Source: Sphingorhabdus lacus (lineage in GTDB: Bacteria > Pseudomonadota > Alphaproteobacteria > Sphingomonadales > Sphingomonadaceae). Taken from it: a stretch of 64,000 nt of DNA. This document shows positions 1-64,000 of the stretch, in pieces (position 1 is the first letter of the stretch; each line of letters opens with the position of its first letter). Both the position numbers and the translations under genes were made by a program. A model generated the notes under the pieces. The model did not search any database, had not been told where the DNA came from, and saw nothing but the letters and a program-made list of their open reading frames with translations. The stretch covers positions 2,232,001 to 2,296,000 of the forward strand of contig NZ_CP035733.1 in assembly GCF_009768975.1 (NCBI RefSeq), in the 5' to 3' direction.

Positions 1-932
1 ATGCCCGGGCGTTGATGCTGATGAACCGCCTTGGCCATGATGCAGAACCCCACCGCTCGCGTCTCGCCGGGATCTTCGCAGGCTTTGTGCAAAATTCGTG
101 GAATGATGACGCCCAAGAGTTTCGCAATTTCATGGGCTATGCCCGAAACTGGCTGGAGGCAGTCGGGTCAGAGGATAGTTGCGGACGCGCCCTTTGGGCG
201 TTGGGCGCTACGGCGCATCAGGGTATCACGCCGTCCTTGCGCCAATGGGCGCAGCGCCTGTTCGACCGGACTATCTCCAGTGCTGCCGATTTCGGATCGC
301 CTCGCGCGACGGCCTTTGCGATGCTGGGCGCCGATTATCGGCTCGAAACCAGAATGGACGATGCGGCGGCAAGATCGATCTTGGAGCATGGCGCGGAGTT
401 TCTGATGGCGCGTCTCCACTCGGCACGACAGGCCGACTGGCCCTGGTTTGAAACCGTGCTCGCCTACGATAATTGCCGGATGCCCGAGGCTTTGATCCGC
501 GCCGGATTAAGGCTGGATCGCCCTGAGTTTACCGCCGCCGGACTTGAAACGCTGCGCTGGATTTTGGACATCCAGATCAGCCCGGCAGGTTTTTTCCGTC
601 CCGTCGGGTCCGAAAGCTTTGGGCGCGAATATGCCCTGCCGCGTCCTTTCGACCAGCAACCCGTCGAAGCCTGGGCCGCGATTGACGCCGCCCATGCGGC
701 GTTCGATGCGACCAAGGACCGCCAATGGCTCAGCCATGCGAGCCGTGCCTATGCCTGGTTTTTTGGCTCCAACGATCGCGGTGTTGCGGTGGCCGACCCC
801 GTTTCGGGATCGTGCCATGACGGCATCAATCCGCGTGGACTCAACCTCAACGAAGGCGCCGAGTCCGTGCTGGCCTACCAGTTGGCGCATTGTTCGATCC
901 GGGATTTGATGTCCAAAGCGGACACCAATTGA
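1..932 (+). CDS. C-terminal part of a glycosyltransferase-associated protein (5' truncated)
   Basis: The reading frame is open to the left edge of the window (first complete codon at position 3), so the true start lies outside. The visible ~310 residues are rich in Trp, Ala and amphipathic helices (WFETVLAYDN, a FFRPVGS loop, PFDQQPVEAWA), which resembles the (alpha/alpha) toroid region found C-terminal to GT4-type glycosyltransferases in bacteria that carry a GH130 gene next door. No Rossmann or GT-B motif is visible because that part would lie upstream. A GH130 gene follows in the same frame only 12 bases after the stop, so the two are very likely co-transcribed and act on the same mannose-containing glycan. 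The pairing is known from other proteobacteria; the substrate here is an inference. Confidence 0.6.
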   Translation, partial: ARALMLMNRLGHDAEPHRSRLAGIFAGFVQNSWNDDAQEFRNFMGYARNWLEAVGSEDSCGRALWALGATAHQGITPSLRQWAQRLFDRTISSAADFGSPRATAFAMLGADYRLETRMDDAAARSILEHGAEFLMARLHSARQADWPWFETVLAYDNCRMPEALIRAGLRLDRPEFTAAGLETLRWILDIQISPAGFFRPVGSESFGREYALPRPFDQQPVEAWAAIDAAHAAFDATKDRQWLSHASRAYAWFFGSNDRGVAVADPVSGSCHDGINPRGLNLNEGAESVLAYQLAHCSIRDLMSKADTN

Positions 933-944
933 AAGTGCTCGTCT

Positions 945-2228
945 GTGGTTGATTTATTCCAGCATGAGTTGCGCCTGCACGCCGATCCCAGCCGTGTTGT
1001 CGTGCGCCCGTTTCATCTTGCGTGGCAAGCATCCGGCCCGGACATTGAACGGGTGGGGAAACTTGTCGGCGACATTATTGGCCTTGATCCCCGCACCGTG
1101 CGAAGTGAAATGGGTATTGTTCTTAACGATTTTGCAGACCGCCATTGGCAGTTGGAACGCGTTTTCGACGACCGGTACAAGCAAATCGAATTCGCGCTCA
1201 AACTGGATGGCGCATCGATAAAGCGGAATACCAAAAGACTGATCGGCGCCTATTTCTGCCATGAATATAGCTATGCAGCGGCGGCGCTGATGAACCCGAG
1301 CGTGGTGCGCCATCCTGATCAAAGCGGCTTGCAACATGGCAGCGTCCGCGTTCTGCTGTCGTTACGCGCGGTCGGTGAAGGGCATATTTCGACCATAGCC
1401 TTTCGCGAAGGAATCATTTCGTCCGGCCGCCAACTTACCCTGTCGCATCAACCTGCCTTTGCCACCGCTGCCATGCTCGGCAAGCCCAAGCGGGATGCGC
1501 CTGATGGGTCGGTTTCCGTTTACCGTCATCCGGACGCCAGCATATCGGGCACCGTCATCTTTCCGATGACCGAAGCCCAGCGGAACGGGCTGGAAGATCT
1601 GCGCCTCGTCGAGTTCGAACGTGATAGCGGCAAAAGCGAATGGATTGGCACCTACACCGCCTATAGCGGACGTGATATCCGGTCCGAGTTGCTACGCACC
1701 CGCGATTTCCATGATTTCACCCTGACCCCGATCCGCGGCAGCGCGGGCCGGAACAAGGGCATGGCCCTTTTCCCGCGCAAGATTGACGGGAAGTTCCTGA
1801 TGATCGGGCGCCAGGACGGCAAGAATCTCTTTCTGCTCCGGTCGGACAAAATCGACGAATGGGACGACGGAGAATTGCTGCTGGAGCCGAAATACCCTTG
1901 GGAATATGTCCAGATCGGCAATTGCGGCGCGCCTATAGAATTGGACGAAGGCTGGCTTGTCCTGACGCATGGTGTCGGCGCGATGCGCAAATACGCCATA
2001 GGCGCAGCGCTGCTCGACAAGAAAGACCCGTCCCGCGTTCTGGGGCGGACACCAAGCCCCATCCTGTCTGCAGCGGATGAGGACCGGGAAGGCTATGTGC
2101 CCAATGTCGTCTATACCTGCGGCGCGATCCGCGTCGGTGATGATCTGTTCCTGCCCTATGGAGTTGCCGACTCCTCGGTCTGCTTCGCCTTTGTCGCCAT
2201 CCGCGACATATTGGCCCAGATGCAATAG
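945..2228 (+). CDS. GH130-family glycosidase/phosphorylase
   Basis: The protein (427 residues) looks like a glycoside hydrolase family 130 member, enzymes that phosphorolyse or hydrolyse beta-mannosides. It has the family N-terminal RVVVRPFHLAWQ motif, the blade motifs IGRQDGKNLFLL and IGNCGAPIELDEGWLVLTHGVG, and a closing FLPYGVADSSVCFA strand as expected of the five-bladed propeller. No signal peptide is seen, so it should be cytoplasmic. The GTG start at 945 is the first possible one because an in-frame TGA (stop of the upstream gene) lies at 930-932. Co-transcription with the glycosyltransferase-like gene suggests turnover of a manno-oligosaccharide or mannosylated compound. Whether it is a phosphorylase or a hydrolase cannot be decided by eye. 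Confidence 0.85.
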   Translation: MVDLFQHELRLHADPSRVVVRPFHLAWQASGPDIERVGKLVGDIIGLDPRTVRSEMGIVLNDFADRHWQLERVFDDRYKQIEFALKLDGASIKRNTKRLIGAYFCHEYSYAAAALMNPSVVRHPDQSGLQHGSVRVLLSLRAVGEGHISTIAFREGIISSGRQLTLSHQPAFATAAMLGKPKRDAPDGSVSVYRHPDASISGTVIFPMTEAQRNGLEDLRLVEFERDSGKSEWIGTYTAYSGRDIRSELLRTRDFHDFTLTPIRGSAGRNKGMALFPRKIDGKFLMIGRQDGKNLFLLRSDKIDEWDDGELLLEPKYPWEYVQIGNCGAPIELDEGWLVLTHGVGAMRKYAIGAALLDKKDPSRVLGRTPSPILSAADEDREGYVPNVVYTCGAIRVGDDLFLPYGVADSSVCFAFVAIRDILAQMQ

Positions 2229-2275
2229 CCTAGGCCCATCGGCACACGGCGACCGCGGGAACTGCCTTTCCTAAA

Positions 2276-2322
2276 GATACAAAGGACACGCAAAACGGAT
2301 GCGAATATGTATCCTTTGTATC
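2276..2322. repeat. Long-spaced inverted repeat between convergent genes
   Basis: GATACAAAGGA at 2276-2286 is matched by its exact reverse complement TCCTTTGTATC at 2312-2322, with a 25-base spacer. The right arm overlaps a direct repeat (ATCCTTTGT then ATCCTTTAA). The stretch 2229-2482 lies between two genes that converge (GH130 ending at 2228, phosphotransferase ending at 2483) and holds no credible gene. The repeat could fold as a terminator stem with a large loop, followed on the plus strand by an AT-rich run, or it could be a protein-binding site. Confidence 0.5.
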
Positions 2323-2482
2323 CTTTAATTAACAAGTCGCTGTGCTTTCGTGTGCCGCAAAAAAAGAGCTCGACTGTCATGTCTACAATTCAAAGAGCCT
2401 GAGGGACGATGGCGCAACGTCCTTCGCGCCAGAATTGCGAACCTTGTCCTACATTGCAAGGTCATAGCCCGCGCGGTGCCGC

Positions 2483-3532
2483 TCAGAGTATATCGAGGCT
2501 CCGCAAGGCGATGGCCTGACGCGCGGGGCGTTCGGCCATGACGGCGAACATTTCATCACCCCGCTCGGTGCGCTCGACGCTCATCGAAGCAAAGACCGCC
2601 ATGAAATAGCCCGACAATGCGCCAAGGCGGTAATCCTGCCACAAGGCATCAATATCCGTTGCAACACCCAATGCCGCCAAACGGTTCGTCCACCGGTCAA
2701 AAGCCGGACGGTCCAACGCCGCGCGTTCATCCGGATCCGCAATGCTCGTCCCCACCAGAAAGGCAAGATCACGCGCCCCTGCCCCGATCGTCAAAGTTTG
2801 CCAATCCACCACCCAACAGGCGCTGTGGTCGGGCGCGAACAGGATATTGTCGACGCGCAAATCCCCATGCTGCAGCGTCGTTGCCGAAGGCTCGTGCGCC
2901 AGATAGGCGTCAAGTTTCTGGACCAGACCGTCACCGAGTGCGAGGCATTCGGGGTCCAGACGCTGCGCATAGCGTTCGCGAAACTGGGCAAAATAAACGG
3001 GGAAAAGCGCGCGCACGATCGGCCGCGTATCGCGCTGCAGCCATTCGATTTCGGCAAGACGCGGGCTATTCCATAAGGGCGCATGCAGTTCGGCGGCCGC
3101 ATCCACCGCAAGGTCGATTTCCGCCGGTCCGGCACCCCTTAACTGGTCCCCTTGTGCGGCGGGTGCAAGGTCACCCAGCAGCAGCAAAAAGCTAACCCCA
3201 TCGTCTTCGATTTTGGCAAAATGGCAATGCGGGCGCGGCACTGCAACGTCATGGGCAAGCGTCTGGTACCATCGCACTTCGAGAAGATAGCCCCCCAAAG
3301 TCCGGGCGACTTCCCGGCTTGCCGGGTCGTGGCTGGGGCATTTGGCAATCACCGTGGCGGGTGCGCCTTCAGCGCCTGTCGCCCAATCGAGCGTCAGACG
3401 ATAGCTATCGCACATCTGCCCTGTGCCGACCGGTTTGACCGAAAAGCCGCGCAGCATCGATGCCGGAAAACCAAGCGTTTCGGCCAGCCAACCGGGCTGC
3501 ATGGCGTCGGGATGGGTGGGATAATCCGCCAT
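2483..3532 (-). CDS. Phosphotransferase of the aminoglycoside/ecdysteroid-kinase-like superfamily
   Basis: A protein-kinase-fold small-molecule phosphotransferase of about 349 residues. The Brenner-type catalytic loop LQHGDLRVDNILF and the metal-binding aspartate in CWVVDWQTL are intact, and an N-terminal glycine-rich segment (PVGTGQMCDSYRL) and a lysine in VIAKCP fit nucleotide binding. The family includes APH and EcKinase-like enzymes, which in sphingomonads and mycobacteria often sit in hydrophobic-compound catabolism loci; antibiotic resistance is not implied. ATG at 3532 is chosen; a TTG at 3544 would give four more residues and overlap the stop of the upstream gene (3541-3543). It is co-oriented with and directly follows the CrtC-like gene, so the pair is probably one transcript. 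The substrate is unknown. Confidence 0.8.
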   Translation of the reverse strand: MADYPTHPDAMQPGWLAETLGFPASMLRGFSVKPVGTGQMCDSYRLTLDWATGAEGAPATVIAKCPSHDPASREVARTLGGYLLEVRWYQTLAHDVAVPRPHCHFAKIEDDGVSFLLLLGDLAPAAQGDQLRGAGPAEIDLAVDAAAELHAPLWNSPRLAEIEWLQRDTRPIVRALFPVYFAQFRERYAQRLDPECLALGDGLVQKLDAYLAHEPSATTLQHGDLRVDNILFAPDHSACWVVDWQTLTIGAGARDLAFLVGTSIADPDERAALDRPAFDRWTNRLAALGVATDIDALWQDYRLGALSGYFMAVFASMSVERTERGDEMFAVMAERPARQAIALRSLDIL

Positions 3533-3540
3533 TGAAGCGC

Positions 3541-4659
3541 TCAACCCGTGACCGCCGGATCGAACAGACCCGTCAGACCGCTTGGACCATGCGGGCCAAG
3601 AAACAGTTGTTCCACGACGCCGCGCCCATGCATTTCCCGCCCTTCATGCATCAGCACCGCATCGGAAATGGCCTGTATATGCATGAAAGACGGATCATTA
3701 TCGTTCACCGTGGCAAGGTCGATGCGGTCATGTGCAACCTCCAAAGCCCCATGGTCCATGCCATGCCCCCATTGGGGATGGGTGTAACCCAGCCCGTTCA
3801 TATAGAAATGCCCCGTCGCACTACCTCCGCCCCCCACGGGTTTCAAAAGCAAGCTGGTTTGGGGGCCCAAATCGACCCGGACTTCCCGAGCGCGGCGTGA
3901 TCCCGGGCTCCATATTATGTCGATGTCGACCTTGTCGAAATGCTGTTCTTTACCGCCATCGGGAAACAGCACCCCGCGGCGGTTCCAGGGATCACCCGCA
4001 CCATCATCATTGGTGTGGAGGAAAAGCGAATGGCCCGCAAAATTGCAGGGCGTCCAGAGCCAGAAAAATTGTGGCAGAGTACCGGAAAGCGAGCTGGGCG
4101 GCGGTTGCGGATCGGATGCACCGACGGGGCGGATACCCCAACTGCGGTCACGCGTTCCGGTAAAGCTTTCATCGACATCGATGCGTTGTCCATCCACCAA
4201 GATATGTCCCGACCAGCGACCATTTTGGGTCAGACGGGTATAGTCCATGAACAGGCGCGTGCCGTTACGCCGGGTAAAGCGGGGTTCCTCAATCGGGAAA
4301 TGGCGGCCAACGATGGTCAGATCGCACGCTAGGGGGCCGTCATTGGCGTCGACCGTCACCCGCAGGATGTGCAAAGGCTGCACGATCTGGATCGTGATCG
4401 GACCCACCCGCATCGCCATCCGCTCCCCCTGCATTCGTGCAGATGCCCGCAGGTTATGCTGAACACCATCCACCATGACGCAAAATGCGCCGTCGATAAT
4501 GTCGAGAGCCGGATAAATGCCCATGGCAGCCGCGAAGAAAATCCGCCCGTCGGGCGAAGCGCCATTGAAGAAATAGCGGTCGTAGAAATTGCGGTCCGAG
4601 ACGAGCGCGACAGGCTCCGGCGATTGGTGAATAGGGAAATCATCCCCTGCCGTCAGCAT
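3541..4659 (-). CDS. CrtC/AttH-like double-lipocalin-fold protein
   Basis: A 372-residue cytosolic protein without signal peptide or membrane segments. It is rich in beta strands and contains DRSWGIRPVG in the middle, a signature of the AttH/CrtC (carotenoid 1,2-hydratase-like) fold, together with the paired FWLWTPCNFAGHSLFLHTND strand region. Members commonly neighbour phosphotransferases and CoA-ester enzymes and are mostly uncharacterised. Here the stop is almost contiguous with the phosphotransferase start, so the two are probably co-transcribed and act on one hydrophobic substrate. A carotenoid role is not supported because no crt genes are in the window. Function assignment is by fold only. 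Confidence 0.6.
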   Translation of the reverse strand: MLTAGDDFPIHQSPEPVALVSDRNFYDRYFFNGASPDGRIFFAAAMGIYPALDIIDGAFCVMVDGVQHNLRASARMQGERMAMRVGPITIQIVQPLHILRVTVDANDGPLACDLTIVGRHFPIEEPRFTRRNGTRLFMDYTRLTQNGRWSGHILVDGQRIDVDESFTGTRDRSWGIRPVGASDPQPPPSSLSGTLPQFFWLWTPCNFAGHSLFLHTNDDGAGDPWNRRGVLFPDGGKEQHFDKVDIDIIWSPGSRRAREVRVDLGPQTSLLLKPVGGGGSATGHFYMNGLGYTHPQWGHGMDHGALEVAHDRIDLATVNDNDPSFMHIQAISDAVLMHEGREMHGRGVVEQLFLGPHGPSGLTGLFDPAVTG

Positions 4660-4877
4660 ATCTGTTCCTCCCGTTTCGCCCGTCCGTTTCGCCGTCGGGT
4701 CCGCGGCAGTTTAGCTACCATAAGTCGGATGCGAGGCAAGCGGCATTTGGGCCGGACAGGCTATTCGGGGCACGACCCATTTGTAAAACAAGGTGAAAAG
4801 CACAGAGCGGAGTAAAGAAAGCGGTCCCGCCGCCGTAACACCATTTCTGGCCCATGCTGCGAAGGTGATGTGACTCC

Positions 4878-5924
4878 GTGACAAATTTGCTGGCACCATT
4901 CCCCATATTGGGCAGGTTGATTGCGTGCTTTTGCCTGCTGATGCTGGCCGCAAATTCGGCAAACGCCCAGGAACTTCTACGAAACCGGAGCTTCGAAGAT
5001 CCGGTCGCGCCAAATCCCGGAAACAATTTTTATGCGTCTATTCCGGAATGGACGATGTCCAATCAGGGTAATAGCGACCCCAAACCTTACAACATTGTCG
5101 TGGCCAACAAGGCCTTGTGCTGCAACAATGCGACCCAAACACCTAAAGGCGGTGACCGCCAATATATTGATGTCAGCGGAACATCAGGACAACTGAACCA
5201 GGATTTCAAAATTGAGGCGGCGGGCTTGATTAGCTTCAGCGGATGGTTTTCGGTCCGCGATTTCCCGCAAAACCTATCCGGAATGTTTGTCCAGGTACGC
5301 AATCTTTCCAATGGCAAAATTGTTGCGACGTCGTCTGTTTCCTTTTCGTCGTCCGAACCCATCGGCCTTTGGAAAATGGCGCGTGCTGATTATGTGCCGG
5401 TTGCAGCGGGCAGCTATAGATTTGAAGCTTTCATCCCCAATCCGGCGAACCTCGACCTCGTCAGCGTGACCTATTCGCCTTCCTTGTCGGTGCAGAAATC
5501 GAGCGCAGCGCATTGGGATCCGGTATCCAACTATAAAAATCCCAAGATGATACCGGGCGGGATCATTACCTACTCCATCAATATTGAAATCCCTCCTGAC
5601 TATGACTTAACGAGCAACTCTCTGTTGATTACCGACCCGACGCCCCCGAACCTCGCCATGATCGTGACCGATTTTCAAGATCCCGGTTCGGGTCCGGTGC
5701 AGCTTGACGCTGGCAAAGGGGGGGTATTTCTGACCTATTCGGGCCTCGATAGCGCAACCGATGGCGTCGAATTTTCAAACAATGGCGGGCTGGACTGGAG
5801 TTACCAGCCCGTCATCGGGCCGGATGGATCAGACCCGAAGATAACCGCAGTGCGTGTCCGCCCACAAGGCACAATGGCGGCCGGAACAATCGCGACCGTC
5901 AAAATGCGCTACGTGATCCGTTAA
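4878..5924 (+). CDS. Secreted protein with N-terminal DUF642-like and C-terminal DUF11-like beta domains
   Basis: A signal peptide is clear (residues 1-31, ending ANSANAQE). The mature protein opens with LLRNRSFEDPV and an EWTMSN segment, the beginning typical of jelly-roll NRSFE (DUF642-like) extracellular domains. About residue 200 onward reads like a DUF11-type Ig-like repeat (MIPGGIITYSINIE, LLITDPTPPNLAMI). It probably sits at the cell surface or is released; no enzyme motif is seen. GTG at 4878 is preceded by GAAGGTGA as ribosome binding site, and an in-frame TGA at 4866 rules out an earlier start. Expressed divergently from the CrtC-like gene; the 218-base gap holds both promoters but no box I can name with confidence. 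Confidence 0.7.
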   Translation: MTNLLAPFPILGRLIACFCLLMLAANSANAQELLRNRSFEDPVAPNPGNNFYASIPEWTMSNQGNSDPKPYNIVVANKALCCNNATQTPKGGDRQYIDVSGTSGQLNQDFKIEAAGLISFSGWFSVRDFPQNLSGMFVQVRNLSNGKIVATSSVSFSSSEPIGLWKMARADYVPVAAGSYRFEAFIPNPANLDLVSVTYSPSLSVQKSSAAHWDPVSNYKNPKMIPGGIITYSINIEIPPDYDLTSNSLLITDPTPPNLAMIVTDFQDPGSGPVQLDAGKGGVFLTYSGLDSATDGVEFSNNGGLDWSYQPVIGPDGSDPKITAVRVRPQGTMAAGTIATVKMRYVIR

Positions 5925-5932
5925 TCCTCCGT

Positions 5933-5956
5933 CATCCATGCTGCGCAGCATGGATG
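5933..5956. repeat. Perfect 24-bp palindrome
   Basis: CATCCATGCTGC is followed immediately by its exact reverse complement, 8 bases after the stop of the secreted-protein gene. There is no following T run, so it is not a standard intrinsic terminator, although it may still form a hairpin that stabilises the mRNA end. It could also be an operator for the amidohydrolase gene starting at 6055, or a copy of a dispersed repeat. Confidence 0.7.
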
Positions 5957-6054
5957 CAACATAGCACTTGCATCAACTTTCTGGCTGTGGCTCACTCCCT
6001 TTCTGGACAAGGGGGCTCATATGATTGCACCCGCTGTTAAAAAGGGACCAATCC

Positions 6055-8097
6055 ATGCGCCTCAAATTCTTTGCTTTGCTGCTCTTGACCACATCATCAC
6101 TGGCGCAGGCCGAACCGACGCCGAAAGAACAGCTGTTGCAACCGCCTGCTGCCGCGCAACATTACACGATCAGTTCGGCCGCAGGTAAGCATGGCGATAT
6201 CTGGTCGTGGAAGACCGAGGATGGCAAGCTGGCCTATCGCATGTCAATGTCCCTGCGTGGCTGGATTACCGAGACGGACCAGACCACGGTCTTGGGTCCG
6301 GACGGACGCCCCACGACCATCACAATCCGCGGATACACCGATAGCGGCGATGCGACCGAAGATTATAGTGTCGATGCCAAGGGTATTGCGCGATGGAAGA
6401 CCGCAGTGGACGAAGGCAGCGCACCTTTGGGCAACAAGCGCTACAGCAGCTATGGCGGCCCCTGGCTGTCCAGCGCGCTCGATGTGGATGCGCTTGTCGC
6501 GGCAGGCAGCAAGGGAATTGACCTGCTGCCGGGTGGCAAGGCAACTATTTCCATTGGCGCCGCCACCGAGATTGACGGACCGGCGGGCAAGGAGTCGGTG
6601 AAGCTTGCCTATATAACAGGATCGGGTTTCGCCCCCTCACCTGTATGGCTCGACAAGAATAACCGTTATTTCGGCAATGCCGGGGTCATTTCGCTGTTGC
6701 CCGCAGGCTATGAAAAGGCCGGACCCAAGTTGAAAGAAGTACAGGACGCCACCGAAGCCGTCATGGTGCGCGATGTGGCGCGCAAATTTCTGAGCCCTGC
6801 CAACCGGACACCGACATTGGTCGACAATGTGCTGCTGTTTGACTCGGTCGCCGGACGCTATGTCGCCGGACGCGCCGTGCTGGTCGAGGATGGCAAGATC
6901 AAAGCGGTGGGCGCTGCAGGGACGATAAAGGTGCCAGAGGGAACCACGCGGATTGACGGACGCGGCAAGACCCTGTTGCCCGGACTGTGGGATTCCCATT
7001 TGCACGTCGGCGGCAGCGACTGGAACCTGCTGCAGAATGTTGCCACCGGCATCACCAACTTTCGCAGCCCAGGGTCGATGATCGACGAGTCGCTCAGCAT
7101 CCTCAAGCGCCGTGCGTCCGGCGACCTGCTCGCGCCCGATGGCAAGGTGGCGGTCATCATCGACCGCAAGGACCCCCTCGCCGCGCAAGGCGCCTTGACC
7201 GTCAGTTCGGCCGAAGAAGCCATCGAGGCCGTGCGCAAGATCAAGGACGCGGGGCTTTCCGGCGCAAAATTCTACACCTCGATGACGCCCGCCTGGATCG
7301 CCCCTGCGGCGGCGGAGGCGCATCGTCTGGGGCTGCATGTCAGCGGGCATATCCCCGCCGGAATGCGTCCAATTGAGGCGGTGCGCGCGGGCTATGACGA
7401 AATCACGCACATCAATTTCATCATGATGCAGGCGATGCCGCAGGACGTGGTCGACAAGGCCAACACCGCCGCGCGGTTGGAGGGGCCAGCCAAATATGGC
7501 AAGGATGTCGATCTGGACTCGCCCGAAATGAAAGCCTTCTACGCCGAATTAGCCCAGCGCAAGACGATCATCGATCCGACGATCTCGGTCTGGGAAGGCA
7601 GTCTGACTTCGGACGGCAGTGCGACCCTGCCTGCCTATGCGCCGTTCGCCGAAATCTCCCCGCCCGCCATTTCGCGCAGTTGGAAGGTCGGCGGCTACCC
7701 CTTGTTCGACGGTCTAACCCGCGCAGATTTCAAAGCGAGCTTTGCCAAGATGGTCGGCGTAGTCGGACGCTTGCACAAGGCCGGTGTCCGCATTGTCGCG
7801 GGAACAGACGGCTATGGTCTGGAACTGGTGCGCGAGCTTGAACTTTATCAGCAGGCTGGCCTCACCAATGAAGAGGCGCTGCAGACAGCAACCATCGTCC
7901 CTGCGCGAATGACCGGGATGGACGACCGTTTCGGGTCCATCGAAACGGGCAAGAGCGCGAGTTTAATCCTTGTCGAAGGAGACGCATCCAAGGATATGGC
8001 CGCACTTCGCCGGATCACGACCGTGTTTCTTGATGGCTACCGCCTCAACGCCGACGAACTGCGCGCCGCCAGCGGCTTTAGCGGCAAGCCCAAATAA
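6055..8097 (+). CDS. Exported amidohydrolase-family metallohydrolase
   Basis: A 680-residue protein with an export signal (MRLKFFALLLLTTSSLAQA) and a C-terminal amidohydrolase TIM barrel. Metal-site motifs are present in order: LWDSHLHVGG (HxH), GAKFYTS with the lysine position, VSGHIPAG, EITHINFI and VAGTDGYGLE (metal aspartate). The ~220-residue N-terminal region is beta-rich and precedes the urease-like domain (LLFDSVAGRYVAGRAVLVEDGKI), an arrangement seen in periplasmic imidazolonepropionase/Xaa-Pro-dipeptidase-like hydrolases. ATG 6055 is chosen over a TTG at 6025 because AAAGGGA precedes it and the signal peptide starts there. The substrate is probably a cyclic amide or dipeptide, but this is not readable from sequence. 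Confidence 0.85.
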   Translation: MRLKFFALLLLTTSSLAQAEPTPKEQLLQPPAAAQHYTISSAAGKHGDIWSWKTEDGKLAYRMSMSLRGWITETDQTTVLGPDGRPTTITIRGYTDSGDATEDYSVDAKGIARWKTAVDEGSAPLGNKRYSSYGGPWLSSALDVDALVAAGSKGIDLLPGGKATISIGAATEIDGPAGKESVKLAYITGSGFAPSPVWLDKNNRYFGNAGVISLLPAGYEKAGPKLKEVQDATEAVMVRDVARKFLSPANRTPTLVDNVLLFDSVAGRYVAGRAVLVEDGKIKAVGAAGTIKVPEGTTRIDGRGKTLLPGLWDSHLHVGGSDWNLLQNVATGITNFRSPGSMIDESLSILKRRASGDLLAPDGKVAVIIDRKDPLAAQGALTVSSAEEAIEAVRKIKDAGLSGAKFYTSMTPAWIAPAAAEAHRLGLHVSGHIPAGMRPIEAVRAGYDEITHINFIMMQAMPQDVVDKANTAARLEGPAKYGKDVDLDSPEMKAFYAELAQRKTIIDPTISVWEGSLTSDGSATLPAYAPFAEISPPAISRSWKVGGYPLFDGLTRADFKASFAKMVGVVGRLHKAGVRIVAGTDGYGLELVRELELYQQAGLTNEEALQTATIVPARMTGMDDRFGSIETGKSASLILVEGDASKDMAALRRITTVFLDGYRLNADELRAASGFSGKPK

Positions 8098-8124
8098 GCG
8101 GACGGCTGCTGGGGGGAGCTGAAT

Positions 8125-8151
8125 ATGTCAATGCAAAAGGCCTGCGCCTGA
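8125..8151 (+). other. Eight-codon mini-ORF overlapping the next start
   Basis: ATG at 8125 is preceded by a strong GGGGGGAG (8111-8118) at good spacing and opens eight codons (MSMQKACA) ending in TGA at 8149-8151, whose last base is the first base of the ATG of the following membrane-protein gene. The good ribosome binding site belongs to the mini-ORF, while the 76-residue gene has none of its own, so translation may be coupled. Confidence 0.3.
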
Positions 8152-8381
8152 TGTCCGGCGGATGCTTGCGTAGCGGTGCAGGTTTTGTTGGCGGCGCGGT
8201 TGCGACCTATGTGCTCGTCTTTTTCGGTACGGTCTTCGCATGGGACATATTGGATGTCGCGGATCGGGACGGCGGCGGCATCATGGGCGTTGCCTTTGTC
8301 ATCGCGCCCGCGCTTGCCCTTCTTGGCGGTATCGCCGGGGCATGGTATTTCGGGTCTACCGGCAAAAAACCGAAAGAGTGA
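8151..8381 (+). CDS. Small two-TM membrane protein, unknown function
   Basis: The protein has 76 residues with two hydrophobic helices (about residues 10-32 and 43-65) and a basic tail (STGKKPKE). I do not recognise a family. It starts with ATG overlapping the TGA of an eight-codon ORF and ends 4 bases before the next gene, so it is probably part of a short envelope operon after the amidohydrolase. Confidence 0.55.
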   Translation: MSGGCLRSGAGFVGGAVATYVLVFFGTVFAWDILDVADRDGGGIMGVAFVIAPALALLGGIAGAWYFGSTGKKPKE

Positions 8382-8385
8382 AAGC

Positions 8386-8970
8386 ATGCGACCTTTTCTT
8401 TTTCTTGCGCTAGCAGCACCGGCATTTGCGGCCCCAGCCGGGCCGGCACGGGTGCCTGTTTTCGAACGCACCCTGGTGTTCAACTTGCCTGCGGACATGA
8501 TCCGCGCGAACGACCGCAACAATGGCACCAACATCCTGATCGAATATGTCCCCAAGGGCCAGACCCTCGCCAACTGGACGCGGCTCGTGACAATCCAGGC
8601 CTATCGCGGGTTGGGGCGTTCGCCGATGAAAAGCGCGGACATTGCCCGCCAGGCCTTTTACCCGGCATCCTGCACAACCGGCCCGATTTACCGGGATGGC
8701 GGGGAACGGATTTTGGCGAGCGGGCTGAAACGCTCGATCATCGCCAATGGCTGCCCATCATTACCGGAAGGCGCCTACCCCAAGGCTTTAAGGGGCGCAG
8801 GCGAACAGAATTATATCATGATGTTCCGCGATGCGGACTCGATTTACACCCTGAACTATGCCGTTCGCGGTGCAGCCTTTGCCGGCAAGGCACCGCCTTT
8901 GTCAGTCGAAGGCGGCGAGGCCATTTTGCGGGATGTTTTTGGTGAGGTCACCCTGAACCCCTCACCTTGA
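8386..8970 (+). CDS. Exported protein of unknown function
   Basis: A 194-residue protein with a short signal peptide (MRPFLFLALAAPAFAAPAG). The mature part has a mixed alpha/beta look with DMIRANDRNNGTN and YVPKGQTLANWTR motifs, two cysteines (in ASCTTG and NGCPS) that could form a disulfide, and a C-terminal GEAILRDVFGEV segment. It resembles small periplasmic proteins annotated as hypothetical in sphingomonads; no enzyme motif is visible. ATG at 8386 is chosen because the signal peptide begins there; the frame continues upstream but overlaps the previous gene. Confidence 0.65.
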   Translation: MRPFLFLALAAPAFAAPAGPARVPVFERTLVFNLPADMIRANDRNNGTNILIEYVPKGQTLANWTRLVTIQAYRGLGRSPMKSADIARQAFYPASCTTGPIYRDGGERILASGLKRSIIANGCPSLPEGAYPKALRGAGEQNYIMMFRDADSIYTLNYAVRGAAFAGKAPPLSVEGGEAILRDVFGEVTLNPSP

Positions 8971-9036
8971 ACCCCATCGCACCCGCCGCACGTTAGGATA
9001 GCAATTGTCTCCAACTTACAGAAAGGACGCGCCAAC

Positions 9037-9261
9037 ATGAAACCATCTACCCGCCTTCTCATCGTCCTCCTCTTCAGCGAAGCGTTGCTGGCCGGCATCT
9101 GGATCTGGCTCGTTTCCGGAATCCAGTCGGGCAGTCTGAAACCTGCAGGCACCCCCGCCGAAGCCATAGCAACCATGTCCTCGACCATGGGCACGGTGAT
9201 GGGGGTGGTTGCAGCTGTGGGTCTGGTTTCGGTGTTCCTGATGCGCCGCAAGGGAAACTAG
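9037..9261 (+). CDS. Small two-TM membrane protein
   Basis: 74 residues with two transmembrane helices (about 6-29 and 50-68) separated by a polar loop, ending in positively charged RRKGN, so both termini are likely cytoplasmic. GAAAGGA lies at proper spacing before ATG 9037. No family recognised. It stands alone, 66 bases after the previous stop, and converges on the DUF2891 gene. Confidence 0.6.
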   Translation: MKPSTRLLIVLLFSEALLAGIWIWLVSGIQSGSLKPAGTPAEAIATMSSTMGTVMGVVAAVGLVSVFLMRRKGN

Positions 9262-9315
9262 CGCGGGCATCATAGGGCGACGACCCGGCCCCCTAATGAG
9301 TGAAATTGGCCGAGC

Positions 9316-10305
9316 TTATTCCAGCGCCAGAAGCGCGAAGGTGGCGAGCCAATGTTCGCCCATATAATCACCGGTTACATGCGGCAGGCTGGCGTCCAGA
9401 TGGAACCGGGCCGTTCGCTCGGCAGGTTGCGAAACGGGATGCTCCGGACCGAGCGCAGCGGCAATCGCACACCAGCACCAGGCGCGACTGAGGTTGAGGC
9501 CGTCCAGATGCGCGATCTTGCCGTCGCTGCGGTCCGAGACGATAGCCGGGGTAAACAGGCTCGCCGGACGACCTTGGGCTGCGGCGGGGAGAAAGCCGTC
9601 GAACCATGCCGTAAATTCGGCCTTGGGCAAAATGCGGCTCATCAACAGCGCCTCGGTCAAAGCGGAGGATAGGAATTCATCGCCGCCCGGTTCCCACGCC
9701 TGACAATCCCTGTCTTGGGCGAACCATCCATTGGCCTTTTGCGCGATCAGGGCGGTGAGTGCGGGGTCCCGCGATTCCGCCCAGTCGCCCGCCAGAACGA
9801 GCGCGAACGAGATATTGTAATGCGTGCCGACGCGCAGCGGATAGGTCAGCTTTGGCAAGAAATCATGGAAGCGCGCGGCGAAGGCAAGTGCCAGTGGCTC
9901 CAGCGCCGCCGCCCACGGCCCCTCATGCCGCTCCAGTTCGGCATGCAGTGCGAGCAACCACGCCCAGCCATAGGGCCGCTCAAAAGCTGCGGACATGGGA
10001 CGATCAAGGAAGGCCCGTTCTACGGCGACTTTTTCCGGCACCAGCATTTCATCGGCACGCGCGTAGATGTCGGCAGCCTCCGCCATGTCCGGGAAAAGCC
10101 GGGCCAACCGCATGATCTGCCACCAGCCATGGACGCAGCTATGCCAGTCGAAACTGCCATGGAAAATCGGATGGAACGCGGCCGGAATGCGCGCATCCTC
10201 TGGCCCGTTCAGCACCAGGTCCATCTTGTACGGATAAGGCTTGCCGATGTGGCCGAGCGTGGCGCGGGCAAATTGCGACGCAATGGCGATGGTCAGTATC
10301 GTCAT
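9316..10305 (-). CDS. DUF2891 family protein
   Basis: A 329-residue protein matching DUF2891: the HGSFDWHSCVHGWWQIMRLARLF motif region at residues ~48-70, GWAWLLALHAELE, THYNISFAL and the GDEFLSSALTEA segment, all in the order expected for an alpha/alpha-barrel. No signal peptide. It is the last gene of a four-gene operon and overlaps the DUF979 stop by four bases (ATGA), implying translational coupling. The family has no established reaction, but its frequent association with DUF969/DUF979 and oxoproline or pyroglutamyl-peptide enzymes suggests a step in the same pathway; that is inference. Confidence 0.85.
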   Translation of the reverse strand: MTILTIAIASQFARATLGHIGKPYPYKMDLVLNGPEDARIPAAFHPIFHGSFDWHSCVHGWWQIMRLARLFPDMAEAADIYARADEMLVPEKVAVERAFLDRPMSAAFERPYGWAWLLALHAELERHEGPWAAALEPLALAFAARFHDFLPKLTYPLRVGTHYNISFALVLAGDWAESRDPALTALIAQKANGWFAQDRDCQAWEPGGDEFLSSALTEALLMSRILPKAEFTAWFDGFLPAAAQGRPASLFTPAIVSDRSDGKIAHLDGLNLSRAWCWCAIAAALGPEHPVSQPAERTARFHLDASLPHVTGDYMGEHWLATFALLALE

Positions 10306-11243
10306 CGGAATGCAAGAAAATAAATGAGCGCGATATTGACGATCAGCAGCGGGATCGCCGTCGCAACCTGTGTCTTGACGACGGCATTTTCATCCTTCAA
10401 TTCCAGCAACGCCGCCGGAACCAGATTGAAATTGGCCGCCATCGGCGTCATCAACGTGCCGCAGAAACCGGCGAGCATACCGATGGCGCAAATGATCGCG
10501 GGGTCACCGTCATATTGCTTGATCAGCAAGGGCATCCCGATCGCCGCGATCATCACCGGGAATGCGGCAAAGGCATTGCCCATGATCATCGTGAACAGCG
10601 CCATGCCCAAACCAAAGGCGATGACTGCGCCCGCCAGGCTTCCGTCCGGGATGGCCTGCTGGATCACGCCACCCACCACATCACCCACACCTGCCAGCGC
10701 AAATACCGCGCCCAGACTGGCCAGCATTTGGGGGAGGATTGCGGCCCAGCCGACCGAATCCATCAGGCGCCGCCCTTGCGACAGCGGCAGCGCGGGAGCC
10801 GCCCGCAGCCATGCATAACCGACCGCAAGCGCCAACAGGACCCCCATGGCCAGTGAAATCAGGGTAACTTGCTTCACGTCAAACAGCGTCGGAAATTCCT
10901 TGAAAAGCAAGGTTCCGGCCAATGCCGTGGCGGGGATGATCAGGGCAATCCCGAACAGGCCATTGCCATAGCGCGCGGCGCGTTCCTGCTTGGTTGCCTC
11001 GGGGATGGCATCGTCTTTCGCTTTGCCCAAGCCGCCAAAACCGGCAATGGCAACAAGGGCGAGGACAAGCAGGCCATTGCCAAAATCGCCGAGCCAATTG
11101 CCGGCCCACATGCTGACCGCCATAAGCCCCCAAAATGCCGCATTGCCAAACCGCCGCGCATTGCTTTTGTCGTTGAGGTTGAACAGCGCGAAGGCCGCAA
11201 AAGCGGCGCCTGCAAGCACATAAACCCAGGTCAGCGTGATCAT
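10302..11243 (-). CDS. DUF979 membrane protein (putative transporter subunit)
   Basis: A 313-residue polytopic membrane protein, with about nine hydrophobic segments. It carries family features such as GNAFAAFPVMIAAIGMPLL and GMLAGFCGTLMTPMAANFN, the latter looking like an ion-transporter-type re-entrant loop. The start overlaps the DUF969 stop (ATGA) and its own stop overlaps the DUF2891 start, so the three proteins are made together. DUF969 and DUF979 nearly always occur as a pair and are thought to form one permease. Placed behind a 5-oxoprolinase, uptake of 5-oxoproline is the natural guess, but no transport has been shown from this sequence. Confidence 0.85.
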   Translation of the reverse strand: MITLTWVYVLAGAAFAAFALFNLNDKSNARRFGNAAFWGLMAVSMWAGNWLGDFGNGLLVLALVAIAGFGGLGKAKDDAIPEATKQERAARYGNGLFGIALIIPATALAGTLLFKEFPTLFDVKQVTLISLAMGVLLALAVGYAWLRAAPALPLSQGRRLMDSVGWAAILPQMLASLGAVFALAGVGDVVGGVIQQAIPDGSLAGAVIAFGLGMALFTMIMGNAFAAFPVMIAAIGMPLLIKQYDGDPAIICAIGMLAGFCGTLMTPMAANFNLVPAALLELKDENAVVKTQVATAIPLLIVNIALIYFLAFR

Positions 11244-11932
11244 GCGGAATCTCCGCTTTGGGCCGCGGCGGCGGTCTTTCGCGCCAAGCGGCGGTCAAGT
11301 CGCCAGAGACGGAACCCGTGAATGATAAAGGCCGCGATCGCTGTCGGGATCGCCCAGATGGAAAGCTCGAACGGCTCCAATATGATGCCATATTGTTCGA
11401 GCAACCCTTTCATCAGCAGGATCGAGCCAATGGCCAGAAATATATCCTCGCCAAAGAACAGGCCGACATTGTCGGTTGCGGCAGAATAGGCTTTGACCTC
11501 CTCCCTTTCCTCGTCCGTTAAAGTTCCCGCCTGTTTTTCCGCAGCGGCCTCCGCCATGGGTGCAACGAGTGGGCGGACGGTTTGCGGATGACCTGCAATG
11601 GAGGTCAGGCCCAACGCCGCCGTCGCCTGCCGCAACAACAGATAACCGGCCAGCAGGCGTCCAATGGTCGCCCCCTTCAGACTGGAGATCAGCCCGCGCG
11701 CACGTTCCTGCAGGCCAAAGGCCTCGAGCATTCCGATGACGGGCAGGACGATCCAGACAATGGAGACATAACGCGCATCGTTGAAGGCCTTGCCAAAGGC
11801 CGAGATAATCGCATGCAGGTCAAAGCCCGCCGCAATGCCCGTCACCGCCGCCGAGGCCATGATCACCAGCAACGGGTTGAACCGCAGCATGAAGCCGACC
11901 ACGATCACGACGATCCCCAGCAAAACCCACAT
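11240..11932 (-). CDS. DUF969 membrane protein (putative transporter subunit)
   Basis: A 230-residue membrane protein with about six helices. Recognisable DUF969 signatures are VSIVWIVLPVIGMLEAFGLQERA, LLLRQATAALGLTSIAGHPQTVRPLVAPMAEAAAE (in parts) and DNVGLFFGEDIFLAIGSILL. It precedes and overlaps DUF979 by four bases and starts 19 bases after the 5-oxoprolinase stop. It should form the smaller half of a two-component permease with the DUF979 protein in the inner membrane. Confidence 0.85.
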   Translation of the reverse strand: MWVLLGIVVIVVGFMLRFNPLLVIMASAAVTGIAAGFDLHAIISAFGKAFNDARYVSIVWIVLPVIGMLEAFGLQERARGLISSLKGATIGRLLAGYLLLRQATAALGLTSIAGHPQTVRPLVAPMAEAAAEKQAGTLTDEEREEVKAYSAATDNVGLFFGEDIFLAIGSILLMKGLLEQYGIILEPFELSIWAIPTAIAAFIIHGFRLWRLDRRLARKTAAAAQSGDSA

Positions 11933-11951
11933 CAGCTAAATTCCCCCGCCC

Positions 11952-14900
11952 TCATGCCTTGCCATAGCCGCCACCGCCCGGCGTTTCGATGACAAAAACA
12001 TCGCCCGGCTGCATGTCCACAGTCGCCGTTGCGCCCAAGCTTTCAACATGACCATCACTGCGCTCGATACGGTTGATACCCAGCATAGCCGGGCCGCCGC
12101 CCGCCAGTCCGAAGGGAGGAATTTTGCGGCGGTTGGACAAGATGCCTGCCGTCATCGGTTCCAGAAAGCGGATCCGGCGCACGGCACCATCGCCGCCCCT
12201 GTACATCCCCTCGCCGCCCGAATGTGCGCGCACCGAAAATTCTTCGAGCAGTACGGGAAAGCGGGTCTCCAATATTTCGGGGTCGGTCAGGCGGCTGTTG
12301 GTCATATGCGTCTGCACGACCGACGCGCCGTCAAAGCCGGGCCCCGCGCCAGAGCCGCCTGCGATGGTTTCATAATATTGGTATCGGTCGTTGCCGAAGG
12401 TGAAATTGTTCATCGTCCCCTGCGCACCCGCCATCACGCCTAGCGCACCAAACAGGGCATCGGTAATCACCTGACTTGTCTCGACATTGCCCGCGACGAC
12501 CGCAGCGGGATAGCGCGGATGTACCAGCGTTCCTTCCGGCGCAATAATCGTGACCGGTTTCAAACAGCCTTCGTTCATGGGAATGCTGTCGTCGATCAAC
12601 GTGCGGACAACATAGAGGACCGCTGCACGAACGACCGATACCGGAGCGTTGAAATTGCCGTCCAACTGCGCAGTCGTTCCGCTAAAGTCGACGATGGCGG
12701 TTCGGTCTTCCCGGTCGATCCGGATCGCCACCTCGACCACCGCCTCATTGTCCATGGCATAGCGGAAATGCCCGTCGGAAAGGCGCAGGATCAGGCGGCG
12801 CACGGCCTCTTCGGCATGGTCTTGCACATGCTGCATATAGGCCGTCACCACAGCCCGACCATAGTCGCCGCTTATACGCACCAGTTCCGATGCGCCCTTG
12901 GCACAGGCCGCAACTTGCGCTTTCAAATCGGCTACATTTTGCGCGATATTTCGCGATGGCCATGCGCCGGAACCCAGCAGTTGGCGGACATGGTCTTCGA
13001 GGAACTGGCCATTTTCGACAATCAGCATATTGTCGATCAATACCCCTTCTTCCTCCACCGACCGGCTGTTGGGAGGCATGGAACCCGGTGTTATGCCGCC
13101 AATATCCGCATGATGGCCGCGCGCCGCCACAAAATAGGCAGGCACCTCGTCGGCGGGGTCGACGAATACCGGCATGATGACGGTGATGTCAGGCAAATGC
13201 GTTCCGCCATCATAGGGGGCGTTGAGGGCATAAACATCGCCCGCAATAATCCCCCGCCCGTCAAGGCCGCCTGCTCGTCGCTTCAGGATCGTGCGGACAC
13301 TTTCGCCCATTGACCCCAGATGCACGGGCATATGCGGGGCGTTGGCAACCAGATTGCCGCTGGCGTCAAACAGCGCACAGGAGAAATCCAGACGCTCGCG
13401 GATATTGACCGACGACGCACTGTGCTGGAGCGCCGCGCCCATTTCCTCCGCAATGGCCATGAATAGCCCGCCCATGATTTCAAGGCGCACCGGATCGACT
13501 TCGGTGCCGATGGTGCCGGCGGCGGCACGGGGCGTGCTGCGCGTCATCATCAGATTGCCGATGCGATCGACCTCCACTGTCCAGCCCGGTTCGACCACAG
13601 TTGTGGATACGGGGTCGATAATGATTGCCGGACCCTGTGCGGAAAATCCGGCCGCAAGATCGCTCCGGTTGTAAAGCGGCGTGTTGTGCGCGGCACCCGC
13701 CATGAAACAGGATATATGCGCCTGCGGTGGGCCGGACTCCGGTGGCAGGGCAAATGTGAGGCCGGTTTCATCCGGGCTGCGAAAGACCGCTTCTGCGCGG
13801 ATCATCTCGACGACAATCGGCGCGGCGCTGACAAAGCCGAATTGGCGGAAATGGCGGTCCTCAAATGCGGCCTGCATTGCCAGCACGTCGCCATAGGGGA
13901 CTTCGATACTGCTGTCTGTGCCTTCATAGCGGATATGGACGGCTGCCTCGCCCAGGATTTCGCCCTCAACGCCTTGCGCACGCAAATCGGCTTCGGCTTC
14001 GGCGGTCAGTTTCCGGATGCGCGGGGCGAGTGCTTCAGCATCCAGCGGGCCGCCATAGCTTTGCTCCCGGATGGCCCGCCGGTCGGCAAGGCCCATGCCA
14101 TAGGCCGACAATACGCCTGCCAGCGGGTGGATCATGACCTGATCCATGCCCAGTGCATCGGCAACCAGACATGCGTGCTGGCCGCCAGCCCCGCCAAAGC
14201 AGGCCAGCGTATAGCGTGTGACATCATGCCCGCGCTCGACCGAGATTTTCTTGATCGCATTGGCCATGTTGGCCACCGCAATGGTGACAAAGCCTTCCGC
14301 GATTTCTTCCGGGCTTAATTGCTGTCCGGTGGCCGCGGCAATCTCCGCCCCCATCGCTTCCAGCTTGCTGCGGACTGTGGCGGTGTCGAGCGGTAGGTTG
14401 GCATCCGGCCCGAAGATGTGGGGAAAATGGTCCGGAACGATCTTGCCCAGCATGACATTGCAATCCGTCACCGTCAGCGGCCCGCCCCGCCGATAGCAGG
14501 CAGGCCCCGGGATCGCGCCAGCCGAATGCGGACCGACCTGAAAGCGCGCGCCGTCGAAGGTACAAATGGATCCACCCCCTGCGGCAACCGTATGGATGCG
14601 CATCATCGGCGCACGGATGCGTACGCCGGCCACCATCGTCTCGCTTTCGCGTTCATAATGCCCGGCATAGTGCGACACGTCGGTTGACGTGCCCCCCATG
14701 TCAAAGCCGATGATATGCGCAATGTCCGCCTGCGCTGCGGTCTTCGCCATTCCGACAATGCCGCCTGCCGGCCCCGACAGGACCGCGTCCTTGCCCTGAA
14801 ACCGGTCGCTGCTCGCAAGCCCGCCATTGGATTGCATGAACAGGGCCGCGATTTCGCCGCCTGCGTCGGCCTCCAGCTGCCGGACATAATGGCGCAGCAC

Positions 14901-15542
14901 GGGTGACAAATAGGCATCAACCAACGTCGTATCGCCGCGCCCGACCAGCTTGATTAGCGGCGCGACCACATGGCTGACCGAGATATGCGGGAAGCCTATT
15001 TCCGCCGCAATCGCCGCCAGCATTTTTTCATGCGCGGGGTAGCGAAAGGCGTGCATCAAAACGATCGCCAGCGACCGCAGGCCTTCATCATAGGCGGCCT
15101 GCAACGCCGCCCGCGCGCTTTCCACATCAAGCGGTTTCAGCACATCGCCCCGGGCGTCAATCCGTTCGTCAATCTCCACGACTTTGGCGTGCAAAGGCGC
15201 AGGCAGTTCAATCTGGCGCACGAATAATTTGGGCCGTTCCTGATAACCGATCCGCAACGCGTCGCCAAAGCCGCCGGTAATGGCAAGGCAGGTCGGCTCG
15301 CCCTTATGTTCGAGCAGCGCGTTGGTCGCGACCGTCGTGCCGATACGCAATTCCAGCGGCGGCAAGGGGCCTGAAAAAACACCCGTCACCTGACGGATCG
15401 CGGCAATGGCCGCGTCCCGATATTGTTCGGGATTTTCGGAGAGCAATTTGACGGTGGTTATGCTGCCCTCGGGCGAGCGCGCGATAACATCCGTAAAGGT
15501 GCCACCCCGATCAACCCAGAATCGCCAGCTATTTGCATCCAT
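11952..15542 (-). CDS. ATP-dependent 5-oxoprolinase (HyuA-HyuB fusion)
   Basis: A 1196-residue protein, the usual size for OPLAH-type 5-oxoprolinases, which hydrolyse 5-oxoproline to glutamate using ATP. The HyuA half (about 1-680) starts with FWVDRGGTFTDVIARSP and carries GFDMGGTSTDVSHYAG and GGAGGQHACLVADALG. The HyuB half (about 685-1190) carries ERLDFSCALFDASGNLVANAPHMP in parts, HHADIGG and GGGGYGKA at the end. ATG 15542 follows a 115-base gap that must hold the operon promoter. The three following genes (DUF969, DUF979, DUF2891) are tightly packed, which supports a transport-plus-hydrolysis unit. A hydantoinase or acetone-carboxylase-like activity is the alternative, less likely given fusion and neighbours. 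Confidence 0.88.
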   Translation of the reverse strand: MDANSWRFWVDRGGTFTDVIARSPEGSITTVKLLSENPEQYRDAAIAAIRQVTGVFSGPLPPLELRIGTTVATNALLEHKGEPTCLAITGGFGDALRIGYQERPKLFVRQIELPAPLHAKVVEIDERIDARGDVLKPLDVESARAALQAAYDEGLRSLAIVLMHAFRYPAHEKMLAAIAAEIGFPHISVSHVVAPLIKLVGRGDTTLVDAYLSPVLRHYVRQLEADAGGEIAALFMQSNGGLASSDRFQGKDAVLSGPAGGIVGMAKTAAQADIAHIIGFDMGGTSTDVSHYAGHYERESETMVAGVRIRAPMMRIHTVAAGGGSICTFDGARFQVGPHSAGAIPGPACYRRGGPLTVTDCNVMLGKIVPDHFPHIFGPDANLPLDTATVRSKLEAMGAEIAAATGQQLSPEEIAEGFVTIAVANMANAIKKISVERGHDVTRYTLACFGGAGGQHACLVADALGMDQVMIHPLAGVLSAYGMGLADRRAIREQSYGGPLDAEALAPRIRKLTAEAEADLRAQGVEGEILGEAAVHIRYEGTDSSIEVPYGDVLAMQAAFEDRHFRQFGFVSAAPIVVEMIRAEAVFRSPDETGLTFALPPESGPPQAHISCFMAGAAHNTPLYNRSDLAAGFSAQGPAIIIDPVSTTVVEPGWTVEVDRIGNLMMTRSTPRAAAGTIGTEVDPVRLEIMGGLFMAIAEEMGAALQHSASSVNIRERLDFSCALFDASGNLVANAPHMPVHLGSMGESVRTILKRRAGGLDGRGIIAGDVYALNAPYDGGTHLPDITVIMPVFVDPADEVPAYFVAARGHHADIGGITPGSMPPNSRSVEEEGVLIDNMLIVENGQFLEDHVRQLLGSGAWPSRNIAQNVADLKAQVAACAKGASELVRISGDYGRAVVTAYMQHVQDHAEEAVRRLILRLSDGHFRYAMDNEAVVEVAIRIDREDRTAIVDFSGTTAQLDGNFNAPVSVVRAAVLYVVRTLIDDSIPMNEGCLKPVTIIAPEGTLVHPRYPAAVVAGNVETSQVITDALFGALGVMAGAQGTMNNFTFGNDRYQYYETIAGGSGAGPGFDGASVVQTHMTNSRLTDPEILETRFPVLLEEFSVRAHSGGEGMYRGGDGAVRRIRFLEPMTAGILSNRRKIPPFGLAGGGPAMLGINRIERSDGHVESLGATATVDMQPGDVFVIETPGGGGYGKA

Positions 15543-15657
15543 GTCCGGCGACTAACGGTTGCTCTGGGCGGGCGCCAATGAAAACTGCGTGCGCGAGGGC
15601 GTCGGGTGCGATCGGACCTAAGTCCTCCTTCTGATTAGGATGACCTCGATACCAAAT

Positions 15658-16800
15658 TCATGGCCAAAATTGAGCCGATGCTATCTTGGCACCTTCCGCA
15701 AGCGCGGCCATTTTCGCCCAGACCACATTGCGGTCGACGCTGCCGGACCCGACATGGATGCTAAAGCCGCAATCGGCACCGGCCATCACATTATCGCGTC
15801 CGACAAGATGGGCATATCGGGCGATGCGCTGCGCGATAAGTTCCGGATGTTCGATATAGTTCGACTGGCATTCGATCACGCCGGGTATCAGCACTTTTCC
15901 TTCGGGCAATTTGACGTCTTCAAACATTGCATATTCGTGCGCGTGACGCGGATTGGCAGCCTCGAACTGGATTGCGTGCGGACGTGCGCGCCAGACCAGA
16001 TCGATGATATCGCGGAACGGCACGTCGCAGTGATGGGGGCCGGGATAATTGCCCCAGCACATATGCATGCGCAGCTGCTCGGGCGCGATGTTGGCGGTGG
16101 CGCGGTTTAGCGCCTCGATATTCAACGCCATTTTGTCGCGGAAACCGCTCAGGTCCAATTCCCGAAATTGGGTGTGCCGGCCCATAGCCAGATCGGGGCA
16201 GTCGATCTGAAGTATGATGCCATGCGCCGCGATGGCTTCATATTCGTGGCGGAGTCCTTCTGCGAGGGCGAAGACATAATCCTCGTCGCTGTCATAATAA
16301 TCGTTCCGAAAGAACAGCGCGGTGACGCCGGGTGAGGCTGCGCTCATGAACGCGGTTTTCCCTGTATGCTTGCTCAAAGATGCGTTCAGCGCCTGGGCAT
16401 CCCGCGTCACGGCCGTCATGTCTTTGACGGTGATAGGCGCGTTGCAGGCGGGGGTTTTGCGATGCTTGCGGCCGGGGTCGGAAAACACGCGCTCCTTGGT
16501 GGTGGGGAAATCCTCGATATCCTGGAACGCAAAGCTGTTCCCGGTGCCGCCAAAGCCATTGAGGCGATCCTTGATATAGGTGGCGTAGCTCGGCTTGGAC
16601 TGTTCGCCATCATTTATGATATCGAGACCCGCCTCTGCCTGCTTGTCGACAACAAACTGCACCGCTTCCGCGATACGCGCATCAACGGCTTCCATATCGA
16701 GCGGCAGGCCATCTTCCTTGGCAAACATGATCTCGATCAGTTCATCTTCGCGCGGCAAGCTGCCCACATGGGTGGTCAAAAAGCGGTTTGCATGGGCCAT
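15658..16800 (-). CDS. MetE-like cobalamin-independent methyltransferase-family protein
   Basis: A 380-residue protein corresponding to the C-terminal catalytic half of cobalamin-independent methionine synthase. The start TTHVGSLPRE, the zinc-ligand region RMHMCWGNYPG (His and Cys) and the second cysteine in MAGADCGFSI are intact. Such stand-alone members include homocysteine methyltransferase-like enzymes and epoxyalkane:CoM transferase relatives, and many sit in catabolic clusters where they may move methyl or alkyl groups to thiols. It is the last gene of the TonB-receptor operon, one base after the hydrolase stop, so a role in catabolism rather than methionine synthesis is more likely. 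The acceptor is not known. Confidence 0.8.
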   Translation of the reverse strand: MAHANRFLTTHVGSLPREDELIEIMFAKEDGLPLDMEAVDARIAEAVQFVVDKQAEAGLDIINDGEQSKPSYATYIKDRLNGFGGTGNSFAFQDIEDFPTTKERVFSDPGRKHRKTPACNAPITVKDMTAVTRDAQALNASLSKHTGKTAFMSAASPGVTALFFRNDYYDSDEDYVFALAEGLRHEYEAIAAHGIILQIDCPDLAMGRHTQFRELDLSGFRDKMALNIEALNRATANIAPEQLRMHMCWGNYPGPHHCDVPFRDIIDLVWRARPHAIQFEAANPRHAHEYAMFEDVKLPEGKVLIPGVIECQSNYIEHPELIAQRIARYAHLVGRDNVMAGADCGFSIHVGSGSVDRNVVWAKMAALAEGAKIASAQFWP

Positions 16801-16801
16801 A

Positions 16802-17635
16802 TCAGTCTTCCTTGCTGCTGTTATTTTTGAAAAAATCTCGGATCAATGCGTTCACGGTTTCCGGTTGGTCGATGTTGGCAAGATGGCCCGCATCCGGTAC
16901 ATATTGCGTGACACCCTGGGGCGTGTTCTCCCCTATGAATTGCGCCACCTGTTTACGCCATGCACTGTCCTTTTCGCCGGCGAGCGCGAGTGTGGGGACA
17001 GAGAGGGCGTGCAGGTCGGACAGTGACATATCGAGTGCACCCTGATCGACCAACTGGTCACGCCCGTCATAATCGCGCAGAATTTCATCCAGAAGCGCGC
17101 GATTTTCTTCGGTGACCTGAGTCAATGGATGGCGTCGCCACTGGCTGAGCATGTCCGGTAGCTTGCCCGCCCGAACAAGCGCTGACAGTGCGGGGCGGTC
17201 GATTTCGGCGACATTGTCCGTGTCCGGAACCAACCCGTGCAACGGGGCACCGATCAGAATGAGCGCGTTGAGCCTTTCCGGATTTGACCGCGCATAGTCG
17301 AGCGCGACCGAAGCCCCTTGCGACAGCCCGACAAGCGCGAACCTTCCGGCGCCGAAATGATCGGCGATTGCGGTGATATCGTCGCGCTCAGCGGCGAGCA
17401 AAGGGGGTGCGGTCGAACCGCCAAAGCCGCGACGGTCCGGGAAGACAATCTGCATGTCCTGCGCCAGCGCGCTTTGCGGCAGCCAGATGCGCCAGTCGAG
17501 TGTCCAGCCGTGCAGAAACAGCACGACAGGGCCAGAGCCGATGGAACGGACAGGCAGTTTTCCGCCTTCCACATCGATCCAGCGCACGTCGGCGATATCA
17601 TGGTCCGAGCCTTCGCGTTGCACCGAGGGCTCCAC
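16802..17635 (-). CDS. Alpha/beta-fold hydrolase
   Basis: A 277-residue soluble hydrolase. The oxyanion region LFLHGWTLDWRIW, nucleophile elbow GLSQGAS (Ser105) and C-terminal DAGHLANIDQPE (catalytic His) are intact, and an Asp follows LALAGEKDSAW at the usual acid position. It resembles ring-cleavage-product or lactone hydrolases, but the substrate cannot be read. It starts with GTG 17635, eight bases after the VOC stop, and ends just before the MetE-like gene, within one transcript. Confidence 0.85.
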   Translation of the reverse strand: MEPSVQREGSDHDIADVRWIDVEGGKLPVRSIGSGPVVLFLHGWTLDWRIWLPQSALAQDMQIVFPDRRGFGGSTAPPLLAAERDDITAIADHFGAGRFALVGLSQGASVALDYARSNPERLNALILIGAPLHGLVPDTDNVAEIDRPALSALVRAGKLPDMLSQWRRHPLTQVTEENRALLDEILRDYDGRDQLVDQGALDMSLSDLHALSVPTLALAGEKDSAWRKQVAQFIGENTPQGVTQYVPDAGHLANIDQPETVNALIRDFFKNNSSKED

Positions 17636-17642
17636 TATGTGC

Positions 17643-18188
17643 TTAAGCGTGCAATGCCCGGAACGGGTTATTGTTGCTATGGTTACCCGCCAACCAACGG
17701 CTCAGTTCGGAGCGTGCTTCGGCCCGGCGCTGGGCATCCAGCGGCGCTGCTTCCGGCGCGTCATATGTGAACTCCAGAATCATGTTATTGGGGTCTTTCA
17801 CATAGACTGACCGGCAATAGCCATGCTCGAGGATGTAGGTGTCGGGTTCCACAAAACCGGCGGCAGCAATCCTGCGCTCCAGTTCGGCCTGCCCTTTTTC
17901 ATCCACCTGCAGCGCAATATGAATGAACGGCGATTCCGGAATTTCCGGGCCAAATTCAGCCTGATCTTCAGGGTCGGCAAATTGGAAAAACGCCAGCGCA
18001 CTGCCGTCCGCCAGTTCGAAAAAGCAATGGCAATAGGTGCGCTCCTTGCCGAACAGCTCGTCCTTCTCGCAATAGGTCGCCATCAACGGGAAGCCCAGAA
18101 CATCCTCGTAGAACGCCCGTGTCGCTTCCAGATCCTTGGTGACATAAGCCGTATGATGCAGCCTTTTGGCGAGAATTTCGCTGTTCAT
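17643..18188 (-). CDS. VOC-family metalloprotein (glyoxalase/extradiol dioxygenase fold)
   Basis: A 181-residue single-domain VOC protein with the metal-ligand pattern expected: RLHHTAYVTKDLEATRAFYEDVLG at the start (His), SPFIHIALQVD (His) and NNMILEFTYD (Glu). That H-H-E set fits one-domain glyoxalase-I-like isomerases or extradiol-type dioxygenases. ATG 18188 is preferred over ATG 18203 because GAGGACAG lies at ribosome-binding distance from the former. Its place between WrbA and an alpha/beta hydrolase suggests an aromatic or quinone-derived substrate; this is inference. Confidence 0.8.
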   Translation of the reverse strand: MNSEILAKRLHHTAYVTKDLEATRAFYEDVLGFPLMATYCEKDELFGKERTYCHCFFELADGSALAFFQFADPEDQAEFGPEIPESPFIHIALQVDEKGQAELERRIAAAGFVEPDTYILEHGYCRSVYVKDPNNMILEFTYDAPEAAPLDAQRRAEARSELSRWLAGNHSNNNPFRALHA

Positions 18189-18230
18189 TCTATCTGTCCT
18201 CATCTCTCAAATTAGAATCACATGGAAAGA

Positions 18231-18833
18231 CTATGCTATCAGTTTTCCGGCGATCTCGGCAACATGGCGCCCTTGGAAACGCGCGCCAGCAAGCTCATTC
18301 TCGCTTGGCATCCGGCTCCCGTCGGCGCCCGCCAAAGTTGTGGCGCCATAGGGGGTCCCACCGCTGATTTCTCCCATCTCGCTATTGCCCTTAAACGTAT
18401 AGGGCAATCCGACGATGACCATGCCGTGATGCAACAAGCTAGTGTGGAAAGACGTTATGGTCGTTTCCTGACCACCATGCTGGCTCGCCGTCGAACAGAA
18501 CACGCTTCCGACTTTACCGACCAACGCATTTGCAAACCAAAGCCCGCCGGTCTGATCAAGGAAGTTCCGCATCTGTGCAGCCATATTTCCGAACCGCGTC
18601 GGTGTTCCAAAAATGATCGCGTCATAATTGGCGAGTTCGTCTGGTGTGGCGATCGGGGCGGCCTGGTCCACCTTGATATGGGCAGCGGCCGCAACCTCTT
18701 CGGGAACCAGTTCCGGAACACGCTTGACGTCAACCGTACAGCCCGACACCGACCTTGCCCCATCGGCAACCGCTTCGGCCATTGCTTCGATATGACCGTA
18801 GCTGGAATAATATAGAACAAGGACCTTCGTCAT
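18231..18833 (-). CDS. wrbA: NAD(P)H:quinone oxidoreductase WrbA
   Basis: A 200-residue flavodoxin-fold protein of typical WrbA length. FMN-binding motifs are in place: [12 protein letters not shown] phosphate loop, GTPTRFGNM and the [10 protein letters not shown] loop followed by GMVIVGLPY. WrbA reduces quinones by two electrons, avoiding semiquinone radicals. It is the second gene of the TonB-receptor operon (nine-base gap), so quinone or hydroquinone intermediates of the pathway served by this locus are plausible. Confidence 0.92.
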
Positions 18834-18842
18834 TTTGAACCC

Positions 18843-21038
18843 TTAGAATTTGTAGGATGCTTCGAGACCGTAAATCCGCGGCCGCGCTTTGAAAACGAAA
18901 CCGCCTGGCGAGAATTCGGCGTTGTATTTCTCGTTAAACAGGTTGCTTGCGAAAGCCGCCACAGACCAACTGTCGCTGTTCACGCCCACCCGCGCATCCA
19001 CCAGATCGACCGGTGCGCGCACGGTTGTGTTGAAGGGCTCCCACCATGTTTTCCCGGTGCGTCGATAGTCAACGCGGAACAGCCCTTTCAAGCCGGCGCC
19101 AAGCTCGGGCGTGAATTGCGCACCCAGATTATAGGTGTATCGCGAAATCAGTGGCGCTTCATTCCCGATTGCAACGGGATCCGGAAATTCCTTGATTTCA
19201 CTCCACGTATATCCGGCGGCCGCGTTCAACTGGATATCCGGTGTCGGCCGCAATGTCGCTTCCAGTTCGAAACCCTGAATGCGTGTTTTGGGGACATTCC
19301 CCAGATTCTGGGTCGAGTTGGCGGCAAGGAACACAAAGAAATAGCTGTTACGCGACAAGGTCGAATATGCCGCAGCGTTCAAAGTCAGCTTGCGATCAAG
19401 CAGACGTGTTTTGATCCCCGCTTCAAATGTCGTTGCGGTTTCATCTTTGAAAATGTCCGAAACGCCGACGATGCCATTGCTGCTCGCCACGCCACCGACG
19501 CCCGTCTGGTTGAAGCCGCCCGAGCGGAAGCCACGGCTGTATCCGCCGTACAATGTGATATCATCGGTCGGCTGATAGGTAAGCGTGACTTTCGGTTGCA
19601 GGTCGTCGAAGGTTGCACGCCGTTTCTCACCTGTTGCGCCCTGCGGAAAGCCAGGGACATTTGGCAGGAATGCCGTCGGTGTCAGCGTGGTGTTCACCCG
19701 CTTGTCACGGTCATAGCGCAACGACGCATCGACGCGGAACTGATCGGAAAATTCATATCCCAGATTGGCAAATACGGCCCAGGCAAAATTGTTCTGGCTG
19801 TCGGCCAGAAATGTCGACTGCGGGCTTGCGGGATTGGTCGATGGCGTCCGGAAAACCGGGAATACACCTTGTTGGAAATCGAGCAGATTGCCCGTCGAAA
19901 TATAGCGTGCCGTATCGATATAATATCCGCCGAACATCCAGAAGAGTTTCTCGTTTTTCGGGGACTCGATCCGGATTTCCTGGCTGACAGCCTTCACATT
20001 CAGATATTGGCTCTGAGCAAGATCGAACGGCAGGCCAAAAACAGCGACCAGAAGGGATTCGTTGAACGGTAGGAAGTTGAAGGCATCGCCCGTGAGGATT
20101 TCCTTCACGGTGTCATATGAGGTGATCGACGTCGCCGTGAAGCCTTCGCCTTCATAGGCAAACTTTGCGGCCACATTCAGGATGTCGCGGTTGTTGATAC
20201 CGCGGTTATTGACCCGGATCGGAAGGCTGGTGTCGTTCACATCATTGACGATGTTGAAATAGAGCGCCTGTGTTTCCAGTCGGGCATAAGATGCGCGCAG
20301 ATCGGCGGTCCAGCCATTGCCGGGTTCAAACAACAAATTCCCGCGGACCGACAGGTCTTTTACCGGGTCGGCATCCTCGTTCAGAAATGTATTGCGAAGA
20401 TATCCGTCCGTATCCCGGTAGGAGCCCGACAGACGGAATTTTACGGTGTCGGACAAGGGTCCGCTGATCCCTGCGCGGACATTCCAGCCGAACCCGTTGT
20501 CGATGCCGGCCTTGAAACTGCCGGTCAAGGTATCGGTTGGTTTCTGGCTAGTGATGATGATCGCACCGCCAATGGCGTTACGACCATAAAGACCACCCTG
20601 CGGGCCTTTGAGGACCTCGATTTGGGCGATATCGACCAATTCTTGGTTGAAGGCCGCAGGATTTACCTGCTGAACCCCATCAATGACGACTGCGACCGAG
20701 GGCTCACTATTGCGGGCTTGGGTGATGCCGCGAATGATGATGAAGGCGTTACCCGAATTCTGGGTTTCGACCAGATTGACGTTGGACGTGAGATTTATGA
20801 AATCGAGAGGCTTTTCAATGCCTGCATTTTCGATCGTTTCCGAATTGAACGCGGTTACCGCGGCCGGAACATCCTGAAGATTCTGGTCACGGCGCAAGGC
20901 GCTGACAACAATTTCCTGGGTGTCTTGATCGGCTGCTTCAGATGCTTCTTGAGCATGAACGATGCTGGGGACGAGCGCGGTGCTGCCCAATAAAGTAACC
21001 AAGGCCGCAGAAGCCCACTTCGCAGACTGAAATGCCAT
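18843..21038 (-). CDS. TonB-dependent outer-membrane receptor
   Basis: A 731-residue receptor with a signal peptide (ending IVHAQE), a TonB-box-like DTQEIVVSALRRDQ, a plug domain (residues ~45-160: QDVPAAVTAF, IIIRGITQARN, VLKGPQGGLYGRNAIGGAI in parts) and a 22-strand barrel ending in the canonical C-terminal aromatic (YGLEASYKF). The type resembles sphingomonad receptors for plant or aromatic compounds rather than siderophores, although this cannot be settled by eye. ATG 21038 has GGGAGATGGAGA before it. It heads the operon wrbA-VOC-hydrolase-MetE-like, and its promoter carries the paired TTCG-N5-CGAA operator described separately. Confidence 0.92.
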   Translation of the reverse strand: MAFQSAKWASAALVTLLGSTALVPSIVHAQEASEAADQDTQEIVVSALRRDQNLQDVPAAVTAFNSETIENAGIEKPLDFINLTSNVNLVETQNSGNAFIIIRGITQARNSEPSVAVVIDGVQQVNPAAFNQELVDIAQIEVLKGPQGGLYGRNAIGGAIIITSQKPTDTLTGSFKAGIDNGFGWNVRAGISGPLSDTVKFRLSGSYRDTDGYLRNTFLNEDADPVKDLSVRGNLLFEPGNGWTADLRASYARLETQALYFNIVNDVNDTSLPIRVNNRGINNRDILNVAAKFAYEGEGFTATSITSYDTVKEILTGDAFNFLPFNESLLVAVFGLPFDLAQSQYLNVKAVSQEIRIESPKNEKLFWMFGGYYIDTARYISTGNLLDFQQGVFPVFRTPSTNPASPQSTFLADSQNNFAWAVFANLGYEFSDQFRVDASLRYDRDKRVNTTLTPTAFLPNVPGFPQGATGEKRRATFDDLQPKVTLTYQPTDDITLYGGYSRGFRSGGFNQTGVGGVASSNGIVGVSDIFKDETATTFEAGIKTRLLDRKLTLNAAAYSTLSRNSYFFVFLAANSTQNLGNVPKTRIQGFELEATLRPTPDIQLNAAAGYTWSEIKEFPDPVAIGNEAPLISRYTYNLGAQFTPELGAGLKGLFRVDYRRTGKTWWEPFNTTVRAPVDLVDARVGVNSDSWSVAAFASNLFNEKYNAEFSPGGFVFKARPRIYGLEASYKF

Positions 21039-21092
21039 TCTCCATCTCCCGTACCGTTTCAAACGCTTTCTATCACCGAAGCGTATCACGGT

Positions 21093-21121
21093 GTTCTAAT
21101 TCGTTCGAATGTCGAAGTCAA
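21093..21121 (-). promoter_or_regulatory. Predicted sigma-70 promoter of the TonB-receptor operon
   Basis: On the minus strand TTGACT (21116-21121) and TAGAAC (21093-21098) are separated by 17 bases, about 55 bases ahead of the receptor start. The -35 hexamer lies in the linker between two TTCG-N5-CGAA boxes, the same geometry as at the CoA-transferase promoter. Confidence 0.6.
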
Positions 21122-21135
21122 GTTCGATATGCGAA
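21104..21135. promoter_or_regulatory. Predicted IclR operator, copy 1 (paired TTCG-N5-CGAA)
   Basis: Two inverted-repeat boxes, TTCGAATGTCGAA (21104-21116) and TTCGATATGCGAA (21123-21135), separated by six bases, flank the -35 box of the receptor promoter. An almost identical arrangement lies at 23138-23169. The IclR gene lies between the two copies, and IclR proteins bind as tetramers to paired half-palindromes, so it is the obvious ligand-responsive regulator. Confidence 0.75.
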
Positions 21136-21139
21136 GTTT

Positions 21140-21952
21140 TTAAGAGGAGGTTTCCCGTTGCAATGCATGGGCCAGCGACGGCCATCGGCGAAGCGCAGCC
21201 TCGATTTCCGCAGCCGCCTCCCGCAAGAGAGGAAGCCGCGATGTGATCAGATCATCTTGGGAGATTCGCGTTGTCGAGGTCGAGCAGTTCACAGCAGCGA
21301 TCGGTCGGCGCGACGCGTCGAACACGGGCACGGCTACCGATACAATGCCGAAATCCAGTTCATCAAAGGCCGAGTCATAGCCCCTGCTCCGCACCAATTG
21401 GAGCCGTTCGCGCATTGCCTTTTCGGACGTCACAGTATGCTCGGTGAATTTTTCAAAAGGTGCAGCGGCAAGATATTCTTCGATCTCCGCCTCAGGCAGA
21501 AATGCCAAAATGGTTTTCCCCATCGACGTTGCATGAGCCGGAAAACGCGTCCCCACATTGACGCCCAACCGGATCCGCCGGTTTGTGGACACATGCGCGA
21601 GATAAAGGACGTCCTTGCCGGCGATCGAGGCCATCGACGCGCTGTCGCCCGTTTCATCGCGCAGCGACTGGAGCGGCGGTACGCAGACATGTTCGAGATG
21701 CATGGATGAATGGAAAGCCGATCCAAATGCCAGAACTTCGGGTTTCAGCAAAAAATTGCGATCATGCTGGGCCACATAGCCCAGGGCAACCAAGGTATTG
21801 AGGCATCGCCGCGCTACCGCCGGGCTCAATCCGGTCACGGCCGCAACTTCGCTCAGTCGCATCTCGGGATGCTGGTCATCAAAGGCCCGCAAGACCGAAA
21901 GACCGCGCTCAAGTGTCGAAAGATACTCCGGGTCTTTCTCGGGTTTTGCCAC
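21140..21952 (-). CDS. IclR-family transcriptional regulator
   Basis: A 270-residue regulator: winged helix-turn-helix at about residues 10-72 (LERGLSVLRAF, LSEVAAVTGLSPAVARRCLNTL in parts, YVAQHDRNFLLKPEVL) and an effector domain from about 85 with GKDVLYLAHV, HATSMGKTILAFL and RGYDSAFDELDFGIVSVAVPV. The type is closest to PcaR/PobR-like activators of aromatic catabolism. Its GTG start (21950-21952) overlaps the TAG of the CoA-transferase by one base, so it is translated from the CoA-transferase transcript and would control its own synthesis through the operator at 23138-23169. Confidence 0.9.
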   Translation of the reverse strand: MAKPEKDPEYLSTLERGLSVLRAFDDQHPEMRLSEVAAVTGLSPAVARRCLNTLVALGYVAQHDRNFLLKPEVLAFGSAFHSSMHLEHVCVPPLQSLRDETGDSASMASIAGKDVLYLAHVSTNRRIRLGVNVGTRFPAHATSMGKTILAFLPEAEIEEYLAAAPFEKFTEHTVTSEKAMRERLQLVRSRGYDSAFDELDFGIVSVAVPVFDASRRPIAAVNCSTSTTRISQDDLITSRLPLLREAAAEIEAALRRWPSLAHALQRETSS

Positions 21953-23103
21953 TATTCTAGCCTTTCTAACTTCCTTCTCAGCGGGGCAACCAGCTCTTCG
22001 TCGTTCGCCCCAAGCACCGGAGGTGCGGTAACATCCAGAGCACGTTGCCCATCGAAAGTCACGGGGGATCTAATGGTTTTGAAGACGCCATGCGGTCCAT
22101 TTGCGTCCTCTATGCACAGCTGCAGCGCTTTCGCCTGCTCGGATTCAATCGCTTCCTCGGACGTGTTGACGGGGGCGTGCGGAACTTCAAGATTCCGCAA
22201 TAAGTCACACCATTGCTGACGCGTGCGTGTCTTGAAAATGGGCGCCAGGAAATCGATGACCTTTTCGTAATTCGCAATCCGTGCCTCGCGACTTTCAAAC
22301 ATGTCCAGTTGCAACATGTCGGGCTGATCGACCGCAGTAGCCAGATTTTCCCAAAATTTGGGGGGCGATGACATGTGCAGGGCAATCCACAATGTGTCGG
22401 CGCATTCGAACACATAGGATTGCGAGACGTGCGGGCGGCTATACGGCCCCATTATCTGGTCATCTGCGAAATAATGGGTGAAATCGTCGAGATTGAAATG
22501 CGCCATGGCTTCGAACATTGACGTTTCGACCAGCCGGCCTTGTCCGGTCCGCTCCCGTTCGTAAAGCGCCGCAAGCACTCCATAGGCGGCATAGAATCCG
22601 GTTGTGGCATCCGCCAGTGCGGGACCGACAACACGGCGATGAATGGGATTGACCAGAAGACGTAAAAACCCGCTGACTGCCTGCGCGACGGTATCGAATG
22701 CGGGACGATCGCGATCAGGGCCGTCATTCCCGAAGCCCGAGATTGAAGCGTAAATCAATTTCGGATTGAGCGCCCGAAGGCGGGACGCCGACACCCCGAT
22801 CTTGTCGGCAACGCCAGGCCGAAAATTCTGGATGAAGACATCGGCTTCCAGGAGCATTTGATCAAACACGGCAAGGTCTTCCGGCTTGCGCGTATCTAGA
22901 GTAATGCTCTTTTTGTTGCGGTTGTAGGTTTGAAAGTGCGGACTATAAAGACCACCGCGAAATGCACGGAACGGGTCGCCAACCTTGGGCTGCTCGATCT
23001 TTATGACGTTTGCACCCAAATCTGCTAGCAGCATGCCTGCCGCCGGACCGGTTATGAATGTACCCATCTCCAATACGGTCACGTTGCTGAGCGGCTTGGC
23101 CAT
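21952..23103 (-). CDS. Family III CoA-transferase (CaiB/BaiF type)
   Basis: A 383-residue enzyme of the formyl-CoA transferase family. It begins with the CoA-binding LEMGTFITGPAAGMLLADLGA segment, continues with NRNKKSITLD and NFRPGVADKIGV, and retains the catalytic aspartate in PALADATTG (Asp165). These enzymes move CoA between carboxylic acids via aspartyl anhydrides. Divergently transcribed from the citryl-CoA-lyase-like gene, it would activate a carboxylic acid that the lyase then splits, as in citramalate or itaconate-type pathways; the real substrate is unknown. Confidence 0.9.
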   Translation of the reverse strand: MAKPLSNVTVLEMGTFITGPAAGMLLADLGANVIKIEQPKVGDPFRAFRGGLYSPHFQTYNRNKKSITLDTRKPEDLAVFDQMLLEADVFIQNFRPGVADKIGVSASRLRALNPKLIYASISGFGNDGPDRDRPAFDTVAQAVSGFLRLLVNPIHRRVVGPALADATTGFYAAYGVLAALYERERTGQGRLVETSMFEAMAHFNLDDFTHYFADDQIMGPYSRPHVSQSYVFECADTLWIALHMSSPPKFWENLATAVDQPDMLQLDMFESREARIANYEKVIDFLAPIFKTRTRQQWCDLLRNLEVPHAPVNTSEEAIESEQAKALQLCIEDANGPHGVFKTIRSPVTFDGQRALDVTAPPVLGANDEELVAPLRRKLERLE

Positions 23104-23118
23104 GTTTTCTCTCCAGAC

Positions 23119-23147
23119 TTGACTCTACCCTATAAAATTCGAATAAC
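23119..23147 (+). promoter_or_regulatory. Possible plus-strand promoter of the citryl-CoA-lyase-like gene
   Basis: TTGACT (23119-23124) and AATAAC (23142-23147) are spaced by 17 bases. The -10 is weak. It overlaps the paired operator at 23138-23169, so binding there would affect both directions. Confidence 0.35.
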
Positions 23148-23155
23148 GAAATCAA
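23127..23155 (-). promoter_or_regulatory. Predicted sigma-70 promoter of the CoA-transferase/IclR transcript
   Basis: On the minus strand TTGATT (23150-23155) and TAGGGT (23127-23132) are 17 bases apart. The offsets between the two hexamers and the two TTCG-N5-CGAA boxes are base-for-base the same as at 21093-21135, which supports both promoter and operator calls. Confidence 0.55.
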
Positions 23156-23169
23156 CTTCGAAATACGAA
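23138..23169. promoter_or_regulatory. Predicted IclR operator, copy 2 (paired TTCG-N5-CGAA)
   Basis: Boxes TTCGAATAACGAA (23138-23150) and TTCGAAATACGAA (23157-23169) with a six-base linker lie in the 80-base divergent region between the CoA-transferase and the citryl-CoA-lyase-like gene. The spacing equals copy 1 at 21104-21135. Confidence 0.75.
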
Positions 23170-23183
23170 ATATGGAGGCCATT

Positions 23184-23960
23184 ATGCGAATTGGCAAACA
23201 AGACGAGCCTTTTACATCGATTTGCACTTCCGATGCCGACAGCATCACCGTGCGCGGTCTTGATCTGTGCGAGGACATTATCGGCAAGATCGATTTCACA
23301 AGTTATTTCTGGATGCTCGTCACGGGCACCTTGCCCACACCAAAGCAGTTATTTTTCTGCAACGCGGTGCTGGCCGCCATTGCAGAGCATGGTTTGGTCC
23401 CCAGTGTCGCGGCATCGCGCATGACCTATGCCGCCGCACCGGAAGCTTTCCACGGCGCTGTCGCCGCGGGTCTATTAGGTTGCGGCAGTGTGGTTCTGGG
23501 AAGCGCGGAAGTGGCTGGCCGATTTTATGCAAGCTGCGTTGCACAGGCCAATGAACCCGGCGCGAATGCCGCAGAAATTGCCAAGGAAAATATTCTTGCA
23601 CTGAGAGCCGACAAAAAAGCGATCCCCGGCTTCGGACATCCCCAGCACTCCGGTGGTGACCCGCGCGCCAACCTGCTTTTGCGTCTTGCAGAGGAACATA
23701 ATATTGTCGGCAAGAATATCGAAATGCTGTATACGATCCGCGACATCCTTCCCGAAACCTTGGGTCGCGCGCTTCCGATCAATGTGAATGGCGCTATTCC
23801 GGCAGTCATGCTGGATGTCGGTTTTCCACTCAGCGCATTGAAGGGCATCTCACTTTTAGCACGCACCGCGAGTATCATTGCCCATCTGCAGGAAGAGACC
23901 GAAAGACCCATCGGCTTCATCATGTCGGGTGCAGCCGCGGATAAAATTCAATTCGTATAA
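23184..23960 (+). CDS. Citryl-CoA-lyase-like protein (citrate synthase fold)
   Basis: A 258-residue member of the citrate synthase superfamily of the short, citryl-CoA-lyase-like type. It has the DSITVRGLDLCEDIIGKIDF start, the substrate-loop HGAVAAGLLGCGS and the catalytic-histidine region IPGFGHPQHSGGDPRAN, ending in RPIGFIMSGAAADKI. Such proteins cleave or form citrate-like CoA thioesters. ATG 23184 is chosen because GGAGG (23174-23178) lies five bases upstream; the ATG at 23172 overlaps that site. It is divergent from the CoA-transferase, with the shared IclR operator between. The true acyl substrate is not known. Confidence 0.8.
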   Translation: MRIGKQDEPFTSICTSDADSITVRGLDLCEDIIGKIDFTSYFWMLVTGTLPTPKQLFFCNAVLAAIAEHGLVPSVAASRMTYAAAPEAFHGAVAAGLLGCGSVVLGSAEVAGRFYASCVAQANEPGANAAEIAKENILALRADKKAIPGFGHPQHSGGDPRANLLLRLAEEHNIVGKNIEMLYTIRDILPETLGRALPINVNGAIPAVMLDVGFPLSALKGISLLARTASIIAHLQEETERPIGFIMSGAAADKIQFV

Positions 23961-24004
23961 GCAAATGTCTCCCCTCTGCAGTTACTTGAAAAGAGATCCC
24001 AATC

Positions 24005-24349
24005 GTGCGCCGTCTCACCGTCTGGTATGACCAAAGCTGCCCCTTATGCCGCAGGGAAATCGCATTGATGCGCCGTCTAGATTGGCGCAAGCGTATCGAT
24101 TTCGTGGATGCGGCAGACCCGGACGCGGTGTGCCCCTTGGATCGCGCGCAGTTGTTGGCCCGGTTCCATGCCTTGGAAAATGGTAGGATGCTGTCTGGCG
24201 GAAGTGCTTTTGCCGCAATGTGGCGCGCCGTTCCGCTTCTGTGGCCACTTGGCATGATGGCAAAAATACCTGGTGCGGAGCGACTGCTGAACTGGGCTTA
24301 TGCGCATTTCCTGAAAGCACGGCCGCGCCTGCAAAGCTTCTTCAAATGA
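24005..24349 (+). CDS. DCC-family thiol-disulfide oxidoreductase-like protein (DUF393)
   Basis: A 114-residue protein with the signature VWYDQSCPLCRREI (CxxC) at residues 6-19, followed by IDFVDAADPDA and the GGSAFAAMWRAVP helix that define the DCC family. These are small thioredoxin-like proteins of unclear substrate. It starts with GTG 24005 and its TGA overlaps the ATG of the ABC1 kinase, so both are made from one transcript. Confidence 0.85.
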   Translation: MRRLTVWYDQSCPLCRREIALMRRLDWRKRIDFVDAADPDAVCPLDRAQLLARFHALENGRMLSGGSAFAAMWRAVPLLWPLGMMAKIPGAERLLNWAYAHFLKARPRLQSFFK

Positions 24350-25659
24350 GCGACGATCGATACCGCAAAGTTCCGTCGGGCCGGATTTCCCGCCTCTCTT
24401 CCTTCGGCCAGATGGCTGGAGGAATTGCAGGCGGCATGCTTGTTGAGGGTGCCCGAAAACTCGCGAACGGCGAACGTCCCCGTTTTTCGGACCTTCTCCT
24501 GACGCCTGCCAATGCAACACGTGTCACAAATCAGCTGTCCAAATTGCGGGGCGCCGCGATGAAGCTGGGGCAGATGATCTCCATGGATGCGGGCGATGTC
24601 CTGCCTGCGGAGCTGACCGCCATTTTGGCGCGCCTTCGTAATTCGGCGCATTTTATGCCAACCGCTCAGCTCAACAAGGTCCTGATTGCCGAATGGGGCG
24701 CGGACTGGCGGCGCACGTTCCGCCATTTCGAAACGACGCCGATCGCCGCCGCCTCCATCGGCCAGGTGCACCGCGCAACGCTGCGTGATGGAACGGTCCT
24801 TGCCATCAAGGTCCAATATCCGGGCGTCGCCGACAGCATCGAGGCCGATGTCGACAATGTCGCAAGCTTGCTCCGCATATCGAACCTGCTGCCATCGACG
24901 CTGGATATTTCGTTCTTGCTGGCGGAGGCGAAAAAGCAGCTGCGCGAAGAAGCCGATTATGTCCGCGAGGCAACGCAGATGCAGCTTTATAAAGAGTTGC
25001 TTGCCGACGATCCGAATTTTCTGGTGCCGACGGCATATGCACCTTTGTCGACGCAACGCGTCCTGGCCATGGATTTCATTCCGGGACAATCCATCGAAAT
25101 ATTGGAAACCAAACCGCAGGAAACGCGGGATGCCGTTATGACGACCCTGCTGGGACTGGTGCTGCGCGAACTGTTCGAGTTCGGATATATGCAAACCGAC
25201 CCCAATTTCGCCAACTATCGCTGGCAGGAGGATAGCGGCAAAATCGTCCTGCTGGATTTTGGCGCCGCCCGCCCCGTGCCGGACGAAACGGCGGACGCCT
25301 ATCGCCGCCTGATGCGTGCTGGTCTTGAAGGCGACAGCGATGCCCTGCGCGACACATTGATCGATGCCGCTTTTGTATCGCCGGTTGCTCTGCAACGCCA
25401 CAAACCAGCTCTAGACGCCATGATCGCGACACTGATGACCCATTTGGGCAAGCCTGGCCTCTTCGATTTCGCAGACCGCAGTTTTACCGATGAGGTGCGG
25501 CAGCAAGTCGAAACCATCGCCGCCGACCGCTCGTCCTGGCACATACCGCCGGCCGACACCTTGTTCGTCCAACGCAAGGTAAGCGGCACGGCCTTGCTCG
25601 CGATCCGGATGAAGTCGAAAATGCCTTTGAGGGATATGGTGGAGCAGACGCTCTTATAA
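24346..25659 (+). CDS. ABC1 (UbiB/ADCK-type) atypical kinase family protein
   Basis: A 437-residue ABC1-family protein. It contains the family KLGQMISMDAGDVLP motif (KxGQ), the Ala-rich nucleotide loop PIAAASIGQVHRATLRDG, the lysine in LAIKVQYPG and the metal-binding LLDFGAARPV. Members support ubiquinone or lipid metabolism through ATPase or kinase-like activity. No C-terminal membrane pair typical of UbiB is visible, so it is more like the shorter AarF-type proteins. ATG 24346 gives a four-base overlap with the DCC stop and the normal N-terminus. Confidence 0.88.
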   Translation: MSDDRYRKVPSGRISRLSSFGQMAGGIAGGMLVEGARKLANGERPRFSDLLLTPANATRVTNQLSKLRGAAMKLGQMISMDAGDVLPAELTAILARLRNSAHFMPTAQLNKVLIAEWGADWRRTFRHFETTPIAAASIGQVHRATLRDGTVLAIKVQYPGVADSIEADVDNVASLLRISNLLPSTLDISFLLAEAKKQLREEADYVREATQMQLYKELLADDPNFLVPTAYAPLSTQRVLAMDFIPGQSIEILETKPQETRDAVMTTLLGLVLRELFEFGYMQTDPNFANYRWQEDSGKIVLLDFGAARPVPDETADAYRRLMRAGLEGDSDALRDTLIDAAFVSPVALQRHKPALDAMIATLMTHLGKPGLFDFADRSFTDEVRQQVETIAADRSSWHIPPADTLFVQRKVSGTALLAIRMKSKMPLRDMVEQTLL

Positions 25660-25764
25660 GTTCCGCAGTCACCACATTCGGTGCCTATAACTCCAGCGCC
25701 AAAACCGCGCGTACGCGGGCAATTTCGCGCACGGCATCCGTATGCTTGATGTTCAAAAGAGTGG

Positions 25765-25855
25765 TGGCGGAGACGGAGGGATTCGAACCCTCGATACGCT
25801 TTTGACGTATACTCACTTTCCAGGCGAGCGCCTTCGACCACTCGGCCACGTCTCC
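25765..25855 (-). tRNA. tRNA-Ser (anticodon GGA)
   Basis: Read on the minus strand, a 7-bp acceptor GGAGACG/CGTCTCC, a D arm with GGCCGAGTGGTC, an anticodon stem CTCGC/GTGAG with loop CTGGAAA (anticodon GGA), a long variable arm (about TATACGTC...GCGTATC) and a T loop GGTTCGAATCC are complete, with G discriminator and encoded CCA. The long variable arm identifies it as a class II serine tRNA decoding UCC/UCU. Confidence 0.97.
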
Positions 25856-25935
25856 GCATCCCTTTCGGGGAAGCGACGCCCCTAGCGGCTCCTTTGCGCT
25901 TTCGCAAGGCACTGTGATTTGCCATAAGCCGTTCC

Positions 25936-26949
25936 ATGAAAAGATTTTTGAATTTGACCGCCGCTGCCGCCTTTTGCGCATCCGTGCCCGCGTTCGCCCA
26001 AGAGGCAAAAACATATCCCGCACCAAGCGAGATCGTCGCGGCGGCCAAGGCGCAGGAATGGGCCGCTATTGCGCCATCCGACCTGCTGGTCATGGATCTC
26101 GCACCCGATGCGGCCGGCAAACCGCGCCGTGTGGTCATCCAGTTGATGCCTGCCCCGTTCAGTCAGGGCTGGATCGGCAATATCCGCAAGCTTGCAACCG
26201 CCAAATGGTGGGACGGCACCAGCATCAACCGCGTGCAGGACAATTATGTTGTGCAATGGGGCGATGCGACGGAGAAGAAAGCGTTGCCGGATGGGTTGGA
26301 GGTCGTGCCCGAAAGCGGCTACACAGCCCCGTTGGTCGACCCTTTTGCCTCCATGCTGTTATTCTCGGCAATTGTCGGGCAAAAGGAAGCCGAAGACGCG
26401 TGCAAGCGCGAAAGTGAAGACAAAATTTCAGATTGTTTTAAAGAAATCGACCGTCAGATAACGCGCCGCGATCCTTACGGCGACATATATGGCTTCTACA
26501 AAGGCTGGCCCGCAGGTGCTGATCCGAAGACAGCATGGCCTCTCCATTGCTATGGCATGGTCGGCGTTGGCCGGAACCTGTCGCCCGACACCGGCACAGG
26601 CGCCGAGCTCTACACCGTAATCGGCCACGCGCCGCGGCATCTGGATCGTAATATCGCCTTGGTTGGCCGCGTGATCGAAGGGATCGAGCATCTGTCCAGC
26701 CTGCCGCGCGGAACAGGCGCGCTGGGCTTTTACGAGAAGGAAGAAGAACGGGTGCCGATCTTATCCGTGCGGTTGGGGACCGAAGTTCAGAATGCCCCTT
26801 CTTTCGAGTATCTCTACACCCAAACCCCCAGCTTCAAAGCTTATGCCGATGCGCGGGCCAACCGGCGCGATCCGTTTTTCATAACACCAGCGGGCGGCGC
26901 AGATATTTGCAACATTCCGGTCCCGGTGCGGCGGCGACCGGCCAAGTAA
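25936..26949 (+). CDS. Exported cyclophilin-type peptidyl-prolyl isomerase, divergent
   Basis: A 337-residue protein with a signal peptide (ending PAFAQE). The cyclophilin core is recognisable: VVIQLMPAPFSQGWIGNIRKLA, then WWDGTSINRVQDNYVVQWGD, where the usual FHRVIPGFMIQGGD has Tyr in place of the active-site Phe, and later FYTVIGHAPRHLDRNIALVGRVIEGIEHL-like segments. A ~90-residue insertion with cysteines (DACKRESE, SDCFKE, LHCYG) separates the two halves, much longer than in standard cyclophilins. It is probably a periplasmic folding factor, perhaps with reduced isomerase activity. Confidence 0.8.
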   Translation: MKRFLNLTAAAAFCASVPAFAQEAKTYPAPSEIVAAAKAQEWAAIAPSDLLVMDLAPDAAGKPRRVVIQLMPAPFSQGWIGNIRKLATAKWWDGTSINRVQDNYVVQWGDATEKKALPDGLEVVPESGYTAPLVDPFASMLLFSAIVGQKEAEDACKRESEDKISDCFKEIDRQITRRDPYGDIYGFYKGWPAGADPKTAWPLHCYGMVGVGRNLSPDTGTGAELYTVIGHAPRHLDRNIALVGRVIEGIEHLSSLPRGTGALGFYEKEEERVPILSVRLGTEVQNAPSFEYLYTQTPSFKAYADARANRRDPFFITPAGGADICNIPVPVRRRPAK

Positions 26950-26961
26950 AAGAGGTCGGCG

Positions 26962-27282
26962 ATGACCGAAACGCATCTGGTTACCGCCAAACTCTGGCTC
27001 TGGCAAAGCGACAAGGCCCCGGCGAGCTGGCATTTCCTCACGATTGAAGGCGAAGCGGCTGAGGCAATTCATGCCCTTGCCTTGATGCGGCGGCTCGAAA
27101 ACGGACGGCGGCGCGGCTGGGGGGCGATGAAGGTGCACGTCACCATCGGGGAGACGGCCTGGGATACATCCATATTCCCCGACAAGGGCAGCGGAGGCTG
27201 GCTGCTTCCGGTCAAGGCGGCAGTGCGCAAAGCGGAGGAATTGGTCGTCGGCGACCAGATTCAGGTTAGCGTGACGCTTTAA
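26962..27282 (+). CDS. DUF1905 domain protein
   Basis: A 106-residue beta-barrel-like protein of the DUF1905 family (LVTAKLWLWQSDKAPASWHFLTI, WGAMKVHVTIGETAWDTSIFPDKG in parts, YLLPVKAAVRKAE-like end). No enzymatic residues are known for the family. AAAAGAGG precedes ATG 26962. It converges with fliA, the two stop codons overlapping at 27279-27282. Confidence 0.85.
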   Translation: MTETHLVTAKLWLWQSDKAPASWHFLTIEGEAAEAIHALALMRRLENGRRRGWGAMKVHVTIGETAWDTSIFPDKGSGGWLLPVKAAVRKAEELVVGDQIQVSVTL

Positions 27283-27992
27283 TCCGCCATTAACATCCGC
27301 ATCTTGTCGAGTGCGGCTTTCTTGATCTGGCAGACCCGCGCAGCACCAACGCCCAGTGTCTCGCCGATTTCGTCCAGATTTAACTCTTCGACAAAATAAA
27401 GCTGCAAGATCATGGCTTCCCGCTCGGATAACTTGGCGAGATTTGCCACCAATGCCTCACGCAACTGGGCCTTTTCCAACGCTGTATCGGCACTATCCGC
27501 GAGATCCGCGAACCACATATCATGATCCGAATAGCTTTCATCGATCGATTCCTGGCCCACGGCCTGCGTGGACGCGGCCATGGCATAATAGGCTTGTGGC
27601 TCCAGCCCGGCGGCATCCGCCATTTCCGCATCGGTCGGCGGACGCATATATTCCTGTTCCAGGCGCGCGCGAATGCTCGCCAGATAGCGGCGGTTGGCCA
27701 TGCCTGCGCGGCCCATGCGGGCGTCACGACGAAGTGCATCCACCATGGCTCCGCGAATACGGGTCGACGCATAGGGGGCGAAGGCAATGCCGCGATCTTC
27801 GAAATGCTGGGCGGCCTCCACCAGTGCGATGAAGCCGATCTGGATCAGGTCTTCAACCTCGATGGCGGTCGACATGCGGCTGTGCACATGCCAGGCGACG
27901 CGGCGGACAAGGGCACTATGTGCTTCTATCAGGCGCGCAGGGCTCGACGCATCGGGACGGGCATAAGCGGCGCGGGCTTCATTCAGCATCAT
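27279..27992 (-). CDS. fliA: Flagellar sigma factor FliA (sigma-28)
   Basis: A 237-residue sigma-70-family factor of the FliA group: region 2 (ALVRRVAWHVHSRM, EVEDLIQIGFIALVEAAQHFE, FAPYASTRIRGAMVDALRR), region 3 (RRYLASIRARLEQE) and region 4 (LSEREAMILQLYFVEELNLDEIGETLGVGAARVCQIKKAAL in parts). It should direct transcription of late flagellar genes such as the flgM promoter at 31566-31592. ATG 27992 is preceded by AAGGAGA and lies inside the end of flhA, so the two genes are translationally coupled. An ATG at 28016 is too far from this ribosome binding site. Confidence 0.93.
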   Translation of the reverse strand: MMLNEARAAYARPDASSPARLIEAHSALVRRVAWHVHSRMSTAIEVEDLIQIGFIALVEAAQHFEDRGIAFAPYASTRIRGAMVDALRRDARMGRAGMANRRYLASIRARLEQEYMRPPTDAEMADAAGLEPQAYYAMAASTQAVGQESIDESYSDHDMWFADLADSADTALEKAQLREALVANLAKLSEREAMILQLYFVEELNLDEIGETLGVGAARVCQIKKAALDKMRMLMAD

Positions 27993-30093
27993 GGTCTCCT
28001 TTGTAAGGGTTGGCATCGGCCAGGCGCGGTGTGCCGCCGACTACGGCGATCACATCGACTTTTTTGGTTTCGGGAATTTCGAGGAAGGACAGCACAGCGA
28101 CATCGCTGAACTGCGCCCGTAAAAGGCGGGCGACCGCCGCGCGGCATAGCGGCGAGGTGATGACGGCAAAGCTGCGTGCGGCGACCAGCATCGGCTGGAC
28201 TGCTTCATCAACGGCGCTGATGATGCGGCGGGCAAGCGCAGGTTCGAACGGCCAGTTGGCTGACGGTGCGGTTTGCACCGACTGGACCAGCAGGCTTTCG
28301 AGATCGCCATCAAAGGTGATAGCCGGCAGCGGCATTTTCACAGGAACGATAGTCTGGACAATGAGCGGTCCGAGGCGCTGGCGGACAGCCTCTACCAGAT
28401 CGGATGCATCCAGATTGCGCGGGGCAAGATCAACCATAGCCTCGGCCACACGGCGGAAATCCCGAAGCGGAACCCGCTCGGCCAGCAGCGCGCGGCACAA
28501 GGCGGTAATCGCGGCGAGCGAATAAGGTGCCGGTGTCAGGCCAGCGGCCAGTTGCGGGTAGCTTTCCTTGAGATTGTCGATCAGCGCTTGCGCATCGTCC
28601 ATACCGAACAGCTCGGCTGCAGATGCGGTGGCGAGCTGGTTCAAATGAGTGGCGATAACGGTCGCGGGGTCGACAACGGTGTAGCCGGCGGCGACGGCAT
28701 CGATACGGTCACGCTCGGCGATCCAGAGGGCATCCAGGCCAAAGCTGGGGTCCTTGACCGCACGGCCAGTGACACCTTCAAGGCAATCGCCGGAATCAAG
28801 GGCGAGCAATTCGTTGGCCCAGGCGCTATCTTCGCCGACCAGAACACCCGAAATGCGGATCTGGTAGCTATTCCCGGGCAGGGAAAGGTCATCTGTGACC
28901 TTAACCATGGGCACGACGAAGCCGAATTCGCGCGAAAGCTGGCGGCGGATGGCCGTGACACGGCCCATTAACGGCGCGCCCTTGCGTTCATCGACAAGGC
29001 TAACCAATGAATAGCCAAGCTCCAGCGTGATGGGGGCTGTTTCGGCAATTTCGTGCCACTCGATCACATGGCCGGGTGTCGCGTCGACGATGGTGTCGAC
29101 CGGCTTGGGAGGAGCCTTCTCCGAACGGCGCAGCAACCACCAGATGGATCCCGCTACCGCGGCTGCTGGCAGCACGACGAGTTGGGGCATTGCCGGAACC
29201 ATTCCGAGCAAAGTCAGAATTGCGGCAACAGGGCCCCAGGCGCGGGCATGCCCGAACTGTGTCGAAATCTGGCCCGAAAGGTCGAGCGGCGATGACACGC
29301 GGGTGACGATGGCCGCTGCGGCAATGGAAAGCAGCAGAGCCGGGACTTGCGCAACCAGTGCGTCGCCAATGGCAAGCTTGATGTATATCTCGGCCGCATC
29401 GCCAAAGCTGAGGTCGTGGCTGACCACACCCAATATCAGGCCGCCAAAAATATTGACGAAAAGGATGAGAAGGCCCGCGACCGCGTCGCCCTTCACAAAT
29501 TTGGAGGCACCATCCATGGAGCCGTAAAAGTCGGCTTCGGTCGCGACTTCCTGACGCCGCGCTTTGGCTTCGTCGGGTGTGACGAGGCCGGCGTTCAGAT
29601 CGGCATCAATCGCCATCTGCTTTCCGGGAAGTGCATCAAGTGTGAAGCGTGCGGACACTTCGGATACGCGCCCGGCACCCTTGGTAATCACGACCATGTT
29701 GATGATCATCAACACGGCAAAGACGAACAGGCCGACGATATAGTCGCCGCCAATCAATATTGCCCCGAACGCTTCGATGACATGGCCTGCAGCCGCAACG
29801 CCGGTATGGCCGTCGACGAGAACGACACGGGTTGAGGCCACGTTCAGGGCAAGCCGGAACAATGTCGCGAGCAGCAGAACTGTCGGAAACGCGGAGAAGT
29901 CGAGGGGTTTGGCCACGTTCATGGCGACCATCAGGACAGCCAGACTGATCATGATGTTCAGAATGAAGCCGACATCCAGCAGCATCGCCGGGATCGGCAC
30001 GATCATCAGCATGACCAGCAGCAAAACCGCAACGGGCAACGCCCCGCTTTTTATGGTTTCCAGCCAGATGGTGAGGTTGAGGCGGCCGATCAT
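27979..30093 (-). CDS. flhA: Flagellar type III export protein FlhA
   Basis: A 704-residue export-gate protein of normal length. The N-terminal ~330 residues hold about eight transmembrane helices with the conserved FHIPEP-type region (FPTVLLLATLFRLALNVASTRVVL in parts, GDAVAGLLILFVNIFGG, AIGDALVAQVPALLLSIAAA), and the C-terminal ~350 residues form the cytoplasmic ring domain (LSREFGFVVPMVKV, LREALPQL-type helices). It overlaps the transglycosylase stop by four bases and carries fliA in its 3' end, giving the operon transglycosylase-flhA-fliA. Confidence 0.96.
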   Translation of the reverse strand: MIGRLNLTIWLETIKSGALPVAVLLLVMLMIVPIPAMLLDVGFILNIMISLAVLMVAMNVAKPLDFSAFPTVLLLATLFRLALNVASTRVVLVDGHTGVAAAGHVIEAFGAILIGGDYIVGLFVFAVLMIINMVVITKGAGRVSEVSARFTLDALPGKQMAIDADLNAGLVTPDEAKARRQEVATEADFYGSMDGASKFVKGDAVAGLLILFVNIFGGLILGVVSHDLSFGDAAEIYIKLAIGDALVAQVPALLLSIAAAAIVTRVSSPLDLSGQISTQFGHARAWGPVAAILTLLGMVPAMPQLVVLPAAAVAGSIWWLLRRSEKAPPKPVDTIVDATPGHVIEWHEIAETAPITLELGYSLVSLVDERKGAPLMGRVTAIRRQLSREFGFVVPMVKVTDDLSLPGNSYQIRISGVLVGEDSAWANELLALDSGDCLEGVTGRAVKDPSFGLDALWIAERDRIDAVAAGYTVVDPATVIATHLNQLATASAAELFGMDDAQALIDNLKESYPQLAAGLTPAPYSLAAITALCRALLAERVPLRDFRRVAEAMVDLAPRNLDASDLVEAVRQRLGPLIVQTIVPVKMPLPAITFDGDLESLLVQSVQTAPSANWPFEPALARRIISAVDEAVQPMLVAARSFAVITSPLCRAAVARLLRAQFSDVAVLSFLEIPETKKVDVIAVVGGTPRLADANPYKGDHDAE

Positions 30094-30872
30094 GACGAAA
30101 TACCCGAGAGGCGGCGATAGGCATCGCGCGCAAAATTAAGATCAAGCTTTTTGGGCATGGGCAGCATTGTGGCCATTTCGAGTGGCGTGCGTGCCGCATT
30201 GGATGAGGACGCTATCTGGCTGCTTTGCCGGTTCAGCGCAGGAAACTGGCTTTGTGCGTCGCCCAGCTTGGCGGCGAAATTCTCACGGATTTCTGCGAGG
30301 CTTCGTGCGCCGCCGTCATTCCGGTAAAATATGGGGCGATTGGCCCGCGCGGCTTCGGAAAAGAGCGGTGCAGCGCTTTGGTTGGGATCTTCGCGATAAG
30401 CATCGAGAAACTTGGCGGCCCCTTCGGCGCCGAGAAAATGCGCGAGATAGAGATCGACAGGCTCAGGATTGGCACCGATCCGTTCTTGCAGATAGGCGCC
30501 ATTGTCCGCCGCAAATTCGGCAGCCATCGCTGCTGCCGCATCGGGATCGCTGCGCAGGTCAAGTATCGCGGCCCTTTTGGCGGAATCGGAGACCGAAAAG
30601 GTTCCGTCCGAATTGCGCGAAATGGCATTGGCGGCCCATTCCATTCCATGCGACGCACCATGTTCTTTCACGGTGCCCAGCCAGGTCTGCTTGGTGAATT
30701 GATAGAGGCCAGTCGCGCTCGACGTCGTGGCGCGCGCATCGGGGCGCATTCCGCTTTCGATGCGGGCCTGATCCATCAAATAGTCGAAATCGACACCGGT
30801 TCGTGCCGATGCGCGGGCAATTGCCGCCGTCACCTTATGCGGTGATCCCGTGTCGTTAATCGGGCGTGTCAT
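30090..30872 (-). CDS. Lytic transglycosylase (SLT domain), flagellar-operon member
   Basis: A 260-residue protein with a family 1 SLT domain near the N-terminus: YLMDQARIESGMRPDA (catalytic Glu), TGLYQFTKQTWL and DLYLAHFLGAEGAAKFL. It likely opens peptidoglycan for flagellar rod or export assembly, as SLT proteins encoded with flagellar genes do. No signal peptide is visible, which suggests export through the flagellar apparatus or another route. ATG 30872 is chosen: the sigma-54 promoter at 30904-30919 would start RNA near 30893, so a longer TTG start at 30908 would lie ahead of the transcript. Confidence 0.85.
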   Translation of the reverse strand: MTRPINDTGSPHKVTAAIARASARTGVDFDYLMDQARIESGMRPDARATTSSATGLYQFTKQTWLGTVKEHGASHGMEWAANAISRNSDGTFSVSDSAKRAAILDLRSDPDAAAAMAAEFAADNGAYLQERIGANPEPVDLYLAHFLGAEGAAKFLDAYREDPNQSAAPLFSEAARANRPIFYRNDGGARSLAEIRENFAAKLGDAQSQFPALNRQSSQIASSSNAARTPLEMATMLPMPKKLDLNFARDAYRRLSGISS

Positions 30873-30903
30873 ATTCTGGTCCGGTTGTTCATGCGGGATG
30901 AAC

Positions 30904-30919
30904 TGCAATGCCCGTGCCA
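30904..30919 (-). promoter_or_regulatory. Predicted sigma-54 (RpoN) promoter of transglycosylase-flhA-fliA
   Basis: On the minus strand TGGCACGGGCATTGCA reads as a full -24/-12 element (TGGCACG-N4-TTGCA), with the GG and GC dinucleotides at the required spacing, about 30 bases ahead of the ATG at 30872. It needs an enhancer-binding activator such as FleQ/FlrC/FlbD, which is not encoded in this window. Confidence 0.85.
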
Positions 30920-30939
30920 GTTTTGTAAAAACCTAGCTT

Positions 30940-31233
30940 TTACGTGTGTTTCTGCGGCATCACATAAATAGCGGACGACGCTTGGCCGCGATATTCCGCC
31001 AATCGGTCAATTTTCTGTCTGTTCCAGGCCGTCAGATATTTGACCCGGGTGCGTGCTGCCTCGGCCTGTTTCATGCCGTAGGACAGCTGCTCCTTTGGCG
31101 GAGCGCCACGCATTTGCCGCAGCTTATCAATCGCGACCGAAAGCGCGGCGCTCGCCGACAGGATGGCATCCGCATCCTGCGTATCCAGCGCGGCAATCAG
31201 GTCCGATTGGCATTGAAGAACGGCATCCATCAT
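30940..31233 (-). CDS. FlgN-like small helical flagellar protein
   Basis: A 97-residue, almost entirely helical protein (CQSDLIAALDTQDADAILSA and KQAEAARTRVKYLTAWNRQK stretches) placed directly behind flgM, starting 4 bases after its stop. In enterobacteria the order is flgA-flgM-flgN, and FlgN is a helical export chaperone for hook-associated proteins; position and shape fit, but the sequence is short (FlgN is about 140 residues) and similarity is not evident by eye. ATG 31233 is chosen because the frame upstream runs into flgM. Confidence 0.55.
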   Translation of the reverse strand: MMDAVLQCQSDLIAALDTQDADAILSASAALSVAIDKLRQMRGAPPKEQLSYGMKQAEAARTRVKYLTAWNRQKIDRLAEYRGQASSAIYVMPQKHT

Positions 31234-31237
31234 GGGA

Positions 31238-31510
31238 TTAGCCGAGATCCTGTCCGCCAAAGCGGATGATGCCGTCTGCAACAGCGCCCAAATCGACCTT
31301 ATATGCGCCGCTCGCAAGTGCCGCCCGCAAAGAGGCGACCTTTTCGGCGTCATATGGGGGGCCCTTTTGCGCCAACGCGGTCGCAAGGCTCAAGCTGTGC
31401 GGAGCAGCAGGCTTGAGCGTATTTTCCCGCTTCGGCGCCGCCTCCGCGGCACCAGATGCACGGAGACCCGGAGCCAGTCTGGCCGGTCCGAACGTAACGG
31501 AATCCACCAT
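31238..31510 (-). CDS. flgM: Anti-sigma-28 factor FlgM
   Basis: A 90-residue protein with a disordered Pro/Ala-rich N-terminal half and the conserved C-terminal FlgM helices (YDAEKVASLRAALASGAYKVD, ADGIIRFGG). FlgM binds FliA until the hook is complete and is then exported, so it times late gene expression. ATG 31510 has AAGGAA at ribosome-binding distance; an ATG at 31528 overlaps that site. A FliA-type promoter at 31566-31592 lies upstream, giving a feedback loop with fliA at 27279-27992. Confidence 0.88.
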   Translation of the reverse strand: MVDSVTFGPARLAPGLRASGAAEAAPKRENTLKPAAPHSLSLATALAQKGPPYDAEKVASLRAALASGAYKVDLGAVADGIIRFGGQDLG

Positions 31511-31565
31511 TTTTCTGTTCCTTTCCATATGGGCCGTCAGGAAACCGACAGCCGGTATGAAAGCA

Positions 31566-31592
31566 GAAACGGCGATTGCTGCACAAAGTTTA
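31566..31592 (-). promoter_or_regulatory. Predicted FliA (sigma-28) promoter of flgM
   Basis: On the minus strand TAAACTTT, an 11-base spacer and GCCGTTTC match the FliA consensus TAAAGTTT-N11-GCCGATAA at seven of eight -35 positions, and the GCCG core of the -10 is intact. It sits about 55 bases ahead of the FlgM ATG in a 228-base gap with no other gene. Confidence 0.65.
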
Positions 31593-31738
31593 GCTTTAAA
31601 CTTTTATAAATATTTCGGCGGTGAAAAATATTTTCCACCCGCCTTCCGCCGGACCGGAGCGCCATATAGCGCCAATATGCGTAGTTTAGGGGCTAAGTCT
31701 TTACAAAACCCTTCAAATTGGAGAGCCGTGAAAGGATG

Positions 31739-32170
31739 TCAGAATGTAACAACACCGCGGGTTTTGACATAGGCAGTCATGGTCGTTGATGATGTCAGCG
31801 ATTTGACACGGACCGGTTGACCCACCGCTGCGTCTTCCAGCGCCATCATCGTTGTAGAGACGGCAAAGCCTTGCCCATCCGAAACGCATTCGACCATTTC
31901 ACCCTTACGGATGACGATTTCCGAGGTGGCTGCTTGATCCAATGATGCCTTTACGGGCACACGCAAACGCCAGCCTACCGCCGGACAGCGCACGATCACG
32001 GCACCTCCTGCGGGCGGCGCAACAATAGGTGCATCGGGGCATTGCGCCAGTTTCAGGCGTTTATCGACCTGCTCGGCTTGCGGCGCGACCGCCGAAATGC
32101 GGCTATCCAAAGCCTGCAGGTCCTCAAAACCTCCAGATATGGCGGCAACGATAAAGAGTAGATGGTGCAT
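31739..32170 (-). CDS. flgA: Flagellar P-ring assembly protein FlgA
   Basis: A 143-residue protein, a short FlgA. It has an N-terminal export signal-like hydrophobic start (MHHLLFIVAAISGG), a beta region with CPAVGWRLRVPVKA and a C-terminal SAF-domain-like segment (EIVIRKGEMVECVSDGQGF, DAAVGQPVRVKSL, VKTRGVVTF). FlgA chaperones FlgI during P-ring formation in the periplasm. ATG 32170 has AGGAGCC upstream. A sigma-54 promoter at 32205-32220 precedes it. Confidence 0.85.
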   Translation of the reverse strand: MHHLLFIVAAISGGFEDLQALDSRISAVAPQAEQVDKRLKLAQCPDAPIVAPPAGGAVIVRCPAVGWRLRVPVKASLDQAATSEIVIRKGEMVECVSDGQGFAVSTTMMALEDAAVGQPVRVKSLTSSTTMTAYVKTRGVVTF

Positions 32171-32204
32171 ATTGGCTCCTGGAAAATATAATCTTCCATC
32201 ACCA

Positions 32205-32220
32205 AGCAATCATCGTGCCA
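32205..32220 (-). promoter_or_regulatory. Predicted sigma-54 (RpoN) promoter of flgA
   Basis: On the minus strand TGGCACGATGATTGCT is a complete TGGCACG-N4-TTGCT element, 35 bases before the flgA ATG. It is the twin of the element at 30904-30919. Confidence 0.85.
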
Positions 32221-32241
32221 GTCGGGTATTTCTGAAATTAG

Positions 32242-32257
32242 CCCGCAGTAATGCGGG
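32242..32257 (-). terminator. Weak hairpin after the lipase-like gene
   Basis: CCCGCA, a four-base loop and TGCGGG form a perfect 6-bp stem 15 bases beyond the lipase-like stop. No clear T run follows, so termination would be weak. It separates that gene from the flgA promoter. Confidence 0.35.
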
Positions 32258-32271
32258 GAAGTGCAAAAGGC

Positions 32272-32991
32272 TTAGGCAAGAACCTTGGCAATTGCGCGGA
32301 TCGCATCAGGCTGTGCGACGAACGCCATATGTGTGCAGTCGAGTTCAACTTGATGGTCCGATTCATGATGTTGGCCGCAAGCAGAACCCGGGGCAACAAC
32401 CCCATCGTTACGCGACCAAATGGCGCATGTGGGAACCGGCGGCTTTTCGGAAAGGATTACATCAATCGGTGGATTGTCGACTTTATAACCTGCAACAAAT
32501 TCATAAAGACGCCAGGCGTTGTTCGCGCGAGGATCACCTGAAAAAGGACTTCCCAAGGTAACGACCTTGGCAACATCATGGCGGGCCACTTTGGCATATT
32601 CGCGCGCGATCAGTCCACCAAGGCTCCATCCGACCAGCGTCAGCGGTCCGTCAATATCGAGTTCTTCGACACGGCGTCCTAATCTTTCGAATATGTCGGA
32701 TTTTATACCCTTGTTCCGGCCCAAGCCCCAACCATGGGCGGCAAAGCCAGCATCTTGCAGCGACCGGCGCAAACGCGACGTTGTCTGGTCCGACGCCATA
32801 AATCCGGGGATTACCATCACATGGCGGCCATTTCCGGCGACATCGAGGGGCACGGTCGACGCGAACGCGGCACTGGTCCGCATATAGGCAAATGAAAGCG
32901 CTTCGCGCGCCAGCAGCGGCAGGGCCGGTGCACAATCGGCACGGCCCATAGGCTCATTTAATAAAGAAAGATTCGAGAATCGCGTCGCCAT
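32272..32991 (-). CDS. Alpha/beta hydrolase, lipase-like
   Basis: A 239-residue hydrolase with VMVIPGFMASDQTT (oxyanion loop), the nucleophile elbow VGWSLGGLIAREYA and VVTLGSPFSGDPRANNAW, a pattern of PGAP1/lipase-class proteins acting on lipids or polyesters. An aspartate in IWSRNDGVV and histidine in DCTHMAFV complete the triad. No signal peptide. ATG 32991 starts the natural N-terminus. The function is not narrower than esterase/lipase. Confidence 0.8.
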   Translation of the reverse strand: MATRFSNLSLLNEPMGRADCAPALPLLAREALSFAYMRTSAAFASTVPLDVAGNGRHVMVIPGFMASDQTTSRLRRSLQDAGFAAHGWGLGRNKGIKSDIFERLGRRVEELDIDGPLTLVGWSLGGLIAREYAKVARHDVAKVVTLGSPFSGDPRANNAWRLYEFVAGYKVDNPPIDVILSEKPPVPTCAIWSRNDGVVAPGSACGQHHESDHQVELDCTHMAFVAQPDAIRAIAKVLA

Positions 32992-33040
32992 AGCGCCTGT
33001 ATATGGCACTTGCACATTTATGAAAGATTTATGACGCTTT

Positions 33041-33874
33041 TTATTGGGGCATTGTTGTGGGCAGGACCGTCTGCGGCTCCGGGGCTATCGGTGGCATGAC
33101 GGGTGCCACGGGCAAAGGTGGCGCGGCAAGGGCGCTTCGTTCCAGCTGGTCGAGTGCCTTGCGCGTCTCATTATAGGTGCGGGCGCGTACCAGCCATGCT
33201 TGCGCTTCTGCCGAAGCAGCACCGGGCATTTCGGATATTTCCTGAATGGCCCCGCCCAGATTACCCGATTCCACCAACGCATGCGCACGCAGCAGCCGTT
33301 GCGTAGGGGCGGGCGACAGGGATTCGGATTTGCGCAATACAAACAGCTCGGAAAACTCCCGTTGGATCGTCGCCCAAACGGTCTCTTCGCGTGTTCCTGT
33401 AACCAACAGATTGTCGATGGCCGATAGGTCTGCCTGCAGCGATTGGAGCGTGATCGGCGTTTGCGAGGCTTGCAAAACGGTCATGACCGCCTTGGGCTGG
33501 CTCGCGCCAAAACGTAACCGCAGCTGGTCGGTCAGATAGCCCAACGGCGCTCCGCTGTCCAAAGTGCGCCGGGCAGCAAAGGCGACCAGCAAACCTTCTG
33601 CACGGGCTGTGTTTCCAGCAGCAATAACGGAATCGACAGAAGTTACCGTGGGTTGGGTCACCAGAGGTACAGCGGCGACATTTTGCGCGGGAGCCTTATT
33701 AGGCGCGGGCGATGTTGTAGTTGGTGGTGTGCCTCCACCGAGGAGCCCATATTCATCCGCCAGCCACCAGCTGGCTCCGGCGCCGCCTGCAAAGGCGACA
33801 AATAGCAACAGCGCTATATATTTGAATCGGACTCCACTGCGCGGAGTTGCGGCATTCGTCGCAAAATCAGTCAT
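33041..33874 (-). CDS. Membrane-anchored mitofilin-like protein
   Basis: A 277-residue protein with one transmembrane helix (about 18-36), a Pro/Thr-rich linker (TPPTTTSPAPNKAP) and a periplasmic helical domain (LDSGAPLGYLTDQLRLRFGA, LQADLSAIDNLLVTG, WLVRARTYNETRKALDQLE). Alphaproteobacterial mitofilin-like (Mic60-type) proteins have this layout and are encoded beside hemD and hemC, as here. It may help shape the envelope or intracytoplasmic membranes. It ends in a Pro-rich tail. Confidence 0.7.
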   Translation of the reverse strand: MTDFATNAATPRSGVRFKYIALLLFVAFAGGAGASWWLADEYGLLGGGTPPTTTSPAPNKAPAQNVAAVPLVTQPTVTSVDSVIAAGNTARAEGLLVAFAARRTLDSGAPLGYLTDQLRLRFGASQPKAVMTVLQASQTPITLQSLQADLSAIDNLLVTGTREETVWATIQREFSELFVLRKSESLSPAPTQRLLRAHALVESGNLGGAIQEISEMPGAASAEAQAWLVRARTYNETRKALDQLERSALAAPPLPVAPVMPPIAPEPQTVLPTTMPQ

Positions 33875-33933
33875 TAAATCCCCTTCGTCCCAACCACCAG
33901 TTAGGGATTAGCATGGCTTTTTGTAAAGCGCGT

Positions 33934-34587
33934 TTATAATTGAGACAAGAGGTCGTTATCGGTTGGCTCCTTCGCGATCCGGATATTCGCCCAGCCAGAA
34001 CCCGCAGCCTGCGCGATTTTTTCGGACAATGCGCCGATTGAAATCGCGTTCTTTTGAAGCTGAACATCTTCAACCAAAGAAGTGAAACGGGATGCAGCGC
34101 GGGCGGAATGTAACAGAACATAGTCTGCTTCCATAAGTGTTTCGTGGAAATCATCGGGAATGGGCAAGGCGGCGCTGCGGTAAACAATTCGGCAGTCAAT
34201 ATGCAGATCTGGCGGCGGCGCAAAAGATGTCCGGTCTTCTCCTGCAAGCCAAAGCAGCCGGCGGGCGTCAACCTGCTCCAGAAGGCTCTCGATCCCGGCG
34301 GAGCCTACTTGCCGCACGTCGAAACCAACACTCTGCGCATATTCCGCGCTATTCTGCCCGACGGCAAAAAGCGGCAAGCCGGTCAATAGCGGCAACTTGT
34401 CCCCTGCATAACGCAGTGCATTTGCGCTGGTCAGCAACAGCCCGTCAAAATCATCGATTTTGGGCAGATCCCACGCGACAGCGTGCGTTGCGAAGAGAGG
34501 CATACAGACCGCCAGATGTCCGGCGGCAGTTACGCGGGCGGCTGTAGCATCGGCTCCCGGTTGGGGGCGGACAATCAGAAGTTTCAC
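33934..34587 (-). CDS. hemD: Uroporphyrinogen-III synthase HemD
   Basis: A 217-residue two-lobed protein of HemD type: VRPQPGADATAARVTAAGHL at the start, LLLTSANALRYAG, LFAVGQNSAEYAQSVGFDV and DYVLLHSARAASRFTSL. It cyclises hydroxymethylbilane to uroporphyrinogen III in tetrapyrrole synthesis. Start GTG 34587 overlaps the hemC stop by four bases, so the two are coupled. Confidence 0.9.
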   Translation of the reverse strand: MKLLIVRPQPGADATAARVTAAGHLAVCMPLFATHAVAWDLPKIDDFDGLLLTSANALRYAGDKLPLLTGLPLFAVGQNSAEYAQSVGFDVRQVGSAGIESLLEQVDARRLLWLAGEDRTSFAPPPDLHIDCRIVYRSAALPIPDDFHETLMEADYVLLHSARAASRFTSLVEDVQLQKNAISIGALSEKIAQAAGSGWANIRIAKEPTDNDLLSQL

Positions 34588-35522
34588 GGCGTGAACAAAT
34601 GCCGCAGACGTTCGCTGGATTTTTCCAGAAGCGCATGTGCAAGCCGCGCCGGGCCGTCCGCGTCATCTGCCGCAAATTCCAAGACATCGCTTTGGCGTTC
34701 GCTGCCGTCTTCAGCCAAAATCTCACCACGCAACATGATTTTGTCCGCATTGCAGGTAGCATGCGCTGCAACCGGGGAGTGGCAGTTGCCACCCAATGCT
34801 TCAAGGAACGCCCGTTCCGCTGTTACGGCGGCAAAGGTCGCCAGATGGTTTACTGCCTGCAAAAACACGGCAAGCTCCCCCCGCTCAGCCAAATGATCGA
34901 TGCCAATGGCACCCTGTGCCGCAGCCGGGAGCATCGTTTCGAGCGACAGACTGGTGCCGACATCCGGTTGGCCCAGGCGATCAAGCCCAGCCGCTGCCAA
35001 AAGCGTTGCGTCAAAGTCACCTGCGGCCACCTGTGCCATGCGTGTCGCGACATTCCCGCGAATTGGAACAGTGACAAGGTCGGGCCGCATGGCCTTTAGC
35101 TGCGCCGCACGGCGGGGGCTGGACGTGCCGACTATAGCCTGATGCCGAAGCTCATCGAGGCTCGCCACACCAATCAGCCGGTCACGTACATCCGCCCGTG
35201 GCAACATGGCGGACAGGACAAACATCGGCGATCGAACAGTTTCAACATCTTTCATGGAGTGGACCGCGATATCGATATCGTCTTCGACCAAAGCGCGCTC
35301 CAGCTCTTTGGTCCATAGCGCTTTGCCGCCGATTTCAGCCAAGGGGCGGTCCTGTATCTTGTCTCCACTCGACAGCATGGGCACCAGAATGACCGCATCT
35401 TCGTCCAAGCCATGGGCCTGCCTGATTGCGGCTGCTGCCATCTCGGCCTGCGCCAAAGCGAGGGGGGAGCGCCGCGTTCCGATGCGCAAGGGGCTTTGTG
35501 AAGTAAATTCAGGGACCGTCAT
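34584..35522 (-). CDS. hemC: Porphobilinogen deaminase HemC
   Basis: A 312-residue enzyme of expected length. It has IGTRRSPLALAQAEMA, FTKELERALVEDDIDIAVHSMKD in part, GTSSPRRAAQLKAMRPDL and the dipyrromethane-cofactor cysteine in ALGGNCHSPVAAHA. It joins four porphobilinogens to hydroxymethylbilane. It is divergent from tsaD with only 42 bases between, a common alphaproteobacterial order. Confidence 0.95.
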   Translation of the reverse strand: MTVPEFTSQSPLRIGTRRSPLALAQAEMAAAAIRQAHGLDEDAVILVPMLSSGDKIQDRPLAEIGGKALWTKELERALVEDDIDIAVHSMKDVETVRSPMFVLSAMLPRADVRDRLIGVASLDELRHQAIVGTSSPRRAAQLKAMRPDLVTVPIRGNVATRMAQVAAGDFDATLLAAAGLDRLGQPDVGTSLSLETMLPAAAQGAIGIDHLAERGELAVFLQAVNHLATFAAVTAERAFLEALGGNCHSPVAAHATCNADKIMLRGEILAEDGSERQSDVLEFAADDADGPARLAHALLEKSSERLRHLFTP

Positions 35523-35564
35523 GCCGCTTGTTCATAACGAGGCAGGCACCTATGGGAAAGGGCA

Positions 35565-36599
35565 ATGGCAATTATTTTAGGTCTTGAATCAAGCTGCGAC
35601 GAGACGGCCGCGGCAATCGTGCGTTCGGACCGCACGATTTTGGCGCATGCGCTCGCCGGACAAGAGGACCATCATCGCGCTTTTGGCGGTGTCGTCCCGG
35701 AGATTGCAGCCCGCGCGCATGCCGAATTAATGACGCCACTTGTGCAGGCTGCACTTGCTGACGCGGGCATGACCCTGGACGATATCGATGCGATTGCAGC
35801 AACCGCAGGCCCCGGTTTGATCGGCGGCGTGATGGTTGGACTGGTAACCGCGAAGGCGTTGGCCATGGCAACGGACAAGCCTCTGATCGCGGTCAACCAT
35901 CTGGAGGGACATGCGCTTTCGCCTCGTCTGGTCGATGCCGATCTTGCATTTCCCTATTTGCTTTTGCTGGTGTCGGGAGGCCATTGCCAATTGTTGCGCG
36001 TCAACGGGGTTGGCGATTATAACCGGCTGGCGACGACCATCGATGACGCTGTGGGCGAAGCGTTCGACAAAACCGCAAAGATTCTGGGGCTGGGTTTCCC
36101 CGGCGGCCCTGCCGTCGAGCGGGCCGCGGCAAACGGAGAAGCCGGTGCAGTCCCCTTACCAAGGCCATTGAAAGGTGCCGACGAGCCGCATTTCTCATTT
36201 GCGGGGCTGAAAAGTGCGGTGCTGCGTGCGCATGAAACGGGACAATATAGGGTGGAGGATATTGCGGCCTCCTTCCAGCAAGCAGTCGTCGACTGTCTCT
36301 TGGACAGGCTACGCTATTCGGTCGATCGTATGGAATCCCTACCCGCATTGGTGGTCGCTGGAGGAGTGGCGGCCAATGGGGCGATACGGACGATGTTGGC
36401 CGATTTTGCCACAGCAAGAGGCATGCGCTTCGTTGCGCCTCCTTTATGGCTGTGCACCGACAACGGCGCGATGATCGCATGGGCCGGAGCGGAACGTTTT
36501 GCAGCCGGACTGATCGACGGGCTGGACTTTGTTGCGCGCCCGCGCTGGCCCTTAGACCCGAACGCTGCCCCGGCGAGGGGCGCTGGAGTAAAAGCATGA
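35565..36599 (+). CDS. tsaD: tRNA N6-adenosine threonylcarbamoyltransferase TsaD
   Basis: A 344-residue Kae1/TsaD protein. [14 protein letters not shown], the metal ligands in [10 protein letters not shown] (HxxxH), [36 protein letters not shown] in part and [13 protein letters not shown] are all intact. With TsaB, TsaC and TsaE it makes the t6A modification of ANN-decoding tRNAs. GGGAAAGGG precedes the ATG. Its TGA overlaps the gpsA ATG. Confidence 0.97.
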
Positions 36600-37591
36600 G
36601 TGAATCGCGATATCCTGTCGGAATAGTGGGCGGAGGCGCGTGGGGCACGGCTTTGGCATCGGTCATGGCGCAGATCCATCCGGAAGTCCTCATTTGGGCG
36701 CGGGAAATCGATGTCGTCACCGCGATAAACGAAACGCATGAAAATAGTCTGTTCCTGCGCGGATTGAAGCTTGCATCCAATATCCGGGCTACGGGTGATT
36801 TGGCCGCCATGGAAGCATGTGGTGCGCTTCTGATCGTCACACCTGCCCAACATGTCCGCGCGACCCTTGCCGCACTTCCGCGGACGGATGCGCCCCTGTT
36901 GCTCTGCGCAAAGGGTATAGAGGCGGGCACAGAAATGCTGATGTCCGATATCGCTGCTGAGGTGAGGCCTGAAAACCCCCTTGCCGTGCTATCCGGCCCC
37001 ACCTTTGCGCATGAAGTGGCCGCCGGAAAGCCGACCGCCATCACGCTTGCCACAGCCAACCAGGACATGGGCGCCATGTTGATGCGCTTGATTGCTGCAC
37101 CCCATTTCCGGCCCTATTGGTCCGAAGATGTTACGGGTGCCGAGATTGGCGGAGCGGTAAAAAATGTTCTCGCGATCGGCTGCGGCGTTGTCGATGGAGC
37201 AGGCCTGGGCCTTAACGCGCGCGCCTCTCTGATCGCGCGCGGATTTGCGGAAATCCAGCGTTATGGCCTCGCCCGCGGCGCGCGGCCCGAAACGCTTGCC
37301 GGGCTCTCCGGATTGGGCGATTTGGTGCTGACGTGCAGTTCGGACAATTCACGCAATTTCTCACTCGGTCGCGGATTAGGCCAAGGACTCTCGGCAGACG
37401 CCCTGCTCGCGGACCGAAACACCGTGGCCGAAGGCGCGTTTACTGCACCGGTGTTGCTGAAATCAGCCCAGCGGCTCGGCATTGAAATGCCAATTGTTGC
37501 GGCGGTGTGCGCCTTGCTGGAGGGCAAAGCAATTGTCGGTGACGTAACCGCCGCGCTGCTATCGCGTCCCCTAAAGGCCGAAAGCTGGTAA
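36596..37591 (+). CDS. gpsA: Glycerol-3-phosphate dehydrogenase GpsA
   Basis: A 331-residue NAD(P)-dependent enzyme making sn-glycerol-3-phosphate for phospholipids. The Rossmann loop [14 protein letters not shown] starts at residue 8; [17 protein letters not shown], the catalytic-lysine region [19 protein letters not shown] and [14 protein letters not shown] follow. ATG 36596 overlaps the tsaD stop by four bases. Confidence 0.96.
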
Positions 37592-37635
37592 GTTGCCTGC
37601 GATTGCGCTAGCTTCCGGCCAACAGGGATGAGATA

Positions 37636-39132
37636 TTGACCGCAGTCCGGACCGATGAGGATGACATTCAGGCGCTGGCCAAGGGCGGGCGGACGAATGT
37701 TTTCGGCTTTCTCCTGCGGCTTGCCGCGCGCATCCCGTTTCTTTTCATCGCCGGTCGTCTTTACGGCCCCGAAGCCCTGGGGCGGTTTGCCTATGCGATA
37801 TTGATCGTCGAATTTGTGGCTCAATTGGCAACGCTCGGCCTGCGCCGTGGCTTGGCAGAGCTTTTGTCGCAGGGCGAACGTCCTCATTCCAATCTGGTGG
37901 CCGATGCCATGTTTTCGGCCATGCTCGCGTCTGCCCTTGGCGCCGCATTTTTGATCGCCGTTCCGCAGATCATGTTTCCGAACAGCGCGATAAATGGGCT
38001 CGACCGTTTCTTGCCCCTCGTCATTTTTGCGATCGTCGCCACCGACATCGCACTAGCTGCTTTGGCTTACCGCTTTGACATCGTATCGACGGTGCGGGCG
38101 CGCGCTATTGTCGAGCCATGGACGATCAGCATCGCGGCAGGAGCTTTCTATTTTTATTCGGCACGGGACGGCTTGATACTTGCTTATGTAGCTTCTTTGA
38201 TTGCCGCTCTGCTTTTCGCGCTCTGGCCCTTGTGGCGCAGTTACGGGATCGCCTGGGGCTGGGCACCCAGCCTGTCGCGATCCTATGTCATCGCCCGCCG
38301 CAATTTGCCGCTCGCGGCTGCGGACGCGGCGGAATGGGGCAGTCGGAGGCTGGATCTCGCTATATTGGGGCTGTTCGCATCGCCTGCAGTTGTCGGAATC
38401 TACTATGTCGCTCAGCAGGTCGCGAGCCTGCCGCAAAAGCTGAAAACCAGTTTTGACCCCATTTTAGGCCCTGTCATTACCCGCAACCTGCAGTCCAAAA
38501 ACTATGCCGAAATTGCCCGGCAGGTTGGGCAGGTCGGTTTCTGGATCATCGCCGCGCAGGCCGGTATTGCACTCGCGCTCGGTATACCGGGTGAGGCCGT
38601 CATGGGACTTGTTGGGCCGGAATTTGTTGGCGGCACAGGAGCCCTTGCCTTTCTTCTGGCGGCGGAAGTAGCGGCGGCGACGGCGGTCGTCAGTGAATCC
38701 GCCCTCGTCTATATGGCACGGCACCGGAACTTGCTGATCTCGATCATGATGCTCGCCGTTCAGGCTTTGGTGAGCATCGGGCTGATCATGCTCATCCCCT
38801 ATTGGCCAATAAAGCCGTCTTATGTCGGTCTCTATCAGGCAGCGGCGGTCGCGTGCGGGTTGATGATTTCGCTCGGCATCGGCTCGATCATCAAATCTCG
38901 GTTCCTGAGCCGCCTGCTCGGCCATGGCATAAGTATCTGGCGCAGCGCCCTCGTCTTTGCCGTCATTAGCGCAGCCGGCGTGGGCATGCTGATCGTCAGC
39001 GTCCCTGCCCGCTTTGAATGGGTGGAACTGACCGTCGGCATCCCGGTCATTCTGGGCCTATATAGCTGGATAATCTGGCGGTGGGGCTTTGGCCCGGAAG
39101 ACCGGGTGCTCTTCCGCAAGAAGTCCGATTAA
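37636..39132 (+). CDS. Polysaccharide flippase (Wzx/MATE-like lipopolysaccharide biosynthesis protein)
   Basis: A 498-residue polytopic membrane protein with about 12-14 helices and the N-terminal GGRTNVFGFLLRLAARIPFLFIAGRLYGPEALGRFAYA region typical of polysaccharide-biosynthesis flippases. It likely moves an undecaprenyl-linked glycan across the inner membrane; no transferase genes are nearby to define it. TTG 37636 is the only start near AGGGATGAG. Its last four bases overlap the end of the convergent adenosine kinase gene. Confidence 0.8.
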   Translation: MTAVRTDEDDIQALAKGGRTNVFGFLLRLAARIPFLFIAGRLYGPEALGRFAYAILIVEFVAQLATLGLRRGLAELLSQGERPHSNLVADAMFSAMLASALGAAFLIAVPQIMFPNSAINGLDRFLPLVIFAIVATDIALAALAYRFDIVSTVRARAIVEPWTISIAAGAFYFYSARDGLILAYVASLIAALLFALWPLWRSYGIAWGWAPSLSRSYVIARRNLPLAAADAAEWGSRRLDLAILGLFASPAVVGIYYVAQQVASLPQKLKTSFDPILGPVITRNLQSKNYAEIARQVGQVGFWIIAAQAGIALALGIPGEAVMGLVGPEFVGGTGALAFLLAAEVAAATAVVSESALVYMARHRNLLISIMMLAVQALVSIGLIMLIPYWPIKPSYVGLYQAAAVACGLMISLGIGSIIKSRFLSRLLGHGISIWRSALVFAVISAAGVGMLIVSVPARFEWVELTVGIPVILGLYSWIIWRWGFGPEDRVLFRKKSD

Positions 39133-40124
39133 CCGAGCCTGTTGCGCACCAGCTCGGCGATATCCGCCTCAGGACGCGCGCCATAATGCGAGATGATTTC
39201 GGCGGCACATACAGCCCCCATCGTCAGGCATTCGGCCATCGGCCGGTTTTGCGCGATACCTGCAAAGACGCCAGCCGCGAATAGATCACCTGCGCCAGTT
39301 GTATCGACCAAGCGTGAAACGGGCTCAGCCGCCACTGTTGTTCGCACGCCATTCTCGACGGCAATCGCCCCATGTTCGCCACGTGTGCATACGAGAAGAG
39401 GAACCTTGGCCGCGATTGCCGCGACCGATGCTTCAAAATCATCGCTGCCATGCAACGCGCAGATTTCGACTTCATTTGCGAACAGGATATCGATGCGACC
39501 CGCTTCCATTTCGGCAAGAAAATCGGGTCCGTGCCGCGAGATAACAAACGCATCCGAGAGCGTCAGTGCCACCTTGCGTCCCGCAGCGCGCGCCACGTCG
39601 ATGGCGGTCCGCATGGCCGCACGCGGCTCCTCGGGATCCCACAAATAGCCTTCGAGATACAGGATCGCAGCGCTCTCGATCAGGTCTTTGTCGATCAAAC
39701 GTGCAGGCAGATATTGCGAGGCGCCCAGGAAGGTGTTCATGGTACGCTGGGCATCGGGAGTCACCAGAATATAGCAGCAGGCCGTAGCCGGAGCACCATC
39801 ACGCGCCGGAATGTCAAAATGGATCCCACCTGCGCGGATATCGTGCGCGAACACATTGCCCAACTGGTCATTTGCGACCTGACCGATAAATGCGGTTTTA
39901 TGCCCCAAGCGCGCCAGGCCCGCCAAAGTGTTGGCCGCCGAGCCACCACTGATTTCACGTGCAGGTCCCATATGGTCGTAAAGCGCCTTGGCGCGATCTT
40001 CGTCGATCAGCTGCATACTGCCTTTGGTGAGGCCCTGTTCGGTGATGAAGCTATCATCGGTGTCGGCGATAATATCCACAATCGCGTTACCAATTGCGAG
40101 CACGTCAAAGCGAATTTCAGTCAT
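39129..40124 (-). CDS. Adenosine kinase (PfkB family)
   Basis: A 331-residue ribokinase-family enzyme close to bacterial adenosine kinases. It has DVLAIGNAIVDIIADTDD, GGSAANTLAGLARLG (substrate glycines), TFLGASQYL and the anion-hole/catalytic LVDTTGAGDLFAAGVFAG (Asp base). It phosphorylates adenosine to AMP in purine salvage. It stands alone, convergent with the flippase. Confidence 0.92.
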   Translation of the reverse strand: MTEIRFDVLAIGNAIVDIIADTDDSFITEQGLTKGSMQLIDEDRAKALYDHMGPAREISGGSAANTLAGLARLGHKTAFIGQVANDQLGNVFAHDIRAGGIHFDIPARDGAPATACCYILVTPDAQRTMNTFLGASQYLPARLIDKDLIESAAILYLEGYLWDPEEPRAAMRTAIDVARAAGRKVALTLSDAFVISRHGPDFLAEMEAGRIDILFANEVEICALHGSDDFEASVAAIAAKVPLLVCTRGEHGAIAVENGVRTTVAAEPVSRLVDTTGAGDLFAAGVFAGIAQNRPMAECLTMGAVCAAEIISHYGARPEADIAELVRNRLG

Positions 40125-40197
40125 ATAATATCCTGTTTGCGGTCCGGCGCGCCCTAGTGGGATTGGACATTTCGAGCAAGCGCTTTAGAGTGGAGCG

Positions 40198-40863
40198 ATG
40201 ATCCAAGCACTTATGTTGTCGTTCCAAAGCCTGACGGACCGACGTGTTGCACTCCTGTTGGCCAAGGTTATCGCCCTTACGCTTGCCGCATTTGTCCTGT
40301 TAGGCATCGGCCTTTGGTATGGCATGAGTGCCTTGTTCGTCTGGTTTAATCTGACCGACGACGGAACCTGGTCCGTGTTGCTGTCCGTGGCATTATCCCT
40401 GTTAAGCGCAATCTTGCTGTTCCGGGTCGTTGCGGTTGCCATGACCTGGATTTTTGCGGACGATATTATCGACGCGGTCGAAGATCGCCATTACCCACAG
40501 CATGCCGACATGGGCAAACGACCCGGTCTTGCAACCGGGATGCAGATGGCGGTCCGCTCTGTTGTACGGGTTATCCTGTATAACCTGCTGGCGCTGCCGA
40601 TTTATGTGGCGCTGCTCTTCACCGGAATTGGCACTGCCATTGCCTTCCTGTTGGTCAACGCGCTGTTGCTGGGTCGTGATCTGGAAGACATGCTGATCGC
40701 CCGTCACGGCAAGGATCATGGTGCCATCCGCAAGCTGCCCCGCTTGCTCCTTGGGCTTTTGGGGACCGCAGGAATGATGGTCCCGATCCTCAACCTTTTT
40801 GTACCCGTTCTGGCGACCGCCATGGCGGTCCATATGGTCCATTCGGGAATTGCCAGACTGTGA
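40198..40863 (+). CDS. EI24/CysZ-like membrane protein
   Basis: A 221-residue integral membrane protein with about four to five helices and the EI24 (CysZ) family middle region (VEDRHYPQHADMGKRPG, RVILYNLLALPIYVALLFTGIG) followed by NALLLGRDLEDMLIARHG. CysZ imports sulfate in enterobacteria; sphingomonad members are not characterised. Its end overlaps the GTG of the lipoprotein gene (GTGA). Confidence 0.82.
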   Translation: MIQALMLSFQSLTDRRVALLLAKVIALTLAAFVLLGIGLWYGMSALFVWFNLTDDGTWSVLLSVALSLLSAILLFRVVAVAMTWIFADDIIDAVEDRHYPQHADMGKRPGLATGMQMAVRSVVRVILYNLLALPIYVALLFTGIGTAIAFLLVNALLLGRDLEDMLIARHGKDHGAIRKLPRLLLGLLGTAGMMVPILNLFVPVLATAMAVHMVHSGIARL

Positions 40864-41243
40864 AATATATATTGCCTCTTCTGTTGAGCATTGCGGTTGC
40901 CGGATGTGCATCGGCACCGACACCCGCGCCGCGTCCGCAAACACCGGCCGAGCGCCCTGCATCCGCCTTTCCCGTTCGCCCCGTCCTTGAAAAAAGAGGA
41001 CTGGAGGCTGTGATGGGGAAGGATATCGCAACGTTGAAACGCCTTTTTGGCGAACCCCGCCTCGACATAGTCGAGGTCTATGGCCGCAAGCTGCAGTTTA
41101 CAGGCAAAGCCTGCGTTCTGGACGCCTTTCTTTATCCCGACGGAAAAGGCGGAACCGAAATCGTAACACATATCGATGCGCGCCGCAGTGACGGCGCAGA
41201 AGTCGACCGCGCATCCTGTGTTGAAGCGCTAAGCCGACGTTAA
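40860..41243 (+). CDS. Small lipoprotein of unknown function
   Basis: A 127-residue protein with a lipobox signal (LLSIAVAGC, Cys at about residue 16), a Pro-rich spacer and a compact domain ([40 protein letters not shown] in part). The domain resembles small outer-membrane assembly-like modules that follow RLFGEP motifs. It starts with GTG overlapping the EI24 stop and converges with queG. Confidence 0.65.
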
Positions 41244-42397
41244 GCGAATGGCGCTGAGGCGGTGTTTCCCTCCGCCCCAAAATCCCATTCCGCGCGGACA
41301 TCGGGACTATCCTCCGCAAGGGCGAACCGGGCTTTCATTTCCCCGAATTGGGCAGGCGAAAGCCGCCCCAAGGCCCAAATGGCGCTTCCCCGAACTCCGT
41401 CGTCGGGGTCACGCAACAAATGGATCACGTGCGGCAGCAACGACACATCCCCGCTATTCCCCGCTGCGATCAAGACGTTGCGTACAAAGCGGTTGCGGCC
41501 AATCCGTTTGATCGGCGATCCCGAAAACATCGCCCTGAACGCGGCATCATCCAATGTCAGCAAATCGGACAAACGCGGTGCAACCAATTCCGCCCGTGGC
41601 AGAAAGGCTTTGTGTGCGGCGGCGGCACTGGCAAATTTATTCCAGGGACAAACCGCCAGACAGTCGTCGCATCCATAAATGTGATTTCCAATCAGGGGAC
41701 GCAGCGCGCGATTGATCGGTCCTTTATGTTCGATGGTGAGATAGGAAATGCACCGACGCGCGTCGACTTTATAGGGAGCCGGAAAGGCATCGGTGGGGCA
41801 GATATCCTGACAGGCGCGGCATGATCCACATCGGTCCGACCCCGCCGCATCGGGCTCAAGTTGCGCCGTTGTATAAATTGCGCCCAAGAACAACCAGCTT
41901 CCATGCTCACGGCTGACGATATTGCTGTGCTTCCCTTGCCAGCCAAGACCGGCGGCTTCGGCCAGTGCCTTTTCCATCACCGGCGCTGTATCGACGAAAA
42001 CCTTAACCCCGACGTCCGCAGCATGGGCCAACCAGCCGGCAACACGTTTCAGCGCGCCTTTGACGACATCATGATAATCGCGTCCCTGCGCATAGATCGA
42101 AATGCGGCCACGTTCGGGATGATCCGCCAGCGCCATCGGATCGGTGGCAGGGGCATAGCTCATGCCCAACATGATAACCGACTGCACATCCGGCCAAAGT
42201 ATTTCGGGATTGGCCCTCTGGTCGGCGCGGCTTTCCATCCACAGCATTTCGCCATGGCAACCCTCGTCCAGCCATTGGCGCAGCCGCGCTCCAGCCGCGG
42301 GGGCCAAATGGCCCGGCGCGATGCCGACCGCGACGAAGCCCTCGCTCGCGGCTTTGGCTTTCAACGCGTTAACCAAATTTGTCTTGTGTCTTTTCAC
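41240..42397 (-). CDS. queG: Epoxyqueuosine reductase QueG
   Basis: A 385-residue iron-sulfur/cobalamin enzyme that performs the last step of queuosine synthesis in tRNA. Both [4Fe-4S] motifs are present ([16 protein letters not shown] and [14 protein letters not shown]), preceded by the cobalamin-binding domain ([44 protein letters not shown] in part). A PBS-type HEAT repeat ends the protein ([20 protein letters not shown]). GTG 42397 is the annotated start. Confidence 0.95.
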
Positions 42398-42445
42398 ACG
42401 CCAACCCTATTCAGCACCTCAATCTCATCCGGGGCGCGTTTCAGA

Positions 42446-43378
42446 ATGTATGCAATCGAGGCACAGGGACTTGTCAAGCAGTTCGACGGATTTCGGGCGG
42501 TAGACGGCGTAAATCTGAAAGTTCCGTTGGGCAGCATTTTTGGTGTTTTGGGACCAAATGGTGCCGGCAAGACGACGATGTTGCGCACATTGCTCGGCAT
42601 TATTGATCCTGACGAAGGTGTGCGCACCCTGCTCGGTTCGGACCGGCCTATTACTCAGTCGCGCAATGTGGGCTATCTGCCGGAGGAGCGCGGTCTGTAT
42701 CAATCCATGCGCGCGGTCGATACCATCGCATTCATGGGCGCGCTGCGTGGCCTGTCGCTCAAGGAAGGCAAAGAGAAAGGCCGCGCGTTGCTGGAAGAGG
42801 CAGGCCTCGGCTATGCCGCCGACCGCCAGATCCGTCAGCTTTCCAAAGGCATGGCGCAAACCGTACAGTTGATGGGTACCATCGTGCATGATCCCAAGTT
42901 GATCGTGCTGGACGAACCCTTTTCAGGCCTCGACGCACTGAATCAGGCTAAGCTGGAAAAGATGATCCGTGCCCAGGCAGCAAAGGGTGTGACCGTCATT
43001 TTTTCGACCCATGTCATCGCGCACGCCGAACGGCTATGCGAACGCATCGCCATCATTGCCAAAGGCAAAATCAGTTTCGACGGGCTCGTATCCGAAGCCC
43101 GCGACCGGTTGCGCCCGCAGGTGCATCTGGAAACCGAAACGCTGGATGGTGTATGGCGCAAGGCCTTGCCTGCCGACACACGGGCCGAGGGACATTGGTG
43201 GCATTTCACCTTGCCCGAAAGCGGGGTGGAACCACTTTTGACGGCACTGGTGGAAGGTAAGGCAGGAATTAAATCCCTCTCGATTGAGCGCCCTGGCCTC
43301 CACGATGCCTTTGTTGCCATTGCCGGGGAATCGGTGGCAGCCGAAATGGATGAACCCGTAGCTGGAGAGACATTGTGA
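42446..43378 (+). CDS. ABC transporter ATP-binding protein (NatA-like)
   Basis: A 310-residue ATPase: Walker A GPNGAGKTTM, signature RQLSKGMAQTVQL, Walker B KLIVLDEPFSGLD, and the His switch in FSTHVIAHAE, followed by a ~90-residue C-terminal DUF4162-like extension. It pairs with the ABC-2 permease starting four bases before its end (GTGA overlap). NatA-type systems export small cations, antibiotics or lipids. ATG 42446 matches the family N-terminus. Confidence 0.92.
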   Translation: MYAIEAQGLVKQFDGFRAVDGVNLKVPLGSIFGVLGPNGAGKTTMLRTLLGIIDPDEGVRTLLGSDRPITQSRNVGYLPEERGLYQSMRAVDTIAFMGALRGLSLKEGKEKGRALLEEAGLGYAADRQIRQLSKGMAQTVQLMGTIVHDPKLIVLDEPFSGLDALNQAKLEKMIRAQAAKGVTVIFSTHVIAHAERLCERIAIIAKGKISFDGLVSEARDRLRPQVHLETETLDGVWRKALPADTRAEGHWWHFTLPESGVEPLLTALVEGKAGIKSLSIERPGLHDAFVAIAGESVAAEMDEPVAGETL

Positions 43379-44601
43379 AAGAGATTTTCCGCGCTGCGAT
43401 GGTTATCGCCCGCCGCGACTTCACGGCAATCATCTATTCCAAAGCCTTTATCTTTTTCCTGCTGGGCCCCTTCTTCCCGGTTCTGGTAGGCATCGCCGCG
43501 GGAAATCTCGGCGGACAGATTGCACGCGAAGCCGCACAACCTGTGGTCGGGCTTGCCATGGTCCAATCGGATTCCGAAAAATTGTTGAAAGCGCGTGAAA
43601 CGCTCGCGGTTAATATGGGCGAGAGCTACTTCACCCAGATGAAAATTGTAGGCGATCCTGCGCGCGACGGGGCCACGAACCCCCAAGATTATCTCAAAAA
43701 GAAGGAAGATAATCTAAGCGTGGTAGTGACTGGAAGTTTGCAAGACCCCACGGTCACGGGGACAAGGAGGGCGGTCGAGAGGGAAAGCGCCGGCATCGAA
43801 TTGCTTGCGGCCTATGCCAAGAACCCTTCGGCGATGAAATTACCCGAAGCGAAAGCCGACTTCGTGGCGGAGACCGCCAATAACGACAAGCAGTTGCGGA
43901 CCGTCACCGCCCAAGGCGGGCAAATTCTGGTCTTTTTCCTGACGATGTTGCTGGCGGGCATGGTTCTATCCAATCTTGTGGAAGAGAAATCGAACAAGAT
44001 TATCGAGATATTGGCTGCCTCCATTCCCATGGAATCGGTATTCTTGGGTAAGCTGTTTGCGATGCTTGGCATGGCGCTGCTCGGCATATTTGTCTGGACG
44101 GCTGTGGGCGGGATCGGCCTTCAGGTCGCGCAAGGCATCCCCAATTTTCCCACGCCAGCGGTGGGTTGGCCGATTTTCATAACGCTGTGCTTCACCTATT
44201 TCATCATGGCCTATTTGATGCTCGGGGCGTTGTTCCTCGGAATCGGCGCAATGGCGGCAACGGTGCGCGAAGTGCAGACTATTTCGATGCCCGTGACCAT
44301 GGCGCAGCTCATCAATTTCTTTTTCGCATCCTATGCCTTGACGAAAACCGGCCAGCCGGTCGAACAATTCGCAGCAATCTTTCCGTTCAGCTCACCGTTC
44401 GCGATGATCGGCCGTGCGGCTTTGGAGCCCAATTTGTGGCATCACGGCGTAGCCATTGTCGGCCAAATCCTATTTGCCATCCTTCTGCTCCGTCTTGGGG
44501 TCGTTCTGTTCAAGCGCAACGTCATGAAGTCCGGAAATGCGGGCCGGATCAAAGATGCAGGCAAGCGCAAATTGTTCGGGCTCATCACCGTCCGGGGGTG
44601 A
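43375..44601 (+). CDS. ABC-2 type transporter permease (NatB-like)
   Basis: A 408-residue permease with one N-terminal helix (about 20-40), a large extracytoplasmic domain, and five to six C-terminal helices including NKIIEILAASIPMESVFLGKL, the typical ABC-2 coupling region. FPFSSPFAMIGRAALE and the basic tail are family-like. With the ATPase it should form a complete exporter. A P450 gene follows 92 bases later but has its own promoter-like region. Confidence 0.88.
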   Translation: MKEIFRAAMVIARRDFTAIIYSKAFIFFLLGPFFPVLVGIAAGNLGGQIAREAAQPVVGLAMVQSDSEKLLKARETLAVNMGESYFTQMKIVGDPARDGATNPQDYLKKKEDNLSVVVTGSLQDPTVTGTRRAVERESAGIELLAAYAKNPSAMKLPEAKADFVAETANNDKQLRTVTAQGGQILVFFLTMLLAGMVLSNLVEEKSNKIIEILAASIPMESVFLGKLFAMLGMALLGIFVWTAVGGIGLQVAQGIPNFPTPAVGWPIFITLCFTYFIMAYLMLGALFLGIGAMAATVREVQTISMPVTMAQLINFFFASYALTKTGQPVEQFAAIFPFSSPFAMIGRAALEPNLWHHGVAIVGQILFAILLLRLGVVLFKRNVMKSGNAGRIKDAGKRKLFGLITVRG

Positions 44602-44642
44602 ATGGTTTAAAATACGAGATCAGTTGCTTATCGAAACGGGAT

Positions 44643-44656
44643 TGACATATTTGTCA
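44643..44656. promoter_or_regulatory. Inverted repeat TGACA-N4-TGTCA at the P450 promoter
   Basis: A perfect 14-bp inverted repeat overlaps a TTGACA -35-like hexamer 50 bases ahead of the P450 ATG. Such placement suits a TetR- or MarR-type operator, but no regulator gene is adjacent. Confidence 0.45.
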
Positions 44657-44692
44657 GTAGTGGCAGTTTCAGCTTCGAGAGGAGTTTATAAA

Positions 44693-45973
44693 ATGGCCAC
44701 TGCCCCCGTCTTCGAAAACGATTCGCTTCCCTGGGAAGTCAACAAGGCACCGCATGAGTGGGATGTCACCCGCCCGGAGATTTACACCGAAGACCGCTGG
44801 CACCCGATATTCAAGGAAATGCGCGACAAAGCGCCGATCAACAAGATCGAAGGGTCCGATTTCGGAAGCTATTGGAACGTGACCACCCTCAAGGCTATCC
44901 AGCATGTGGAAGCCTTGCCCGACATATATTCGTCCTCGTTTGAACATGGCGGAATCACGCTGATCGACGATGATGCGTTGGCCGAACCTATTCCGGACGA
45001 CCAGAAGATTGTCATGCCGATGTTCATTGCCATGGACCGGCCGAAACATACCGAGGAACGGCGCGTGATCGCTCCAGCCTTTACGCCGGGTGCGATGGAG
45101 CAAATGTCCGTCGATATTCGCCGCCGCACGGGTGAACTTCTCGACTCGCTACCGATCGGCAAGGCTTTCGACTGGGTCGATCTGGTGTCGATTGAACTGA
45201 CGACGCAGATGCTGGCTTTGCTCTTTGATTTCCCATGGGAGGATCGCCGCAAGCTAACCGAATGGTCCGATTGGGCCGGTGACGTGGAACTGTTCCGCAC
45301 GGAAGAAACGCGCAAAGCGCGATTGGAAAAGATGTTCGAAATGGGCGCCTACTTCCAGCGTCTGTGGGATGAGCGCAAAGATCGCGGTGAAGCACCTGAT
45401 CTCATCAGCCGGATGATCCATTCACCGATGAAGGACATGACGACCTTCGAATATATGGGGAATCTGATCCTGCTGATCGTGGGCGGAAATGACACGACCC
45501 GCAATTCCATGTCGGGTTATGCCTATGGCCTGCACTCCTTCCAGGACGAGCGGGAAAAGCTGGAGAAAAATCCGGAGTTCATTCCCAATGCGGTTAGTGA
45601 AATCATCCGCTGGCAGACACCGCTGGCGCATATGCGGCGCACAGCGCTTCGCGACCATGACCTTTTTGGTGCGCCCATCAAGGCAGGGGACAAGATCGGT
45701 ATGTGGTATTTGTCGGCCAACCGAGATGAAAGTGTTTTTGACAATCCTGACAAGCTGATCGTCGACCGTGAAAATGCGCGCCGACATCTCGCCTTCGGCT
45801 ATGGCATCCATCGTTGTGTGGGTGCGCGTCTCGCTGAATTGCAAATTCGCATCCTGCTCGAAGAAATGGCCACCCGTCGACTGCGCCCCAATGTGGTCGC
45901 CGAACCCGAGCGCGTCTCAGGTTGCTTCGTGCACGGTTACCGCAAGATGATGGTGGAACTTTCCAAATATTGA
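44693..45973 (+). CDS. Cytochrome P450 (CYP153-like)
   Basis: A 426-residue soluble bacterial P450. Heme-ligand loop FGYGIHRCVGARLAE, I-helix oxygen motif LIVGGNDTTRN and the K-helix segment SEIIRWQTPLAHMRRTALRD in part are intact; the IRWQTPLAHMRRTA stretch is characteristic of CYP153 alkane terminal hydroxylases, and ERRVIAPAFTPG is the usual C-helix region. GAGAGGAG precedes ATG 44693. Redox partners (ferredoxin and reductase) are not in the window, so they would be supplied from elsewhere. Another terpene or steroid P450 is the alternative. Confidence 0.9.
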   Translation: MATAPVFENDSLPWEVNKAPHEWDVTRPEIYTEDRWHPIFKEMRDKAPINKIEGSDFGSYWNVTTLKAIQHVEALPDIYSSSFEHGGITLIDDDALAEPIPDDQKIVMPMFIAMDRPKHTEERRVIAPAFTPGAMEQMSVDIRRRTGELLDSLPIGKAFDWVDLVSIELTTQMLALLFDFPWEDRRKLTEWSDWAGDVELFRTEETRKARLEKMFEMGAYFQRLWDERKDRGEAPDLISRMIHSPMKDMTTFEYMGNLILLIVGGNDTTRNSMSGYAYGLHSFQDEREKLEKNPEFIPNAVSEIIRWQTPLAHMRRTALRDHDLFGAPIKAGDKIGMWYLSANRDESVFDNPDKLIVDRENARRHLAFGYGIHRCVGARLAELQIRILLEEMATRRLRPNVVAEPERVSGCFVHGYRKMMVELSKY

Positions 45974-46035
45974 GATGAAACCTTTTAGCGGAATGACGCG
46001 TATTTAAGCCTGTCACCAGATAGAGGATATTCGTC

Positions 46036-46518
46036 ATGAAGCTGAGCAAGCGTCAATTTTTTTCCTTGGGCAGCATAGGCGTCGCCGCGTTCATGTTTGG
46101 ATGCGGCAAGGACGCAACGGCTAAAGCCCGCTTTGCTGTCACACTGACAGATGCGGAATGGAAAAAGCGGCTTTCCCCCGCCGCCTATCGCGTGCTGCGT
46201 CAGGAGGATACGGAAACCCCGTTCACCAGTTCGTTAAACAAGGAAAAGCGCAAGGGGACGTTTGTGTGCGCAGGCTGTAACCAGCGCCTGTTTGCGTCCA
46301 ACACCAAATATGACAGCGGCACCGGTTGGCCCAGTTTCTGGCAACCGTTGGCCGGCGGCGTCGGCACAAAGACCGATTACAAGATCGGTTTGCCTCGTAC
46401 CGAGGTGCATTGCGCGCGCTGCGGCGGCCATTTGGGTCATGTCTTCAACGACGGACCGAAGCCCACAGGCAAACGCTATTGCATGAACGGCGTCGCGATG
46501 AAGTTCGTCCCCGGCTAA
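46036..46518 (+). CDS. msrB: Peptide-methionine (R)-S-oxide reductase MsrB, exported
   Basis: A 160-residue MsrB with the zinc cysteines (VCAGCNQ and CARCGGHLGHVF) and the catalytic RYCMNGVAMKF. Unusually it has a leader: SKRQFFSLGSIGVAAFMFGC combines a KR-type twin-arginine-like motif with a lipobox ending at Cys, suggesting a membrane-tethered periplasmic repair enzyme. AGAGGA lies upstream of the ATG. The gene converges on the ankyrin protein with a 3-base gap. Confidence 0.9.
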   Translation: MKLSKRQFFSLGSIGVAAFMFGCGKDATAKARFAVTLTDAEWKKRLSPAAYRVLRQEDTETPFTSSLNKEKRKGTFVCAGCNQRLFASNTKYDSGTGWPSFWQPLAGGVGTKTDYKIGLPRTEVHCARCGGHLGHVFNDGPKPTGKRYCMNGVAMKFVPG

Positions 46519-46521
46519 GAC

Positions 46522-47175
46522 TTATTTGGGGTCGCCAATCCCCGAAAAGTCCAGCTCGGCCGGCTTTTTCGTGGCATCCGTTTTGCCATTATTTTCCAGG
46601 ATTGCGACAATCGCCGTGGCGCGGCCATCCTGCTTGGCATAGTCGCGGGCAGAGTAGCCCGCGCGGCTATCTTTCTTATCGGGATTGGCACCCGCTTTCA
46701 GCAGCGCGCGGACGGCTTCGGCATTGCGCAGTTGCACCGCCAGAATCAGGGCTGTTTCACCGGAACGGTTGGTCTGGTCGACCTGCACCTTTTTCTTCAC
46801 CAGCAAGTCGATGCCCTCGACATAGTTAAGCTGCGTGGCGAGCATCAGCGGCGTTGTACCCTTTTTATCGGCCAGATTGGGATTGGCTCCCTTTTGCAAC
46901 AAGTAACCGAGCCAGGTCGAATCGCGGCGGGTAATCACAATATGCAACGCTGTTTCACCGCTGGTGCTGTCGCGTGTATTGACGATGACGGTGCCCGGTT
47001 CCGACAGAAATTTCTCCGCCTCTTCACCCTTGCGTTCGCGTACCGCCTTCAGGAAGTTATAGCTGTCCGAAAACTGGGCTTGGGCTGGCGGCGCGACGAC
47101 CCCGGAAGCCACAGGAAAGAGTGATGCCGCCAGCAGAGCCAAAATCATTTTCTTGTTCACGAAAAACTGCCCCAT
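46522..47175 (-). CDS. Exported ankyrin-repeat protein
   Basis: A 217-residue protein with a signal peptide (MILALLAASLFPVASG, cleavage after AQAQ) and about four ankyrin repeats (GETALHIVITRRDSTWLGYLLQKGANPN, GTTPLMLATQLNYVEGIDLLV, GETALILAVQLRNAEAVRALLKAGANPD, GYSARDYAKQDGR, each in part). It is likely periplasmic and protein-binding. ATG 47175 is chosen; the TTG at 47184 gives three more residues, and the ATG at 47148 would leave a shorter signal. Confidence 0.8.
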   Translation of the reverse strand: MGQFFVNKKMILALLAASLFPVASGVVAPPAQAQFSDSYNFLKAVRERKGEEAEKFLSEPGTVIVNTRDSTSGETALHIVITRRDSTWLGYLLQKGANPNLADKKGTTPLMLATQLNYVEGIDLLVKKKVQVDQTNRSGETALILAVQLRNAEAVRALLKAGANPDKKDSRAGYSARDYAKQDGRATAIVAILENNGKTDATKKPAELDFSGIGDPK

Positions 47176-47218
47176 AAAATACAACCCAAAATACTTGATA
47201 TCCGTGCATTAGCAGACC

Positions 47219-47869
47219 ATGTCTGGCCCCGCTATGAACAAAAATCCCCGTATCGCGCTATCCATCGCAATTTCGCCCCTTCTGCTTGTCTTGAGCGCCT
47301 GTAATCAGGAACCCGCCCAACCTTCGCTAACCGAAGCTCCCTTGGCCGGAGCTGCCATTGGCGGTGACTTTACCCTGACTGATCAGAATGGGAAGAAGCG
47401 GACGTGGAAGGAATTCGACGGTCAATATCGTATCGTCTATTTCGGCTACACCAATTGCCCGGATATCTGTACGCCAGACATGCAAAATTTGATGGCAGGC
47501 CTGAAAGCCTTTGAAAAAACCAAGCCCGAATTGGCGGCCAAGATTCAACCCATTTTCATTACAGTTGACCCCAAGCGCGATACGCCTGACGTGCTCAAGC
47601 AATTTGTCGGCGCTTTCCATTCGCGCGCCCTTGGACTGTCAGGCACTGATGCCGAAATCGCGGACGCCGCCAAGAAATTCGCCATATACTCCAGCCGGGT
47701 CGAAGGCTCATCCCCTGAAAATTACCTGATGAGCCACAGCCAGACACCCTATTTGATGGGGCCGGACGGTAAGCCTATCGCGATATTGCCCGCCGATCAG
47801 CCGAATACGGATGCCAATGAAGGTGCGCCGAAACTGGTCGAAGCCGAACTCGAAAAGTGGGTTCGCTGA
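47219..47869 (+). CDS. SCO1/SenC-family copper chaperone
   Basis: A 216-residue thioredoxin-fold lipoprotein (lipobox LLLVLSAC) with the copper-binding CxxxC (YTNCPDICTPDM) and the distal histidine in YLMSHSQTPYL. SCO proteins deliver copper to cytochrome c oxidase CuA or act as thiol reductases in the periplasm. ATG 47219 or ATG 47234 are both possible starts; neither has a strong ribosome binding site. Confidence 0.9.
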   Translation: MSGPAMNKNPRIALSIAISPLLLVLSACNQEPAQPSLTEAPLAGAAIGGDFTLTDQNGKKRTWKEFDGQYRIVYFGYTNCPDICTPDMQNLMAGLKAFEKTKPELAAKIQPIFITVDPKRDTPDVLKQFVGAFHSRALGLSGTDAEIADAAKKFAIYSSRVEGSSPENYLMSHSQTPYLMGPDGKPIAILPADQPNTDANEGAPKLVEAELEKWVR

Positions 47870-47877
47870 ACCAACCG

Positions 47878-48312
47878 ATGGCCGAAACACCCTTCTGGGA
47901 AGCTCCGATCGAAACGCTTGACCGCGCGCAGTGGGAAGCGCTGTGCGATGGATGCGGCAAATGCTGCCTGAACAAGGTGGAGGATGAAGATACCGGACGT
48001 ATCTATCCCACCAATGTCGCGTGCAAATTGCTAGACCTGAGCACATGCCGCTGCGCCGATTATCGCAACCGGAAAGCCATTGTACCCGAATGCCTTCGTC
48101 TGACCCAGCGCAAGATTGATGACTATGTCTGGCTGCCATCGACATGTGCCTATGTCCTGCGCGCCGCAGGACAGCCGCTGCCCGAATGGCATTATCTCGT
48201 CAGCGGAAGTACCGAAACGATTCATGAAGCTGGCATGTCGGTCAAAGGTCGGGCAATATCCGAACTGCATGCTGGACCGCTTGAAAACCATATTATCGAA
48301 CAGCCTCTCTGA
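47878..48312 (+). CDS. YcgN/UPF0260-type cysteine cluster protein
   Basis: A 144-residue protein with the characteristic metal-binding-like cysteines: LCDGCGKCCLNK, CKLLDLSTCRCADYRNR and VPECLRL. The family is conserved but has no established function; a zinc or iron-sulfur site is expected. ATG 47878 is chosen; a GTG at 47857 would overlap the SCO gene. Its last 44 bases are shared with the start of the YgjP-like gene. Confidence 0.85.
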   Translation: MAETPFWEAPIETLDRAQWEALCDGCGKCCLNKVEDEDTGRIYPTNVACKLLDLSTCRCADYRNRKAIVPECLRLTQRKIDDYVWLPSTCAYVLRAAGQPLPEWHYLVSGSTETIHEAGMSVKGRAISELHAGPLENHIIEQPL

Positions 48313-49003
48313 CCCGGAGGTGGATATCGAAGGCGAAAGCGTTCCGGTGCGTATCCGGCGCAACCCGCGTGCCCGCCGGATTTCGATGCGCGCCGATGCG
48401 GTGAAGCGCGAAATCCGGATTACAATGCCCCATTATACTCCGACTACCGTCGCGCTCGATTTTGTGTCGAAGAAGCGCGAATGGATTGCCGCGCGGCTGC
48501 AAAGCGCGCCGGATGCAGCGCCCATAGGCCCGGGCGGTGAAATCGCGGTAGAGGGCGAAAGCCATCGCATTGAATGGCGCGAGGAGTGGCCGCGCACGAT
48601 CCGGTGCGGCGAAGGCATGATCCGGCTCGGTGGCCCCGAAGCATCGGTTGAAGCGCGTGTCCTACGCTGGCTGAAGGCGGAGGCGCGGCGGATTTATGAA
48701 AAGGAAATCCGGCATTATTGTGAAAAAGCCGCCGAACCGGTGCCGCGGCTGTCGCTGGGCGATCCCCGAAGCCGTTGGGGCAGCTGTTCCAGCCGAGGCA
48801 CGATATCGCTGAGTTGGCGCCTCATCATGGCGCCGGTTCATGTCCGGCGATCCGTCATCGCGCATGAGGTCGCACATATGCGGCATATGGACCATAGCCC
48901 GGCTTTCTACGCTTGGCTGGATGCGTTATATGAAGGTGACCGAAAAACGGCGGACCGTTGGTTGAAAATGCACGGAACCGGTTTGCAAAGGGTCGGACGA
49001 TAG
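48269..49003 (+). CDS. YgjP-like M48/SprT-type metallopeptidase
   Basis: A 244-residue protein with the N-terminal beta region RRNPRARRISMRADAVKREIRI and the zinc motif VIAHEVAHMRHMDHSPAFYAWL (HExxH with a third His). YgjP/DUF45 proteins are putative metal-dependent proteases or hydrolases. SRWGSCSSRGTISLSWRLI is a further conserved block. ATG 48269 lies within the YcgN gene in another frame. Confidence 0.88.
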   Translation: MLDRLKTILSNSLSDPEVDIEGESVPVRIRRNPRARRISMRADAVKREIRITMPHYTPTTVALDFVSKKREWIAARLQSAPDAAPIGPGGEIAVEGESHRIEWREEWPRTIRCGEGMIRLGGPEASVEARVLRWLKAEARRIYEKEIRHYCEKAAEPVPRLSLGDPRSRWGSCSSRGTISLSWRLIMAPVHVRRSVIAHEVAHMRHMDHSPAFYAWLDALYEGDRKTADRWLKMHGTGLQRVGR

Positions 49004-49012
49004 GAGGGCTTG

Positions 49013-49201
49013 ATGCTGGAAATGCGCGACACATGTGAAATTTGTGCCACACCGCTGCCATGGGAAAGCGAGGATGCACGGATCTGCAGCTATGAGTGCA
49101 CATTCTGCGCACCTTGTGTCGACGGACCGCTAGCCGGAAAATGCCCCAACTGCGGCGGAGTTCTGCAACCCCGGCCTACGCGGATTCGGAAGACAGCTTA
49201 A
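49013..49201 (+). CDS. DUF1272 cysteine-rich protein
   Basis: A 62-residue zinc-ribbon-like protein with seven to eight cysteines (CEICATPLP, ICSYECTFCAPC, CPNCGG) matching DUF1272. GGAGGG ends five bases before ATG 49013. It follows the YgjP gene by 9 bases and is probably on the same transcript. Confidence 0.88.
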   Translation: MLEMRDTCEICATPLPWESEDARICSYECTFCAPCVDGPLAGKCPNCGGVLQPRPTRIRKTA

Positions 49202-49223
49202 CCCCTCCCGCTTACGGGAGGGG
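49202..49223. terminator. GC-rich hairpin between convergent genes
   Basis: CCCCTCCCG, loop CTTA and CGGGAGGGG form a perfect 9-bp stem right after the DUF1272 stop and 8 bases from the stop of the convergent helix-hairpin-helix gene. It lacks a U tract but could end or protect both transcripts; the same motif is common between genes in sphingomonads. Confidence 0.55.
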
Positions 49224-49230
49224 CGCCGTA

Positions 49231-50046
49231 TCAGCCTTTGGTAATCTCGCTGCCGAGCGCGCCATATTTCTTTTCGAAACCGGCAACATCTCCTGCGACC
49301 AGAAGCGAGGCCTGATCAACCCAGTTATCACGGGTAATCCGTCCGGCAAATGTGCCGAGCTTGCTGTCCAGTTCCGCCACATCGGCAGCCGTCATCTTGG
49401 CAACCTGCGCAAAGCTGGTCACACCGAGCGATTTAAGCAGCGTATTCAACTTCGGACCGACGCCCTTCAGCAATTCGAGATTGTCGGGGATAACCGGTTT
49501 TGCAGCCGCTTTCGGCTTTGCTGCGGCTTTCGGCTTTGGTGCCGCTTTGGCTTTCGCTGCAGGTGCCTTGGGCGCGGGTGCCACAACGGCTTTCTTCGTC
49601 GCTGCCTTGGGCTTGGGCGCGGCTTCGGCTTTTGCCTTTACCGGCGCTTTTGCAGCTGCCTTGGCGGCTGGCTTTGGCGCAGGCGCTTTAGCTGTGACAG
49701 CTTTTTCGGCTTTTGCCTTGGGGGCAGCAGCTTTTGGAGCCGCGGCCTTTTTTGCCGCCGGTTTGGCCGGTGCAGCTTTGGTAGCAGCAGCCTTTAAAGG
49801 TGCCTGCGCTTTTGCAGGCGCCGTCTTCGATGCTGGCGCTGGATCGTCCATTAATTTGGCGGGTGCAGCGACTTTAGGTGCCGCAGGCGGAGGCGTGGCT
49901 GCAACCGGCGGAGCAGGAACAGCCTTGGGCGCTGCTGCATCCTTGGTCCCTGAATCCTTTTTGACCGATCCAAGTGCGAGCAACCACCACATCAATGCAG
50001 TGAAAATGATAATGGCGCTTACGATAATCAACAAAGATGCAGTCAT
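49231..50046 (-). CDS. Membrane-anchored helix-hairpin-helix protein with Ala/Lys/Pro-rich linker
   Basis: A 271-residue protein with three parts: one N-terminal transmembrane helix (about 4-26), a ~150-residue Ala/Lys/Pro-rich repeat linker resembling eukaryotic histone H1 tails (KAAAPKAAAPKAKAEK and similar), and a C-terminal helix-hairpin-helix domain (LELLKGVGPKLNTLLKSLGV, WVDQASLLVAGDV) related to the DNA-binding HhH modules found near NADH-quinone oxidoreductase and DNA repair proteins. It may tether DNA to the membrane; the basic linker would bind DNA nonspecifically. Function is not established. Confidence 0.75.
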   Translation of the reverse strand: MTASLLIIVSAIIIFTALMWWLLALGSVKKDSGTKDAAAPKAVPAPPVAATPPPAAPKVAAPAKLMDDPAPASKTAPAKAQAPLKAAATKAAPAKPAAKKAAAPKAAAPKAKAEKAVTAKAPAPKPAAKAAAKAPVKAKAEAAPKPKAATKKAVVAPAPKAPAAKAKAAPKPKAAAKPKAAAKPVIPDNLELLKGVGPKLNTLLKSLGVTSFAQVAKMTAADVAELDSKLGTFAGRITRDNWVDQASLLVAGDVAGFEKKYGALGSEITKG

Positions 50047-50120
50047 GATTTTCTCCCCGAAACGGCCCTCAACTCAACACAGCAGGTTAAGCAAATTTTC
50101 GAAGAAAGCAAAAGCGCAAA

Positions 50121-51392
50121 TCAAATAGCCGATTCACGCTCCACTTCGCGCCAGCCGATGTCACGCCGATAGAAGCCGGTGGGGAAATCAATCGCCTCAA
50201 TCGCCGCATACGCGTTGCGCTGTGCTTCGGTCACATTGACACCCATGGCTGTCACATTGAGCACCCGGCCACCATTGGCAACCAACTGGCCCTCTTTTTC
50301 CGCCGTACCTGCGTGGAACACCTTCGCCTGTGTCACATAATCAATGGAAATCGCGCCACCCTTTTGCGGCGTGCCGGGATAGCCTTGGGCGGCCATGACA
50401 ACCGTCAAGGCTGAGTTTGGGGAGAAGCCCGGTGCGGACTCGGCGGACAGGCCTCCTGTCGCGACGGCGTGCATAAGCGTCACCAGATCGCCTTGAAAGC
50501 GGCTCATCAATACCTGGCATTCCGGATCGCCAAATCGGGCATTATACTCGATCAGCTTCGGACCCTCTTCCGTCAGCATCAGTCCTGCAAACAACACACC
50601 GGAATAGGGCATGCCTTGTTCCGCCATATAGCCAACGGTCGGCTGGATAATGCGCTCCATCACCTCGTCCTGCAGAAGCTGGGTCAAAACCGGAGCGGGC
50701 GAATAGGCCCCCATGCCGCCTGTATTCGGGCCGGTGTCGCCATCGCCCACCCGCTTATGGTCCTGTGCCGAGCCGAAAGCGACGACATCATGGCCATCGG
50801 TCAGGGCAAAGAAACTCACTTCTTCGCCCGTCATAAACTCCTCGAGAACCACGGCGGCCCCGGCATCACCAAAGCCACCGCCGAACATGTCCTCGATGGC
50901 CGCCTCCGCATCCGCCTTGCTCTCCGCAATGATCACGCCTTTACCTGCGGCCAGTCCATCCGCCTTGATCACATAGGGAGGCTTGAACTCATCAAGCCCG
51001 GCCAACGCAGAGGCTTTGCTATCATGGCGACGGTAGCCGGCCGTTGGAATGTTGGCCGCTGCGCACATATCCTTGGTAAAGCCTTTCGAGCCCTCGAGTT
51101 GCGCTGCATTCCGGTTCGGTCCGAAGACAGATATGCCCGCCTCACGCAAGGAATCGCCAAGACCATCGACCAGAGGGCCTTCCGGCCCCACCACCACCAA
51201 TCCGATGTCATGTCCTGCACAAAAGCTTATTACTGCAGCATGGTCGGATACGTTCAGGTCAACAAGTTCGGCATCTTCTGCGATGCCAGGGTTGCCGGGG
51301 GCGGCGTAGAGTGTATCACAGGAGGGTGACTGTGCGAGCTTCCAAGCAAGCGCATGTTCACGTCCGCCTGAACCGATGAGCAAGATATTCAT
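50121..51392 (-). CDS. purD: Phosphoribosylamine-glycine ligase PurD
   Basis: A 423-residue ATP-grasp enzyme of purine synthesis. [21 protein letters not shown], the [13 protein letters not shown] loop, [19 protein letters not shown] in part, and [16 protein letters not shown] with [17 protein letters not shown] identify it. ATG 51392 gives the canonical N-terminus; the frame runs further upstream but only as the antisense of xseA. Its start overlaps the xseA start. Confidence 0.96.
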
Positions 51393-52803
51393 GTCCGACA
51401 ACGCCCCTTTTAACGACCCCAACGGCCCAACTGCGCGCCTGTTAGCCGAGGAGCGCCCCGGCGACAATGCCCAGGCCATGAGCGTGTCGGAATTGTCGTC
51501 CGCACTCAAGCGTACGGTTGAGGACCGTTTTGGCCATGTTCGCGTCCGCGGCGAGATTTCCGGTTTCAAACGGGCGGCTTCCGGCCATATCTACTTTAGC
51601 CTGAAAGACGAGAATGCCCGCCTCGACGCCGTTATGTGGAAAGGCGGCGCGGCCCGCCTGCCCTTTGCGCCTGAAGATGGTCTGGAGGTCATCGCTACTG
51701 GAAAACTGACCACCTATGCGGGCCGTTCCAACTACCAGATTGTCGTCGAAAGCCTCGAAGTCGCCGGCGAAGGCGCGATGATGTTGCTGTTCGAAAAACT
51801 GAAAGCACGTCTTGCGGCTGAGGGGCTTTTTGCACCCCAGAAGAAAGTCCCGATACCCGCGCTTCCCCGCACCATAGGCGTCGTCACATCCCCCACCGGC
51901 GCGGTGATCCGCGATATCTTGCACCGCCTTGCCGACCGCTTTCCGAGCCATGTCCTTGTCTGGCCCGTGCTCGTGCAGGGTGAAGGCGCCGCCGCCCAGA
52001 TCGCCCGCGCCGTCAACGGCTTTTCCGCTCTGCCCACCGATGGCCCGGTTCGGCGACCCGATCTTGTCATTATCGCGCGTGGTGGCGGGTCAATCGAGGA
52101 CCTATGGGCGTTCAACGAGGAGGTGGTGGTGCGCGCGGTTGCCGATTGCACCATACCGACTATCTCGGCCGTCGGCCATGAAACCGATACTACGTTGTGC
52201 GATTTTGCCGCAGATGTCCGCGCGCCGACCCCCACCGCCGCCGCCGAAATGGCCGTACCGGTACGAAGCGAATTGCTTCAGCGGGTCGGTCAGGCCGCGC
52301 TGCGTATGTCCGGTGCCGTCCGTCGCCATGTCGACCGCGCGACCGAACGGTTGGAGGCGCAGCGTCGCCTGATGCCCAAATTGACCGACCTGTCTGCCCC
52401 GCACCAGCAACGCACCGACGAACTGGCCGAACGGTTGCGCCAATCGCTCCGCACGCGGGTAGGTAAAGCCGAACTCGCCTTTTCCGGCCCGGCCCAGATG
52501 CTACACCCCCGATTGTTGGCGCGGCGGGTGGATCAAGGGCAACAAAGGCTGGATGCACTGGCGCGGCTCGCGGGCAGCCTGCATCCCGAAGCTCCGTTGA
52601 AACGCGGATTTGCACGGGTTACCGATGCCCACGGCAGGACAATTCTTACCCGTGAGGCGGCACAATTGGCAGGCGAGGTCGGCTTGCGTTTTGCCGATGG
52701 TGAGATTGGCGCCACGGTACATGGTGCGACGGCACAGCCCAAAAATGCATCCCCCAAGCCACCGCGCCCCGCCCCAAATCAGGGCAATTTGTTCGACGGC
52801 TGA
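51391..52803 (+). CDS. xseA: Exodeoxyribonuclease VII large subunit XseA
   Basis: A 470-residue nuclease subunit. The OB-fold N-terminal region ([29 protein letters not shown] in parts), the [22 protein letters not shown] segment in parts, [17 protein letters not shown] and [29 protein letters not shown] in parts are intact. With XseB it degrades single-stranded DNA. ATG 51391 is chosen because residues MSDNAPFND precede the usual sphingomonad leader; an ATG at 51376 is possible. The start codon overlaps that of the divergent purD (CATG). Confidence 0.95.
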
Positions 52804-52853
52804 ATGCTGTCATTGCCCATTCATGCACATTGCGCCATAATGAGGGGATGTTG

Positions 52854-53051
52854 ATGTCGAGCAAAAACAAAGTCGCACGCCTGCACTATATGGCGAACGG
52901 ATTCCGCCTCTTGAGTCCGGGGGATCATGTGCTGTGTGCAGTGACTGGACAAGCCATCCCTCTGGAAGAATTGCGCTATTGGAGCGTGATCAAGCAGGAA
53001 CCCTATGCCAGTGCGGAGATTTCGACACGGGCAGCGCTCGGACAGGGTTAA
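52854..53051 (+). CDS. DUF2093 domain protein
   Basis: A 65-residue protein of the alphaproteobacterial DUF2093 family (ARLHYMANGFRLLSPGDHVLCAVTG, ELRYWSVIKQEPYASAE). GAGGGG at 52842-52847 sits six bases before ATG 52854, so this start is preferred to ATG 52848, which touches that site. Function unknown; the gene commonly follows xseA. Confidence 0.88.
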   Translation: MSSKNKVARLHYMANGFRLLSPGDHVLCAVTGQAIPLEELRYWSVIKQEPYASAEISTRAALGQG

Positions 53052-53058
53052 CGACCGG

Positions 53059-54009
53059 ATGCATGGACGCAGTTCGGTCCTGATGATCGCTTTTGCGGCG
53101 CTCGCAACCTGCACAGCGACACCGCCACAAGCGTCCACACCGGCACGCAGCGCGTCCGTTCCAGTTGAACCTCCCGCCATCACGCCTGCACCCGCGCGCT
53201 CCACCACAGCTCAGGTCGAGAGCATGCGGCCCGATTTCTGGTTTTCTACCCCTGCGATCCAAGGCGGCCTCGTCACCGCCCGAGCGCCCAGCGGCGCGCG
53301 CGCGGTCCTTTTTAACGGTGCCGAACTTCCCTTAACTGCTGAAGGTTTTTTCCTGATAGGTTTCGACCGCGATGCGGAAAACAGCGCCAGCCTTGTCGCC
53401 CTGTTTTCCGATGGGCAGCGTAAGGAGCATTATCTTCCCGTTGCACCGGGTAACTGGAAAATCGAACATGTGGCCGCCAACCCAACCGGCGGTGCAAAAA
53501 CCACTGAGGAATTTCAGGCGCGGCGCGGACCGGAACTCGCCCGTATCAACGCGGCCCGGGCGACGCGCGTGGCAAGTGATGGATGGCGGCAGAATTTTAT
53601 CCGCCCGGTCGCAGGACGGATATCCGGACTGTTCGGGGCGCAACGCATTTATAATGGCACACCCGGAAGCTACCACAGTGGTATGGACATCGCAGCGGCG
53701 GCTGGCACGCCCTTTGTTGCACCCGCCGACGGCGTGGTCACACTCGCCGCCGCAGAAGACGTCTTCACGTTAGAGGGACATTTGCTGATGATTGATCACG
53801 GCATGGGCCTCAACAGTGCGTTCCTGCACTGCTCCGAACTGTTGGTGCGCGAAGGCGATGTGGTGAAACAAGGGCAGGTCATCGGCAAAGTCGGTGCCAC
53901 CGGGCGTGCCAGCGGACCGCACCTGCACTGGGGCATGAAATGGAATAGCGCGCGAATTGACCCCAGGTTGGTGATCTCGGCTGTTTCGCCAAGCGGCAAC
54001 GGCCCTTAG
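53059..54009 (+). CDS. M23-family peptidase (LytM-type), likely lipoprotein
   Basis: A 316-residue protein with an N-terminal LATC lipobox-like signal, a Thr/Pro-rich linker, and a C-terminal M23 domain: SYHSGMDIAAAAGTPFVAPADGVV (HxxxD) and SGPHLHWGMKW (HxH) zinc ligands. It should cleave peptidoglycan crosslinks or activate amidases in the periplasm. It starts eight bases after the DUF2093 stop, suggesting one transcript xseA-DUF2093-M23. Confidence 0.88.
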   Translation: MHGRSSVLMIAFAALATCTATPPQASTPARSASVPVEPPAITPAPARSTTAQVESMRPDFWFSTPAIQGGLVTARAPSGARAVLFNGAELPLTAEGFFLIGFDRDAENSASLVALFSDGQRKEHYLPVAPGNWKIEHVAANPTGGAKTTEEFQARRGPELARINAARATRVASDGWRQNFIRPVAGRISGLFGAQRIYNGTPGSYHSGMDIAAAAGTPFVAPADGVVTLAAAEDVFTLEGHLLMIDHGMGLNSAFLHCSELLVREGDVVKQGQVIGKVGATGRASGPHLHWGMKWNSARIDPRLVISAVSPSGNGP

Positions 54010-54024
54010 TTCCCAAAACTTCGC

Positions 54025-54558
54025 TTAATTCACCCGCCGCATGCGGATGGCGCGCTGGCCATTGATATTGGCGAAATAGCTTCCCATTGCCGCTTCACGG
54101 ATCTTGATTTCGTTACCGCGTTCCGGATTTTTGCGCATGACTTGGGCATCGATCTGCACCCAGCGCGCGCCATCGTCGAGCAGGATCGTCCATTTCCCGG
54201 GGCTGGCTTGATAGGCAGAATCGATTTTGGCGACGAGCTCGAACTTTTCCTCTTCTTTGCCGTCATTGCCGAATATCTTCAGCTTTGGGATGGAAAAGCC
54301 GAACAGGCCACGCCGTGCCTCTTTCATCGACGCCTTATCGGCAAGGACGAGCTCGTCTTTCTTTTCGGCCTCGTCCATTGCGGCGACCTTCGCATCATAG
54401 CAGGACAACCGTTCAGTGGGGTCGGTAATGGTGCGGCAGTTTACCAATTCTTCGAAAATGGGGGGACGCGCCTCGGTTAGCTTGTCGTCCTTGGCCAAGG
54501 CGGGCGATGCCACCAAAGCCAATGCACCGATGAGGCCGATTTGCCTGAATTTCCGCAT
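54025..54558 (-). CDS. Exported protein of unknown function
   Basis: A 177-residue protein with a signal peptide (ending ALAKDD) and a cysteine motif NCRTITDPTERLSCYDA that occurs in several periplasmic hypothetical families, followed by an SH3-like beta region (KIDSAYQASPGKWTILLDDGARWVQID). No enzyme signature. It converges on the M23 gene with a 15-base gap. Confidence 0.65.
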   Translation of the reverse strand: MRKFRQIGLIGALALVASPALAKDDKLTEARPPIFEELVNCRTITDPTERLSCYDAKVAAMDEAEKKDELVLADKASMKEARRGLFGFSIPKLKIFGNDGKEEEKFELVAKIDSAYQASPGKWTILLDDGARWVQIDAQVMRKNPERGNEIKIREAAMGSYFANINGQRAIRMRRVN

Positions 54559-54635
54559 CCTATTCCCTCTCGTTTAGACAGGGAGCGGTTTTACCCTTCA
54601 ATCGGGCAATTTCGCAAGCGGGGAATGGTCTAAAC

Positions 54636-56882
54636 TCAGCCAGCCTTCCAATCGCTCACCGTGCTGAATACCGGCAGGGATTTGGGGCGTGGCTCGGCTT
54701 CGGTCGATTGGTAATAGCCGGGCGGCAGATTGCTGATCGGCATGCCGGCCGCGGCAAGCATATAGGGGGATATCCGGCGGCTCGTGCACAAGCCGCCATT
54801 GCCATCGTTCACCAGACGCTCTTCAAAAGCCAGACCCTGCTGATGCCCCATGGAGCGCACAACGGTGGACACGGCAAGCTGACCGTCGCCGAAATCGAGC
54901 ACGAAATTCGTGCCTTCGGGTACGTCCAATATGCCTTCTATCAACGCGCCCGACACCGACAGATTGCGCAGAACAACGTTGTAGCAATGGTTTTCATGGA
55001 TCGCGCCAATCTTGCGGAACATCGACAGGCGGTCCCCGCGCGTCACTGCTGGGCCAGAAGGACTAATGGACCATTCCCCGGCCTGCAGCCGTTCGAGCAG
55101 GACTTCATTACTGACTGCCTGGCTGTACACATATCCCTGGACATGGCTGACATTGAGGTCGCGGATCATGGCCAACTGATCGAGGGATTCAATGCCCTCC
55201 GCCGTGGTATCCATATCCAGCGCATCGGCGAGCGCCACGATGGCGGCGATGATCGCACCGTCACGGCTGCCCGGTTCGGTCGCGGTGCGGACAAAGCTCT
55301 GGTCGATTTTGATCTTGTCAAAAGGCGCGGTTCGCAAATAGCCGAGCGACGAATATCCCGTACCAAAGTCATCAAGCGCCAGGCGGACACCTATCTTCTT
55401 CAGCGCCTGGAACATGGCGTCGGTATCGGAGCTTTCCTGCAGGAAAACGCCTTCTGTGATTTCAAGCTCCAACCTGTCCGGCGAAAGGCCCGACGTGGAA
55501 AGGGCGCCTTCGATAAGTTTGGGCAGCAGGTCGTTTGCAAACTGGATGGGCGATACATTAACAGCCACGCGCAGCCTTCCGGGCCAGGTCGCTGCCTGTT
55601 CGCATGCCTTTTGCAACGCCCATTCGCCGAGTTCGCCGATGAGGTTGGTTTCTTCGGCAATCGGGATGAACAGCGCGGGCGATATATTGCCACGTTCAGG
55701 ATGATTCCACCGGATCAATGCTTCGAAGCCTGTGACCACGTTGGTTTTGGCATCCACGACCGGTTGGTATGCAAGCCATATCTGGTCCTTGGCGAGCGCA
55801 TCGCGCAGATCTTCTTCAAGTACGCGCCGATCTTCGGCCGCTTGCAGCAGCTCGCTGGAATAGAAACGGAATCGCCCGCGACCGCCGCCTTTTGCCGCAT
55901 AAAGCGCAAGGTCGGCGTTGCGGATCAATTCTTCGCTGCTTTGCCCGTCAAAGGGGCTGACCGCTATTCCAACCGAAGCGCCGATGATGCAGCGGCTTCC
56001 ATCGACGGAATAGGGATGGGACAGGCTCTTGATGATCTTCTCGGCCATGTCGCCCAATGCGCCACGATCATCAACGTCCTGAAGGATGATCTGGAACTCG
56101 TCGCCGCCAAGACGACCGATCTTCTCGCGGTCGCCAACAACCTTGATCAGCCGCTCCGCGACCTGCTTTAGCAACGCATCGCCAGCTGGGTGACCCAGCG
56201 TATCGTTGACATGCTTGAACCGGTCGAGGTCAATCAGCATGACCGAGCAGGCACGCCGTTGCTGTTTAAACGCCGAAAGTGTCGTTTCGAGAAGCTTGCC
56301 CATCCGGAAGCGGTTCAGCAGGCCGGTTAGCGAATCATATGTGGCGAGACGCGAATTGTCCTTGGCGCTGATCCGCTGCGCCGTGATGTCGGTGCCGCTC
56401 CCGCGATATCCGCCAAAATGGTCAGGTGTATGGAAATAAGGACGCCCTGACACAGACCACCAGATTTCGCCTTCACCCGGCTTGGCGGCCTGCAGGGGGA
56501 GGTCGTCGAATTTGGACTGTTTGCGTAAGATAAAGGGCAAGGTGCGCTGGTGCCCGGCAGCCTCATCGGCTTGCTGGAAGAGACTGGTGAAGGGCGCACC
56601 GATCAGCTCGTCACGGGTTTGGCCAAGCAACTCGCAGACAGATTCGGTAAGGTAGGTTATGCGGCCTTCGGCATCGGTCGACCAGAACCAGCCACGCCCG
56701 CTTTCTTCGTAATTTTGCAGCAGCAAAAGCGCATCTTTTGATGTGCCGCCGATAGCGTTGATCGCAAGTTGCGCCGGTTTGGCGACAGAGCGTGCGGTAA
56801 TTTTTCCGAACAGGCTGGACGAGCCTTCAGACGGCGTGTCTGAATTCTTGCCACCACCCCATGAAAATTTTCCTGCCGCCAT
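54636..56882 (-). CDS. PAS-GGDEF-EAL-PilZ cyclic-di-GMP protein
   Basis: A 748-residue cytoplasmic protein. Domains in order: PAS (about 50-165), diguanylate cyclase with intact GGDEF at 259-263, phosphodiesterase with intact EAL at 387-389 plus LDDFGTGYSSL and TTAEGIES motifs, and a C-terminal PilZ-like domain (NLSVSGALIEG with upstream arginines). No RxxD inhibitory site precedes GGDEF (REKI instead). The protein can in principle make, degrade and sense c-di-GMP; which activity dominates cannot be read. It may control motility or adhesion along with the flagellar genes in this window. Confidence 0.92.
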   Translation of the reverse strand: MAAGKFSWGGGKNSDTPSEGSSSLFGKITARSVAKPAQLAINAIGGTSKDALLLLQNYEESGRGWFWSTDAEGRITYLTESVCELLGQTRDELIGAPFTSLFQQADEAAGHQRTLPFILRKQSKFDDLPLQAAKPGEGEIWWSVSGRPYFHTPDHFGGYRGSGTDITAQRISAKDNSRLATYDSLTGLLNRFRMGKLLETTLSAFKQQRRACSVMLIDLDRFKHVNDTLGHPAGDALLKQVAERLIKVVGDREKIGRLGGDEFQIILQDVDDRGALGDMAEKIIKSLSHPYSVDGSRCIIGASVGIAVSPFDGQSSEELIRNADLALYAAKGGGRGRFRFYSSELLQAAEDRRVLEEDLRDALAKDQIWLAYQPVVDAKTNVVTGFEALIRWNHPERGNISPALFIPIAEETNLIGELGEWALQKACEQAATWPGRLRVAVNVSPIQFANDLLPKLIEGALSTSGLSPDRLELEITEGVFLQESSDTDAMFQALKKIGVRLALDDFGTGYSSLGYLRTAPFDKIKIDQSFVRTATEPGSRDGAIIAAIVALADALDMDTTAEGIESLDQLAMIRDLNVSHVQGYVYSQAVSNEVLLERLQAGEWSISPSGPAVTRGDRLSMFRKIGAIHENHCYNVVLRNLSVSGALIEGILDVPEGTNFVLDFGDGQLAVSTVVRSMGHQQGLAFEERLVNDGNGGLCTSRRISPYMLAAAGMPISNLPPGYYQSTEAEPRPKSLPVFSTVSDWKAG

Positions 56883-56965
56883 TTTACAAAATGCCTAACT
56901 GATCCAGTCAGGAAAGTTAGCAGCAAGCTCTTTCAGAATGGTAAATATTCCCTTGTTTCGGGCGC

Positions 56966-57943
56966 TTACGAAAAGGTGCGTTCGATAAACCAATAGCTCG
57001 CCGTGATGCCGATGGCATAGGTCGCCAGTTTCACCACAGGAAGCAGAAGAGCATCTGAAACGCGCCGCAAAGTAGCCAGTAGGAGCAATGTGAGCGCGAC
57101 AATCATAATCTGGCCGACTTCAACACCCAGATTGAAGGTCAATAATGCGACCGATATGTCCTGCTCCGGCAGGCCGATTTCCTTCAGCGCCCCCGCAAAA
57201 CCAAAGCCGTGCAGCAAGCCAAACCCGAAGGCGACGACCCAAGGCACCCGTTCCGATAGACGCGCTTCGCCAGGCTTTCGCTTGATTATTTCAACAGCCA
57301 GAAAGAGGATGGAAAGCGCAATAACACTTTCAACGGGTTGCTGTGGCAGTCCAATCAACCCCAAAGTTGTGCCCACCAACGTCAGCGAATGGGCGACGGT
57401 GAAAGCCGTAACCGCCTTGGCGATTGTCCAGAAGCCCGACAGCAAGAGAACGAGGGAAACCACGAACAGCAAATGATCGTAGCCAAAAAGGATGTGGTCG
57501 ATGCCGGTGACAAAATAGGTCCACGCTACTTGCCAGCCGCTCGCCTTTTCCTGAATGGAAACCTGAGGCTCGGCAGGCGTGAGACGCAGGGCTTGCACAG
57601 GACGACCAAGCGGAGCAACCCGCACCAGAACGTCCGACTGCGCGGTTTCTATGCCGTCGAGGCCGATAAATTGCCCCGCAACCTCTCCTTTGCACACTAC
57701 AGCGGACCGCGTTGTGACGGCCGCGTTCGCGATGTCCCGTTGCGGTTCTCCTGTCAGTGCGCAGCCTTTGGGCAAGAGCGGAGCGGTGGATGGCGTGAAA
57801 CCGCCCTGCATCGGAAGCTTCCAAACCAGCATCCACTGTGTGGCAGATTGCTGGGTGAATTCCATATATCCGGGCCGTAATTCATCCGCTCGCGCAGGGG
57901 TGCCAAGCGCGAGAAGGAGCAGCAGAAACAGCAGCCTGATCAC
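56966..57943 (-). CDS. HupE/UreJ family membrane protein
   Basis: A 325-residue protein with a signal peptide (ending PARADEL), an extracytoplasmic beta domain (about 22-140) and a C-terminal HupE-type membrane domain: GIDHILFGYDHLLFVVSLVLL, TAFTVAHSLTL and FGLLHGFGFAGALKEIGLPEQDISVALLTFNLGVEVGQ in part. HupE/UreJ proteins transport nickel or cobalt, but this long version differs and is often encoded with a peptidyl-prolyl isomerase. GTG 57943 overlaps the isomerase stop. Confidence 0.88.
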   Translation of the reverse strand: MIRLLFLLLLLALGTPARADELRPGYMEFTQQSATQWMLVWKLPMQGGFTPSTAPLLPKGCALTGEPQRDIANAAVTTRSAVVCKGEVAGQFIGLDGIETAQSDVLVRVAPLGRPVQALRLTPAEPQVSIQEKASGWQVAWTYFVTGIDHILFGYDHLLFVVSLVLLLSGFWTIAKAVTAFTVAHSLTLVGTTLGLIGLPQQPVESVIALSILFLAVEIIKRKPGEARLSERVPWVVAFGFGLLHGFGFAGALKEIGLPEQDISVALLTFNLGVEVGQIMIVALTLLLLATLRRVSDALLLPVVKLATYAIGITASYWFIERTFS

Positions 57944-58776
57944 GGCTTGGCAATCTTGATCGTGTAGGCGTCCAGCAGTGCTTGATAGGCCTCCGCTTCA
58001 CGTGCATTGGCGCCGCTGACACGCCAGTCATTTTCGACCCTTTGCCGGACGGCATCAAGCGTTGGCTTACCCGATGCCTTTCTGGCACGGACCCGAACGA
58101 GATGTTCACCAAAGCCGGATTGGACAGGACCTGTCCAGCTGTCCAATGGCGAAGTAGACAAGGCCTGCGTGAAGGCGTCGCCAAATTGGCGGGCAATGTC
58201 CGATGCGGAGCTTTGTTCCAAGGCGCGAGGCAGCGAAATTGATTTGCCCTGCGTGCGCCAATCCGCACCTTGAGCAATGCTTTTCAATATCGCGGTGCCG
58301 TCCTGTGCCGTTTCGCCAAGATAGATCTGGTCAAAATCATAGATGATGTCGGTGGCAAAACGCTCGGGATGGCGGTCCAGCCAGTTTTGCAGGGTTTTCT
58401 CGTCGGCCTGCGCGTTTTCAACCTGCGCCTTGGCTAGAAACTCCATTTTGGAGCGAAGGCGGCGCCGAATGACCGTATCGTCCTCGTCCAGACCAAGCCG
58501 TTTAGCTTCCCGATAATAGACCTCTTCCTTGATATAATCCCGGATCAGGCCATCAATCTCGGCTTGGGTCGGAGGGCGTCGCCATATCTGCTCCCAACTG
58601 GCGGACAAGCGCGCCACTTTGTCTTCGGTGATGTGGATCGTCCGGCTTTCGGCATCGACGCCCCCACCGCGCCAAAGCGACAAAAGGAAAACCAGAAAGC
58701 CGGCAATCAAAAAATGGACAAGAGGTTCACCCAACAAAGAGCGAAGACGAGATGGAGACTTTTCTGGGCCTGTCAT
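57940..58776 (-). CDS. Membrane-anchored parvulin/SurA-like peptidyl-prolyl isomerase
   Basis: A 278-residue protein with one N-terminal membrane anchor (about 19-37) and a SurA/PpiC-like periplasmic part: IDGLIRDYIKEEVYYREAKRLGLDEDD, RRRLRSKMEFLAK and a PpiC-like domain (RFATDIIYDFDQIYL, FGEHLVRVRARKAS). It likely helps fold the HupE-type partner or envelope proteins; the two genes overlap by four bases. The PPIase core is divergent. Confidence 0.82.
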   Translation of the reverse strand: MTGPEKSPSRLRSLLGEPLVHFLIAGFLVFLLSLWRGGGVDAESRTIHITEDKVARLSASWEQIWRRPPTQAEIDGLIRDYIKEEVYYREAKRLGLDEDDTVIRRRLRSKMEFLAKAQVENAQADEKTLQNWLDRHPERFATDIIYDFDQIYLGETAQDGTAILKSIAQGADWRTQGKSISLPRALEQSSASDIARQFGDAFTQALSTSPLDSWTGPVQSGFGEHLVRVRARKASGKPTLDAVRQRVENDWRVSGANAREAEAYQALLDAYTIKIAKP

Positions 58777-58893
58777 TTTATTTGCCTAAAGCGCCATCAA
58801 AACGGTTGCAAGCACCGATAAACAATGTGAGAAATAGGTGAATTTCGGGCCTGAAATATCGGGCTTTGCTGCAACTGGGGGGCACGCACCGAT

Positions 58894-60840
58894 TTGACTG
58901 AGAGCGACCCGATAACCGACGCAACCGATACGCAAAAGTCGACTGTGTTTTTCAGTTATTCGCGTGAAGACCAGGCACGTGCAATTCCGATAATCGGGCT
59001 TATTCAAGATGCCGGTTTCGCCACATGGTGGGATGGCATGCTGGAAGGCGGCGAGCGTTTTTCCCGGTCGACCGAAGAAGCGTTGGACAGAGCAAAGGCA
59101 GTCGTTGTGCTCTGGTCCAAAACATCAGTCCAGTCGCACTGGGTTCATGATGAGGCCACCCGCGGACGTGACCGGAGTATCCTTATCCCTCTGTCGCTCG
59201 ACGGTACGGAACCACCCTTGGGGTTTGGCCAGTTTCAGGTCATCAACCTCGCACAATCCAAAATGGACAGCTCCGATACCGAAATATTACGGATGCTGCG
59301 CGCGATTGCAGCTTCCCACCGCGCCGTACTAAACATGCCCGCACCGGTTGCGAAAAACGGTTTTAAGATCAACCGCCGCTGGGCAATAGGCGGCGGACTT
59401 GCGGTGGCGGCGGGTGCTGCCGGTTTCGCGGTGTGGAAGACCGATGTATTTGGCGGCCCCTCCACACGCAACAGCGTCGCCGTTTTGCCTTTCGACAATC
59501 TCAGTGGCGATCCTGAACAACGTTATTTCTCAGATGGTCTGGCATCAGAAATCCGGTCCAATCTATCGCGCAATGCATTATTGGAAATTGTCGGGCAAAC
59601 ATCATCAAACCAGTTCCGCGATCGAAAAGGCAATATTCAATCCATCGCCCAGGAATTGAAGGTTTCCTACCTGCTCGACGGCAATGTGCAGCGGGTTGGC
59701 GACAAGGTCAAAATAGCGGTCGAGTTGACCGATGGCCGCAGCGGCACAAACAAATGGTCGAAAATTTTTGAGCGCCAATTGTCGGATATCTTCGCGGTAC
59801 AAAGCGAAATCGCCACGGCAGTCGCCGGGGCACTGTCCGCAGCGATGGACGATAGTTCAGCAGGTAAGAAGGCATTACAAGTCGGTGGCACCCGCAGCCT
59901 GACAGCCTTCGACGCCTATTTGCGCGGACGCGAACTTTTTGAATCGCATATTGACGAGGCGTCGGAACGTGCAGCTTTGGCAAAGCTGGAACAGGCTATT
60001 GCAATTGACCCCGATTATGCCGCCGCGCGGGCGCTCCGGTCGCGTACCCTTGCCGTTATCGCCAACCAATATGCCACGGCAGTCGAGCGGAAAGCTCTCT
60101 ACTCAGAAGCGGTGAATGAAGCCCAAAAGGCAGCCAAGGCAGCACCGAATTTTGCGCCGGCCTATGCCGCACTGGGATACGCCTTGTTTTACGGGCGGCT
60201 TGATGCGGCAGCGGCCCGTAAGCCGTATGAGCAGGCATATGCACTGGCGAAAAGCGATGTCGATGTGCTGAGCCGCTATGCCGTATATTGTGCGCGGACA
60301 GGAAGGTTCGTCGCGGCGGAAACCGCAATCAATCGGGCCGCGATACTTGACCCGCTCAATTCCACGATGTTCAAGTCCGCAGGCAATATCAAATATGCGG
60401 CAAAGGCTTATCAAGAGGCGATCAATTTCGGGCGCAAAGCGCTTGCCCTCAATCCGCAGCGCAGCACCCTGCATGGGGACATTGGCAATGCCTATCTGAT
60501 GCTGGGCGATGTCGATAAGGCGCAAGCAGAATTTGCGCTGGAAACAAACAGCCTGCTTGCGCTGCCGGGGAATGCGATCATTGCGCAGAAAAAAGGCGAC
60601 TTGGACAAGGCAAAGGCAGCGCTTTCGGCGCTCATCAGTGAACATGGCGACAACGCACTTTACCAACAGGCGCAGATACTGGCGCAATGGGGCCAGAAGG
60701 AGGACGCTTTTGCGACGCTCCAAAAGGCCTATGATGCCGGGGATTCCGGACTGGTCTATTTGCTGAACGATCCGTTCCTGGATCCGTTGCGAGAGGACGC
60801 GCGGTATAAGGCCTTGCTAGGACAACTGAAATTCGTGTAA
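58894..60840 (+). CDS. TIR-TM-TolB-TPR signalling protein
   Basis: A 648-residue protein in four parts: an N-terminal TIR domain (about 16-140; VFFSYSREDQARA, VVLWSKTSVQSHWVHDEATRG, with Glu87 at the position of the NADase glutamate), one transmembrane helix (about 163-182), a TolB-like/FlgO-type domain (193-320; VAVLPFDNLSGDPEQRYFSDG) and TPR-like repeats from about 330 to the end. TIR domains can hydrolyse NAD or bind nucleotides; similar TIR-TolB-TPR proteins exist in alphaproteobacteria without known function. TTG 58894 is the earliest plausible start, with GGGGGG 12 bases upstream. Confidence 0.85.
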   Translation: MTESDPITDATDTQKSTVFFSYSREDQARAIPIIGLIQDAGFATWWDGMLEGGERFSRSTEEALDRAKAVVVLWSKTSVQSHWVHDEATRGRDRSILIPLSLDGTEPPLGFGQFQVINLAQSKMDSSDTEILRMLRAIAASHRAVLNMPAPVAKNGFKINRRWAIGGGLAVAAGAAGFAVWKTDVFGGPSTRNSVAVLPFDNLSGDPEQRYFSDGLASEIRSNLSRNALLEIVGQTSSNQFRDRKGNIQSIAQELKVSYLLDGNVQRVGDKVKIAVELTDGRSGTNKWSKIFERQLSDIFAVQSEIATAVAGALSAAMDDSSAGKKALQVGGTRSLTAFDAYLRGRELFESHIDEASERAALAKLEQAIAIDPDYAAARALRSRTLAVIANQYATAVERKALYSEAVNEAQKAAKAAPNFAPAYAALGYALFYGRLDAAAARKPYEQAYALAKSDVDVLSRYAVYCARTGRFVAAETAINRAAILDPLNSTMFKSAGNIKYAAKAYQEAINFGRKALALNPQRSTLHGDIGNAYLMLGDVDKAQAEFALETNSLLALPGNAIIAQKKGDLDKAKAALSALISEHGDNALYQQAQILAQWGQKEDAFATLQKAYDAGDSGLVYLLNDPFLDPLREDARYKALLGQLKFV

Positions 60841-60868
60841 ACTCGTGTTTCCTGAAGGGGGAAAGAAT

Positions 60869-61135
60869 ATGCGTAAAATTGTAACATTGTCAGCAGCTGC
60901 ATTTCTGGTTCTGGGCGTTACCGCCTGCAACAAGCCCGAAGCCGAAAAAACATCGGAAGAGGTAGTAGCTGAAGAAACCGTGGTTGCCGAACCTGCCGTT
61001 GAAGATTCAGCCGCCAAGACCGAAGACGGCGCAACGGAAACCAAGCCCGCGGATCAGGGTTCAACCGATCAAGGCTCGACCGATCAGGGTTCAACTGATC
61101 AGGGTTCGACCGACCAGGGTTCGACAGACCAATAA
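60869..61135 (+). CDS. Acidic repeat-containing lipoprotein
   Basis: An 88-residue lipoprotein (lipobox LVLGVTAC, Cys about residue 20) rich in Glu, Ala and Val, ending with five copies of DQGST. The repeats are encoded by near-identical 15-base units, so copy number may vary. GGGGGAAAG precedes ATG 60869. It follows the TIR gene by 28 bases and converges on the protease gene; it is probably a surface or periplasmic spacer. Confidence 0.7.
   Translation: MRKIVTLSAAAFLVLGVTACNKPEAEKTSEEVVAEETVVAEPAVEDSAAKTEDGATETKPADQGSTDQGSTDQGSTDQGSTDQGSTDQ
61052..61132 (+). repeat. 15-base tandem repeat encoding DQGST
   Basis: Five consecutive 15-base units (GATCAGGGTTCAACC-like) plus a partial sixth encode the C-terminal DQGST repeats of the lipoprotein. 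Units differ only at third codon positions and a few bases. Confidence 0.8.
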
Positions 61136-61142
61136 GATACCT

Positions 61143-63152
61143 TTAAGGTAGGGATATTACGGTGCCGGAGAGCGCGCGTACGCGTGCCTCCGCTGCCTTT
61201 ATCCATGTCGTAAACTGAACCAGATCCACGAAGAGAGAAGGGTTTTGCTGCCCATTCTCATCTGCGCCGCAGCCCACACCTCCCGACACAAGGCCGACCT
61301 GCACAACGCGTCCATTCACTTCCTGAACAACTGGACCGCCGCTATCTCCGCGGCAACTGAAACTATTTCCTGCTTGCGTTCTGCGCTGCGGTGTTACGGC
61401 ACAAATCTTCTTGTCGATATCGGTATAGCCGGGAATCTTGCGGCATCTGTTGGTATCGAAAACCTCCATATCCGCAATGCGTAGACGTGCTTGCGGGAAT
61501 TGTGGTCCATCTTGTGTCTGTTCATGTCGTTCGCCGCGTTTGACAACTTCTGTAAAGCCCCAGCCCAGCACCTTGATGGTGCCACCGGTTGTCGCGCGCT
61601 GAAACCCGGGAATATCTGCGGGTAGGTCGACGGGTCTCTGCGGGGCAGCAGCGGCTTTAGGTTCAATCCGAAGCAGCGCAATGTCATCCTTCTGCCCGCC
61701 CGGCTTGTATCCGCTATGAACCACTGCTGAAGCAATCCGGTACCGCGCGCCACCCACTGTCAGATTTTGTGTGCCAACCAATATCTCGCGCATCTTGAGA
61801 AGATTTTTATCGTCCAACGGCGGTTTTGCTACGCAATGGGCTGCGGTCAGAACGATGTTCGGTGCAATGAGCGATCCGCCACAGCGGTGATAGCGTTGAA
61901 AGGGTAATTGCTGCTTCAACCATTTGCCATCACCAAGCAGCCTGGCGTCGGCGTCCAACTGCTGCTGACTATAGGTTTGGTTGGAATAAATCTGCACTTG
62001 CCATGGTGCATAGCCTGCTCGGACATATGAGCCGCCGCCGACTCTTACGGAAGTCCGAGCACTTATTACCACCGCATCTAAAGTCATGCCCCAGCTTGCA
62101 TCGAACTCGTCAGCCATGCGTGGGATCCGGATATCCTGACCCGACAACAGGGCGCATAACGTTTCTTCTGCTCGCGTCCGGCAATTTGCAGGATTCAGCG
62201 TTGCCGGGTCGAGATTGAACAAAGCGGAGTTGATAGGCTGGTCTGAACGAATGGTGATGAACCGGTTTCGACCCGGCCTAATCACGAAAGACTTTTGCTT
62301 ATCTTCAAGCAAAGCGCCGGGTGCGACCGGTGCTTCACTAGCGAGCAAAAGTTGCAATTCCAGATCGGGATCAATCACCAATAAATATAGATACTGCGCC
62401 GTTTTGCCCTCGTTACGCACGCCCAGGCTTACACGATCATTTTTCCGCAAATCGGTAAGTATCGAACTGCCCGACAATGGACACTCCCGTCCACCTGTTT
62501 CTGCGCAGAGTGTGTACTCTGGAACCTGGGGTGTCTGTGCAAATGCTACGACAGCTCTAGCCCGGATGATTTTGCGTATCGCGCGATCAAAACGAACGCC
62601 AAAATCCGGTGCGTCAGGATCACCTATCATGACACCATATTCCATCGGCTCTTGAACTGCTTCGACGTCATAATTGTGGGTGAAAAAGGAAATGTCCTCC
62701 GCTGGCGCAATGTTGCGAGCCGGCGGGTTGAGCATATCCAGCAAAATGATCTGGCGGACATCCTCGATCGAGCGGCTCATTTCAAACTCTGCTGGCCAGC
62801 CGATGCGCAAGGCAGCACTTTTCGTTACAAGCGCCTGCATCCGATCAAGATCGGCGCCCAGATTTGTACGGAAGCCGATTGCAACGGGCTGATATTCGGA
62901 GCAGCCCTCATTTCCTGTCACCGTTTCGCCAATCACCGCCCCGGGAGCGACCCGTTCCGGCGCGCACGAGGGCAAAGGCGGCGGGACATAGGGCGGGACG
63001 GTTTCATCGTCCGCTATTGTCCCATCATCCGTTTCGAGTTGTTGCGCATAGCCAGGCTGGCTTGCGAGCGCGCTTACGCCGAACAAAAGGCCAATGGCCA
63101 ATTTGTGGCGGAAAGACCATGAAGTTTGGCGATTTGCCTGTAAGCGACGCAT
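61143..63152 (-). CDS. Trypsin-like serine protease with DUF4384-like region
   Basis: A 669-residue exported protein (signal ending GYAQQ). The C-terminal S1 domain has the full triad: LTAAHC (His439), KDDIALL (Asp490) and RGDSGGP (Ser604), with cysteines suited to disulfides. The ~380-residue N-terminal part carries a DUF4384-like beta region (about 235-310: LRKNDRVSLGVRNEG, YLYLLVIDPDLELQLLL), a module found with caspase-type and other effector proteases. It has no obvious zymogen activation site. It is the second gene of a minus-strand unit after the SLATT-like gene and converges on the TIR operon. Confidence 0.85.
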   Translation of the reverse strand: MRRLQANRQTSWSFRHKLAIGLLFGVSALASQPGYAQQLETDDGTIADDETVPPYVPPPLPSCAPERVAPGAVIGETVTGNEGCSEYQPVAIGFRTNLGADLDRMQALVTKSAALRIGWPAEFEMSRSIEDVRQIILLDMLNPPARNIAPAEDISFFTHNYDVEAVQEPMEYGVMIGDPDAPDFGVRFDRAIRKIIRARAVVAFAQTPQVPEYTLCAETGGRECPLSGSSILTDLRKNDRVSLGVRNEGKTAQYLYLLVIDPDLELQLLLASEAPVAPGALLEDKQKSFVIRPGRNRFITIRSDQPINSALFNLDPATLNPANCRTRAEETLCALLSGQDIRIPRMADEFDASWGMTLDAVVISARTSVRVGGGSYVRAGYAPWQVQIYSNQTYSQQQLDADARLLGDGKWLKQQLPFQRYHRCGGSLIAPNIVLTAAHCVAKPPLDDKNLLKMREILVGTQNLTVGGARYRIASAVVHSGYKPGGQKDDIALLRIEPKAAAAPQRPVDLPADIPGFQRATTGGTIKVLGWGFTEVVKRGERHEQTQDGPQFPQARLRIADMEVFDTNRCRKIPGYTDIDKKICAVTPQRRTQAGNSFSCRGDSGGPVVQEVNGRVVQVGLVSGGVGCGADENGQQNPSLFVDLVQFTTWIKAAEARVRALSGTVISLP

Positions 63153-63221
63153 CCAATACCCCTCCCCAAAGGTGGTTTCGGTGCGACCCTACGAACTGGA
63201 TAACATGACTTTACACTGGAC

Positions 63222-63244
63222 ACGACCCCAATGTTCGGGGTCGT
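63222..63244. terminator. Perfect hairpin between SLATT-like and protease genes
   Basis: ACGACCCC, a seven-base loop and GGGGTCGT form a perfect 8-bp stem 13 bases beyond the SLATT-like stop and about 70 bases ahead of the protease start. No U tract follows on either strand, so attenuation or a protein site are alternatives to termination. Confidence 0.45.
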
Positions 63245-63256
63245 TATACTATGCTT

Positions 63257-64000
63257 TCAAACGGGAACAGTGATATGCTTCCCGCCGAAAACGGACTGCC
63301 AATTTTCGATCTCGTCAACGACAATGTCGTCAATGCCGTGGGCTAGGCCGGACACGCGGGCATAGCTGATGTCGCTGTCGGGCGCAGCCAGCAGCAAGGC
63401 AATGCGTGTTTCGACATCACCCAGTTTTTGCGCCGTAATCTCGGAAATCGCAGCGAACCGTTCGAAGTCTCCGAAATAATGTATTCCGGCCAAAGCGCCG
63501 CCCAGGGTTGGGAAGAGCACGCCAAGAAAAGTGAACATCTTCGCGACATCATGGGGCAAGTTGTGCGGAACGAAGCCCATTTTTGCTCCAATCTCGATCA
63601 AAAGATAGGCAGCGACGGACAACACCGCAGACAAAAAGAGCATTTCCGAACAGCGGTGCAAATTATGCTGGGTACGCTTCAGGCGGGCGGCTTTGCCCAA
63701 ATGATATGTCCTCTGCGGCACAACATGATGGTCGCGCATCAGCGTCAGGACTGCCCGCAAATAGGTCGAGGTTACCTGCATCCGTGGCAAGCCGATGGCA
63801 CGCAAGGCGTGGCGGACATGCCATTCTGGCCAGTTTCCCTTTGGCCCTCTTGGCCAGCGTCCGGTCGAGCGTGCTGCGCCGAGCAACAGCAAGAGCGGTG
63901 CATGGCGGAAATATTCCGCGACACGCCGCGTCTCGAACCACCGCTCATGCCATTTGCGGCTTTTGCCTGTTAGAAAAATGACGACGATCGCGGTGAGCAG
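63257..64000 (-). CDS. SLATT-like membrane protein, C-terminal part (5' truncated)
   Basis: The frame is open to the right edge (codons at 63893-64000 have no stop), so the start lies outside the window. The visible 247 residues have a first region with KSRKWHERWFETRRVAEYFRH and a second with two close transmembrane helices (MLFLSAVLSVAAYLLIEIG, FTFLGVLFPTLGGALAGIHYFG) followed by DFERFAAISEITAQKLGDVETRI in parts. This layout resembles SLATT/DUF4231 two-TM modules of bacterial conflict systems. N-terminal domains, which would decide the type (SLOG, TIR-like or none), are not visible. Confidence 0.55.
   Translation of the reverse strand: MLTAIVVIFLTGKSRKWHERWFETRRVAEYFRHAPLLLLLGAARSTGRWPRGPKGNWPEWHVRHALRAIGLPRMQVTSTYLRAVLTLMRDHHVVPQRTYHLGKAARLKRTQHNLHRCSEMLFLSAVLSVAAYLLIEIGAKMGFVPHNLPHDVAKMFTFLGVLFPTLGGALAGIHYFGDFERFAAISEITAQKLGDVETRIALLLAAPDSDISYARVSGLAHGIDDIVVDEIENWQSVFGGKHITVPV

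Follow-up and report, generated by a model that had tools for sequence, protein, structure and literature searches.

Group-1 operators of the IclR family have the consensus core TYCR-N5-YGRA with an A/T centre (Suvorova and Gelfand 2021, PMC8222616), and the parts of that survey available to us report tandem palindromes, with centres 18–22 nt apart, in 94 IclR orthologous groups. PheR, an IclR protein of Sphingobium sp. SHPJ-2, protects a wide region of 44 bp, for which cooperativity is considered possible in the available passages of its description (PMC13273656). The locus described here carries candidate operators of the group-1 kind. Its box, TTCG-N5-CGAA, fits the consensus core and has an AT-rich centre, the centres of its paired boxes are 19 nt apart, within the 18–22 nt range, and the predicted self- and neighbour regulation resembles that of the group-1 systems in the same parts of the survey (PMC8222616). 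This means that both the operator core and the tandem spacing had already been described for the family. Unlike in group 1 as presented there, the flank letters and the Y/R at box positions 5 and 9 are inconsistently kept. Because the outer flank positions of the boxes differ from site to site, assignment to a flank subgroup (e.g. WTT-11-AAW) was dropped.

The locus lies in a stretch of 64,000 nucleotides from the Sphingorhabdus lacus genome, the whole of which is termed the window. Its features, in window coordinates, are the following.

15658–16800, minus strand: MetE-like protein, probable P1 operon
16802–17635, minus strand: alpha/beta hydrolase, probable P1 operon
17643–18203, minus strand: VOC/glyoxalase-fold protein, probable P1 operon
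18231–18833, minus strand: WrbA quinone oxidoreductase, probable P1 operon
18843–21038, minus strand: TonB-dependent receptor, 731 aa from the ATG used, with Pfam Plug and TonB_dep_Rec barrel; first gene after P1
21093–21121, minus strand: predicted promoter P1, with -35 TTGACT (21121–21116), 17-base spacer containing one box, and -10 TAGAAC (21098–21093)
21104–21135, minus strand: operator pair 1, TTCG-N5-CGAA/N6/TTCG-N5-CGAA, seen in the sequence and also at TonB receptor genes in relatives
21140–21952, minus strand: IclR-family regulator, 270 aa, HTH_IclR (4.3e-16) and IclR_C (4.4e-41); proposed binder of both pairs
21952–23103, minus strand: class III (CaiB/BaiF) CoA-transferase, CoA_transf_3 (3.2e-101); first gene after P2, followed by iclR
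23127–23155, minus strand: predicted promoter P2, with -35 TTGATT (23155–23150), 17-base spacer containing one box, and -10 TAGGGT (23132–23127)
23138–23169, minus strand: operator pair 2, located between the divergent CoA-transferase and lyase genes and conserved in relatives
23184–23960, plus strand: citryl-CoA-lyase-like protein with a citrate synthase C-terminal domain (NF004868, 296.4 bits against a cut-off of 193)

A preliminary description of this DNA had proposed two paired TTCG-N5-CGAA operators with the same 6-base linker and an IclR gene between them. Both points are exact in the sequence. All four boxes (21104–21116, 21123–21135, 23138–23150 and 23157–23169) match without a mismatch, the two pairs have identical spacing (6-base linker, 19 bases from start to start), and iclR, with its HTH_IclR and IclR_C domains, occupies 21140–21952. 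The linkers differ, being GTCAAG in pair 1 and ATCAAC in pair 2; the former is the seat of the -35 of the TonB-receptor promoter and the latter that of P2. The position of -35 and -10 relative to the boxes, also proposed earlier, holds in plus-strand coordinates, although the promoters themselves are both read from the minus strand. The preliminary description mentioned neither this strand nor the link of P1 to the TonB receptor, nor that the divergent lyase gene adjoins pair 2.

Downstream of P1 come the TonB-receptor gene, starting 66 bases from operator 1, and then the genes for WrbA, the VOC protein, the hydrolase and the MetE-like protein. These four (15658–18833) are probably the remainder of the P1 operon, judging from gaps and gene order, and they recur near operators in relatives. 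P2 faces the CoA-transferase gene, which starts 35 bases from operator 2, and iclR, so that the regulator would govern its own expression. The lyase gene diverges from the CoA-transferase gene and starts 15 bases from operator 2; its start at 23184 is favoured over 23172 because GGAGG precedes it. Together, 15658–23960 form a conserved catabolic module of TonB receptor, WrbA, VOC, alpha/beta hydrolase, MetE-like, class III CoA-transferase and citryl-CoA-lyase-like genes. Directly downstream of the MetE-like gene, 11952–15542 encodes a hydantoinase A/B-type fusion protein of 1196 aa, after which come DUF969, DUF979 and DUF2891 genes; this stretch contains no TTCG-N5-CGAA box. On the other side, an FHIPEP-family export gene adjoins a sigma-70-type sigma factor gene (27279–30908), and these are probably flagellar neighbours.

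The regulator scores above the Pfam cut-offs for HTH_IclR and IclR_C and is therefore an IclR-family protein. Its best family-model match is TIGR02431 (pcaR_pcaU), at 251.8 bits and below the cut-off of 284.75, so that it is called PcaR-like rather than a member of the subfamily. Relatives with solved structures include the Pca-regulon regulator 8eju. Among NCBIfam models of the beta-ketoadipate (pca) pathway, no cut-off is reached by any protein of the cluster; the best NCBIfam match of the alpha/beta hydrolase is PcaD, at 90.5 bits against a cut-off of 255.85. Solved-structure searches with the lyase, MetE-like and VOC proteins indicated no pathway, and the open-access literature searched yielded no paper on the gene set of the module, most subscription papers being outside its scope.

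How unusual such paired boxes are can be judged from their frequency. Single boxes occur at about 34 per Mb in matched random sequence, which would favour the view that these palindromes arose by chance in AT-rich promoter DNA. In the window, six single boxes are found where 2.16 are expected, and 3 of 100 shuffles have at least six; single boxes are thus mildly enriched, and the signal is in the pairing. Markov sequence of order 3, modelled on the window and 30 Mb long, contains no exact copy of the 32-base pattern. A scan of the genome, proposed as a check in the preliminary description, returned just two exact copies in 3.46 Mb, both at promoters of this one cluster, and no one-mismatch copies (the reversed pattern has a single match when one mismatch is allowed). 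At a tolerance of three mismatches, there are 22 matches compared to 30 for the reversed-pattern control, a chance level, so that only the exact copies stand out. Of the earlier argument that four independent repeats would be improbable by chance, the rarity stands; the independence does not, since the four boxes are members of one system.

Conservation points the same way. Among 396 Sphingomonadales genomes, 36 contain the exact pattern and one contains its reverse. Given this conservation, the uniqueness within the genome and the zero count in random sequence, a chance origin was rejected and has next to no probability left.

A site model, R1, was built from 50 of 52 distinct sites, all of them from other genera; the two left out were a site identical to window site 1 and an overlapping one-mismatch copy, and the set contained no site from the genus of the window itself (the window and L145). 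Applied to the genome, R1 recovers both full sites, at 33.8 bits for operator 2 and 29.5 bits for operator 1, the next match being a partial one of 14.1 bits among the 150 of 2244 candidates scored. While the box core was fixed by selection, as sites were collected with at most one core mismatch, the three central box positions were not selected for and are A/T in 88–100% of the 52 distinct sites. Close box pairs stand at offset 19 in 70 of 70 cases (163 boxes, 40 sequences), though most of these loci were themselves found through the 19-base spacing, and the neighbouring sites are the fairer test.

The distribution of the pattern follows that of the regulator. IclR matches at E 1e-45 are present in 44 of the 396 genomes, 35 at 56–100% identity and nine at 34–43%. 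Exact pattern and close iclR orthologue occur together in 33 genomes, that is, in 33 of the 35 orthologue holders; the other two (G085 and G294) each have two one-mismatch copies at regulon genes. Without a close orthologue, 358 of 361 genomes also have no exact pattern. These genomes are kin, and the co-occurrence counts are uncorrected for relatedness. In a search with up to one mismatch over 99 genomes, which include the window's own and overlap the set of 396, matches were found in 15. An iclR orthologue (at least 56% identity) is present in ten of them, and these ten are all the orthologue holders of this set (nine with exact sites, G085 with its two one-mismatch copies); the other five have a single one-mismatch match and no orthologue. 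The reversed control matched in 10 of the 99 genomes, so one-mismatch matches alone mean little. Five more genomes with an IclR protein at 30–40% identity had no match with up to one mismatch in this search.

It might be supposed that the pairs bind a regulator encoded elsewhere and that iclR is a bystander. Three of the 36 exact-pattern genomes have no close orthologue, and in one of them, G116, the IclR protein is only 43% identical. That IclR gene, however, is situated among the G116 sites, and the other two genomes (G303 and G338) share one GC-rich sequence at which R1, scanned over 34 loci (L108–L128, L145–L151 and L025–L030), reports no match. No close homologue of a regulon gene lies near it; the nearest regulon-like gene at the G338 site is a 31% identical CoA-transferase.

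Genomes that have the enzymes without the regulator serve as a control. The lyase is found at 61–100% identity in 42 of the 396 genomes, 35 of which hold the iclR orthologue. The remaining seven are G116, with its more distant IclR protein, and six (G058, G102, G155, G178, G211 and G371) that keep the divergent CoA-transferase/lyase pair, with lyases of 67–71% identity, and have no iclR orthologue. The exact pattern is absent genome-wide from all six, and nothing in their 20-kb loci matches even when three mismatches are allowed; G058 has one one-mismatch match, on a contig other than that of the enzyme locus. This indicates that the operator follows the regulator and not the enzymes. The pattern thus tracks the orthologue across the order, its core matches the IclR group-1 consensus, and in G411, where iclR has its own contig, all three regulon contigs carry a pair. 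A regulator encoded elsewhere is accordingly judged improbable, chiefly because sites are absent where the enzymes stand without the orthologue. The earlier proposal that the operator is tied to the local IclR protein is thereby supported (33 of 35 orthologue holders with the exact pattern, none of six enzyme-only genomes), and the boxes are present at the orthologous genes of related sphingomonads, where their absence had been named as the outcome that would count against it.

At the six enzyme-only loci (L184–L189), five have a VOC gene and four a MetE-like gene of 61–62% identity. P450, GMC-oxidoreductase and amine-oxidase-type genes are among the neighbours in genomes without iclR, and these neighbours indicated no pathway. 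A second MetE-like gene (24–26% identity) stands beside the first or within the module at L115, L117, L130–L132, L137 and L184–L186.

Where the cluster is split or rearranged, its units retain a site. In G411, the regulon genes are spread over three contigs with one pair on each, iclR being on a contig separate from those of the CoA-transferase and TonB genes. G333 has three exact sites and one with one mismatch, located beside the TonB gene, in the CoA-transferase/lyase gap, before the VOC gene and before the MetE-like gene, and G095 and G124 have three sites each. Outside the order, a Niveispirillum plasmid (Rhodospirillales) encodes a regulator of 68% identity and carries exact pairs both between the CoA-transferase and lyase genes and upstream of the TonB gene. 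In the wider class, the exact pattern was found in 4 of 385 genomes, compared to 1 of the 385 with the reversed control. The four are the window's genome, G101, G613, both of whose sites are identical to the Niveispirillum sites, and G447, in which the pair precedes a gene that by eye resembles one for a transporter binding protein; the 2.7 kb examined there contain no regulon gene.

On Aminobacter plasmid pUSP2, an exact pair (L151 7931–7962) lies directly upstream of an iclR gene whose product is 43% identical. The lyase there is 48% identical, the CoA-transferase 46% and the MetE-like protein 28%, the last being annotated as URO-D family. On two Cupriavidus plasmids, whose IclR proteins are 48–50% identical, no pair was found in the surrounding 10 kb or so, even with two mismatches allowed; the operator code thus changes within the family. 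On one of them, Cupriavidus necator pBB2, a three-mismatch match (L150 14118–14149) stands beside the lyase gene, and its first half is a TGCG-N5-CGCA palindrome; this is perhaps the diverged operator of the 48% identical IclR protein.

By its position, the stretch PAVxRRCLxTL is presumably the recognition helix. It is found in the aligned orthologues, with the exception of G085 (AAVVRRCLNTL), and among the distant IclR proteins it is kept in G116 (PAVARRCL) and reads PATARRAL in Cupriavidus and PAAARRSL in Aminobacter. Since the helix is changed in Aminobacter, which has the pair, as it is in Cupriavidus, which has no close pair, no simple code relates helix to operator.

The promoter geometry recurs along with the boxes. 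A strict scan for the E. coli-type sigma-70 consensus reported neither P1 nor P2, because their -10 hexamers are poor, and the -10 positions proposed here rest on conservation across sites. For this comparison, sites were oriented by the best match of the linker to TTGACA, which biases the -35 frequency and leaves the -10, not used in orienting, as the fair test. Strand-tied sites were skipped, leaving 75, or 72 (73 on the opposite strand) once repeats of the same downstream stretch are removed. TA occurs 17 bases past the linker -35 in 52 of these 72 distinct sites, closely related genomes included, in 15 of 72 at spacer 15, and in at most 7 of 72 at the other tabulated spacers; on the opposite strand it occurs in at most 7 of 73 at any tabulated spacer.

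The promoters are also consistently directed. In the CoA-transferase/lyase gaps, the linker promoter aims into the CoA-transferase gene in 34 of 35 cases, and 29 of 31 sites beside TonB genes aim into the TonB gene, the exceptions being a one-mismatch copy that points away and an overlapping copy that is tied. In this survey of 80 sites, seven lacked a mapped gene start within range to either side, and five, tied in linker score, were counted as minus strand. Elsewhere, the site beside the VOC gene in G095 and G124 has its TTG strand directed away from VOC, and in G408 and G411 the linker of some sites contains no clear -35. Terminator-like sites in the scan were no commoner than in shuffles (18 vs 19.6).

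These observations can be brought together in a model. The pairs are, with good probability, tandem operators of a PcaR/PcaU-like, autoregulated IclR protein that most likely holds uptake and catabolic genes repressed in the absence of an inducer. Each 13-base box would take one IclR dimer, and two dimers 19 bases apart, about two helical turns, would sit on the same face of the DNA. Such a pair of dimers would clamp the -35 in the linker, with one box filling most of the spacer between -35 and -10. In the inducer-free state, polymerase would most likely be kept off the five genes behind P1, from TonB receptor to MetE-like; the CoA-transferase and iclR genes would be blocked as well, amounting to autoregulation, and so would the divergent lyase gene, given its start 15 bases from operator 2. 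A compound of the presumably shared catabolic pathway would act as inducer and free or re-set the IclR protein.

It is also possible, if less likely, that the IclR protein is an activator or a dual regulator which, bound to its ligand at the -35, aids polymerase at promoters with a poor -10. The weak -10 hexamers would suit this, the best family-model match is to PcaR/PcaU/PobR, and the IclR family contains repressors, activators and dual regulators, some of them for aromatic catabolism. However, the -35 hexamers (TTGACT and TTGATT) are good and the spacer is 17 bases, the -35 sits between the boxes and not downstream of them, and both the box in the spacer and the distance of 15 bases from operator 2 to the lyase start suit occlusion. 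The confidence placed in the two readings overlaps, because both assume the same operator, and repression is clearly preferred to activation.

Slightly more likely than not is a further reading, in which box, -35 linker, spacer box and a -10 at 17 bases make up a fixed operator–promoter cassette of an uncharacterised IclR protein, and each scattered unit of the pathway acquired or kept a copy. If so, the cassette could be used as a tag for finding the whole pathway in alphaproteobacteria. The seven gene types of the module are grouped into one likely regulon, which gives a handle on a catabolic pathway, and sphingomonads gain a clean, testable candidate pair of regulator and operator. The operator type is already known, and the arrangement would be a well-supported, if ordinary, kind of gene switch.

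Among the described systems, the operators of PcaU (Acinetobacter) and PcaR (Pseudomonas putida) are also close, and on the protein side the highest-scoring family model is the PcaR/PcaU/PobR one, TIGR02431. Table 1 of PMC8222616 prints a PcaU motif that includes TTCGATWATCGMA, which equals the 13-base box found here except that one base of the core is degenerate; the PcaU site is described there as consisting of a palindrome plus an extra direct half-site, whereas two full palindromes are found here. A search of the open-access literature for IclR regulons in sphingomonads listed PheR and, besides it, papers whose titles give no hint of this system. According to the available passages of its description (PMC13273656), PheR is likewise a sphingomonad IclR repressor that joins catabolic genes with TonB-dependent uptake. 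Its TonB genes changed in RNA-seq, and those passages mention no operator on them. Unlike the operators of the window, PheR has the core motif GCAACG and a footprint from -21 to +23, which does not lie over the -35 (PMC13273656, same passages).
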